Below, in pieces: positions 1 through 43,763 of a DNA stretch of 43,763 nucleotides. The notes beneath the pieces are model-generated. The model saw only the letters and a program-made list of their open reading frames with translations. It was not told where the DNA came from and searched no databases. The stretch's first letter is position 1, and each line of letters starts with the position of its first letter. Source of the stretch: Chitinophaga pinensis (GTDB taxonomy: Bacteria; Bacteroidota; Bacteroidia; SXHM01); NCBI GenBank assembly GCA_945870105.1, contig CAMBRL010000011.1:1-43763 (forward strand), given 5' to 3'. The position numbers and the translations under genes were made by a program.

Positions 1-618
1 TTTGTTTTTGGTGGCGTTACCAACGAAAATCCTTTATTGTATGCCGTAGTAAGCGACCCCAACGGAATTAACACCGTGGGCAATGGCATAGGACACGATG
101 TTGCTGCCGTACTGGACGAAAACACCAACAAAACCATAGTGCTGAACGAATATTATCAGGCAGACCTGAACAGTTATCAGAGCGGAACCATACGCTACCC
201 GTTCTCTGAACTGAGTGAAGGCAACCACACCCTGAAAATGAAAGTGTGGGATGTTTACAATAATTCGTCTGATGCCTATACCGAGTTTATTGTTTCGCAG
301 TCGGCAGAGTTGGCATTGAGCCATGTGTTGAACTACCCCAATCCGTTTACCACCAACACACAATTTATGTTTGAGCATAACCGACCTTGTGCTGATCTGG
401 ATGTAAATATTCAGGTGTTTACCGTTTCGGGGAAAGTGGTTAAAACTATTAACGAACAAGTAAACTGCGATGGTTTTCGTGCCGAAGGCATTGCCTGGAA
501 CGGGCGTGATGATTACGACCAGAAAATAGGTAAAGGTGTTTATGTGTATCGCATAAAAGTGCGCACACCCGAAGGCTACTCGGCACAGGCGTTTGAAAAA
601 TTAGTAATACTTAATTAA
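1..618 (+). CDS. porU: T9SS C-terminal signal peptidase (sortase) PorU, 3' end only
   Basis: The reading frame is open from the first base, so the gene begins outside the window; about 205 C-terminal residues are present. PorU is the cell-surface gingipain-like peptidase that removes the C-terminal signal of T9SS cargo and attaches it to A-LPS. The visible part lacks the catalytic Cys/His domain. It shows a beta-rich region followed by the family's own C-terminal domain: NYPNPFTTNTQF, then VFTVSGKVVKTI, then GRDDYDQKIGKGVYVYRIKV and a final FEKLVIL. This resembles the CTD-like FlgD/Ig fold retained by PorU itself. porV follows in the same direction, the usual Bacteroidota order, which supports the call. 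Confidence 0.85.
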   Translation, partial: FVFGGVTNENPLLYAVVSDPNGINTVGNGIGHDVAAVLDENTNKTIVLNEYYQADLNSYQSGTIRYPFSELSEGNHTLKMKVWDVYNNSSDAYTEFIVSQSAELALSHVLNYPNPFTTNTQFMFEHNRPCADLDVNIQVFTVSGKVVKTINEQVNCDGFRAEGIAWNGRDDYDQKIGKGVYVYRIKVRTPEGYSAQAFEKLVILN

Positions 619-700
619 GTTCAATGTTTTAATGTCCAATGTCCAATGTTTCAATGTTCAATATTCAAACTTTGGACTTTAGACTTTCCAACTTCCAACT
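619..700. repeat. Heptanucleotide-type repeat tract between porU and porV
   Basis: Directly after the porU stop codon the DNA is a run of degenerate 7-bp units (with two 8-bp ones): GTTCAAT, GTCCAAT, GTCCAAT, GTTCAAT, then CTTTGGA, CTTTAGA, CTTTCCA, ACTTCCA. The same style of repeat recurs at 4861-4890 and, inside truB, at 8534-8568. It ends just upstream of the porV promoter. Confidence 0.75.
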
Positions 701-724
701 AAAAAAATAAATCACAAATAAATC

Positions 725-732
725 TATCTTTG
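725..732 (+). promoter_or_regulatory. Bacteroidota -7 promoter element for porV
   Basis: TATCTTTG is an exact match to the Bacteroidota primary-sigma -7 motif TAnnTTTG, about 20 bp before the porV ATG. No clear -33 TTG is present; the upstream DNA is the heptad repeat tract and an A-rich stretch. Confidence 0.5.
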
Positions 733-753
733 CAATCCTTCAAAAAAAATCAG

Positions 754-2031
754 ATGAAAAACAAACTTGTTTTAACAGCAGCCGGTTTAATTTTATTCGC
801 TTCAATTTTAAAAAGTGAAAAATCTTTTGCTCAGGCAACAAACAATGATTTGCTCGGACAAATCAACACCATTACAACAGCAGTTCCATTCCTTATTATT
901 ACTCCTGATGCAAGGGCAGGTGGAATGGGTGATGTGGGTGTAGCATCAGACCCTGATGCAGCATCCATTCACTGGAATCCGGGCAAGCTTTCCTTTATTA
1001 AATATAGAGAGGTTGGTACAAACAAACTTATTGATAGTAAATTAGGTTTCAATATATCCTACACTCCATGGTTGCGTAAATTGGTTCCCGATATTAATCT
1101 TGCCTATGTATCAGGCTATGGTAGATTTGGGAATCCAAAGTTTGGGCAAGTGCTTGCTGGTTCACTACGCTATTTTTCATTGGGTGATATTACGTTTACC
1201 GATAACGTTGGTAACGTAATCGGCAACTTCCGCCCTAACGAATTTGCACTGGATGTAGCGTATTCTCGCAAACTTTCTGATTACGTTTCTATGGGTATTG
1301 CCCTGCGCTATGTAAACTCAAATCTTACAGGCGGTATTTCGGTTGAAGGTGCTGCTACAAAAGCTGCGAGTGCAGTTGCAGGTGATGTTGGTATTTACAT
1401 TGTAAAGCCAGAGATTAAAATTGGCAAATATGATTCGCAATTTGCTTTTGGCTTGAATATCTCAAATATCGGGAATAAAGTATCTTATACTCAAACCTCT
1501 GAGAAGGATTTTATTCCAATCAATTTGCGTTTAGGTCCTTCTTATAAGGTTCAATTTGACGATGATAATTCATTAGCATTGATGATTGACATCAATAAAC
1601 TCTTGGTGCCTACCCCTCCGACTTTAGCTCGTGATTCATCCGGCAATCCAATACCTGACGGAAATGGTTATTACGAGATTGCGGCTGGCAAAAACCCTAA
1701 CGTAAGCGTTCCTGCAGGAATGATACAAAGTTTTGGTGATGCTCCAGGTGGTTTCAAAGAAGAAATGCGAGAATTCACGTATTCTGCGGGGTTGGAATTT
1801 AAATACAATGAATATTTCGCTATTAGGGGGGGGTATTTTAATGAGCATGCTACAAAAGGAAACCGTAAATATCTTACTCTTGGGTTTAGTGCTGGTTTTA
1901 CAATTGTACATTTTGATTTCGCTTATTTAATTCCAACACAGCAACGTCACCCTCTTGAAAACACTTTAAGAATTTCAATAGTTTTAAATTTCCCACCACC
2001 GAGCACCAACTCAGGCGGTACTGCCGAATAA
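754..2031 (+). CDS. porV: Type IX secretion system outer-membrane shuttle protein PorV
   Basis: The 425-residue product starts MKNKLVLTAAGLILFASIL and has a signal peptide ending near SFAQ. The ATG at 754 is preferred over an in-frame TTG at 730 because it begins the signal peptide and lies after the -7 element. The FadL-like outer-membrane barrel is recognisable by the N-terminal segment TPDARAGGMGDVGVASDPDA followed by SIHWNPGKLSF, a signature of PorV/PorQ-type proteins, and by aromatic-rich amphipathic strands to the C-terminus. PorV captures cargo emerging from the SprA channel and passes it to PorU. Its position after porU and its length (about 400 residues is usual) agree. It ends 27 bp before a strong intrinsic terminator. 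Confidence 0.93.
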   Translation: MKNKLVLTAAGLILFASILKSEKSFAQATNNDLLGQINTITTAVPFLIITPDARAGGMGDVGVASDPDAASIHWNPGKLSFIKYREVGTNKLIDSKLGFNISYTPWLRKLVPDINLAYVSGYGRFGNPKFGQVLAGSLRYFSLGDITFTDNVGNVIGNFRPNEFALDVAYSRKLSDYVSMGIALRYVNSNLTGGISVEGAATKAASAVAGDVGIYIVKPEIKIGKYDSQFAFGLNISNIGNKVSYTQTSEKDFIPINLRLGPSYKVQFDDDNSLALMIDINKLLVPTPPTLARDSSGNPIPDGNGYYEIAAGKNPNVSVPAGMIQSFGDAPGGFKEEMREFTYSAGLEFKYNEYFAIRGGYFNEHATKGNRKYLTLGFSAGFTIVHFDFAYLIPTQQRHPLENTLRISIVLNFPPPSTNSGGTAE

Positions 2032-2058
2032 TTTTACTTAAATACTTCTAATAAAAAA

Positions 2059-2088
2059 AGCCCCGCAAATTTGCGGGGCTTTTTTATT
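2059..2088 (+). terminator. Rho-independent terminator after porV
   Basis: AGCCCCGCAAATTTGCGGGGCT is a near-perfect GC-rich inverted repeat (2059-2080) preceded by a run of A and followed by TTTTTATTT. It closes the porU-porV unit. Confidence 0.9.
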
Positions 2089-2100
2089 TCTACTCACTTA

Positions 2101-2187
2101 CTACAATATCTCCACTTCCCAAGTCTGCTCATTTGGTCCTTGGTTTTGTATATTAAAATACGGGCGGTATTCTGCTGCACCTAAGAA
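2101..2187 (-). pseudogene. Possible 28-codon vestige of an unknown coding sequence
   Basis: On the minus strand, bases 2187 to 2101 read as 28 codons of ordinary-looking protein ending WEVEIL and a TAG stop, with a TAA immediately upstream and no start codon. The composition (NIQNQGPNEQTWEVEIL) looks more like a real C-terminus than random AT-rich DNA. It is isolated, has no recognisable family, and may equally be chance. It is listed because the rest of this 633-bp gene-free stretch is explained by the terminator and the tandem array. Confidence 0.2.
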
Positions 2188-2253
2188 TTAGGGTTGCTGC
2201 CTGCGGGTGAGGCATAAATCACTTAATCATCTGATTTTCAACAATGCCACCGC

Positions 2254-2547
2254 GCCTTTTCTATACAAATCACACGCTGGCATATATTGCAGCGGCTGTT
2301 TTCTTTACAAAACACGGTCTGTCATATATGCCAGAGCGTGTTTTGGTTTCAAAATAAGCAATGGCATATATGACATTAAGCATTTTGTAAGCAAAATGCA
2401 GTTTGCAATGTATAACAGACCATAATTTCTAAGCAAAATGCATACTGTCCGATATGGCAGCAGGTGTTTTGTAAACAAAACACTTTATGGCATGTATGTA
2501 ATCAGCCATTTTGCTTCTGAAAAACAGGGTGCAACACCTAACAAAAG
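2254..2547. repeat. 42-bp tandem array of two alternating dyad units (A 20 bp, B 22 bp), seven copies
   Basis: A-units start at 2254, 2296, 2338, 2380, 2422, 2464 and 2506, exactly 42 bp apart; a possible eighth lies at 2548. Each is 20 bp and palindromic, best seen in GCATTTTGTAAGCAAAATGC (2380) and GTGTTTTGTAAACAAAACAC (2464). The 22-bp B-units between them centre on TGNCATATATGNCA. Units have diverged at many positions, but changes in one arm are often matched in the other: GCAT/ATGC versus GTGT/ACAC in A, and CGC/GCG versus AAT/ATT flanks in B. Each unit could form a hairpin of roughly 5-8 bp with a 4-nt loop (TAAG, TAAA or TATA). It lies between the porV terminator and the DUF6934 promoter. 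No known element was recognised. Confidence 0.85.
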
Positions 2548-2613
2548 GCGTATTGTAAATATGAATTCTGAATAATATAACGGTTAGCGTAAACTTTGGA
2601 ATGGTGGTAAAGA

Positions 2614-2643
2614 TTTGGTTATTGCAAATCACATTTATATTTG
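2614..2643 (+). promoter_or_regulatory. Promoter for the DUF6934 gene
   Basis: TTTG at 2614-2617 and TATATTTG at 2636-2643 match the Bacteroidota -33 and -7 elements with an 18-bp spacer. The GTG start lies 21 bp downstream of the -7 element. Confidence 0.6.
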
Positions 2644-2664
2644 TAGTCGAAAAAAATTAACAAA

Positions 2665-3108
2665 GTGAAATTACCACAGTATCCATTAGCAGCAGACAGC
2701 GACTTAACAGCTTTTGAATTTGTAAGTGAAGGAACTAAGGGAAACATTGTTAAAATGGTTCAGCTGTCGCCAACAAATTTAAAAGGGCTTTATAATCTTG
2801 CCTTTGGCGACAAAGACCATTTAACCGGAGAAATTGATGATTTGGCAATTTCTAACAATGGCGACAGCGAAAAAGTATTAGCAACAGTTGCAGCCACCGT
2901 TTATGCTTTTACCGATAAATACCCAGATGCATGGATTTATGCAACAGGTAGCACAAAAGCCCGGACAAGGCTATACAGAATGGGCATTACAAAATACCTC
3001 TCTGAAATAACCCACGACTTTGAAATATTAGGGCAACGAAATAATGATTGGGAAACCTTCAAAAAAGGTGTTGACTATGACGGATTTCTTGTAAAAAGAA
3101 AGAAATAA
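2665..3108 (+). CDS. DUF6934 family protein, first gene of a putative two-gene module
   Basis: The product has 147 residues with a GTG start at 2665, chosen because it begins the conserved N-terminus (MKLPQYPLAADSDLTAFEF) and no ATG fits. Strongly conserved-looking stretches are GNIVKMVQLSPTN, YNLAFGDKD, SNNGDSEKVLATVAATV and ATGSTKARTRLYRMGI, which I recognise as the DUF6934 family of Bacteroidota; the function is unknown. There is no signal peptide or membrane segment, so it should be cytoplasmic. It has its own promoter and is followed after 13 bp by a 56-residue ORF. The two-gene layout with a tiny basic partner resembles toxin-antitoxin modules, but that is inference; no toxin motif is visible. 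Confidence 0.8.
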   Translation: MKLPQYPLAADSDLTAFEFVSEGTKGNIVKMVQLSPTNLKGLYNLAFGDKDHLTGEIDDLAISNNGDSEKVLATVAATVYAFTDKYPDAWIYATGSTKARTRLYRMGITKYLSEITHDFEILGQRNNDWETFKKGVDYDGFLVKRKK

Positions 3109-3121
3109 CTAAATTTGCAGT

Positions 3122-3292
3122 ATGAAAATTATCAAAGAACTAAAGAAAAGAAAAATCCCCATTGTGCGGATTGATAAGTCTTTGAATAAGTATAAAGATG
3201 TTGTTTTGTTTCCTGACAAATTAGAAAAAGCCAATGAAATGCTGAAAACTGTCGGGCTTCCCAAAAAGTGGACAAAACAAAGTAGCCATTAA
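3122..3292 (+). CDS. Small basic protein (56 aa) paired with the DUF6934 gene
   Basis: ATG at 3122 to TAA at 3292 gives a 56-residue Lys-rich protein: it starts MKIIKELKKRKIPIVRIDKS and contains PDKLEKANEMLKTVGLPKKW near the end. It is shorter than usual ORF cut-offs, but coding potential is supported by the compact spacing (13 bp after DUF6934, 8 bp before ispF) and by a plausible small helical protein with no low-complexity signature. A TAAATTTG motif ends 4 bp before the ATG, so transcription from it would be nearly leaderless. Small ORFs next to DUF6934 genes are something I associate with this family, but I cannot verify that here. Function unknown. Confidence 0.6.
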   Translation: MKIIKELKKRKIPIVRIDKSLNKYKDVVLFPDKLEKANEMLKTVGLPKKWTKQSSH

Positions 3293-3300
3293 GTTTTTTG

Positions 3301-3783
3301 ATGGCAAAAATCCGCACCGGCTTCGGCTTTGATGTTCACCAACTGAGAGAAGGTCACCCTTTTTGGCTGGGAGGTATACAAATACCCCACACCCACGGGG
3401 CTTTTGGCCACAGCGATGCCGATGTATTGATTCACGTTCTCTGCGATGCCCTGCTGGGCGCAGCCAATATGCGTGATATTGGTTTTCATTTCCCCGATAC
3501 GGCAGGCGAGTTCAAGAATATCGACAGCAAAATTCTGTTGAAAAGAGTAGTAGAACTGATTACCGAAAAAGGCTACACCATAGGCAATATTGACAGCACC
3601 ATTTGCCTGCAACGCCCAAAAATAAACCCGTTTATACCTGAAATGAAACAGGTGCTTGCGCAGGTAATGGGCATCAGCGAAGAAGACCTTTCCATTAAAG
3701 CCACCACCACCGAAAAACTGGGCTATGTAGGTAGGGAAGAAGGTGTTTCGGCCTATGCAGTGGTGCTGATTGAGAAGGTGTAA
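3301..3783 (+). CDS. ispF: 2-C-methyl-D-erythritol 2,4-cyclodiphosphate synthase
   Basis: The 160-residue enzyme of the MEP isoprenoid pathway converts CDP-ME 2-phosphate to the cyclic diphosphate with release of CMP, working as a cytoplasmic homotrimer. Diagnostic motifs are GFDVHQL near residue 8 (metal-binding Asp and His), GHSDADVLIHVLCDALLGA near residue 40 (third metal His and active-site loop), DIGFHFPDT, and the C-terminal KATTTEKLGYVGREEGVSAYAV. Length matches the family norm. The ATG at 3301 is preferred to the TTG one codon upstream. It follows the small ORF by 8 bp, so it may be co-transcribed. Confidence 0.95.
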   Translation: MAKIRTGFGFDVHQLREGHPFWLGGIQIPHTHGAFGHSDADVLIHVLCDALLGAANMRDIGFHFPDTAGEFKNIDSKILLKRVVELITEKGYTIGNIDSTICLQRPKINPFIPEMKQVLAQVMGISEEDLSIKATTTEKLGYVGREEGVSAYAVVLIEKV

Positions 3784-3841
3784 CCTCAGCCCCCTGAACA
3801 TTCCCACACCCTGTTTGTTTACCTTTACTAATAACAGCTCT

Positions 3842-4318
3842 ATGGCAAACATCAAATGGTTTAAACTGACAGCCTGCATAGCAGGGGTTTTACTTGTAGG
3901 ATTTACATCGGGCATAGCCACCGCAAGCGGCATGAACGGGTGGTTTGATACGCTGCAAAAACCATTTTTCAATCCTCCTTCTTGGGTTTTTGGTCCGGCA
4001 TGGACTACCCTTTATATCTTAATGGGCATAGGGCTTTACCTGATTTTGCAAACTCCTGAAAGCGAAATGCGCAAAGCAGCTCTCACTATCTTCGGGGTTC
4101 AGCTTTTTCTTAATTTCAGCTGGAGTTTTCTGTTCTTTTATTTCCATCGCCCTGATATAGCCCTTATTGAAATAGCATTGCTTTGGGGCTGTATTCTGAA
4201 TATGATTATACGGTTTCACAAGCTTTCGCCAACAGCTGCTGATATGCAAATACCCTACCTGGCATGGGTAAGTTTTGCAACGTTGCTTAATGCAGCATTT
4301 TGGCACCTTAATCGTTAA
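3842..4318 (+). CDS. tspO: TspO/MBR family tryptophan-rich sensory protein
   Basis: The 158-residue integral membrane protein has five predicted helices. It carries the family's hallmark Trp/Pro pattern: LQKPFFNPPSWVFGPAWTTLYILMGIGLYL, LFLNFSWSFLFFYFHRP, and a C-terminal PYLAWVSFATLLNAAFWHLN. TspO proteins bind porphyrins and cholesterol-like ligands and in bacteria influence tetrapyrrole handling and stress responses. The ATG at 3842 gives the standard length; upstream in-frame codons read through the ispF end. An SRPBCC-fold ligand-binding protein follows after 6 bp, suggesting a two-gene unit for a hydrophobic ligand. Confidence 0.93.
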   Translation: MANIKWFKLTACIAGVLLVGFTSGIATASGMNGWFDTLQKPFFNPPSWVFGPAWTTLYILMGIGLYLILQTPESEMRKAALTIFGVQLFLNFSWSFLFFYFHRPDIALIEIALLWGCILNMIIRFHKLSPTAADMQIPYLAWVSFATLLNAAFWHLNR

Positions 4319-4324
4319 AGAATT

Positions 4325-4789
4325 ATGGCATTTTATCAGTTTACTGCAACACAGAAAATACCCGCTTCGGTGGAACAGGTATGGGATTTTATCTCCTCAC
4401 CAAAAAACCTGAAAGAAATTACACCAGCCTATATGGGCTTTGAAATAACAGGGGCAAACCTTCCTGAAAAAATGTATCCTGGAATGATTATTTCCTATAA
4501 AGTTAGTCCGCTCATGGGCATAAAAATGACCTGGGTAACCGAAATAACCCATGTTGAAAAGCACCGCTATTTTGTAGACGAGCAACGCATGGGACCTTAT
4601 GCTATGTGGCATCATCAGCATAAGGTTGAAGCCATTGAAGGCGGGGTGCTGATGACCGATATTGTAAGCTATCAGCCACCTTTGGGATTTCTGGGAGTAA
4701 TAGCCAACGCACTTTTTATAAGAGGAAAACTGAAAGAAATTTTTGATTTTCGCACCGTGGCGGTGGATAAAATGTTTGGGAAGTTTTAA
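4325..4789 (+). CDS. SRPBCC family protein (polyketide cyclase/START-like fold)
   Basis: The 154-residue soluble protein has the SRPBCC pattern: FTATQKIPASVEQVWDFISSPKNLKEITPAYMGFEI at the N-terminus, a central WVTEITHVEKHRYFVDEQRMGPYAMWHHQHKVEAI and a long C-terminal helix. This fold holds a hydrophobic ligand in a deep cavity; the ligand here is unknown. There is no signal peptide. The gene starts 6 bp after tspO and is almost certainly co-transcribed with it. An enzymatic role cannot be excluded, but no catalytic residues are diagnostic. Confidence 0.85.
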   Translation: MAFYQFTATQKIPASVEQVWDFISSPKNLKEITPAYMGFEITGANLPEKMYPGMIISYKVSPLMGIKMTWVTEITHVEKHRYFVDEQRMGPYAMWHHQHKVEAIEGGVLMTDIVSYQPPLGFLGVIANALFIRGKLKEIFDFRTVAVDKMFGKF

Positions 4790-4860
4790 TTCCTTGTTGC
4801 GATAATTGTAACAAATGTAACTGCCCGTTTCAAAACATCTTTGCACCTTTGTACTACAAA

Positions 4861-4890
4861 CTTTCAACTTTGGACTTTCAACTTTGAACT
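4861..4890. repeat. Heptanucleotide repeat tract upstream of the MBL-rhodanese gene
   Basis: Four perfect 7-bp frames, CTTTCAA, CTTTGGA, CTTTCAA and CTTTGAA, follow one another immediately upstream of the ATG at 4900. They are of the same kind as the tracts at 619-700 and 8534-8568. Confidence 0.75.
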
Positions 4891-4899
4891 GATTAACCC

Positions 4900-6315
4900 A
4901 TGAACATCGAACAAATCTACACCGGCTGCCTTGCACAAGGCGCCTATTATATAACCAGCAAGGACGAAGCGGCCATTATTGACCCGCTGCGCGAGATACA
5001 ACCTTACTTAGACCGCCTCAAACGCGATGGGGTAAAACTGAAATATATTTTTGAAACACATTTTCATGCCGACTTTGTAAGCGGACATGTTGACCTGAGC
5101 CGTTCAACTGGCGCTCCTATTATTTACGGACCCAATGCATCGTGTGAGTTTGATTGCATCAGCGCTAAAGACGGACAGATTTTTGAGCTCGGCAACGTAA
5201 AGATAAAAGTGCTGCATACTCCCGGTCACACCATGGAAAGCACCACCTTTTTGCTGATTGACGAAAACGGAAAAGACCATGCCATTTTTTCGGGCGATAC
5301 TTTGTTTATAGGCGATGTTGGTCGCCCCGATCTGGCACAGAAAGCCGCCAACATGACTATGGAGCAGTTAGCTGCCACGCTATATAAATCATTGCACGAA
5401 AAAATAATGCCGCTGGCAGATGATGTGATTGTGTATCCTGCACACGGTGCCGGAAGTGCCTGCGGAAAAAACATGAGCAAGGAAACTGTTTCTACCATCG
5501 GCAACCAAAAGCAATTTAATTATGCCCTGCGTGCCAACATGACCGAGCAGGAATTTGTAAAAGAAGTTACAGATGGCTTGCTTCCCCCACCTGCCTATTT
5601 CGGAATGAATGTGGCCATGAACAAAAAAGGCTACGACAGTTTTGAAAATGTTTTAAATAATGGAATGCGTGCGCTTTCTGCCACTGAGTTTGAAGCAGCA
5701 GCCGAAGAAACAGGCGCATTGATTTTAGATACCCGCAGCAATAACGAGTTCTGGAAAGGTTTTATTCCACAATCAGTGAGCATAGGACTGAATGGTGATT
5801 TTGCTCCCTGGGTGGGCGCATTACTTGCTGATGTAAAACAGCCTTTACTTTTGGTAACCGACCCTGGCAAAGAAGAAGAAACCGTTACCCGCCTTAGCCG
5901 TGTTGGTTTTGATAATATACTCGGACATCTGAAAGGCGGAATAAAAACCTGGCTCGATTCAGGAAAACAAACCGACACCATCAACCGCATTACACCTGCA
6001 CAGTTTGCAGGTCAATACAAACACGGTGAAAGCAAAGTGGTGGATATCCGCAAAGAAACAGAGTATGCAGCCGAGCACATCAACGAAGCCTATAGCAAAC
6101 CTCTTGCATATATCAACGAATGGGTAAAAGACATTAACCCTGACGAACATTTCTTTATGCACTGTGCCGGAGGCTACCGCAGCATGATAGCAGCAAGTAT
6201 TTTGCAGGCGCGCGGCTACCGAAATTTCACTGAAGTGGAAGGTGGTTTCAATGCCATTGCCAAAACCGAAATTCCTAAATCGGATTTTGTTTGCCAGAGT
6301 AAAGTGTTGAAATAA
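4900..6315 (+). CDS. MBL-fold hydrolase with two C-terminal rhodanese domains (persulfide dioxygenase-like)
   Basis: The 471-residue cytoplasmic protein begins with a metallo-beta-lactamase domain of the persulfide dioxygenase/ETHE1 type. Metal ligands lie in THFHADF (His54, His56, Asp58), HTPGHT (His110) and SGDTLFIGD (Asp133); VGRPDLA follows as in persulfide dioxygenases. Two rhodanese domains come next, roughly residues 255-350 and 365-465. The first has LLLVTDPGKEEE where the catalytic Cys loop should be, so it is probably inactive. The second has HCAGGYRS with a Cys near residue 422. Such fusions oxidise glutathione- or protein-bound persulfides and move sulfane sulfur. The gene stands alone in its operon. 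Confidence 0.9.
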   Translation: MNIEQIYTGCLAQGAYYITSKDEAAIIDPLREIQPYLDRLKRDGVKLKYIFETHFHADFVSGHVDLSRSTGAPIIYGPNASCEFDCISAKDGQIFELGNVKIKVLHTPGHTMESTTFLLIDENGKDHAIFSGDTLFIGDVGRPDLAQKAANMTMEQLAATLYKSLHEKIMPLADDVIVYPAHGAGSACGKNMSKETVSTIGNQKQFNYALRANMTEQEFVKEVTDGLLPPPAYFGMNVAMNKKGYDSFENVLNNGMRALSATEFEAAAEETGALILDTRSNNEFWKGFIPQSVSIGLNGDFAPWVGALLADVKQPLLLVTDPGKEEETVTRLSRVGFDNILGHLKGGIKTWLDSGKQTDTINRITPAQFAGQYKHGESKVVDIRKETEYAAEHINEAYSKPLAYINEWVKDINPDEHFFMHCAGGYRSMIAASILQARGYRNFTEVEGGFNAIAKTEIPKSDFVCQSKVLK

Positions 6316-6324
6316 TAGTCTGTT

Positions 6325-6379
6325 CGTCACCCTGAACTTGTTTCAGGGTCTGAGATGCTGAAACGAGTTCAGCATGACG
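6325..6379. repeat. Dispersed palindromic repeat (CACCCTGAAC type) with terminator-like tail
   Basis: The left arm CGTCACCCTGAACTTGTTTC pairs with the right arm CTGAAACGAGTTCAGCATGACG (about 19 of 22 positions), giving a long imperfect hairpin. It is followed by TTATTTTTTGA, so it could end transcription of the MBL-rhodanese gene. The CACCCTGA core reappears at 13448. This sequence type is a common intergenic repeat in Bacteroidota and other bacteria. Confidence 0.75.
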
Positions 6380-6436
6380 TTATTTTTTGATGCAACAGCA
6401 ACTTTGTTTTTCCTAATTTAGCCGCGCTTAAAAATT

Positions 6437-7312
6437 ATGACAGACGAAGAAAAAGCGCATCAGCGAAAAGTCCGCAACTCCAATATCTCTGCAGTAGTCA
6501 GTATTTCATTGGTTCTATTTCTCATCGGAATTCTGGGACTCATAATGCTTTATGCACAAACGCTTTCCATTTATGTACGTGAAAACATAGGCTTTTCCGT
6601 TATCATGAAAGACAATACCAAGGAAGTTGACATGCTGCAATTGCAGAAATTTATGGATGCAAGACCCAGTGTAAAATCCACCAAATTTATCAGCAAAGAC
6701 GAAGCAGCCATTCGCCTGAAAGAAGATCTGGGTGAAGACTTTGTTGAGTTCTTAGGATACAATCCGCTACTGCCTTCCATTGATGTGCGCCTTAAAGCCG
6801 ATTATGCCAACCCCGACAGTCTTGCAAAAATGGAAGCCGAACTAATGCAAGACCCAAAAGTGCATGAAGTCTATTATCAGAAATCGTTAGTAGAAGTCAT
6901 TAACCGCAACGTGCGCAAAATGGGTTTTGTGATTTTAATTTTCTGCGGCCTGCTGAGCATTGTAGCGGTGGCGTTAATTAATAACACCATCCGTCTTTCG
7001 GTGTATTCAAAACGCTTTATTATTAAGAGTATGCAACTGGTTGGAGCAACGCAGGAATTTATCCGCAAGCCATTTGTAGTTACCGGAATTCTCAGAGGTT
7101 TGATTGGCGCGGGAATAGCAAACATCATGTTGCTTTTTGTAATTCTGTTTGTCAGAAACTCAGCACCAGAACTTTTTGCCTTACAGGAATTTGTAATTAC
7201 CGCAATACTTTTTACAGGCGTAGTTGCTGCCGGTGCACTTATTTCATGGCTTTCCACTACATTCGCAGTCCGCAAATATTTGAAACTGAAAGGAGACGAT
7301 TTATATTACTAA
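6437..7312 (+). CDS. ftsX: Cell division protein FtsX (permease-like)
   Basis: The 291-residue protein has the FtsX topology: a cytoplasmic N-terminus with the first membrane helix at about residues 17-40, a periplasmic domain (VIMKDNTKEVDMLQ through YYQKSLVEVINRNV), then three membrane helices. FISKDEAAIRLKEDLGEDFVEFLGYNPLLPS is typical of the Bacteroidota FtsX extracellular domain, and the LINNTIRLSVYSKRFIIKSMQLVGA stretch is the FtsE-coupling helix region. FtsX works with the ATPase FtsE to control septal peptidoglycan hydrolases; ftsE is not in the window. It heads a run with DUF3098, uppP, truB and queA, an arrangement I know from other Bacteroidota. Confidence 0.93.
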   Translation: MTDEEKAHQRKVRNSNISAVVSISLVLFLIGILGLIMLYAQTLSIYVRENIGFSVIMKDNTKEVDMLQLQKFMDARPSVKSTKFISKDEAAIRLKEDLGEDFVEFLGYNPLLPSIDVRLKADYANPDSLAKMEAELMQDPKVHEVYYQKSLVEVINRNVRKMGFVILIFCGLLSIVAVALINNTIRLSVYSKRFIIKSMQLVGATQEFIRKPFVVTGILRGLIGAGIANIMLLFVILFVRNSAPELFALQEFVITAILFTGVVAAGALISWLSTTFAVRKYLKLKGDDLYY

Positions 7313-7332
7313 TAGACTAACAACTAATAACA

Positions 7333-7578
7333 ATGGCCAAAGAACTTGAAAATAAAAAATCTGACCTTGCCTTCGGAAAAGAAAACTACATCCTTCTTTT
7401 AGTAGGTTTAGGTTTTATCGTAACCGGCTTTATCCTTATGACAGGCGGAGGTTCTGAAGACCCTAATGTTTTCAGCGAAGAGATTTTTTCTTTCCGCAGA
7501 ATTACACTCGCTCCAATTGTTGTAATTACCGGCTTTGTGATTGAGATTTTTGCAATCATGAAAAAACCGAAAGACTAA
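7333..7578 (+). CDS. DUF3098 family membrane protein
   Basis: The 81-residue protein has two membrane segments, about residues 20-38 and 57-75. It is recognised as DUF3098 from FGKENYILLLVGLGFIVTGF, the GGGSEDPNVFSEEIFSFRR loop and the LAPIVVITGF segment. The family is confined to Bacteroidota and typically lies between ftsX and uppP, as here, hinting at a link to envelope growth. Function is unknown. Its TAA stop coincides with the first bases of the repeat at 7580. Confidence 0.88.
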   Translation: MAKELENKKSDLAFGKENYILLLVGLGFIVTGFILMTGGGSEDPNVFSEEIFSFRRITLAPIVVITGFVIEIFAIMKKPKD

Positions 7579-7579
7579 A

Positions 7580-7617
7580 GCCTCACCCTACCCTCTACAA
7601 AGGAGAGGGTAACAGCC
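7580..7617. repeat. Short GC-rich palindromic repeat between DUF3098 and uppP
   Basis: It begins GCCTCACCCT and contains the inverted pair ACCCTCT (7590-7596) and AGAGGGT (7604-7610). It is the same family as the copies inside uppP (7982-8020) and after the PIG-V-like gene (25181-25231). It fills the whole gap up to the uppP ATG. Confidence 0.8.
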
Positions 7618-7618
7618 A

Positions 7619-8425
7619 ATGTCATTCTTAGAAGCCCTTATTCTCGCCATCGTTGAAGGAATAACCGAATTCCTTCCGGTTTCCTCAACAGGACACATGA
7701 TTATTGCTTCGGCATTTATGGGCATTAACGAAAGTTCTTTTGTTAAAATTTTTGAAGTAAATATTCAGTTCGGAGCAATTCTTTCTGTTGTGGTGCTTTA
7801 TTGGAAACGCTTTTTTCAGTCGCTTGATTTTTATTACAAACTGTTAGTTGCCTTTATTCCGGCTGCTGTCATTGGTTTTCTGCTTGGTGATTTTATTGAT
7901 AGCCTTTTAGAAAATGTTTGGGTGGTTGCTTCTTCATTATTAATTGGTGGTATCATTCTCTTGTTCGTTGACAAATGGTTTAGCCTCTCCCCAACCCTCT
8001 CCAAAAGAGAGGGAGAAAACCCCGAAGAAAAAGTAGATTATAAAAAAGCATTATTTATCGGGTTTTTTCAGTGCATTGCCATGATACCCGGGGTTTCACG
8101 TTCTGCCGCAACCATTATAGGTGGAATGGCCCAGGGACTCAACCGCAAAACCGCAGCTGAGTTTTCTTTTTTTCTTGCAGTGCCAACCATGTTTGCCGCC
8201 TCAGCTTATAAAATGTTGAAAGGTTATAAAGAAATTACCACCGACAACCTTGATATTCTCTTGTTCGGAAATCTGGTAGCGTTTATAGTTGCCATGTTTG
8301 CCATCAAATTTTTCATCTCCTTCCTTACCAAATACGGGTTCAAAGTTTTCGGCTGGTACAGAATTGTCCTTGGCTTATTCTTGCTTGTATTGCTTGCTAT
8401 GGGTTACGAACTTAAAATCATGTAA
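7619..8425 (+). CDS. uppP: Undecaprenyl-diphosphate phosphatase
   Basis: The 268-residue polytopic membrane enzyme of the BacA type dephosphorylates undecaprenyl diphosphate to recycle the lipid carrier for peptidoglycan and glycans. Motif 1 is [14 protein letters not shown] (residues 14-27) and motif 2 is [14 protein letters not shown] in the second half; both carry the catalytic Glu/Ser/Arg residues. A 13-residue stretch, [13 protein letters not shown] (residues 122-134), lies in the loop after LLFVDKWF. It is encoded by a copy of the palindromic repeat that also sits just upstream of the gene. The stop TAA overlaps the truB ATG by one base, so translation is probably coupled. Confidence 0.95.
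7982..8020. repeat. Palindromic repeat copy embedded in frame within uppP
   Basis: The 39 bases read AGCCTCTCCCCAACCCTCTC and on, with inverted arms CCCTCTC (7995-8001) and GAGAGGG (8007-8013). They match the organisation of the intergenic repeat at 7580-7617. The length is exactly 13 codons, so the uppP frame is kept. Confidence 0.75.
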
Positions 8426-9171
8426 TGCCTGTCAATTACAGAGAAGGTGCAGTAATACTCATTAACAAACCTTTGGGCTGGACATCCTTTGATGTGGTGC
8501 ATAAAGTGCGCAACATGATAAAACATCTTCCCGCTCCAACTTCCAACCTCCAACCTCCAACTTCTAAACCTAAAGTCGGCCATGCCGGAACACTTGACCC
8601 ACTTGCCACGGGTGTTTTGATTATCTGCACGGGAAAAGAAACCAAGAATGCAGACAAATACCAGGCAGATGAAAAAGAATACACCGGAACATTTGCCATT
8701 GGCGCTACCACACCTTGCTACGATTTGGAAAAACCCATTGACAAATGGTTTCCTACAGAACACATTACGGATGAAAACATATATGCTGCCATCCAACAGT
8801 TTTTAGGTGAGATAGAACAGCTTCCTCCTATTTTTTCAGCACTGAAAATAGAAGGCAATCGTGCTTATGACCTTGCCCGCAAAGGTAAAGAAGCCAAACT
8901 GGAACCTCGAAAAATAACCATAAGCCAATTTGAAATTACAGCCATCCGCAAAGAAGAAAAACTGATAAAAATTGATTTTCGGGTAGTGTGTAGCAAAGGC
9001 ACATATATCAGATCGCTTGCCTTTGATTTTGGCAAGGCATTAAACTCCGGTGGCTACCTTGAGAATCTGTGTCGCACCCGCTCAGGAAATTTCAGGCTTG
9101 AAAATGCTATTTCTATGGATGATTTCAGGCAAAATTTAACTGTAACCCCACTGGAAAATAGCGGTTTATAA
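8425..9171 (+). CDS. truB: tRNA pseudouridine(55) synthase
   Basis: The 248-residue TruB makes pseudouridine 55 in the T-loop of tRNAs. The signature KPLGWTSFDVVHKVRN (about 15-30) and VGHAGTLDPLATGVLIICTGK with catalytic Asp near residue 58 are intact, as are YTGTFAIGATTPCYDLE and the C-terminal VVCSKGTYIRSLAFDFG. Between the two N-terminal motifs lies an unusual segment, APTSNLQPPTSK (about 37-48), encoded by a heptanucleotide repeat. This region in relatives is a short basic helix or loop. Start ATG overlaps the uppP stop (TAATG). Confidence 0.95.
   Translation: MPVNYREGAVILINKPLGWTSFDVVHKVRNMIKHLPAPTSNLQPPTSKPKVGHAGTLDPLATGVLIICTGKETKNADKYQADEKEYTGTFAIGATTPCYDLEKPIDKWFPTEHITDENIYAAIQQFLGEIEQLPPIFSALKIEGNRAYDLARKGKEAKLEPRKITISQFEITAIRKEEKLIKIDFRVVCSKGTYIRSLAFDFGKALNSGGYLENLCRTRSGNFRLENAISMDDFRQNLTVTPLENSGL
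8534..8568. repeat. Heptanucleotide tandem repeat inside truB
   Basis: Five consecutive 7-bp units, CTCCAAC, TTCCAAC, CTCCAAC, CTCCAAC and TTCTAAA, lie within the coding region. They resemble the intergenic tracts at 684-700 and 4861-4890. Confidence 0.85.
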
Positions 9172-9257
9172 AATATTTCCGCCATTGGCTTTTTCTTGTA
9201 TTATCTTCGCACCCCTTTTCAAAAATTATTCACTAATAAATTAAGCCGTAACTTAAT

Positions 9258-10307
9258 ATGAAATTATCCCAGTTTAAATACAAATTCAACAACGATCTTA
9301 TAGCAATGCACCCTGCTAAAAACAGGGACGAAGCCCGTCTTATGGTTTTAAACCGTGCGAAAAAAACTATAGAGCACAAACTGTTTAAAGACATCAAAGA
9401 TTACTTCAAAGATGGCGATACAATGATATTGAACAACACCAAAGTTTTCCCTGCCCGTCTTTACGGTAACAAAGAAAAAACCGGTGCAAACATTGAAGTA
9501 TTTCTGTTGCGCGAACTAAACCGCGAAAGCCGTCTTTGGGACGTTTTGGTTGACCCTGCACGTAAAATCCGTATCGGTAACAAACTGTATTTCGGTGATG
9601 ATGATTCATTGGTAGCTGAGGTAATTGACAACACTACTTCACGCGGAAGAACATTGCGTTTTCTTTTTGACGGAGAATATCCTGAGTTCAAAAAAACAAT
9701 TGAAGCTCTGGGACAAACTCCACTGCCAAAATATATCAAACGTAAACCGGAAGAAGAAGATAAAGAACGCTATCAGACTGTGTTTGCAAAACACGAAGGT
9801 GCTGTAGCTGCACCAACTGCAGGTCTGCACTTCAGCCGCGAACTGCTGAAGCGCCTTGAGCTGAAAGGTGTGAATTTCTCAGAAGTAACACTGCACGTTG
9901 GATTGGGAACTTTCCGCCCTGTGGAAGTAGAAGATTTGACCAAACATAAAATGGATTCCGAGCAGGTAATCATTACTCAGGAAGCCTGCGATATCATCAA
10001 CAAATCAAAAGACAACAAGAAAAAAGTTTGCGCAGTTGGAACAACGGTGATGCGTGCGATTGAATCATCGGTTGCTACAACAGGTCACGTAAAACCTTAC
10101 GATGGCTGGACCAGCAAATTCATTTTTCCTCCTTATGATTTCAATGTTGCAAATTGCATGGTTACTAATTTCCATACACCACAATCAACCTTGCTGATGA
10201 TGGTTTCTGCATTTGCGGGTTTTGATTTCCTGATGGAAGCCTACAGACAAGCTGTAAAAGAAAAATACCGTTTCTTCACCTATGGAGATGCAATGTTGAT
10301 TCTTTAA
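9258..10307 (+). CDS. queA: S-adenosylmethionine:tRNA ribosyltransferase-isomerase
   Basis: The 349-residue enzyme transfers the ribosyl moiety of AdoMet to preQ1-modified tRNA, making epoxyqueuosine. Family motifs include [14 protein letters not shown] near the N-terminus, [74 protein letters not shown] and the C-terminal [21 protein letters not shown]. Length is as expected. It lies 86 bp after truB and ends at a strong terminator, so it closes the ftsX-queA run; it may also have its own weak promoter (TATCTTCG near 9202). Confidence 0.96.
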
Positions 10308-10329
10308 TACTAACCTCATTAATTTTTTT

Positions 10330-10374
10330 GCAAAAACCTTTACTAAAGATGGTAAAGGTTTTTGCATTTTTTAA
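10330..10374 (+). terminator. Rho-independent terminator after queA
   Basis: GCAAAAACCTTTAC (10330-10343) and GTAAAGGTTTTTGC (10352-10365) are a perfect 14-bp inverted repeat with an 8-nt loop, followed by ATTTTTTAA. Confidence 0.9.
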
Positions 10375-10398
10375 CAAGCCCTAATTCCTTTCAAATTC

Positions 10399-10406
10399 TA
10401 TCTTTG
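10399..10406 (+). promoter_or_regulatory. -7 promoter element for the amidohydrolase gene
   Basis: TATCTTTG is an exact TAnnTTTG match, 24 bp before the ATG at 10431 and just downstream of the queA terminator. No clear -33 element. Confidence 0.55.
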
Positions 10407-10430
10407 GCTCTTCAACAATAATTTTTTCGC

Positions 10431-13424
10431 ATGAAAAAAATTCTTCTCACTCTCTGTCTACTACCTGCTTACTGCCTGCTGTCATCCGCACAGGAAACTT
10501 TTCCCGTGAACGGAACACGCGAGAACAATAAGCTATACTATGCGTTCACCAACGCCACCATTTTCACTGATTACCAGACCAGAATTGACAGCGCAACGCT
10601 GCTCATCAAAGAAGGTAAAGTAGAAGCTGCCGGCAAAGGGATTAAAATTCCTGAAGGAGCTGTGGTCAACGACCTGAAAGGTAAATTCATTTATCCTTCA
10701 TTGGTAGATATTTACACCTCTTACGGCTTACCCGAAGCGAAAAAAGAAAACGCAGGTCCCGGCCCGCAAATGGAAAGTAAAACAAAAGGTGCTTACGCCT
10801 GGAATCAGGCGCTGAAGCCTGAAGTCAATGCTGCTTCCGTATTTTCTGTTGATACAAAAAAAGCTGAAGATCTGAGAAAAAACGGTTTCGGTTCTGTTCT
10901 TACATTGCAGCAGGATGGCATTGCACGCGGCACTTCCGCATTTGTTTCGTTGGGCGAAGGAAAAGACAACAAACTGTTATTGAAAGAAAAAGCAGCAGCT
11001 TGTTATTCTTTCAAAAAAGGAAACTCAACACAGGATTATCCATCTTCGCTCATGGGCTCTATTGCGCTGTTGCGTCAGACTTATTTTGATGCGCAATGGT
11101 ATGCTCAGAATACTACAGCTGAAAAAAACCTTTCGTTGCAATCATGGAACGAAATCCAATTGCTTCCCCAGATTTTTGAAACGGATGATTTTCTTTCAGC
11201 GCTGCGCGCAGATAAAGTTGGTGATGAGTTTGGTAAGCAATATATTCTGAAAGGCAGCGGCACCGAATACCGCAGAATGGATGAAATAAAAGCAACCAAT
11301 GCATCCTACATTTTGCCGATGAATTTTCCAGACCCTTATGATGTAGAAGACCCCTATGATGCACTGATTGTAAACCTTGACGATTTAAAAAACTGGGAAA
11401 TGGCGCCAACCAATTTGGCTGCTTTTGAAAAAAATAAAATCCCGTTTGCCATCACGGCTGATGGATTGAAAGATCTTTCCAAATTCTGGAAAAACCTGCG
11501 CAAAGCCATTGAATACGGGCTCTCAGAAACTGAAGCACTGAAAGCAATTACCTACAGTCCTGCAAAATTAATTGGTGTTGAAAATGCTGTCGGCAGTCTG
11601 AAAGCAGGATTGAAAGCCAATTTCATCATCACTTCTACCAATATATTCGATAAGAAAAATATCATTCTCGAAAACTGGGTGGACGGAATTTCTTACAAAG
11701 TAAACACATTGGAAGTGCAGGATATTCGCGGAACGTATGACATAACAATCGGTGGCAGCGTAACCTACAAACTTAAGATTGAAGGTGAAGAACGCAAACC
11801 ATCACTTAAAATTTTTTACTCTGATACCGTTCCTACTTCAGGCGATATTTCAGTGGATAAAAAAATGGTTTCGCTTTCATTTCCTGTTGAAAAAGGGAAA
11901 ACAGATTTAATCCGCATGAGCGGTGTTATAGAAGGAAAACAATTGAGCGGAAGATGCCAGTTGCCTGCCGGAACCTGGACCGACTGGAAAGCAGTTTACA
12001 AAGATGCATTTGTAGAAAAAGCAAAAAAAGACAGCACCGATAACAAGCCAAAAGAAATCGGCAAACTTGTTTATCCCTTCACAGCTTTTGGCTGGAGCGA
12101 GCAACCCAAACAGGAGACCGTTTTAATAAAAAACGCTACCGTTTGGACCAACGAGAGTTCAGGCAAAATGGCAAACACCGATGTGCTGATTGAAAACGGT
12201 AAAATAGCTGTAATCGGAAAAAATATTTCAGGAACAGAAAATGCAAAAGTGATTGACGGAACAGGCAAACATTTGACTGCAGGAATCATTGATGAACACT
12301 CGCACATCGCCATCAGCAAAGGAGTAAACGAAGGTGCACAGGCTTCTTCATCTGAAGTAAGTATTGGCGATGTTGTAAATTCAGAAGACATAAATATCTA
12401 CCGTCAACTTGCAGGTGGTGTGGTGGCTTCGCAACTGCTGCACGGTTCTGCAAATCCTATTGGCGGACAAAGTGCATTGATAAAACTTCGATGGGGACTA
12501 ACACCCGAGAAAATGAAAATTGAAAATGCAGATGGTTTCATAAAATTTGCATTGGGTGAAAACGTAAAACAAAGCAACTGGGGTGATGACAGAACCGTTC
12601 GTTTTCCGCAAACCAGAATGGGCGTTGAGCAGGTGTATTACGATGCATTTATCCGTGCAAAGGAGTATGAAAAATTATTTAGTGGTAACGATAAAACTCT
12701 ATCGAAGCTTGCTCCGCGAAGAGATATTGAACTGGATGCCTTGGTTGAAATCCTGAATAAAAAACGTTTCATCACCTGTCACTCCTACGTGCAAAGCGAA
12801 ATAAATATGCTCATGCACGTTGCGGACTCAATGGGATTTAAAGTCAACACCTTCACGCATATTCTTGAAGGCTACAAAGTGGCTGACAAGATGAAAGCGC
12901 ACGGTGTGGGTGCTTCTACGTTCTCCGACTGGTGGGCTTATAAATACGAAGTGGTTGATGCCATTCCTTACAACGCAACAATTCTGCATGAACAAGGTGT
13001 TACAGTTGCCATCAATTCCGATGATGCCGAAATGGGAAGAAGACTGAATCAGGAAGCTGCAAAGTCTGTGAAATACGGAGGCATGAGCGAAGAAGATGCT
13101 TTAAAAATGGTAACGCTTAATCCTGCGAAACTTTTGCATTTGGATAACCGCATGGGCAGCATCAAAGAAGGCAAAGATGCTGATGTGGTGCTGTGGAGCG
13201 ACAACCCGCTTTCAATTTATGCACGTGCTGAAAAAACATTTGTAGATGGCGTTTGCTACTACGATGCAGATAGAGATTTACTCCTGCGTGATGAAGTCCG
13301 CAAAGAACGCGCACGACTGATTCAGAAAATGATTGCCGCAAAAAAAGGCGGTGAGCAAACAAAAAAACCTGAAAAGAAAGAAGAGAAATTGTATCACTGC
13401 GATACAATGGAAAACGAAAATTAA
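10431..13424 (+). CDS. Secreted two-domain amidohydrolase (N-terminal domain lacking metal ligands)
   Basis: The 997-residue protein has a signal peptide (MKKILLTLCLLPAYCLLSSAQ). It contains two tandem amidohydrolase/imidazolonepropionase-like domains. The C-terminal one, from about residue 560, has the expected metal centre: DEHSH (His623, His625), CHSY (His784), FTHILEG (His810) and NSDDAE (Asp864). It ends with the usual GSIKEGKDADVVLWSDNP. The N-terminal one has YPSLVDIYTSYG where the HxH motif should be, but keeps the C-terminal SLKAGLKANFIIT pattern. A beta-rich insertion (about 425-545) joins them. The substrate is unknown; a periplasmic or outer-membrane hydrolase of cyclic amides or peptides is likely. 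A second, metal-ligand-less homologue follows. Confidence 0.85.
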   Translation: MKKILLTLCLLPAYCLLSSAQETFPVNGTRENNKLYYAFTNATIFTDYQTRIDSATLLIKEGKVEAAGKGIKIPEGAVVNDLKGKFIYPSLVDIYTSYGLPEAKKENAGPGPQMESKTKGAYAWNQALKPEVNAASVFSVDTKKAEDLRKNGFGSVLTLQQDGIARGTSAFVSLGEGKDNKLLLKEKAAACYSFKKGNSTQDYPSSLMGSIALLRQTYFDAQWYAQNTTAEKNLSLQSWNEIQLLPQIFETDDFLSALRADKVGDEFGKQYILKGSGTEYRRMDEIKATNASYILPMNFPDPYDVEDPYDALIVNLDDLKNWEMAPTNLAAFEKNKIPFAITADGLKDLSKFWKNLRKAIEYGLSETEALKAITYSPAKLIGVENAVGSLKAGLKANFIITSTNIFDKKNIILENWVDGISYKVNTLEVQDIRGTYDITIGGSVTYKLKIEGEERKPSLKIFYSDTVPTSGDISVDKKMVSLSFPVEKGKTDLIRMSGVIEGKQLSGRCQLPAGTWTDWKAVYKDAFVEKAKKDSTDNKPKEIGKLVYPFTAFGWSEQPKQETVLIKNATVWTNESSGKMANTDVLIENGKIAVIGKNISGTENAKVIDGTGKHLTAGIIDEHSHIAISKGVNEGAQASSSEVSIGDVVNSEDINIYRQLAGGVVASQLLHGSANPIGGQSALIKLRWGLTPEKMKIENADGFIKFALGENVKQSNWGDDRTVRFPQTRMGVEQVYYDAFIRAKEYEKLFSGNDKTLSKLAPRRDIELDALVEILNKKRFITCHSYVQSEINMLMHVADSMGFKVNTFTHILEGYKVADKMKAHGVGASTFSDWWAYKYEVVDAIPYNATILHEQGVTVAINSDDAEMGRRLNQEAAKSVKYGGMSEEDALKMVTLNPAKLLHLDNRMGSIKEGKDADVVLWSDNPLSIYARAEKTFVDGVCYYDADRDLLLRDEVRKERARLIQKMIAAKKGGEQTKKPEKKEEKLYHCDTMENEN

Positions 13425-13440
13425 TAATTAAATAAACTTG

Positions 13441-13505
13441 CGTTTGTCACCCTGAGCACGGCAAATGTCCTGTGGACATTTGAGCGAGGAAGTGTGAAAG
13501 CAACG
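13441..13505. repeat. Intergenic repeat with CAAATGTCC hairpin
   Basis: GTCACCCTGAGCACGG, a variant of the 6325 repeat core, is followed by a perfect hairpin CAAATGTCC (13462-13470), TGT, GGACATTTG (13474-13482). It fills the space between the two amidohydrolase genes. Confidence 0.6.
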
Positions 13506-13520
13506 CTTAAAAATAAAAGA

Positions 13521-14813
13521 ATGAAAAATCTATTTTACACTTTAATCTGTTTGCTTTCCGCTTCACAGATATTCGCTCAAACCCCTGCCAAGTCACAGCA
13601 AAAACTAATTGTTCTGCTGAACGGAACAGCACACATCGGCAACGGAACTGTGATTGAAAAATCGGCAATTGGTTTTGAAAACGGTGAACTCCTATTTGTA
13701 AGCGATGCGAAAGATTACACCCGACAACTAGGTGATGAAGTAATTGACATCAACGGAAAACAGGTTTATCCCGGGTTTATTGCGCCTTCCACAACACTTG
13801 GTCTGGTAGAGATTGATGCAGTTCGCTCTACCCGCGATTTTGAAGATGTGGGTTCTATCAATCCCCATGTGCGCTCCGAAATTTCTTACAACACCGATTC
13901 TAAAATCATTCCTACCATCCGCACCAACGGGGTTTTACTGGCACAGGTTGCTCCGCGTGGCGGACTTATTTCAGGAACATCTTCCGTATTTACTCTTGAT
14001 GGCTGGAACTGGGAAGATGCCGTTTACAAAACCGATGATGGCATTTTTGTCAACTGGCCGGCACGCTACTCCGCAGGCGGCTGGTGGGGCGAACCCGAAC
14101 CAATGAAGAAAAACGAAGAATATGAAAAACGCATTGCTGTGCTTCAGAAATTTTTTGCCGATGCAAAAGCCTACAGCCAAAACGGACAAAACGAATTAGA
14201 CATACGCATGGAAGCCATGAAAGGCGTTTTTACTGGAGCGAAAAGATTATTCATCAATGCAACACTTGCCAAAGACATTATTGAAGCAGTTTATTTTGCC
14301 AAAAATTTTGCTGTTCCGCATTTGGTTATTGTTGGTGCCAAGGATGCTTCGCTGGTTACCGATGTTTTGAAAAACAACAATGTGGCAGTGGTCTTAGACC
14401 GTGTTCACGATTTGCCTTCTTCGCCCGACAGCGATATTGATCTTCCTTTCAAAACCCCGAAAATATTGCAGGATGCAGGTGTACTCTATTGCCTGAGTTA
14501 CATGGGCGGAATGGAAACTGCCGGAATGCGAAACCTGCCCTTTACAGCCGGAACTGCCGTTGCTTATGGACTTACCAAAGAACAAGCCCTTTCAGCAATT
14601 ACCCTCAATACCGCCAAAATTCTGGGCATTGATGCAACAGCAGGAACACTGGAAGGCGGCAAAGACGCAACACTTTTTGTTTCATCGGGCGATGCCTTGG
14701 ACATGCGCACCAACAATGTGGAAATGGCTTTTATCAAGGGTAGAAAATTAGACCTTGATAACCACCAGAAACAACTTTACCGCAAGTTCAGGAATAAATA
14801 TACCGGCAAGTAA
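13521..14813 (+). CDS. Secreted amidohydrolase-like protein without canonical metal ligands
   Basis: The 430-residue product has a signal peptide (MKNLFYTLICLLSASQIFAQ). The ATG at 13521 is preferred to the GTG at 13494, which lies in the repeat. The N-terminal beta-sandwich (GNGTVIEKSAIGFENGELLFV) and C-terminal GTLEGGKDATLFVSSGDALD are typical of the amidohydrolase superfamily. However, the GFIAPSTTLGL segment stands where the HxH motif is expected, and no other clear His/Asp set follows. It resembles the N-terminal half of the preceding 997-residue protein. It may be a non-catalytic partner; I infer that the two act as one complex because they are adjacent and both exported. Confidence 0.75.
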   Translation: MKNLFYTLICLLSASQIFAQTPAKSQQKLIVLLNGTAHIGNGTVIEKSAIGFENGELLFVSDAKDYTRQLGDEVIDINGKQVYPGFIAPSTTLGLVEIDAVRSTRDFEDVGSINPHVRSEISYNTDSKIIPTIRTNGVLLAQVAPRGGLISGTSSVFTLDGWNWEDAVYKTDDGIFVNWPARYSAGGWWGEPEPMKKNEEYEKRIAVLQKFFADAKAYSQNGQNELDIRMEAMKGVFTGAKRLFINATLAKDIIEAVYFAKNFAVPHLVIVGAKDASLVTDVLKNNNVAVVLDRVHDLPSSPDSDIDLPFKTPKILQDAGVLYCLSYMGGMETAGMRNLPFTAGTAVAYGLTKEQALSAITLNTAKILGIDATAGTLEGGKDATLFVSSGDALDMRTNNVEMAFIKGRKLDLDNHQKQLYRKFRNKYTGK

Positions 14814-14871
14814 TCAAGGAAGAAGCAGAGCGAGGTAAGAAGTTCGAAAGATTTTTAAATAAATTTTCATC

Positions 14872-15969
14872 ATGAAAAATCTTTACAAAATCATCGCAGC
14901 ATATGTAATTTTCAATTTTTCTTTTTTTATTTCCAACCCTGCAAGTGCGCAAAAAGACAGCACCCGGTCACTATCTTTTTCAGGATATATAGAAACCTAT
15001 TACAGCTATGATTTTGCAAATCCGGGCAACCATAACCGCCAACCGTTTGTCTATTCATTCAACCGCCACAATGAGTTTAACTTAAATCTCGGTTTCGTAA
15101 AACTGGCTTACAACAGCAGCAGAGTAAGAGCCAACATTGCTCTTATGGCAGGTACATACAGTAATGATAATCTTGCAGCAGAGCCCGGAGTTTTGAAAAA
15201 TATTCTGGAAGCAAATGCAGGTATAAAAATTTCAGCAAAGAAAAACCTGTGGGTAGATGCCGGTATTTTCGCTTCCCACATTGGCTTTGAAAGTGCTGTA
15301 GGTAAAGATTGCTGGAATTTAACTCGCGGTATTTTGGCAGATAACTCACCTTACTACGAAAGCGGTGTAAAAATCGGCTACACCTCCGATAACGAAAAAT
15401 GGTTTTTAAGTGCTCTGGTGCTTAACGGTTGGCAGCGCATCTACAGAGTAAATGGAAATAACATGCCCGCATTCGGACATCAGATTACCTTCAAACCCAA
15501 TTCAAAGATTACACTCAACAGTAGTTCATTCATTGGAAGCGACAAACCCGACAGCACCCGCCAGATGCGCTACTTCCATAATTTTTATGGCATCTTCCAG
15601 TTACACGAAAAATTTGGGATAACTGCCGGGTTTGATTTCGGTGCCGAGCAAACTGCAAAAGGCAGCAGCGATTATAACACCTGGTACACTCCTGTGTTGA
15701 TGTTGAGAGTAAGTCCTTCTTCTAAGTTTAATATAGCTGCAAGAGGCGAATACTACAGCGATTCAAAAGGCGTACTAATTGCTACAGGCACACCCAATGG
15801 TTTTCAAACGCTGGGTTATTCGCTTAACTTTGATTACTTGTTCCGTGAAAATATCATGTGGAGAATTGAAGGACGTGCATTTGCAAGCAAAGACAATATC
15901 TTTTCATTGGACAACAAACCGGCAGCACAAAACTATTTTATAACAACATCGCTGGCTGTTTCATTTTAA
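14872..15969 (+). CDS. Outer-membrane beta-barrel protein, OmpL-like porin family
   Basis: The 365-residue protein has a signal peptide (to about residue 26, ASAQ). It has a repeating pattern of amphipathic strands with aromatic ends: LSFSGYIETYYSYDF near the mature N-terminus, FNRHNEFNLNLGFVKLAY, AGIFASHIGFESAVG, and a terminal FITTSLAVSF ending in Phe, as required for BAM-dependent barrel assembly. This is the Bacteroidota putative porin group (BBP2-like). It may admit the small substrates used by the two amidohydrolases upstream, with which it is collinear 58 bp away. The substrate is unknown. Confidence 0.82.
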   Translation: MKNLYKIIAAYVIFNFSFFISNPASAQKDSTRSLSFSGYIETYYSYDFANPGNHNRQPFVYSFNRHNEFNLNLGFVKLAYNSSRVRANIALMAGTYSNDNLAAEPGVLKNILEANAGIKISAKKNLWVDAGIFASHIGFESAVGKDCWNLTRGILADNSPYYESGVKIGYTSDNEKWFLSALVLNGWQRIYRVNGNNMPAFGHQITFKPNSKITLNSSSFIGSDKPDSTRQMRYFHNFYGIFQLHEKFGITAGFDFGAEQTAKGSSDYNTWYTPVLMLRVSPSSKFNIAARGEYYSDSKGVLIATGTPNGFQTLGYSLNFDYLFRENIMWRIEGRAFASKDNIFSLDNKPAAQNYFITTSLAVSF

Positions 15970-16283
15970 TGGGTGAAAAGGAGCAAAACGTTAAGCATTT
16001 CCTTGACCTGAAAAAAAACCAAGGCTGGGTACGTTTAAAATCTATATAGTTTTTCGCATTTGTCTTAAGTTTTACCTAAATCTTTTTTAGGACAAGTCCG
16101 TCTTCCTGAAAGAAATCCCCGTTAGTCGAAAACCCCGAAAACCCTGCCCAACGGATTTGGCAGGATATATATTTTTACTACTTTTACAACCCTTTTCAGA
16201 AAAACGACCCGAAAACTAACCCTAAATCCTTCACTTATCGATCTGAACTTTTACCCGTTTTAAGCTAAAAAACTGATAAATTC
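15970..16283. other. 314-bp gene-free stretch between porin and ruvA
   Basis: No ORF, tRNA-like cloverleaf, strong hairpin terminator or tandem repeat was found. The AT-rich DNA contains only a candidate promoter near 16156-16186 for the ruvA-sprA unit. It is long enough to hold a small RNA, but nothing specific supports one. Confidence 0.5.
16156..16186 (+). promoter_or_regulatory. Candidate promoter for ruvA-sprA
   Basis: TTTGG at 16156-16160 and TACTTTTA at 16179-16186 resemble -33 and -7 elements with an 18-bp spacer; the -7 has one mismatch to TAnnTTTG. This would give a leader of about 90 nt. Confidence 0.3.
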
Positions 16284-16868
16284 ATGATCACCCATCTTGA
16301 AGGTGTGTTGGTGGAAAAATCCCCTGCCCATGCGGTTATTGACTGTAATGGTGTCGGCTATTTCCTTAACATTTCCCTGAATACATTTTCTAAACTTCCT
16401 GAGAACGGAAGACTGAAACTTTACACCCATCTCGCCATCCGCGAAGATGCACACGTGCTCTTCGGTTTTGCCGATAAAGCCGAGCGTGAACTGTTTTTGC
16501 AGCTAACTTCTGTCTCCGGAATTGGTCCGGCTACTGCCCGGATGATTCTTTCTTCTATGAGCCCCGAAGAACTGCACAAAACCATTGTTACCCGCGACCT
16601 CAACCGTCTGCGCGCTGTAAAAGGGGTTGGACCAAAATCTGCTGAACGTATTCTCATTGACCTGAAAGATAAACTTGCCAAAGAAGGTCTGCCTTCAGAA
16701 ATATTTTCGGGGCCACACAATAAAGTGCGCGAAGAGGCGTTATCGGCTTTGGTGATGCTTGGTTTTGCAAAAGCAGTTGCCGAAAAAGCAGTAGACAAAG
16801 CACTGAAAGAAAAAGGAAATACCGCACCCGTGGAAGACATTATTAAAACAGCGTTGAATAATCTGTAA
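16284..16868 (+). CDS. ruvA: Holliday junction branch migration protein RuvA
   Basis: The 194-residue protein forms the tetramer that binds four-way junctions and recruits the RuvB motor. Domain I is the N-terminal OB fold (MITHLEGVLVEKSPAHAVIDCNGVGY), domain II has two helix-hairpin-helix motifs (VSGIGPATARMILS and VKGVGPKSAERILIDL), and domain III is the C-terminal UBA-like RuvB-binding helix bundle (EEALSALVMLGFAKAVAEKAV). The length is normal. sprA starts 12 bp after the stop; a ruvA-sprA order is also known from Flavobacterium, so the two are probably one transcript. Confidence 0.95.
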   Translation: MITHLEGVLVEKSPAHAVIDCNGVGYFLNISLNTFSKLPENGRLKLYTHLAIREDAHVLFGFADKAERELFLQLTSVSGIGPATARMILSSMSPEELHKTIVTRDLNRLRAVKGVGPKSAERILIDLKDKLAKEGLPSEIFSGPHNKVREEALSALVMLGFAKAVAEKAVDKALKEKGNTAPVEDIIKTALNNL

Positions 16869-16880
16869 AGGGAAAAACTT

Positions 16881-19800
16881 TTGAAACCACTTTCAAAAAA
16901 CATTCTTCGTTTTGCTCCTGTTATTGCCCTACTGCCTGTGGTGTGGTTCTCGGGCGCGGCTGTGCTTCCCGAAGAAATGCTTTTTGAAATTGCCGAAGCT
17001 TCTTCTGCGTTGAGTTTAACAATCGAACCCGAAATCTTTCTCGTTGATACCCCTCCCGTTGATACCCTCAAATATCCTTTCTCCGATAATTATGCTCCGC
17101 AACCCGGTAACGATAGCACACCAAGTCTGCAAATGGCAAATCCCTCAAATGTGGAGACAAATGTAGAGTACGACCCCGAAACCAATACCTACATCATTAC
17201 CGAAACAGTAGGCGGACAAAACACCAAGCCGCCCACCTACATGACCTTTGATGAATACCAACGCTATGTTGCACAAAAGCAGGAACAGGAATACTGGGAA
17301 TCACGCTCAGCCGAAGAAAGTGCCAACGCTAAAAAACCACTGATACCAAAACTGAATATCAACAGCAAGGTGCTCGACAAAATTTTTGGTGATTGCCCTA
17401 TTGAAATAAAACCACAAGGTTCGGCAGAGTTGATTTTCGGGTGGAACACTTCCAAGGTAAACAACCCTGCGCTTCCAATCCGTCAGCGCAAAAACACCAC
17501 CTTCAATTTCGACCAGAAGATTCAGATGAACGTAACCGGAAATATCGGTTGCAAAATGAAACTCACCACTTCTTACAATACCGAAGCCACCTTTGACTTC
17601 GACAACCAGATGAAACTCGCTTATCAGGGCGAGGAAGATGATATCATCCAGTTGATTGAAGCCGGTAACGTAAACCTGCCGCTAACCGGAAGTCTTATTC
17701 AGGGAAGCCAGAGTTTGTTTGGTATAAAAACAGCATTGAAATTCGGAAGACTTACCGTTACCGGCATCTTCTCGCAACAACGTGGTAAATCACAAACCAT
17801 AGATGTGCAGGGCGGTGCGCAGGTTACCAAGTTTGAGATCAAAGGCGATAACTACGAAGCCAACAAACACTATTTCCTTGCCGAATATTTCCGCAGCAAT
17901 TACGATGTGGCTTTGGCAAATCTGCCTATTGTTTCTTCTAACGCAATCATTACAAAAGTGGAAGTGTATGTAACCAACAAGACCTCCATTTTTGATAATA
18001 CCCGAAACATTGTTCCGTTTCAGGGTCTGGGCGAAAACATAGCTGTTTACAATTCAAAATATCCTGACGGACAAACCTTTATTCAAAACAATCAGGGTGG
18101 AGCTTACCCTTTCAATAACAACAACAACCTTTACAGTAAACTTACCTCTACCTATTCTGCCATCCGCAACATTAATCAGGTAACGAGCACACTACTCAGC
18201 ACCGGTCTGCAAAACTCGCGCGATTACGAGGTAATTGAAAATGCACGAAAACTTACCGAAAACTCTGAATACACCATTAACAACCGTTTGGGTTACATCT
18301 CATTAAGCACCCCGCTGAATGCAGATGAGGTTCTTGCTGTTGCTTTCCAGTATACCTTGAACGGAACCACTTACCAGGTGGGTGAATTTTCAACCGATGG
18401 TATTGCTGCACCCAGTGCGCTTATCCTGAAAATGCTGAAGAGTACCACACTCAACACCCGCCTGCCTATGTGGGACTGGATGATGAAAAACGTTTACTCG
18501 CTTGGCGCTTACCAACTGAACCGCGAAGATTTTACCCTGAATATATTGTACGACAACTTTGCCAGCGGTACGCGACTGAACTACCTTCCCAACAATGCTA
18601 TTACCAATAATACAAATGACCCGAACAGCGGCAGTAAAATTCTGCTGAAAGTGTTGAACGTAGATAAGTTGAACGTAAACAATGACCCTGTCCCCGATGG
18701 TTACTTCGATTATGTGGAAGGCTTAACTATCAATTCGCAAACGGGAAGAATCTTTTTACCGGTTGTGGAGCCATTCGGAAGTCATTTGCGCCAACAGATT
18801 TTAGCAGGTCCTCACCCTGAGCTGGCCGACCAGTTTGATTACCAGATACTGTATGACTCCACTCACCAGAAAGCTGTTCAACAGCCGCAACTCAACCGCT
18901 TCCTGATTTCCGGAAGTTATAAATCCGAATCGGGTTCAGAGATTCCGCTGAATGCGATTAACGTTCCCCAAGGTTCGGTAAGCGTAACCGCTGGCGGAAC
19001 AACATTGACCGAAGGCGCTGACTATACCGTTGACTACACCTTGGGGCGTGTAAAAATCATCAACCAGAGTATTCTGAATGCGGGAACTCCTATCAGTATT
19101 AACTTAGAGAGCCAGAGTATGTTCAACATACAAACCAAAACCTTGTATGGAACGCATCTGGATTATACTATTAATAAGAATTTCAAATTGGGCGGAACGT
19201 TCATGCACATGAACGAGCGTCCGCTTACTCAAAAAGTAAACATTGGTGATGAGCCAATAGCAAACAGTATCTGGGGATTAGACGGAAGCTGGAGAAAAGA
19301 ATCGCGTTTACTTACCAAATTAGTGGACAAAATTCCGCTCATCAATACCAAAGCTCCTTCCAGCATTGCAGTAAATGGTGAGTTTGCGCAACTTCTTCCC
19401 GGCAATGCAAAAGCTATCAGTCAGGATGGCGGTATCTCTTACATGGATGACTTTGAAGGAACGCAAACGCTCATTGACATCAAAAATGTACAGGCCTGGG
19501 GCATTGCTTCAACTCCGCAGGGGCAACCTGATTTATTTCCCGAGGCAAGCCTCTCCAACGATTTACGTTACGGGATGAACCGTGCGAAACTGGCTTGGTA
19601 TATCATTGACCCTTTATTTATTCAGGACGGAAACCAGTTAACACCCGACCACATTACCAAAGACGACCAGAGTAATCACTTTACCCGTATGGTGCAGGTA
19701 ACTGAAGTGTTCCCTAATCAGCAGGTGGCGGCAGGACAAATTAATGCACTTACCGTTTTTGATTTGGCGTATTATCCAAGAGAAAAAGGGCCTTATAATT

Positions 19801-22800
19801 TTGACTCTAAACCGCAAAGCGGATTTGTGAGTTCAGCGGGTATCAACTCAGCGGGGTTGCTTAACGACCCTGAATCACGCTGGGGCGGTATCATGCGCAA
19901 AATTGACCCTAACGATTTTGAAGCGGCCAACATTCAGTTTGTTCAGTTCTGGATGATGGATCCGTTTGCTTTAGCAGATGGAACTACCGCATTAAACACA
20001 ACCGGTGGCGATTTTTATCTGAACCTTGGAAACACATCGGAAGATATTTTGCGTGACTCACGTAAATCTTTTGAAAACGGATTGCCGGCACCGACTAATG
20101 GCAATGCAACCGACACAACAGCATGGGGAATTGTTCCCAACGTGCAGCAGATTGTAAACGCGTTTGACAACGACCCGGCTTCGCGCCCCTATCAGGATAT
20201 TGGTCTGGATGGTTTGTCTGACACTGCCGAAAATACTTTCTTCAAACAACAATACCTTGATGAAGTAGTTACGCTTTACGGAATGAACTCCGAAGCCTAT
20301 ACCAATGCAATTACCGATCCCTCTTCAGACGATTATACTTTTTACCGCAACGATACTTACGATACCGAACAACGTTCTATTCTATGGCGCTACAAAGAAT
20401 ACAACAACCTTGAAGGCAACTCACCCGCTTCTGAATCTGCCAACGAAGATTTCCCTACTTCGGCAACAACAGTTCCCAATGCAGAGGATGTAAACAAAGA
20501 CAATACACTGAGTGAATCGGAGACGTATTACCAGTACAAAGTAAGTCTGCGCCCGCAGGACATGGTGGTAGGACAAAACTACATCACCGATAAGATTACC
20601 GTAAATCCTCCTTTGCTGAACGGACAAAGCAATGAAGTTACCTGGTATCAGTTCCGTATTCCGGTGCGCCAACCCGATAAAGTGGTGGGCAGTATTTCCG
20701 ATTTTCGTTCTATCCGTTTTATGCGTTTGTTTATGCGCGGTTTTGAAGACAGCGTTGTTTGCCGTTTTGCCAAAATGGAACTGGTGCGCGGTGAGTGGCG
20801 CCCTTATGATTTTTCGTTACTGGAGCCCGGTGAATATGTTCCCGTTGATAACAGCGATGATACCGAGTTTGATGTGGGTGCTGTAAACATTGAGCAGAAC
20901 TCAAACCGTATTCCTATCAACTACAAACTGCCTCCCGGAATTCAGCGTCAGCAAATCAATCAGGGTAACAGCAACACGCTGCGCCAACTGAACGAGCAAT
21001 CGCTTTCATTGCGTGTGTGCGGACTGAATGATGGTGATGCCCGTGCAGCTTTTAAAAATGTGCAGTTTGATGTGCGCAGATACAAACGCTTTAAAATGTT
21101 TGTACACGCAGAACAGCGTGGAGAAGAGATTGTGAACGATGGCGACCTTACCTGCTTTATCCGTTTCGGAACAGATTATGTAAACAACTATTACGAGTAC
21201 GAGATACCATTAAAGTTTACTCCGCTTGGCGACCCCGGTATCGACTCCACCAAAATATGGCCTGATTCCAATTTCTTTGATTTCCCGTTTGAGGTACTGC
21301 TTGCAGCCAAGCAGGAGCGCACAGCAAATGGCGTTCCGCAGGTGCAGCCTTTTTACACCTTCGACCCCAATAAGCCCGATAACAGAATTACCATCGTAGG
21401 TAACCCCAACCTTGCCAACGTGCGCACCGCCATGATTGGTATCCGCAACCCGCCAAAGGCATCAAACCCGCATGCAGATGACGGCAAAGAAAAATGTGCA
21501 GAGATTTGGGTAAATGAAATGCGCCTTACCGATTTCAATAACGAGAGCGGCTCGGCTGCGCGACTGCAGGCAAAAATTACGCTTGCCGATTTTGCAACCG
21601 TAAACATAGGTACAGGCCTGCACACCTTCGGCTGGGGACAGGTACACGAAAAACTGAACCAGCGCAGCTGGACCGACAGCGTGGGTTACGACATTGCCAC
21701 CACCGTTGCCCTCGACAAGTTTATTCCGCAAAAGATTGGCGTGAAACTGCCGATGTTCTACAGTATTTCCGAGTCGTTCAGCAATCCGCACTACAATCCT
21801 CTGAACCCCGATATTGAATTGAAGAACGAGAATGATTCAACGCGCAAAGCAGTGAAGGAAATTGCGCAGGGCTATGTAAAGCGGCAAAGTCTGAACTTCA
21901 GTAACGTGATGCGAACGCGCGGCAAGGGCATTGGATTCCCTACACCGATTGATATTTCTAATTTCTCGGCAACGTATGCCTATACCGAAATGGAAAGCCG
22001 CGATATTAATTACGAACTCAATAATGATAAGTCGCATCGGGGCTCGCTCAACTACGCCTACAATCCTAACCCTAAGAACGTGCGCCCTTTTGCGAAACTG
22101 AAAATCATGAAAAAGATTTCGGACAGCATTATTGAACACAAAAAGAAAAAGGAGAAAGATGCCAAAGCCGTAGTTGACAGCTTGAAGAAAGACAATAAAA
22201 AACCTTCGGCATTGAAAGAAGCGGAAGAAGAACTGGCATTGCGCACCAGGAAAAAAGACCGCTTTGTAAAAGCATCGGACCGATACTTTAAGTCGGGCTA
22301 CCTGAAACCGATAAAAGATTTCAACTTCAATTACCTGCCCAGCAACTTTGGGGTGCGCAATGATGTGCTGCGTGATTATGCCGAACAGAAGCTGCGCAAC
22401 ACCACCACCGATGATTTGATTATTGATGCCACCTACAACAAATCATTTCTGTGGAACAGGTATTACACCTTTAAGTATGATTTGACCAAGGCTCTTAAAA
22501 TAGATTTCACCGCTACCAATAATGCCCGTATTGACGAGCCTCCCGGCAAGGTGGATAAAGATGACAAAGAAGAGTATGATTACTGGAAAGACAGTGTTTG
22601 GCACAACGTGCAGAACGGGGGAAGAACGGTTATGTATCAACATGCTACCAACGTTACCTATGCCTTGCCGATTAACAAGCTGCCAATTTTTGACTTTATA
22701 AACTCCAACGTGGGTTACTCTTCTACCTATATGTGGAACGCTGCTTCGCTGGCAGCATTAAGTCTGGGTAACACCATCTCCAACTCCAACACCAAAACAG

Positions 22801-24326
22801 GAAACGTAAACCTGAACTTTACACAGCTTTACAACAAGGTAAAATACTTTAAACGTGCCGGACAGCCGCAGTCGAACAAGCCCGCACCTAAGCCCAAGCC
22901 TAAAGATCCTAAGGCTCCGGTTCCTGATTCACTTAAAGCACCTAAAGACCCGCCAAAGGTTCTGGATGGTATTGGTATCACCTTTTCGCGTCTGTTGATT
23001 TCTGTAAAAAATGCTTCGTTCACCTACAACCAAACCAACGGAACAGTGCTGCCGGGCTATCGTCCGCAAACGGATTATATGGGTATGGACTGGGGTGACA
23101 GAATGGCTCCGGGCTGGGATTTTATTTTCGGAAGCCAGAACGATATACGCTACCGCGCAAGGGATAACAACTGGCTCAGCCAAAGTGATATTGTAAGCGG
23201 ACAATACATTACCACCAAAGCCATTACCTGGAACGGAAGAGCTACGGTTGAACCTTTGCCCAATCTTAAGGTTGACCTGACCATGAATTACAGCGAAACC
23301 GAAAACCACAGCGAGTTTTTCCAGTGGATTGATACGCTTCAGGATTTCCGTTCCAACAGCCCTATGACCAATGGTAGCTACAGCGTTTCGTGGAACACCT
23401 TTGGTACTGCATTTGAGGGCAATAGTGATGATTATACTTCGGCAGCGTTTGAACAATTGCGTGCTAACCGCAAACCTATTGCCGACCGGATTGCAGCTAT
23501 CAATGGTTCGCCCGGAGTAAACTCAGAAGGCTTCCCGATTGGCTATACCCAAACTTCGCAGGATGTTTTAATCCCTGCCTTCCTTGCTGCTTATTCTAAA
23601 ACGGATGTCAATAAAATAGGTTTGTCGCCCTTCCCGGCAATGCCTAAGGTAAACTGGAGTGCCAAGTATGACGGGCTGGGCAAACTTCCCTTCATGAAGA
23701 AAATATTTAAGTCCATTGTATTCAGTCATGCCTACCGTTCAACCTACGCGGTTTCGTCATGGATGACTAACCTTAACTACAACCCTGCCAACAACGGATT
23801 GGATTCGAGCCAGAACTTTATTCCGCAACGCACGATACAAACCATTACTATTTCAGAGCAATTCAGTCCGTTTATTGGTATTGACATGACGTTTAACAAC
23901 AGCCTGATTGCCAAATTTGAGTTAAAGAAAAGCCGCACACTTTCACTGAGCATGGTAAACACTCAGGTTACCGAAATAAAAAGCGAAGAGTGGGTGATGG
24001 GCTTGGGCTACCGTTTCAAGAATGTGAAATTCCCTATCAAGTTGGCTAAAGGCAAAAAGAAACCGGTTAGTGATGTAAACGTGCGTGTTGATTTAAGCAT
24101 ACGCGACAACCGAACCATTATCCGCAAAATTGAGGACGATGTGAACCAACCTACAGCCGGACAAAAACTGACTACCATTAAATTCTCGGCCGACTATGTG
24201 CTGAGCCCGCGCTTTAACATCCGCGCTTTCTACGACCGGATTATCACCAAGCCGGTTATCTCCTCCTCCTTCCCTACCGACAATACCAACGCAGGGATTG
24301 CGCTGAGGTTTACGCTGGCGCAGTAG
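16881..24326 (+). CDS. sprA: Type IX secretion translocon / gliding protein SprA (Sov)
   Basis: The 2481-residue product is close to the roughly 2400 residues of known SprA. SprA forms the 36-strand outer-membrane barrel through which folded T9SS cargo leaves. The TTG at 16881 is the only sensible start: it follows an AAAGGGAAAA ribosome-binding region and begins the signal sequence (KNILRFAPVIALLPVVW). Recognisable SprA stretches are NPSNVETNVEYDPETNTYIITE, KLNINSKVLDKIFGDCPIEIKPQGSAELIFG, the conserved SRLLTKLVDKIPLINTKAPSSI, and YMDDFEGTQTLIDI. Two charged insertions stand out: a Lys/Glu-rich helix (about 1750-1795) and a Lys-Pro-rich linker (about 1996-2033). PorV, encoded 15 kb upstream, plugs or accepts cargo from this channel. 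Confidence 0.95.
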   Translation: MKPLSKNILRFAPVIALLPVVWFSGAAVLPEEMLFEIAEASSALSLTIEPEIFLVDTPPVDTLKYPFSDNYAPQPGNDSTPSLQMANPSNVETNVEYDPETNTYIITETVGGQNTKPPTYMTFDEYQRYVAQKQEQEYWESRSAEESANAKKPLIPKLNINSKVLDKIFGDCPIEIKPQGSAELIFGWNTSKVNNPALPIRQRKNTTFNFDQKIQMNVTGNIGCKMKLTTSYNTEATFDFDNQMKLAYQGEEDDIIQLIEAGNVNLPLTGSLIQGSQSLFGIKTALKFGRLTVTGIFSQQRGKSQTIDVQGGAQVTKFEIKGDNYEANKHYFLAEYFRSNYDVALANLPIVSSNAIITKVEVYVTNKTSIFDNTRNIVPFQGLGENIAVYNSKYPDGQTFIQNNQGGAYPFNNNNNLYSKLTSTYSAIRNINQVTSTLLSTGLQNSRDYEVIENARKLTENSEYTINNRLGYISLSTPLNADEVLAVAFQYTLNGTTYQVGEFSTDGIAAPSALILKMLKSTTLNTRLPMWDWMMKNVYSLGAYQLNREDFTLNILYDNFASGTRLNYLPNNAITNNTNDPNSGSKILLKVLNVDKLNVNNDPVPDGYFDYVEGLTINSQTGRIFLPVVEPFGSHLRQQILAGPHPELADQFDYQILYDSTHQKAVQQPQLNRFLISGSYKSESGSEIPLNAINVPQGSVSVTAGGTTLTEGADYTVDYTLGRVKIINQSILNAGTPISINLESQSMFNIQTKTLYGTHLDYTINKNFKLGGTFMHMNERPLTQKVNIGDEPIANSIWGLDGSWRKESRLLTKLVDKIPLINTKAPSSIAVNGEFAQLLPGNAKAISQDGGISYMDDFEGTQTLIDIKNVQAWGIASTPQGQPDLFPEASLSNDLRYGMNRAKLAWYIIDPLFIQDGNQLTPDHITKDDQSNHFTRMVQVTEVFPNQQVAAGQINALTVFDLAYYPREKGPYNFDSKPQSGFVSSAGINSAGLLNDPESRWGGIMRKIDPNDFEAANIQFVQFWMMDPFALADGTTALNTTGGDFYLNLGNTSEDILRDSRKSFENGLPAPTNGNATDTTAWGIVPNVQQIVNAFDNDPASRPYQDIGLDGLSDTAENTFFKQQYLDEVVTLYGMNSEAYTNAITDPSSDDYTFYRNDTYDTEQRSILWRYKEYNNLEGNSPASESANEDFPTSATTVPNAEDVNKDNTLSESETYYQYKVSLRPQDMVVGQNYITDKITVNPPLLNGQSNEVTWYQFRIPVRQPDKVVGSISDFRSIRFMRLFMRGFEDSVVCRFAKMELVRGEWRPYDFSLLEPGEYVPVDNSDDTEFDVGAVNIEQNSNRIPINYKLPPGIQRQQINQGNSNTLRQLNEQSLSLRVCGLNDGDARAAFKNVQFDVRRYKRFKMFVHAEQRGEEIVNDGDLTCFIRFGTDYVNNYYEYEIPLKFTPLGDPGIDSTKIWPDSNFFDFPFEVLLAAKQERTANGVPQVQPFYTFDPNKPDNRITIVGNPNLANVRTAMIGIRNPPKASNPHADDGKEKCAEIWVNEMRLTDFNNESGSAARLQAKITLADFATVNIGTGLHTFGWGQVHEKLNQRSWTDSVGYDIATTVALDKFIPQKIGVKLPMFYSISESFSNPHYNPLNPDIELKNENDSTRKAVKEIAQGYVKRQSLNFSNVMRTRGKGIGFPTPIDISNFSATYAYTEMESRDINYELNNDKSHRGSLNYAYNPNPKNVRPFAKLKIMKKISDSIIEHKKKKEKDAKAVVDSLKKDNKKPSALKEAEEELALRTRKKDRFVKASDRYFKSGYLKPIKDFNFNYLPSNFGVRNDVLRDYAEQKLRNTTTDDLIIDATYNKSFLWNRYYTFKYDLTKALKIDFTATNNARIDEPPGKVDKDDKEEYDYWKDSVWHNVQNGGRTVMYQHATNVTYALPINKLPIFDFINSNVGYSSTYMWNAASLAALSLGNTISNSNTKTGNVNLNFTQLYNKVKYFKRAGQPQSNKPAPKPKPKDPKAPVPDSLKAPKDPPKVLDGIGITFSRLLISVKNASFTYNQTNGTVLPGYRPQTDYMGMDWGDRMAPGWDFIFGSQNDIRYRARDNNWLSQSDIVSGQYITTKAITWNGRATVEPLPNLKVDLTMNYSETENHSEFFQWIDTLQDFRSNSPMTNGSYSVSWNTFGTAFEGNSDDYTSAAFEQLRANRKPIADRIAAINGSPGVNSEGFPIGYTQTSQDVLIPAFLAAYSKTDVNKIGLSPFPAMPKVNWSAKYDGLGKLPFMKKIFKSIVFSHAYRSTYAVSSWMTNLNYNPANNGLDSSQNFIPQRTIQTITISEQFSPFIGIDMTFNNSLIAKFELKKSRTLSLSMVNTQVTEIKSEEWVMGLGYRFKNVKFPIKLAKGKKKPVSDVNVRVDLSIRDNRTIIRKIEDDVNQPTAGQKLTTIKFSADYVLSPRFNIRAFYDRIITKPVISSSFPTDNTNAGIALRFTLAQ

Positions 24327-24360
24327 GCATTTGTTTCTATCCATTTTATGCTTTTGGTAT

Positions 24361-24602
24361 TGGTAAGGCTAACATTGAGTATGCTTTAGCATAACATATT
24401 GTAAGTGTAAAGCATACTGTATGTACCTGTTAAGCACACGGTATGATAGTGTTAAGCTATACAGATGTTAGTGTTAGGACTATATCTGTATAGTGTAAGA
24501 CATACAGGTTGATAGTGTAACAGCTACAATATGTGAGCCTTAAACTATCACTATGTATGTGTTACAGCATCATTATATAAAGGGTAAAAAATGGGGGATA
24601 CT
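24361..24602. repeat. 22-bp tandem array, about ten degenerate units, after sprA
   Basis: Units begin every 22 bp at 24361, 24383, 24405, 24427, 24449, 24471, 24493, 24515, 24537 and 24559, with a weaker one at 24581. The conserved start is GTGTTAAG or GTGTAAG, followed by a variable part rich in TATA, ATAC and GTAT. Several units contain dyads: TATGC/GCATA around 24380-24393, CATACTGTATG at 24413, and ACTATA-TCTG-TATAGT at 24479-24494. Two neighbouring units form a perfect 10-bp inverted pair (CTATACAGAT at 24457, ATCTGTATAG at 24484). It occupies nearly all of the 310-bp space between the convergent sprA and gamma-carbonic-anhydrase genes; there is no ordinary terminator. Confidence 0.82.
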
Positions 24603-24636
24603 TACACCCTTAAGCCAATAAGGGTAACATCATTGC

Positions 24637-25152
24637 TTAGTCTCTAAACCACCCTGAATACATCACATAGTTTTCGGCAATGCCTTTAATAAGGGTAGCG
24701 GTTTGTTCGGCATTTAAGGTTTTTACTTTTTTGGCAGGAACACCGGCATAGATGCAGCCGCTCTCCACATGCGTGTTTTCCAGAACCACCGCACCGGCAG
24801 CTATGATGCTGTTTTCTTCCACCACCACATTGTCCATAACAATGGCTCCCATACCAATCAGCACATTATCTTTAACTGTGCAGCCATGCACCAGCGCATT
24901 GTGCCCGATGGATACATTATTGCCGATGGTAGTTGCTGCTTTTTTGTAGGTGCAATGGATAACCGCACCGTCCTGCACATTCACCCGATTGCCCATGCGG
25001 ATGTAATGCACATCACCGCGCACCACGGCATTAAACCACACACTGCATTCGTCACCCATTACCACATCGCCTACCACGGTTGCGTTTTCGGCTAAGTAGC
25101 AGTTGTTGCCAAACTTGGGTTCAATTCCTTTTACAGGTTTTATAAGTGCCAT
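24637..25152 (-). CDS. Gamma-carbonic anhydrase family protein (hexapeptide-repeat)
   Basis: The 171-residue left-handed beta-helix protein has repeating hexapeptides such as ATVVGDVVMGDECSVWFNAVVRGD, TIGNNVSIGHNALVHGC, LIGMGAIVMDNVVVEENSIIAAGAVV and YAGVPAKKV. The three metal-binding His of the gamma-CA trimer interface are visible: one in GAVIHC, two in NVSIGHNALVHGC. YrdA/PaaY-like relatives bind zinc; many show little or no CO2 hydration, so activity is uncertain. It converges on sprA across the 22-bp array and lies downstream of the glycosyltransferase genes, separated from them by a palindromic repeat. Confidence 0.9.
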   Translation of the reverse strand: MALIKPVKGIEPKFGNNCYLAENATVVGDVVMGDECSVWFNAVVRGDVHYIRMGNRVNVQDGAVIHCTYKKAATTIGNNVSIGHNALVHGCTVKDNVLIGMGAIVMDNVVVEENSIIAAGAVVLENTHVESGCIYAGVPAKKVKTLNAEQTATLIKGIAENYVMYSGWFRD

Positions 25153-25180
25153 AATTTCTTTCTAATATTCAGTTGTTGTG

Positions 25181-25231
25181 TTAGCCCTCTGCTCCCCTCT
25201 CCCTCGGAGAGGGGCAGGGGGTGAGGCTTTA
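25181..25231. repeat. GC-rich palindromic repeat at the 3' end of the PIG-V-like gene
   Basis: On the minus strand it starts AAAGCCTCACCCCCTGCCCC and carries inverted CCCCTCTCC and GGAGAGGGG arms. It is the third and best-preserved copy of the element at 7580-7617 and 7982-8020. The TAA stop of the upstream minus-strand gene lies at its edge. Confidence 0.8.
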
Positions 25232-26581
25232 AGTAAAAATCCAGCCGTCATTCAAATAGCAGTTCAGCATAAAAACATTCCACACAATATTAAAGAGCAG
25301 CACCACAGCAAAAACAATTTTGCTCAACACATTTTTATACGGCTGAAAATAAAACAGGAAAACAAAATTCAGAAATACCAGCAACAATCCCATGCTGTAA
25401 AATTCCCACTCACCCAAAAAAGAAGAAAATGAATACGTGAATAAAGCTGGTAAAAATGTAAACACAAACAGTGCAAGTTTTTGGTTTGATTCTAATTTTA
25501 AGAACCGTTCAAAGCTCAAGACACAGAAAGCAAAAAAGAAAGGAGTACATAGTACATAACGAAACAACCCGTGCAGGTTTCCGCCCTGAAAAAGCAGAAT
25601 AAAGAACGTTGCGCCCAACAAATAAAATAGTGAGAAATTAAAAAGTTCATCACGTCTGTTCAGTGTTGCGTTTTTCACAAAAACATTTTTCACCAGCAGG
25701 TAAATCATCAGGGGCACCAGCAGAAAAAGCGAAGCAATGTTTAAACCAAAACCTTCCTGCGACCAGTCGCGCAGGTTATGCGGCACCTGCAGTTTGTGAT
25801 CCCAGTATTTGTTTACATGGTAGAAATGGAAAAACTGCGAAGGGTCGTAATAATATTGAACCGCGCTAATTATTAATGTGCCAATTATCATTGGCAAGAC
25901 ATTCAGCACAATCTTTTTCGGCAGTGAATAATATTCTTTGGTGGTAACAAACATGTAAACATCTTTGCTCACAACGGCAGCGCCTATTATCAGTGCAGCA
26001 GGGCGTGTCATAGAACACAACAACATACCTGTAAAGTACAATAGGTATTTCTCCTTCATCATACCATAAAAAGCAAGGCACATCGTAAAAAAGAAAACCG
26101 ACTCGGTATAAGGAATAAAAAAACAAACCGCGCCCGGCAGAGAGAGCAGCGTGATGTATTTCAGCAAATTTTCTTTGCTGTCAAGCGAAATATCCAATGC
26201 TTTGAAAAGCAGAATCAATCCTGTAACAAAAAGCAAGAAATTAAAAATGCTGATACCGATGTTGGATAATCCTGTCACCTCCCAAATAAGCGGAAACAAA
26301 GGGAAGAAGGCGAAAATATAATCACCTACCTTGTTTTGGTCGTAATGATTATCACGGATAAAACGATAATGCACGGCATCCCAACGGATGAGGTTTTCGT
26401 TGGTTACTTTTTCAAACGCTTTGTCGGGAGCAGTTATTTCACCATTCACCTTTTGTATCTGGCGAATGTGTTTGCCGATTGTTTTGTCGTAAACCGTTTT
26501 ATTCTGAAAAAGAATATTTGCACCCCAGGCAAGAAGCAGCACCAAAACTCCGAGGGCAAAAGGTTTCAGAATTGAACCCAT
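25229..26581 (-). CDS. Polytopic GT-C glycosyltransferase, PIG-V-like mannosyltransferase family
   Basis: The 450-residue membrane protein has around 10-12 hydrophobic segments. The first external loop carries LIRWDAVHYRFIRDN followed by DYIFAFFPLFPLIWEV, which matches the WD-x-x-H and AFFPLFP signatures of PIG-V-type (GT76-like) enzymes using polyprenyl-phosphate sugars. PYTESVFFFTMCLAFYGM also matches that family. The gene is 3 bp from a GT2 gene that could make the lipid-linked donor. It probably adds a mannose-like sugar to a lipid or protein on the outer face of the inner membrane; the acceptor is unknown. Confidence 0.75.
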   Translation of the reverse strand: MGSILKPFALGVLVLLLAWGANILFQNKTVYDKTIGKHIRQIQKVNGEITAPDKAFEKVTNENLIRWDAVHYRFIRDNHYDQNKVGDYIFAFFPLFPLIWEVTGLSNIGISIFNFLLFVTGLILLFKALDISLDSKENLLKYITLLSLPGAVCFFIPYTESVFFFTMCLAFYGMMKEKYLLYFTGMLLCSMTRPAALIIGAAVVSKDVYMFVTTKEYYSLPKKIVLNVLPMIIGTLIISAVQYYYDPSQFFHFYHVNKYWDHKLQVPHNLRDWSQEGFGLNIASLFLLVPLMIYLLVKNVFVKNATLNRRDELFNFSLFYLLGATFFILLFQGGNLHGLFRYVLCTPFFFAFCVLSFERFLKLESNQKLALFVFTFLPALFTYSFSSFLGEWEFYSMGLLLVFLNFVFLFYFQPYKNVLSKIVFAVVLLFNIVWNVFMLNCYLNDGWIFT

Positions 26582-26584
26582 TAT

Positions 26585-27310
26585 TTATTTTGCGTTGAAT
26601 AACCCATATTTCAGAATGCAATAGATAGCGCGGAAGCCATCTTTCCAGCCTATTTTTTTTCCTTCTTCGTAGGTGCGGCCGTAGTAGGAAATTCCCACTT
26701 CATAAATCCGGATGTTTTTTATGCGTGCAATTTTTGCAGTTACCTCCGGCTCAAATCCAAAACGGTTCTCCACTAAGTTAAGGCTCTTTACCATTTTGCT
26801 GTCAAACAGTTTGTAGCACGTTTCCATGTCGGTAAGGTTAAGGTTGGTGAACATATTAGACATGAATGTCAGAATATTATTTCCGATGGAATGCCAGAAA
26901 AATAAAATGCGGTGAGGATTTCCACCCATAAAACGTGAGCCGTAAACCACATCAGCAAAGCCATCAACTATAGGTTGCAACAGCAAATTAAACTCCTGAG
27001 GATTGTATTCCAAATCGGCATCCTGCACAATCAAATAATCTCCGGTTGCAAGCTGAATTCCTTTGTGAATGGCAGCGCCTTTTCCCCGATTAATTTCCTG
27101 ATTATATAGTTGAATATTTAGTTCAGGATGTGCCGTACTATATTTCTCCAATGCAGTTTTTGTGTCGTCTGTTGAGCAATCATTCACTATAATTATTTCT
27201 TTTTCAAAACCACCAATCAGTTGCACGGCATTTACTTTATCCAAAATAAGATGAATAGTTCGCGCTTCATTGTATGCTGGAATAATAATGGAAAGTTTTT
27301 TAGCGCACAT
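26585..27310 (-). CDS. GT2 family glycosyltransferase, dolichyl-phosphate-mannose-synthase-like
   Basis: The 241-residue cytoplasmic GT-A enzyme has an N-terminal [13 protein letters not shown], a nucleotide-binding [10 protein letters not shown], and the catalytic DXD region [21 protein letters not shown] and ETCYKLF follow, as in DPM1-type polyprenyl-phosphate hexose synthases. There is no C-terminal membrane pair. It lies between a second GT2 gene and a PIG-V-like enzyme, with gaps of only 3-4 bp, so it likely supplies the polyprenyl-phosphate sugar donor. Confidence 0.88.
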
Positions 27311-27314
27311 CAGC

Positions 27315-28244
27315 TTAATCTATGTTTGTGTTTTTAATAATGTAAAGCGGACGGTTACGAATGTTGGCGCTCATGCGGCTGATGTATTCACCAATGATGC
27401 CGATGGAGATTAATTGTATTCCACCTATAAAAGTAATGGCAAGCATCAGCGATGTCCAGCCGGGTTCATAAACCTTTAAAATGTAGCGCGAGTAAAGCGC
27501 ATACAAAATCATCAGAAACGAAAAACCTGAAACCACAAAGCCTGCGCCTGAAGCAAACTTCAATGGAAAGTTGGAAAACGATGTTATTCCATCCAACGCA
27601 AAACGAATCATTTTGCTGTAAGTGTATCCTGTTTCTCCTGATTGCCTTTCGTCACGGTCATACTCTACAAATGTTTGCTCAAAACCTACCCACGAAATTT
27701 GTCCGCGCAGAAATTTTTCTTTCTCGGGCATACTCTTAACAATGTCAGCAACCTGTTTGCTCATAATCCTAAAATCACCGGTGTCAACAGGAATAGAAAC
27801 CGAAGTGATGCTGCCAAGAATGCGATAAAACATTCCTGCGGTAAATTTTTTTAGAAAACTTTCGCCTTTACGTGCTCTGCGTTTTGCATACACTACATCA
27901 AACCCGTTTTGCATTTTCCCGAACATCTCAATAATCAGTTCTGGCGGGTCTTGCAGGTCAGCATCAATAATTACAATTGCATCTCCTGAAGCTTTATCCA
28001 ATCCCGCACTTACAGCCACCTGGTGACCAAAGTTGCGACTGAAGTCAATGTATTTTACAAATGTATTTTTTACTGCCAATGCCTTTATTAGTGCAATGGA
28101 ATTATCGCGGCTGCCGTCATTCACAAAAAGAAATTCGGGCTCCACATCCATTTTTGAAACCACTGAACTAAGGCGTTCAAAAAGAGCAGGAATGTTTCCT
28201 TCTTCGTTGTAAATGGGAATAATTACGGAGAGTTTTTTTTTCAT
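27315..28244 (-). CDS. GT2 family glycosyltransferase with two C-terminal membrane helices (GtrB-like)
   Basis: The 309-residue protein has [50 protein letters not shown], the catalytic [10 protein letters not shown], and the acceptor-site region [11 protein letters not shown]. Two membrane helices follow (about 228-250 and 263-285), then [15 protein letters not shown]. This is the architecture of GtrB/ArnC-type polyprenyl-phosphate sugar synthases. It starts 6 bp after scoB and leads directly into two other glycosyltransferase genes. Confidence 0.9.
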
Positions 28245-28250
28245 TACAAT

Positions 28251-28910
28251 TTAGTCCAAAATCATTTCAGGAATTTCACCATCCACAATTAATTTACCGG
28301 CTGTTGCATTTTGAATGTGTTCAACTGAAATACCGGGAGCACGCTCCAGCAGCTTAAATCCACCTTCGGGCAACACATCTAACACGCCCAATTCCGTTAC
28401 AATTTTTTTCACGCAGCGCAAACCTGTAATTGGTAAAGTGCATGAAGGTAACAGTTTTGATTCGCCTGCTTTATTTACATGCTGCATCGCCACAATTATA
28501 TTTTTTGCCGAGGCAACTAAGTCCATTGCGCCACCCATGCCTTTCACCATTTTACCTGGAATTTTCCAGTTTGCAATATCACCATTTTCACTCACTTCCA
28601 TGGCACCCAAAATAGTCAGGTTTACTTTCTGTGCGCGTATCATTCCAAAACTTAAAGCCGAGTCAAAAATTGCTGCACCCGGCAAAAGTGTTACTGTTTG
28701 TTTTCCTGCATTTATCAAATCCGCATCTTCATCGCCTTCAAAAGGAAATGGTCCCATGCCCAGAATTCCGTTTTCACTTTGCAATACCACGTTCACTCCT
28801 TTGGGAATATAGTTAGCACAAAGGGTAGGAATACCAATGCCAAGGTTTACATAATATCCGTCTTTAATTTCTTTCGCAATGCGTTTTGCGATTCCGTTTT
28901 TGTCTAACAC
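28251..28910 (-). CDS. scoB: 3-oxoacid CoA-transferase subunit B
   Basis: The 219-residue subunit has YYVNLGIGIPTLCANYIP, the catalytic Glu in LQSENGILGMGPFP, and GGAMDLVASAKNIIVAMQH near the middle, typical of class I CoA-transferases acting on acetoacetate with succinyl-CoA. The GTG at 28910 is chosen rather than a longer frame: it gives the normal family length and starts 17 bp downstream of an exact -7 element. Subunit A is encoded 1.9 kb away, beyond a gene on the opposite strand, which is unusual since the two are normally adjacent. Confidence 0.9.
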   Translation of the reverse strand: MLDKNGIAKRIAKEIKDGYYVNLGIGIPTLCANYIPKGVNVVLQSENGILGMGPFPFEGDEDADLINAGKQTVTLLPGAAIFDSALSFGMIRAQKVNLTILGAMEVSENGDIANWKIPGKMVKGMGGAMDLVASAKNIIVAMQHVNKAGESKLLPSCTLPITGLRCVKKIVTELGVLDVLPEGGFKLLERAPGISVEHIQNATAGKLIVDGEIPEMILD

Positions 28911-28927
28911 GATTAATGATTTTGCTG

Positions 28928-28935
28928 CAAATATA
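28928..28935 (-). promoter_or_regulatory. -7 promoter element for the scoB-glycosyltransferase operon
   Basis: On the minus strand the bases read TATATTTG, an exact TAnnTTTG match 17 bp upstream of the GTG start of scoB. Confidence 0.55.
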
Positions 28936-28982
28936 AAGTTTGTCGCTTCATTACTAAATCTTTGCGTTCTTTGCTGAATTCT

Positions 28983-30812
28983 ATGCAATCATCATTAACA
29001 TTAAACCGGAATGAGCGATGGGTCTATATCATCCTGTTTCTCTTTCTCTGGATATACTTGTGGCTTCGTGCTGCACTGATTCCATTTTCGCATGACGAGA
29101 TAGCAACCTTTTTTCATTACATCCATTCCGAGCGCTTTATTCCGTTTGTGAATATGCATTGGTATGCCAACAACCATTTGCTGAATACGGTTCTGGCATT
29201 TTGCTTTTACAAACTGTTCGGAGTTAGTGAGTTGATTTTACGTTTGCCTAACCTTTTATTTTTCCCTGTTTTTTTCTTTTTTGTTTACAAACTTTCACAG
29301 GAAATAAAAAACCTGATTTGGCGTTGGTTGTTTGTTATTGTCTTGTGCTTTGCGCATTATTTTATTGAATTTTTTGCCTTGTGCCGCGGCTATGGAATAG
29401 CAATGGCTTCGCTGGTTGCTTCAGTGTATTTTCTGATGCAGGCTATAAAAACAAATGAAACAAGGAATTATTTGTATTGCCTTTTGTTTGCTACAATGGC
29501 GAGTATGGCGAATCTTACTTTGATCAATTCCAATGCGCTGATTATTTTTTTGCTGGGAATGAATTTGCTCTTGCAATTTAAAAACACAGCCTGGAAAAAT
29601 ATAATTCTTAAGTCACTTGTTATTCTTTTTACGGGCATAATTCCACTTGGCTTGCTTGCGCGTTTTGCAATGGAATTACAGATACGCGGTTTGCTGGATG
29701 TTGGCACTCACGATGGTTTCTGGCAGGTAACGATAAAATCAAACACCCTGGTTTTTACCAATTCAGATAGCCCGCTGATTGGTTATTATGTAATTTTTTT
29801 CTTTGCAGTAATCTGCCTGTTTTTTGTTTTACTTTTTTTAAAAGACAAGAGCCTTAAATTTTTTCATAATTCACGTTTTGTATTTTTCTATTTGCTGCTG
29901 GGTAATCTTTTTATCACACTTTTTCTTGGTAATTTTTTCAACGTAAATTATCCCGAAGACCGTGCTGCCATGTATTTTTTTCCTTTGCTGGTGGGCAGTT
30001 TTTGTTTCCTTGCAGATGATGTTTCAGGATTTATTAACAGTAAAATTAGTGCTGTGATTGCAGCGCCTGCGCTGCTACTTACTGTTCACTTTTTTCTGAA
30101 TATAAATATTTCCTATGCTTCGTTTTGGAAAAATCTGCGGATACCTTACCGTTTTCACGACAAGGTAAAGGAGTATGTGATTCCGGGTCAACCTCCGCCA
30201 ACTGTTGCCGGTTATAAAATGCGGGGCTATGCCTGGAATTTTATCAATTTCAGAACGGGCAATATTTTATCGCAGATACATTATGAAGGTTATCCGGATG
30301 TAAATGCCGATTTTCAACTGGCAGTCATGGAACACCGCAGCGACTGGCTGCAATACTACGACTCGCTGGATTATGATAAGTACTCTGAAATATGGCTCTT
30401 GAAAAGAAAAACCGCACCTGTTTTAAGTTTAGTTGCTGATACAAGCGGACTTGCAACCGGTGAAAATTACACGAATGAGTTTTGGAATCTTTATGAAGGA
30501 ACAGTTGATTCGCTGGCCGGAAAAACGTTAATCATTAATTATGATTTATCATTGCTGGCGTATGAAAATCCATTTACAGCGCAGGTGATTGCTGCCGTCA
30601 GCGACAAAGACAATAAATCGTTGCGTTATGAGTGGCTGCAATTTGATTTTTTGCAAAGCGAGTATAACGGTGAGCCACACAATTTTGTGAAAAACTCAAT
30701 TATTCACAACCTGCCTGCTGAAGCGCACAGCTTAGTGATTTATGTCTGGAATATTCGCAGCAAGCCTTATTCTATAAAGGATGCACGTTGCAGAATAGAA
30801 ACAATGAAGTAG
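28983..30812 (+). CDS. Polytopic GT-C-fold glycosyltransferase-like membrane protein
   Basis: The 609-residue protein starts at ATG 28983; an upstream in-frame TTG adds only a few residues. It has about ten hydrophobic helices in residues 18-375, then a soluble C-terminal domain of roughly 200 residues with beta-type composition. The first loop holds the acidic HDEIATFFHY, which matches the catalytic DE/DD motif region of GT-C (ArnT/PMT-like) enzymes. NMHWYANNHLLNTVLAFCFYKLFG is also typical of that group. It would transfer a sugar from a polyprenyl carrier on the periplasmic side. It is transcribed against both CoA-transferase subunit genes and ends 3 bp from the scoA stop. Confidence 0.7.
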   Translation: MQSSLTLNRNERWVYIILFLFLWIYLWLRAALIPFSHDEIATFFHYIHSERFIPFVNMHWYANNHLLNTVLAFCFYKLFGVSELILRLPNLLFFPVFFFFVYKLSQEIKNLIWRWLFVIVLCFAHYFIEFFALCRGYGIAMASLVASVYFLMQAIKTNETRNYLYCLLFATMASMANLTLINSNALIIFLLGMNLLLQFKNTAWKNIILKSLVILFTGIIPLGLLARFAMELQIRGLLDVGTHDGFWQVTIKSNTLVFTNSDSPLIGYYVIFFFAVICLFFVLLFLKDKSLKFFHNSRFVFFYLLLGNLFITLFLGNFFNVNYPEDRAAMYFFPLLVGSFCFLADDVSGFINSKISAVIAAPALLLTVHFFLNINISYASFWKNLRIPYRFHDKVKEYVIPGQPPPTVAGYKMRGYAWNFINFRTGNILSQIHYEGYPDVNADFQLAVMEHRSDWLQYYDSLDYDKYSEIWLLKRKTAPVLSLVADTSGLATGENYTNEFWNLYEGTVDSLAGKTLIINYDLSLLAYENPFTAQVIAAVSDKDNKSLRYEWLQFDFLQSEYNGEPHNFVKNSIIHNLPAEAHSLVIYVWNIRSKPYSIKDARCRIETMK

Positions 30813-30815
30813 TAG

Positions 30816-31526
30816 TTAACTTCTTTTTCTTACGGTTCTTTGCTCTATTCTCTTCTCGTATTTCTCACCCTGGAAAATGCGTGTAACGTAAATTCCAGGC
30901 AAATGAATTTCCTGAGGATTCAGTTCTCCAGGTTGCACTAACTCTTCCACTTCTGCAATGGTAATTTTTCCTGCCATGGCAACAAGAGGAGAAAAATTTC
31001 GTGCAGTCATTCTGAAAATTAAATTTCCATGCGTATCACCTTTCCATGCTTTTACAATGGCGAAATCAGGTTCAAATGCATATTCCATTAGGTAATCTTT
31101 TTCCTCACCGTTGAATTTGAATCTGCGCACTTCTTTTCCTTCAGCCACTTCAGTTCCAACTCCTGCAGGTGTAAAAATTGCAGGCATTCCATAACCACCG
31201 GCCATGAGGCGTGTTGCCAATGTTCCCTGCGGAATTAAATCCACTTCCAGTTCACCGCTCAGCATCTGGCGTTCAAACTCTGCATTCTCGCCCACATAAG
31301 ACGAGATCATTTTTTTAATCAGTTTTTTTTGCAGCAATAATCCTAACCCAAAATCATCAACTCCCGCATTGTTAGAAATGCAGGTTAGATTTTTCTTTCC
31401 CTTCTTAACCAAAGCTGCAATGCTATTCTCAGGAATTCCGCACAAACCGAAACCGCCCAGTGCAAGCGTCATTCCATCTTCAAGTCCTGCAAGTGCTTCG
31501 TCAGCATTTTTTACTGTCTTGTTCAT
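30816..31526 (-). CDS. scoA: 3-oxoacid CoA-transferase subunit A
   Basis: The 236-residue subunit has the CoA-transferase family I signature [19 protein letters not shown] near the N-terminus, [33 protein letters not shown], and [29 protein letters not shown]. It pairs with ScoB to activate acetoacetate (or a related oxoacid) with CoA. It follows the PBP1A gene after 6 bp in the same direction and converges on the GT-C gene. Confidence 0.93.
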
Positions 31527-31532
31527 TGTATC

Positions 31533-33776
31533 TTAATCGTATTGGGTGTCTTTATTCTTGTTTTGAAGTTTCTCTTTGCCGTATCTCACACAATCTAATT
31601 CCACTTTTATGGGTGTTGATGGTCGCTCAAAAGGTCCTTGCGAAATACCAAGTGTAGGGTCGGCATAAACCTTTTTCATGTATAAAGCCCAAATAGGCAA
31701 TGCCATAGAAGCACCCTGCCCTAAAGCCATTCCGCGGAAGTGGGCGCTACGGTCTTCGCAACCTACCCATGCTCCGGAAACCAGATTAGGAGTTAATCCC
31801 ATGAACCAGCCATCACTGTTGTTTTGTGTAGTTCCGGTTTTTCCGGCAATGGGGTTCATCATTTTGTAGCGGTAGCGGAGTCTTACACCCGAACCTCCCT
31901 GCACAACACCTTCCAATAAATTCAATGTTACATAAGCAGTTTCTTCGCTCATGGCTTCGTTTGTTATAGGAACAAATTCCTGCAACACGTTTCCGTTTTT
32001 ATCTTCAATGCGGGTGATGTAAACCGGCTTTGTGTAAACACCTTTATTTGCAAATGTTGAATTTGCTCCCACCATTTCATACACAGAAATATCAGGTGTA
32101 CCGAGGCAGATAGAAGGAACCGGATCAATCGGTGAAGTAACGCCCATTTTGCGAACTAAGTTAATCACTGCTTCGGGACCGTATTGTTTCATTACCCAAG
32201 CAGTAACATAGTTGACAGATTGTGCCAACGCAAACTTGAGTGAAATTTCTTCGCCTTCGTGTTTGTGATCTGAATTTTTTGGGGTCCAGTTTTTCAACAA
32301 ACCGAAAGTTCCTTTTTCAAAAGTATAAGGACGGTTTAACACTTTGTAACAAGGCGAATACCCTTCCTGAATAGCCAATGCATATACAAATGGTTTGAAG
32401 GTTGAACCTACCTGACGTTTGCCGTAATAGACCTGATCGTATTTAAAATGCTTATAGTTGATACCGCCAACCCAAGCTTTTACGTAACCGGTTTGCGGAT
32501 CCATGGACATAAAGCCCGTGTTGAGAAAATGCTTGTAGTAACGGATGGAATCCATGGGTGTGAGCACTGTGTCAATTTCTCCTTTGTAGGAAAAGATGGA
32601 CATTTCGGTTGGCGTGTTGAATGATCTTTCAATGGAATCCATTGGCGCTTTTTGCAGTTTCATTTTGCGGTAACGCTCCGTGCGTTTCATCGCCTGCTTC
32701 ATCACTTTCGGAATTTCTTCATCCGTAAGTTGATAGAAAGGAGCTTTGCTTCTGCCTTTATGTTCTTTGAAAAATGATTCCTGCAACACCGATAAATGTT
32801 CGCGCACTGCTTCTTCTGCATAAATCTGCATCCTGGAATTGATGGTGGTGTAAATCTTCAATCCATCGCGGTACAAATCATAATTGGTGCCGTCAGGTTT
32901 TTTATTTTCCTTGCACCACCGGATCAATTCACCACGCAAAAATTCGCGGAAATAGGTTGCGCTTCCCTCATTGTGGTCAACACTTCTGTAAATGAGTTTA
33001 AGAGGTATTTGTTTGAGTGAATCATACTTTACTTTTTCGAGGTAACCGTAATTCACCATTTGCATCATCACCACATTGCGCCTGTGTTCGGTAGTGTCGG
33101 GTCTTCTGCGGGGATTAAACAGTGAAGGATTTTTAGCCATGCCTACCAACAAAGCAGCTTCCTCAATTTTCAAGGAGTCAGGAGAGGTATTGAAATAAAC
33201 GCTTGCTGCGGTTTGAATGCCCACGGCATTGTGAAGAAAGTCAAACTCATTGAGGTACATGGTCAGGATTTCCTGCTTGGTGTAACGTCTTTCCAGTTTC
33301 ACGGCAATAATCCATTCCGAAAGTTTTTCAATTACAATACCTCCGTTCATCGCTTTGCGGGTATTGAAAAGCTGTTTCGCTAATTGTTGTGTAATCGTGC
33401 TTCCGCCACCGCTGCTGGTATTTCCGGTAAGAACGCCTTTTATTACACGACCTAGTGCACGGAAGTCAATGCCTGAATGTTCGTAGAAACGGGCATCTTC
33501 GGTTGCCACCAAGGCGTTTACTAAATCAGGAGAAAGGTTTTCATAGCGTGCCTGTGTGCGGTTTACTGCGTAGTAGCTTCCCAGCACTTTCTGGTCGGCA
33601 GAAATAACCTGCGAAGCGAGCATGCTCTTGGGGTTTTCCAACTCTTCTAGACTGGGTAATTCGCCAAACAAGCCTGCTGAAATGAGGAGAATAATCAAGC
33701 CAATCAACAGGAAGGGTGATGCAAAGAGCAGCCAGAAGAGGCGAACGGATTTTTTATTATCGGTGGTTTTTGCCAT
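31533..33776 (-). CDS. Penicillin-binding protein 1A (bifunctional transglycosylase/transpeptidase)
   Basis: The 747-residue class A PBP has one N-terminal membrane anchor (about 13-35). The GT51 domain shows EDARFYEHSGID (93-104, catalytic Glu) and SGGGSTITQQLAKQLFNTRK (122-141). The transpeptidase domain has its three motifs intact: GSTFK with nucleophile Ser458, SVN at 520-522, and KTGT at 646-649. A roughly 100-residue linker with a Lys/Arg-rich helix lies between them. It polymerises and cross-links peptidoglycan. It has its own -7 element and leads into scoA. Confidence 0.95.
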   Translation of the reverse strand: MAKTTDNKKSVRLFWLLFASPFLLIGLIILLISAGLFGELPSLEELENPKSMLASQVISADQKVLGSYYAVNRTQARYENLSPDLVNALVATEDARFYEHSGIDFRALGRVIKGVLTGNTSSGGGSTITQQLAKQLFNTRKAMNGGIVIEKLSEWIIAVKLERRYTKQEILTMYLNEFDFLHNAVGIQTAASVYFNTSPDSLKIEEAALLVGMAKNPSLFNPRRRPDTTEHRRNVVMMQMVNYGYLEKVKYDSLKQIPLKLIYRSVDHNEGSATYFREFLRGELIRWCKENKKPDGTNYDLYRDGLKIYTTINSRMQIYAEEAVREHLSVLQESFFKEHKGRSKAPFYQLTDEEIPKVMKQAMKRTERYRKMKLQKAPMDSIERSFNTPTEMSIFSYKGEIDTVLTPMDSIRYYKHFLNTGFMSMDPQTGYVKAWVGGINYKHFKYDQVYYGKRQVGSTFKPFVYALAIQEGYSPCYKVLNRPYTFEKGTFGLLKNWTPKNSDHKHEGEEISLKFALAQSVNYVTAWVMKQYGPEAVINLVRKMGVTSPIDPVPSICLGTPDISVYEMVGANSTFANKGVYTKPVYITRIEDKNGNVLQEFVPITNEAMSEETAYVTLNLLEGVVQGGSGVRLRYRYKMMNPIAGKTGTTQNNSDGWFMGLTPNLVSGAWVGCEDRSAHFRGMALGQGASMALPIWALYMKKVYADPTLGISQGPFERPSTPIKVELDCVRYGKEKLQNKNKDTQYD

Positions 33777-33790
33777 TTTGTTTAAGTGCC

Positions 33791-33798
33791 CAAAAGTA
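33791..33798 (-). promoter_or_regulatory. -7 promoter element for the PBP1A gene
   Basis: The minus strand reads TACTTTTG, an exact TAnnTTTG match 14 bp upstream of the ATG. No obvious -33 TTG. Confidence 0.5.
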
Positions 33799-33970
33799 AT
33801 AGAAATCTCAGGACAGGATTTGAGTATTAAACGAAATGACTAACAGGAAATTGTTGGAAGCCGAAAGGTTTTCGCTATACAGCCCTCAAAATCATTAAAA
33901 TTGCAGAATGAATTATCTCCACATTATTGCGGAGATATTCCATGTAGCCTATTTAATAGAAATTATTTTT

Positions 33971-35026
33971 ATGAAAACCTACTCGCGCCCGATAACCGCT
34001 GCCCCTGAAAAATTGGTGGAGAACGGAAAGTATAATCTCGGTTGTTTTAATACGCCTGTGAAGCAGGCCAACCTCTTGGATTTTCCTTCGCCTTACAAAT
34101 TGCCGTTGCCTCGTGCACTGAAAGCCTTGCAGTTGCGCGAATGGCAGGCTTTTCAACTGATGGGCAAAGACCATTTTGTGATGGTGGCTATTTACAATGC
34201 CAAGAAAATTTCGCTGGTGCAGTTTATTGTTTACGACATTAAAAACAATCACAAAATAAAATACGAAAAGAAGGTGGCTTCGTGGGATTTAACGGTTCCT
34301 GATACGTTGTATAATTCTATTGCTTCTTACACCAGCAAGAATTTTTCGCTGGAAGCAAAGCACAATATTGCTACCAATAAATTAGAACTTAATGCCTGGA
34401 TAAAAGGCTTTCAAAATCTTCCGGATGTGAATGCACGCTTCAGCGGGTTGCACGATGTTACAACCTACACGCCCATGGTGGTTTGCAATCCGTTTTCTGC
34501 CGGCAGAGTAATGTATTCGCACAAATGCCTGATGCCGATGGAAGGAGAGTTGGTAATTGGCGACAAGCACCTTAAGTTTGAGCAAACTGATTCGCAAATG
34601 ATACTGGACGACCACAAAGGGTATTATCCTTACCCTACCGTTTACGACTGGGTAACGGGCATGGGGCGTGATAAAGAAAACCGCATTGTTGGTTTTAACC
34701 TTACCAACAATCAGGTGATTGAACAGGAAAAATACAATGAGAATTGTTTGTGGTTTGGTGGTCAACTGCATCCGCTACCACCTATAAAAGTAAAGCGCCC
34801 AGAAGGTGTAAAAGGCAAATGGCAAATCAATGATGAATACGATAGGGTGAATCTGGAATTCACGCCCGTTATCCATACATCGGTAAACATAAACCTGCTG
34901 ATTTTAAAAAGTCAGTACGAAGGGCCTTACGGGGTTTTTAACGGCTACCTGAAAAAGACAACAGGCGAAAAAGTGATGATTGAAAATATGTTTGGTATGG
35001 GTGAAGATTTTTATTTGAGAGCATGA
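33971..35026 (+). CDS. DUF2804 family protein
   Basis: The 351-residue soluble protein is recognised as DUF2804 from its N-terminus (YSRPITAAPEKLVENGKYNLGCF) and the pattern of beta strands with GWDL/SWDL-like and PMEGELVIGD elements. The ATG at 33971 is preferred to one at 33908 because the family begins at this point; the upstream codons contain a short inverted repeat (TATCTCC at 33914, GGAGATA at 33931) and look like leader sequence. The family is proposed to be lipocalin-like; function is unknown. There is no signal peptide with this start. Confidence 0.8.
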   Translation: MKTYSRPITAAPEKLVENGKYNLGCFNTPVKQANLLDFPSPYKLPLPRALKALQLREWQAFQLMGKDHFVMVAIYNAKKISLVQFIVYDIKNNHKIKYEKKVASWDLTVPDTLYNSIASYTSKNFSLEAKHNIATNKLELNAWIKGFQNLPDVNARFSGLHDVTTYTPMVVCNPFSAGRVMYSHKCLMPMEGELVIGDKHLKFEQTDSQMILDDHKGYYPYPTVYDWVTGMGRDKENRIVGFNLTNNQVIEQEKYNENCLWFGGQLHPLPPIKVKRPEGVKGKWQINDEYDRVNLEFTPVIHTSVNINLLILKSQYEGPYGVFNGYLKKTTGEKVMIENMFGMGEDFYLRA

Positions 35027-35029
35027 TTT

Positions 35030-35138
35030 GATAGAACGCAGATTGTTATGATTATTAAGATGATTTATGATTTTGTTTTTTCTGCTTGCGTGAAAATCCG
35101 CGCTAATCTTAACAATCATAAATTTTCTGCGTTCTATC
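35030..35138. repeat. 109-bp palindromic repeat ending in TCTGCGTTCTATC
   Basis: The perfect terminal inverted repeats are GATAGAACGCAGA (35030-35042) and TCTGCGTTCTATC (35126-35138). Inside, ATTATTAAGAT pairs with ATCTTAACAAT, so roughly 33 bp of each arm match with few mismatches. It follows the DUF2804 stop and runs into the next gene, covering its start codon. It looks like a dispersed palindromic or MITE-like element. Confidence 0.82.
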
Positions 35139-35761
35139 TTTTAGTTTTCTTCTCTCTCCCCGCCTTTTCTCAGGAATGGAAACTGGTTAAAGATGAAGAC
35201 GGCATAAAAGTTTATACCCGTCTGCCCGAGGGCGCTAAATTTGACGAGTTGCGTGCCACCATGCGTGTAAAAACAAGTCTTTCGGCTTTTGCTGCATTAC
35301 TGAAAGATGTTCCGGGCTATACTGAGTGGGCTTACAATTGCGTGGAATCAAAAATGGTACTTGCTGTTTGCGACACAGCGCAATGCTATTATACGCATAC
35401 CGGTTTACCGTGGCCGGCCAGCGACCGCGACCAGGTTTTCCGTTCGTCACTGAAACAAGATAGCGTTACAAGGGTTATCAGAACTAATTCTGTTTGTGTG
35501 GTTGATATGGTAAAAGAAAATGACGGAATTGTAAGAATTAAAGAAGGAAAAACCGGATGGACACTTACTCCGCTTGCGGGAGGCTTTGTTGATGTGGAAT
35601 ATTTCGCAAAAATAAATCCGGGCGGAAGTGTGCCGGCATGGCTGGTAAATTCCACTATTGATATGGGACCATTTAATACACTTCAAAAAGCCCGCGAACT
35701 GCTGGAAGGCGGAAAGTATAAAAACGCTACATTCTGGTTTGTGAAGGAGTTGGGTAAATAA
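35090..35761 (+). CDS. Exported START-domain (SRPBCC) lipid-binding protein
   Basis: The 223-residue protein has a signal peptide and a START-like domain: QEWKLVKDEDGIKVYTRLPEG, LLKDVPGYTEWAYNCVESK, YYTHTGLPWPASDRDQVF and a final amphipathic helix. START domains bind lipids or sterol-like molecules; the periplasmic ligand is unknown. Start choice is notable. GTG at 35090 gives a classic signal peptide (KIRANLNNHK then FSAFYLLVFFSLPAFS). ATG 35048 or 35060 would put about ten extra residues in front. All three candidate starts lie inside the palindromic repeat at 35030-35138, and no start exists downstream of it before the signal peptide core. Confidence 0.8.
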   Translation: MKIRANLNNHKFSAFYLLVFFSLPAFSQEWKLVKDEDGIKVYTRLPEGAKFDELRATMRVKTSLSAFAALLKDVPGYTEWAYNCVESKMVLAVCDTAQCYYTHTGLPWPASDRDQVFRSSLKQDSVTRVIRTNSVCVVDMVKENDGIVRIKEGKTGWTLTPLAGGFVDVEYFAKINPGGSVPAWLVNSTIDMGPFNTLQKARELLEGGKYKNATFWFVKELGK

Positions 35762-35859
35762 TTCCCGCAAACGGTTGTTGGTCCTGTCGTTCAACGAAAA
35801 AATGTAACATCCCTCTCCCCTGTTGCATAGAACAAAACGGACCCGAAAATTTGTGCGAC

Positions 35860-36441
35860 ATGAAAAATTCAATACCCCTCGTTTGTTGTTTCGTTGCTGC
35901 CTTCACCGCCCTTACAGCCCAAACAATCCAGTTTAAAAACTACTCTATTAATAACACCGGCTACAGTGCTCTTTTTCCTGCCGACCCGGGAATAGCTGAT
36001 TTTTCCATGAACAACAGTGAGTTGGAAGAGTACACTATGGAGGTTTCGAGCAACGGAAAGCGTTACGGTCTGCAACTGGTTTTGCTGGGCTCTAATTTCA
36101 TTAATTCGGATAAAGAAACACTGGAAAGCCTTTTGGTTTCCTATATGCAGCTTTTGAAGTTATCGTATGATGTTACCAGTGGCATTGGTTATATCCGCGA
36201 ACAAAAACACCCTTCCAATGCCGATGCCAATGGTATTCTTGATTTCTGGGAAGATGAGCGCGGGGCGCAGTGGGCCGTAAAAGGCTGGGTTGATAACACT
36301 GCACTGGCGGTGCTGTATGTGCATACCCGCTCGGCTGCCGACATGAACGTGCCTTATGAATTTTTAGATGGCTTTGCGTTTAAAAAAGTGCCTAAAGACA
36401 AAGCGGTTTTAAGGTTTACGGGAAAGCAAAATCTGAAATAA
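35860..36441 (+). CDS. Secreted protein of unknown function
   Basis: The 193-residue protein has a signal peptide (MKNSIPLVCCFVAAFTALTAQ). The mature part has YSALFPADPGIADF, TMEVSSNGKRYGLQLVLLG, and YVHTRSAADMNVPYEFLDGFAF near the end, compatible with a small alpha/beta fold such as those in PsbP/MOG1-like proteins, but no family is recognised with confidence. It follows the START gene by 98 bp in the same direction. ATG 35860 is chosen because it begins the signal peptide. Confidence 0.75.
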   Translation: MKNSIPLVCCFVAAFTALTAQTIQFKNYSINNTGYSALFPADPGIADFSMNNSELEEYTMEVSSNGKRYGLQLVLLGSNFINSDKETLESLLVSYMQLLKLSYDVTSGIGYIREQKHPSNADANGILDFWEDERGAQWAVKGWVDNTALAVLYVHTRSAADMNVPYEFLDGFAFKKVPKDKAVLRFTGKQNLK

Positions 36442-36543
36442 AAAGCACTCTTATATTAGTAAGGGGGGTGCAATAGTCTTCTCTTCCGCGTACTTTCCAA
36501 AATTTTCTTTTCTTTGCAATCCACAAAGAAAAAAACCAACCGA

Positions 36544-39348
36544 ATGAAGCGACTGAGTTTATTAGCCCTATTGATTATTTCTTCTGTTCAGCTTATTGCC
36601 CAGAACATAACCGGAACCATAAAAGACCAGACCTCGGGCGAATCACTGATTGGCGCCAGCGTAGTTATAAAAGGCACCAGCATAGGGGCCGTTACTGATT
36701 TTGACGGCAAGTTTTCGTTCAACCCAAAAGACCAGAAAGCGCCTTATACCCTTGTCATTTCCTACATCGGATACGATACTCAGGAAAAAGTTTTGCAATC
36801 AACTTCCTCTCCCCTCAACATCAGTTTGGGCAGCAGCAAAATAGCCCTGAAAGAAGCTACCAAAGTGGAACAACGGATTTCTGAAAAGCAGAAAGAAAGC
36901 GCACTTACGGTAGAAAGCATGGATGTGATAGCCATTAAAGAAACCCCTGCCGCCAATTTTTACGAAGGGCTTGGAGCACTCAAAGGCGTTGACCTTACCT
37001 CAGCAAGTATCGGTTTTAAAATCATTAACACACGGGGCTTTAACAGCACCTCGCCTGTGCGCTCACTTCAAATTATTGACGGGGTTGATAACCAAAGTCC
37101 GGGTCTTAACTTTTCGCTCGGAAACTTTTTGGGTGCTTCAGACCTTGACGTATTAAAAGTAGATATTATACAAGGTGCGAGCTCTGCCTTTTACGGTCCA
37201 AACGCTTTTAACGGGGTGCTTAGCATGACTACCAAAAACCCTTTTATAAAACCCGGACTGGCAGTACAATTTAAAGCAGGCGAGCGCGGATTATTAGAAA
37301 CTGCAGTGCGCTATGCACAGGTATTTAAAAACAAAGAGGGCGTAGATAAATTTGCCTACAAACTAAACCTGTTTTACATGCAGGCAAATGACTGGGAAGC
37401 CGATAATGCCGACCCCGCCACAGCCAGCCGCGTAGGAAAACAAAATCCGGGAGGCTATGATGCCGTAAACCGCTATGGTGACGAAAACCTTACAGGCGGA
37501 ATAAACAATGCTACCAGTACCGGTCAGCAACGTGATTTTCCGGGCTTAGGAATATGGCACCGCGATGGCTACTGGGAAAAGGATTTGGTGAGCTATGATG
37601 CAAAAAATCTGAAGGCATCACTTTCTATGCACTACCGCCTGAAAGAAGATGTGGAGCTGATTGTGGCTTCTAACTTTGGAACAGGAACAACCGTTTATCA
37701 GGGCGATAACCGCTACAGTCTGAAAGATATTTTGTTTTTTCAGAACCGTATTGAAATCAACAAGCGCGACAAATATTTCTTCCGCGTTTATGCCACCAAC
37801 GAAGATGCAGGAAACAGTTACGATGCCGTTTTCACTGCCTTTCTGATGCAGAATGCCGCCAAAAGCAATAACGACTGGAGCCGCGACTACCGCAACTTCT
37901 GGAGCATTAATGTAAAGAATGATGTGCGTGCGCTGCCCGGTTTTCCGCCTACCACTTTTCCGTATGATACCGCTGCAGCCAACGCTGTAATGAATATGTA
38001 CATGGATTCGCTCAACAACTGGCACGGTCAGGCGCGTGACATGGCAAATTCAGCTAACCTTACTGGTGGAGACGCTTATTACGAACCCGGAACAGCAGCA
38101 TTCGACAGCTTGAAAAATGCCATCATTTCGCGCAAATCGTTTGGCGAAGGGGGCACGTTGTTTTATGATAAATCTGCATTGTATCATGCGCATGGCGAAT
38201 ACAAATTCACGCCATCATTCATGGATATTATTGTGGGTGCCAACGGTAGGTTGTATGCTCCCAATTCTGAAGGAACAATTTTCAGCGACACGCTGGACAG
38301 CGACAGCAACCGCATAAAAATATACAACTACGAATACGGTATTTATGTAGGTCTTGAAAAGAAACTGAAAGAAGATAAATGGAAGTTTAACCTTACGGCA
38401 CGTCTGGATAAAAACAAGAACTTCAACTTCCTTGTTTCGCCTGCCGCTTCCGTTATCTGGAACCCGCATAAAAATCACACGCTACGTGTTTCGTTTTCTG
38501 CCGCTATCCGCAACCCCACGCTTGCCGACCAATACCTTTATTACAATGTAGGTCGCGCCATCCTGATTGGAAATGTAACGGGCTATGATTCGCTCATCAC
38601 CATTCCTTCATTGGTTAATTATTTTAACTCTACATCGTTGAATACAGATACGCTTGAATATTTCAGCATTGACCCTATCCGCCCTGAAAAAGTGAAGACA
38701 GCAGAAATAGGTTACCGCTCTACCTTGTTCAGTCGTCTGTACATTGACCTTAATTATTATTTCAGTTATTACACCGATTTTATTGGCTACAAAGTGGCAG
38801 CCGTTGCACGCTTTGATTCTACGTTTACTAACCAGATCAATTACCTGCAAGCCTACCGTATTGCATCCAATGCCGAAGGAGTAGTAACCACACAAGGCTT
38901 TTCAATCGGAGCAAATTTATTTTTCGCTAAAAATTTCTCTGTCAACGGAAACTACTCGTGGAACGTGCTGAACGAAGCATCCAGTTCCAACGACCCTATT
39001 ATTCCTGCCTTCAATACACCTGCACATAAATACAATGCAGGTATAAGTGGCCGCGATTTTAACATCAACTTCTTCGGATGGAAAACACACCACTGGGGCT
39101 TTAACACCAACTACAAATGGGTGCAGGGCTTTGATTTTACAGGCAGTCCGCAATTCACCGGCTTTGTGCCTTCATACTATGCAGTGGATGCACAGATTAA
39201 CAAATTCATTCCAAAAATTCACTGCACCATAAAATTGGGTGCATCAAATCTTACCAACAACAAACAGTTTCAGGTTTATGGTGGCCCGAGGATTGGTCGC
39301 ATGGGCTACATTTCCTTGTTGTTTGAGTTGGAGAAAAAACAAAAATGA
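36544..39348 (+). CDS. TonB-dependent outer-membrane receptor with carboxypeptidase-regulatory-like domain
   Basis: The 934-residue protein has a signal peptide (to about LIAQ). An N-terminal CarboxypepD_reg-like domain follows (NITGTIKDQTSGESLIGASVVIKGT), then a plug domain (VESMDVIAIKETPAANFYEGLGALKGVD through NAFNGVLSMTTKNPF), and a 22-strand-type barrel ending LLFELEKK. These receptors import ligands across the outer membrane using TonB/ExbBD energy. No SusD partner is adjacent, so a glycan uptake role is less likely. The stop overlaps the ketolase ATG by 4 bp (ATGA), implying translational coupling. The ATG at 36544 is chosen over an upstream TTG. Confidence 0.9.
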   Translation: MKRLSLLALLIISSVQLIAQNITGTIKDQTSGESLIGASVVIKGTSIGAVTDFDGKFSFNPKDQKAPYTLVISYIGYDTQEKVLQSTSSPLNISLGSSKIALKEATKVEQRISEKQKESALTVESMDVIAIKETPAANFYEGLGALKGVDLTSASIGFKIINTRGFNSTSPVRSLQIIDGVDNQSPGLNFSLGNFLGASDLDVLKVDIIQGASSAFYGPNAFNGVLSMTTKNPFIKPGLAVQFKAGERGLLETAVRYAQVFKNKEGVDKFAYKLNLFYMQANDWEADNADPATASRVGKQNPGGYDAVNRYGDENLTGGINNATSTGQQRDFPGLGIWHRDGYWEKDLVSYDAKNLKASLSMHYRLKEDVELIVASNFGTGTTVYQGDNRYSLKDILFFQNRIEINKRDKYFFRVYATNEDAGNSYDAVFTAFLMQNAAKSNNDWSRDYRNFWSINVKNDVRALPGFPPTTFPYDTAAANAVMNMYMDSLNNWHGQARDMANSANLTGGDAYYEPGTAAFDSLKNAIISRKSFGEGGTLFYDKSALYHAHGEYKFTPSFMDIIVGANGRLYAPNSEGTIFSDTLDSDSNRIKIYNYEYGIYVGLEKKLKEDKWKFNLTARLDKNKNFNFLVSPAASVIWNPHKNHTLRVSFSAAIRNPTLADQYLYYNVGRAILIGNVTGYDSLITIPSLVNYFNSTSLNTDTLEYFSIDPIRPEKVKTAEIGYRSTLFSRLYIDLNYYFSYYTDFIGYKVAAVARFDSTFTNQINYLQAYRIASNAEGVVTTQGFSIGANLFFAKNFSVNGNYSWNVLNEASSSNDPIIPAFNTPAHKYNAGISGRDFNINFFGWKTHHWGFNTNYKWVQGFDFTGSPQFTGFVPSYYAVDAQINKFIPKIHCTIKLGASNLTNNKQFQVYGGPRIGRMGYISLLFELEKKQK

Positions 39349-40070
39349 TTGCACGCGAACAAATCGGAAATAAAGGAATTCTGATTGCTGCAGGTATTAT
39401 TGTTCTTTGGCTTGTGGTTTTTGTTTTTGCGCTGTTGCAACCCCTGCAATCATTAAGCTATTGGGCTATTCCGCTTGTTCTTTTGCTTACCGAATTATTT
39501 ACGGGAGTTTTTATCACTGCTCATGATGCTATTCACGAGGTTGTTTATCCGGCAAACCCGAAATTAAATCGCGCTATAGGTATTTTCTGTGCATCCGTTT
39601 TTGCATTCAACTCTTTTGACCTGATGTACAAAAATCATCATGCACATCATCAATACAATGGAGAAGAGAACGATCCTGATTTTCACAAGAGCCGAAAATT
39701 TTTGCCTTGGTTTATTTCATTCATCAGCCATTACATCGGATGGAAACAATTTCTATTTACTGCGATTTTTTTTAACCTGTTGATGTTCGGTTTAAAAATA
39801 GACGTTGTTAATTTGCTGCTGTTTTATGTATTACCGATGTGCCTCAGCACTGTGCAACTATTTTATTTCGGAACCTTTGAACCCCACAGCGGATTGCATA
39901 ACAACAAACACAAAAGCGGAACACAAAACAAGAATCATCTCTGGGCGTTTGTGAGTTGTTATTTTTTCGGCTATCACTACGAACACCACGATAATCCTGC
40001 GGTTCCGTGGTGGAGGATGTATAAGACGAAGGAGTTCGTCATTGCGAGCGATAGCGAAGCAATCTCATAA
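39345..40070 (+). CDS. crtW: CrtW-type carotenoid ketolase / fatty-acid-desaturase-fold membrane di-iron enzyme
   Basis: The 241-residue membrane protein has the His-box pattern of the desaturase/hydroxylase superfamily: HDAIH (60-64), NHHAHH (97-102) and HYEHH (211-215). NSFDLMYKNHHAHHQYNGEENDPDF, FYFGTFEPH and GYHYEHHDNPAVPWWRMYKTKE are particularly like beta-carotene 4-ketolases (CrtW). A general fatty acid desaturase remains possible. No other carotenoid gene is in the window. The final ten residues (VIASDSEAIS) and the stop codon are encoded by a dispersed repeat, not by the family's normal C-terminus. It starts within the receptor gene's stop (4-bp overlap). Confidence 0.8.
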   Translation: MIAREQIGNKGILIAAGIIVLWLVVFVFALLQPLQSLSYWAIPLVLLLTELFTGVFITAHDAIHEVVYPANPKLNRAIGIFCASVFAFNSFDLMYKNHHAHHQYNGEENDPDFHKSRKFLPWFISFISHYIGWKQFLFTAIFFNLLMFGLKIDVVNLLLFYVLPMCLSTVQLFYFGTFEPHSGLHNNKHKSGTQNKNHLWAFVSCYFFGYHYEHHDNPAVPWWRMYKTKEFVIASDSEAIS

Positions 40071-40133
40071 TCATATGCAGCATTTCAATTGAGAGATTGC
40101 TTCTGGCGTAAAAAAGCGCCATCGCAATGACGG
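40037..40133. repeat. GTCATTGCGAG-type palindromic repeat between crtW and lysS
   Basis: The inverted ends are GTCATTGCGA (40038-40047) and TCGCAATGAC (40122-40131), with inner arms AGCAATCTC (40058) and GAGATTGCT (40093). It overlaps the last codons of crtW and reaches to within 5 bp of the lysS stop, filling the convergent gap. Similar repeats are widespread in bacterial intergenic DNA. Confidence 0.85.
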
Positions 40134-40137
40134 AGGC

Positions 40138-41649
40138 TTATTGCTCCGGTCTCATCTGCGGAAAGAACAAAACTTCCTGAATGCTTTCCTGGTTTGTCAT
40201 CAACATCGTCAAGCGGTCAATTCCGATTCCCATTCCTGAGGTTGGTGGCATACCGTATTCCAAAGCACGCAGAAAATCCTGGTCGATTAACATAGCTTCA
40301 TCATCACCTTTTTCTGAGAGTTTCATTTGCTCTTCAAAACGTTCGCGCTGGTCAATAGGGTCATTCAACTCGGTGTAAGCGTTTGCAATTTCTTTTCCGT
40401 TTACCATCAGTTCAAAACGTTCCACCAAGCCTTCTTTGCTGCGGTGCTTTTTGCAAAGTGGCGACATCTCAATCGGATAGTCAATAATAAATGTAGGTTG
40501 AATAAAATTCTTCTCGCATTTCGCTCCGAAAATTTCATCAATCATTTTTCCCTTGCCCATGCTGGGGTCAGTTTCAATGTGCAATTGTTTACAAGCATCA
40601 CGCAATTGATTTTCATCCATTCCTGAAATATCAATGCCGGTGTATTCTTTAATTGCATCGTACATGGTGATGCGCTTAAATGGCGGCTTGAAATCAATTT
40701 CTTTATCGCCTAACTTAACAACCGTTTGTCCGTGCAAATCCATTGCTATTTTCTCCAGTAATGTTTCTGTGAAATCCATCATCCAGAAATAATCTTTGTA
40801 TGCCACATAAATTTCCAGCACGGTAAATTCAGGATTGTGAGTGCGGTCCATTCCCTCATTGCGGAAATCTTTTGCAAATTCATACACACCATCAAAACCT
40901 CCTACAATCAGGCGTTTCAGATATAGTTCGTTGGCAATTCTTAAATACAAAGGAATGTCCAGCGCATTGTGATGTGTAACAAAAGGACGTGCAGCAGCGC
41001 CACCGGCAATGGGTTGCAGAATGGGAGTCTCCACTTCCAGATACCCATGTTTATTAAAAGTATCGCGCATGGAAGTCATCAGTTGCGTGCGTTTAATAAA
41101 CGTATCGCGCACTCCTTTATTCACAATTAAATCAACATAGCGCTGACGGTAACGCAACTCAGGATTTCCAAAAGCATCATGCACATTTCCGTCTGCATCG
41201 GTTTTTACAACCGGCAGCGGTTTCAAAGATTTGCTAAGTAGTGTGAGCGTTTTAACGTGAATGGAAATTTCGCCCACTTGTGTGATAAATACATAACCTG
41301 TAACACCAATAAAATCTCCGAGGTCAAGGTATTTTTTAAAAACATCATTATATAAAGCTTTGTCTTCGCCCGGACAAATTTCATCACGGTTCATATACAA
41401 CTGAATTTTGCCGCTGCTGTCCTGCAACTCGGCAAAACTCGCTTTGCCCATTATGCGTTTGCCCATCAATCTTCCGGCAATACTCACGCTGGTATAATTT
41501 GTTGAGTCGGCTGTATAGTGCTGATGAATATCAGCAGATGAAACATTCACTTCATACAACGCCTGCGGATAAGGGTCAATGCCCAATGCTTTAATTTTTT
41601 CCAGCGACTCTCTGCGCTGGATTTCAAGTTCTGTAAGTTCTTTGCTCAT
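40138..41649 (-). CDS. lysS: Lysyl-tRNA synthetase, class II
   Basis: The 503-residue enzyme charges tRNA-Lys. The N-terminal OB-fold anticodon-binding domain (about 50-150) is followed by the class II catalytic core. Motif 1 is in [30 protein letters not shown], motif 2 in [24 protein letters not shown], and motif 3 in [18 protein letters not shown]. Length is normal. It follows rraA by 22 bp on the same strand, so the two may share a transcript; it converges with crtW. Confidence 0.97.
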
Positions 41650-41671
41650 ACTATTGTTTCAAAAATATTTT

Positions 41672-42151
41672 CTAATGTAATGCCCTTTCAGAAAGCACCA
41701 ACCCATCTTCGTCAGCATATAAAAAATGACCGGCAATAAAATTAACTCCTGCAAAGCGCACAGCAATATTAGTTTGTCCCTCATTACGCTTTACGCTTTT
41801 AACCGGACAAGTGCCGATTGCTTTCACACCCACATCAATTCCTGCAATTTCTTCACTATCACGGATACAGCCAAACACCACAATTCCGTTCCAGTTATTT
41901 TTTTTAGCTAAAGCTCCTATCAGTCCGCCAACTAGCGCACATCGAAGTGATCCTCCGCCATCAACTACCAATACTTTTCCTGTGCCGTCTGCTTCAAGCG
42001 CAGAGCGCACAAACGTGTTATCTTCAAAAACCTTAACGGTAACAATTTCACCATTAAACGTTTTTCTGCCGCCAAAATCATTAAAAATATCTTCGGCTAC
42101 CTGCAATTTTTCGATGTGTTCGTCACACAAATCAGCTGTTTTTATGCTCAT
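41672..42151 (-). CDS. rraA: RraA family protein (RNase E inhibitor-like / HMG aldolase fold)
   Basis: The 159-residue protein has TADLCDEHIEKLQVAEDIFNDFGGRKTF, FVRSALEADGTGKVLVVDGGGSLRCALVGG, VVFGCIRDSEEIAGIDVGVKAIGTCPVKS. This matches RraA, which forms a trimer and in E. coli inhibits RNase E; related proteins are 4-hydroxy-4-methyl-2-oxoglutarate aldolases with the same Arg and Asp residues. The in vivo role in Bacteroidota is unclear. The ATG at 42151 gives the family's normal N-terminus; a longer frame to 42220 does not. Confidence 0.88.
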   Translation of the reverse strand: MSIKTADLCDEHIEKLQVAEDIFNDFGGRKTFNGEIVTVKVFEDNTFVRSALEADGTGKVLVVDGGGSLRCALVGGLIGALAKKNNWNGIVVFGCIRDSEEIAGIDVGVKAIGTCPVKSVKRNEGQTNIAVRFAGVNFIAGHFLYADEDGLVLSERALH

Positions 42152-42221
42152 TGGATAAAATTTAAACCGCGCGAAAATACAAAAACCAAAATGAGGATTG
42201 GTATTCATAAATTTAAACAAG

Positions 42222-42252
42222 TTGGTTTTTCATCTTTTCTGAACTACATTTG
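42222..42252 (+). promoter_or_regulatory. Promoter of the lectin/Ig-repeat gene
   Basis: TTGG at 42222-42225 and TACATTTG at 42245-42252, with a 19-bp spacer, match the Bacteroidota -33 and -7 consensus very well. The TTG start at 42295 would give a leader of about 35 nt. Confidence 0.65.
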
Positions 42253-42294
42253 CCAAGCAATGAATTTATTTATCCACTCAGGCAGCCCACTATT

Positions 42295-43763
42295 TTGAAA
42301 TCAATACTATTCCGGGCATTTCTTGTCAGCCTTCTTTTACAATCATTTTTATCACAGGCGCAGAACAATTGTGATATCAATGCAATTAACGCAGCCTTTA
42401 CGGGTGCCGGTTATATTCCAATCCCAGTCTCAGGGCAGCCCTGTAGTATGTATTTTATAAATCCTACTTCACAGGATGCTGCTGCAAGCGAAGCACAGGC
42501 TCAGGCATTAGGAGCACATACGGTTGTATTTAATGATGCAACTGAAAACACAAACGTTGATGCAGGTCTGAGTGCTGCAGGATATAGTGGCGCTACTATC
42601 TGGATTGGCTATCACCGCACCGGAACAGGTTCCGCTACTTTTTATGCATTAGACGGAACAACCGGAAATTTTAATGTTCCGGGACCTAATGGCGTTTACC
42701 AGAACTGGGCAGGCGGAGAACCAAATAATAATGGGTATAACGATTGCACCTTTGGTTGTGGCGGGCCTTTCTGCAGCGATCCATACCGTTGCAGTAATGG
42801 TGAACAATGCACACAGATTTACGGGGGTGGACAATGGAATGATTTACCCTGCGACCGTTCAAGTATTTCATTGATTGAAGTAAATATTTGTCCCCAGACT
42901 ACAGCCGACCCTGACCAGACTATTTGCCTAGGCGATCAGGCAACACTGAATACTACCACAACTTTGCTGGGTTCAAACCCTTATACCTATTCATGGTCAC
43001 CATCCACATTCGTTACAAATCCTAATGCACAATCAACCCCTGTTTCTCCCGATGCTACTACTACTTATACGGTAACTACTACTGACCGTTATTCGTGTCA
43101 GGGCACATCTGATATAACGGTTACAGTAAACCCGGCAGGTGGTGAAGCCGGACCCGATGTTACACTTTGTAACGGAGGCGCAGTTCAACTGAATGCTACC
43201 GGAGGGGCAACATATGCATGGTCACCGGCAACAGGTTTGAGCGCAACAAACATTGCTAATCCTTCAGCTTCCCCATTAGTAACAACAGCTTATTTTGTTA
43301 CCATTACCTCTGCCAGCGGGTGTCCGTATACTGATTTTCTTACTGTTACCGTATCAGCTAATGCACCTATCAATGCAGGAACTGATGTTTCAATTTGTCC
43401 CGGAGTTGGTACAACATTGACTGCAACCGGAGGTTCAACTTATGTGTGGACACCGGCAACAGGTTTAGATAATCCGAATGTTGCCAGCCCGATTGCTACG
43501 CCTGCCGGAACAACAACTTATACGGTTAACGGAACAGATGCAAATGGCTGTAGCGGTACTGATGCTGTTATAGTTACTGTAAGTGCAGCACCCACTGCAA
43601 ATGCAGGAACTGATGCCGATGTTTGCGATGGCTTATCTACTACTTTAAACGGTACAGGCGGAGTTTCCTATGCGTGGACACCTGCCGGAGGATTAAGCGC
43701 AACTAACATTAACAATCCTGTTGCTACACCTGCAGCTACCACAACCTACACACTTACCGTAAC
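42295..43763 (+). CDS. Large secreted protein: C-type lectin domain plus Ig-like repeats, 3' end beyond window
   Basis: The frame starts with TTG at 42295 and stays open to the last base (489 codons). The signal peptide is KSILFRAFLVSLLLQSFLSQAQ. Residues 25-195 form a C-type lectin-like domain. It has an FINPTSQDAAASEAQAQALGAH start, the sugar-binding EPNN motif in WAGGEPNNNGYNDC, and the WND motif in GGGQWNDLPCD. At least four Ig/PKD-like repeats of about 75 residues follow, starting near 202, 282, 360 and 435, each with a Cys-containing DxxxC start and a YxWxPxxGL centre. This architecture is typical of T9SS-exported surface or gliding-associated proteins; the C-terminal sorting domain would lie outside the window. 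Confidence 0.85.
   Translation, partial: MKSILFRAFLVSLLLQSFLSQAQNNCDINAINAAFTGAGYIPIPVSGQPCSMYFINPTSQDAAASEAQAQALGAHTVVFNDATENTNVDAGLSAAGYSGATIWIGYHRTGTGSATFYALDGTTGNFNVPGPNGVYQNWAGGEPNNNGYNDCTFGCGGPFCSDPYRCSNGEQCTQIYGGGQWNDLPCDRSSISLIEVNICPQTTADPDQTICLGDQATLNTTTTLLGSNPYTYSWSPSTFVTNPNAQSTPVSPDATTTYTVTTTDRYSCQGTSDITVTVNPAGGEAGPDVTLCNGGAVQLNATGGATYAWSPATGLSATNIANPSASPLVTTAYFVTITSASGCPYTDFLTVTVSANAPINAGTDVSICPGVGTTLTATGGSTYVWTPATGLDNPNVASPIATPAGTTTYTVNGTDANGCSGTDAVIVTVSAAPTANAGTDADVCDGLSTTLNGTGGVSYAWTPAGGLSATNINNPVATPAATTTYTLTV

Follow-up and report, generated by a model that had tools for sequence, protein, structure and literature searches.

The 22-bp tandem array that follows sprA (24361-24602) is shown to be one locus of a genome-wide, satellite-like intergenic population with a 21-bp pitch, which has drifted to 22 bp at this site. 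The window, the whole stretch of 43,763 nucleotides that was analysed, is the entire contig C11 of genome G000 (3.6 Mb, 214 contigs). Within it, sprA on the + strand (16881-24326; SprA_N, type IX secretion and gliding; PF14349, E = 1.6e-199) is convergent with a hexapeptide-repeat, gamma-carbonic-anhydrase-like gene on the - strand (24637-25152; PF00132, E = 3.4e-19). The array between them, a feature without assigned strand, comprises 11 slots in one register, the best units of which lie at 24405-24580. Over its 242 bp, 116 of 220 positions match at lag 22, whereas first-order Markov shuffles give 61 on average (z = 7.7), and harmonics are observed at lag 44 (z = 5.9) and lag 66 (z = 3.3). 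Expressed on a common scale, its autocorrelation is 8.6, while the shuffle maximum over lags 5-69 is 5.0 at the 99.9% level. Shuffled controls therefore do not match the signal, and the array reported in the initial annotation is borne out. It is also the strongest lag-22 site within the window, and of 9,049 242-bp segments taken from other Bacteroidia families a single one, located in a 7-bp repeat, scored as high as 8.5 at lags 20-23. The consensus is GTGTTAAACAAACAGTATGTAA, and TRF recovered a core of 3.2 copies. Ten units with a conserved head had been described: about ten are indeed recognisable, but the GTGTTA-like head occurs in only seven or eight of them (24405-24580), the outer slots having decayed. 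The fixed register noted earlier holds without indels across all 11 slots, despite a mean identity between neighbouring units of 53%. The units run head to tail with no unrelated spacers between them; a CRISPR or other spacer array was ruled out, since no unique spacers alternate with repeats. An Rfam scan of the window matched no family, and the 22-mer has no second locus among seven genomes of the genus.

The population to which the array belongs was characterized by scanning for noncoding arrays with periods of 15-110 in 761 kb sampled from G000. Of the 27 arrays found, 25 had periods that deviate by no more than 1 bp from a multiple of 21 (21, 22, 41, 42, 63, 84), corresponding to 32.9 such arrays per Mb, about 15% of the sampled intergenic bases and, by extrapolation to 3.6 Mb, approximately 120 arrays in the genome. 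Across four genomes of the genus (G000 and three mates) the tally was 38 of 40, which has P ~1e-28 if periods of 15-110 are equally likely. The density was 33 per Mb in G000, 20 in G006, 40 in G002 and 6 in G003; the last yielded a single array in 160 kb, indicating that the arrays are dispensable at least there. In 549 kb from other Bacteroidia families, two arrays of the 21-multiple class were found (one 7-bp repeat, one 22-mer), and outside the genus a 21-bp array is present on one contig (L181) of the Bacteroidetes MAG palsa_968. Periods divisible by three would be expected in coding sequence; the 21-pitch arrays are located outside genes, and the periods 22 and 41 are not divisible by three. 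Array lengths are about 150-550 bp, unit sequences vary from locus to locus, and the G+C content of the tested arrays ranges from 19 to 64%. A sister array lies within the window at 2261-2554 (unstranded, 42-bp units, each with a pair of dyads spaced by 21 bp), and its family has further loci at G000:C115, G006:C9 and G005:C8. With its 42-bp period at approximately 2261-2554, this is probably what the initial annotation had in mind as a first phased array when it called the sprA array the second. Degenerate 7-bp intergenic repeats of the TCAATGT and ACTTTCA type are also present in the window at 602-729 and 4839-4890, and the sampled genomes of other Bacteroidia families have comparable 7-bp and 8-bp arrays.

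Comparison with close relatives shows entire arrays being gained, lost or replaced. In the sprA 3' region the fixed 22-bp array is not kept, and arrays of related pitch stand in its place in two relatives. In G006, the flanks of which are 95-99% identical, the gap holds a different array, a 42-mer with units containing CATTTTGRTTTCAAAATG; in G005, with flanks 96% identical, it holds about three units of the 21-mer CTGACAAGG; and G003 and G004 have no array there, the two genes being directly or almost directly adjacent. Other loci behave similarly. The array at L017:16177 is swapped in G006 between flanks that are 91-99% identical, and that at L012 is absent in G006. At L011, G005 and G001 have other arrays and G006 has none; the array at L027 is absent in G005 and replaced by a different array in G006. 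Arrays at L017:1008, L016:9387, L019:5092 and L023:17760 are conserved among relatives. Some families are found at several unrelated loci with unrelated flanks, the similarity being confined to the array: the G006 sprA-gap family, for example, is also present at G000:C66, G005:C49, G006:C67 and G002:C6. The remnant in the G005 sprA gap weakly matches a young G002 array (83% over 46 bp, E = 1.8e-5). The latter, at L127:17765-17960 (G002:C1), is a very young, near-perfect 42-bp array composed of TCTCCTTGTCAGCGGTAATTC and TCTCCTTGTCAGAGGTGCTGC. The copy number of arrays changes by whole units.

Against this rapid turnover, something seems to preserve the spacing of the arrays rather than their letters. 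Indels were counted in sister arrays only, with the sprA array itself left out, because no relative retains a copy of it that could be aligned. Aligned to close relatives, arrays contained 345 substitutions and 1 indel (ratio 0.003), other intergenic DNA at the same loci 231 substitutions and 46 indels (0.20), and genes in the same comparison 3551 substitutions and 46 indels (0.013). Some of the pairs are non-independent, and the arrays had been ascertained in G000 by their register. With one pair per array, the indel to substitution ratio was 1:218 versus 12:100 (P = 1.4e-5). Substitution divergence was 7.0% in arrays, 5.5% in other intergenic DNA and 6.2% in genes. The earlier argument that a fixed register reflects constraint on spacing is thus upheld by the sister arrays. 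Between species, columns shared by the units change at 3.4% versus 10% for variable columns; some letters may therefore matter, or units may be homogenised. A cyclic profile alignment for within-array indels was discarded, as simulated indels were not recovered by it.

The data require both a process that seeds and amplifies arrays at new intergenic sites and a remover of single-base indels that tolerates substitutions. The simplest candidate for the remover would be a putative sequence-tolerant protein with one site every two turns. The reading we lean towards, at a probability that falls a little short of even, is that of a satellite-like library in which the 21-bp pitch is selected and the sequence is not, perhaps as a lattice for a putative DNA-binding protein. 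Slightly more tentative is its fuller form, a bacterial satellite system whose two-turn pitch is the selected trait, with sequence left free, arrays arising, spreading among loci and being replaced, and the register maintained by a putative chromosome-binding reader. In such a system a short seed of one or a few units, from another array or of local origin, would land in an intergenic gap, be amplified in steps of 21 bp or multiples thereof, and then diverge. Selection would keep the register through a putative sequence-tolerant DNA-binding protein or nucleoid structure with one site per two helical turns, so that harm would come from losing register and not letters. The occupied array might serve in nucleoid folding, in the absorption of supercoils or in the quieting of intergenic transcription.

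The principal rival is a neutral or selfish satellite, which we regard as possible but distinctly less probable. Here the 21-bp pitch is the step of the amplifier (slippage, rolling circle or a nuclease with two-turn reach are candidates), and arrays spread and die without function, their register being maintained by gain and loss of whole units. Much of the turnover agrees with this: the speed with which arrays at orthologous loci are gained, lost and replaced, the occurrence of one family at unrelated loci, the presence of near-perfect young arrays (L127:17765) beside decayed ones, the unit-sized copy changes and the fact that no common function was seen among neighbouring genes. However, an unconstrained array should collect indels at the intergenic rate, and many arrays are too diverged for homologous turnover, as are the neighbouring sprA units, yet the aligned arrays are almost free of indels. 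A neutral satellite would account for seeding and amplification, but it leaves the scarcity of indels among diverged arrays unexplained.

The selected pitch has its own difficulties. Periods of 22 and 41 leave helical phase if the helical repeat is 10.5 bp, and at that repeat 22-bp units slip by roughly a complete turn across ten of them; strict phasing of the sprA array would require a helical repeat of about 11 bp. In addition, the A/T helical signal is absent from the sprA array, where no 11-bp phasing of A/T content was detected (P = 0.55-0.74), and a phased-curvature element was rejected on this basis. In some sister arrays the helical-period A/T signal is significant (combined P = 7e-4), and as a property common to all arrays it was rejected. 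The number of HU-family genes is likewise unremarkable (2 in G000).

Symmetry and folding are similarly restricted. Three inverted pairs, none with an assigned strand, are present in the sprA array, with arms of 17-40 nt and gaps of 17-19 nt: one at 24372-24424 (17 nt, 88% complementary, 19-nt gap), one at 24449-24501 (18 nt, 83%) and one at 24481-24579 (40-nt arms, 73%, 19-nt gap). The second contains the perfect 10-bp inverted pair that had been pointed out, which is real: CTATACAGAT at 24457-24466 and ATCTGTATAG at 24484-24493. As + strand RNA with these three pairs, the array folds better than 200 of 200 shuffles (z = -3.8), and in a separate test both strands folded better than shuffles (z = -3.8 and -5.7). 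Across the arrays, fold scores did not differ significantly from those of other intergenic DNA (P = 0.14), and about 10 of the 28 tested were without structure; folding was rejected as a common property. Dyad symmetry was rejected for the same role, since about half of the arrays are palindromic, typically with 42-bp units carrying two dyads 21 bp apart, and the others are purely direct. As folding, curvature and dyads are each not universal, none is the common property of the arrays; the pitch is.

Transposition, by which a transposase of the REP/RAYT or MITE kind would have mobilised the arrays as elements resembling BIMEs or BrickBuilt, is improbable. Many arrays are palindromic, and the sole Y1_Tnp gene of G000 adjoins a 41-bp array of one of the most dispersed families; its relative in G002 also adjoins an array, of another unit. 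But the ends of 38 arrays carry neither terminal inverted repeats nor target-site duplications beyond chance (edge inverted match 11.3 observed versus 11.4 in permuted pairs), a motif common to all families was not seen, G000 has one weak Y1_Tnp, fewer than many relatives, and the G006 sprA-gap family had no match in phages or plasmids. The divergent, RAYT-like Y1_Tnp gene beside the 41-bp array is located at L297:1026-2035 (G000:C10) and L298:875-1884 (G006:C18), and the G002 relative, beside an array with a 65-bp unit, at L299:1040-2183 (G002:C4).

Among known systems, the closest to the 21-bp-pitch arrays is the BrickBuilt minisatellite of Porphyromonas. In Porphyromonas gingivalis, imperfect 23-nt repeats are arranged head to tail at 19 loci, always intergenic, some of which are gained or lost between strains and one of which adjoins sprA; they form one sequence family, whose leader and tail bear terminal inverted repeats and whose elements contain 0-6% indels (PMC4596501). 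Both systems are found in Bacteroidota as imperfect intergenic repeats at many loci, with gain and loss and a copy beside sprA. Here, in contrast, the families are many and unrelated, and the pitch alone is common. A minisatellite MITE of the BrickBuilt type was considered in this light: 20-odd-bp intergenic units at many loci were found, whereas terminal repeats and a single unit sequence were not. REP and BIME units with RAYT are dispersed, intergenic, palindromic and sometimes tandem, with sequence and end tag common genome-wide (PMC3733652). The present arrays resemble them in being dispersed, sometimes tandem, intergenic palindromic units but have no genome-wide common sequence or end tag. 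This identity was rejected, as the palindromes vary by locus, some arrays lack them altogether, and the weak Y1_Tnp adjoins one family only.

Eukaryotic satellite DNA, in the library model, consists of monomers and of dimer or trimer higher-order units that are rapidly replaced among relatives. The arrays share the monomer, dimer and trimer higher-order units and the fast replacement between relatives, but they are short (about 150-550 bp) and lie in gene-dense bacterial DNA. Streamlined bacterial intergenic DNA is usually thought unsuited to satellite-like turnover. A lineage with about 15% of its sampled intergenic DNA in locus-specific arrays of 21-bp pitch is a natural test of sequence-independent selection on spacing, and of how short bacterial tandem arrays arise and move. 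STRR and LTRR are further dispersed intergenic tandem repeats in bacteria. The TAACTGA direct repeats are of the same kind and are found in bacteria including Bacteroidetes (PMC4679880). The likeness to these lies in the dispersed intergenic tandem arrays; theirs, however, are common short sequence families with a 7-bp or 37-bp pitch. Borg tandem repeats are perfect, A-rich and of varied unit length, with about half located in genes (PMC9879509). They too are genome-wide and fast evolving, with locus-specific units and intergenic copies, whereas the 21-pitch arrays are imperfect, of one pitch and outside genes. No description of bacterial arrays with a 21-bp pitch, or of an array population with many sequences and one pitch, was found in the open-access library searched.

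It had also been proposed that the array replaces the terminator expected between the convergent genes and might terminate or insulate the transcription arriving from either gene, a role that the distribution of arrays does not support. Thirteen arrays lie in tandem, 8 in divergent and 5 in convergent contexts, against gap lengths of 31, 19 and 10 kb; the arrays are placed between gene orientations in proportion to available space, and convergent gaps are not enriched. A bidirectional terminator or insulator at sprA, in which each transcript would fold its paired arms into hairpins, is very unlikely: the three inverted pairs and the better-than-shuffled folding of both strands favour it, but no intrinsic terminator (a G+C-rich stem followed by a T-run) was found on either strand in 24200-24800, the genus mates G003 and G004 manage without an array there, arrays show no excess between convergent genes, some of the tested arrays are without structure, and the fold scores of arrays do not differ significantly from those of other intergenic DNA. 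To the right of the array, at 24606-24625, lies an unstranded hairpin with a 7-bp stem (ACCCTTA/TAAGGGT) and without a T-run; a similar block is found to the right of the array in G006 and, degraded, in G005. At L017:16177, another convergent site, inspection shows separate hairpins on the flanks of the arrays that resemble terminators and carry T-runs.

Two minor observations concern the sampled records. In G002, long low-complexity coding repeats with a 63-bp period are present in two large neighbouring genes (L127:10054-10989 and 14005-14945), which are Gly/Ala/Thr-rich and collagen-like. The public MAG records L130, L136, L144 and L148, titled Chitinophaga pinensis or Bifidobacterium breve, contain a gene close to one in the array-bearing genus or in other Bacteroidia, and their titles look mislabelled.
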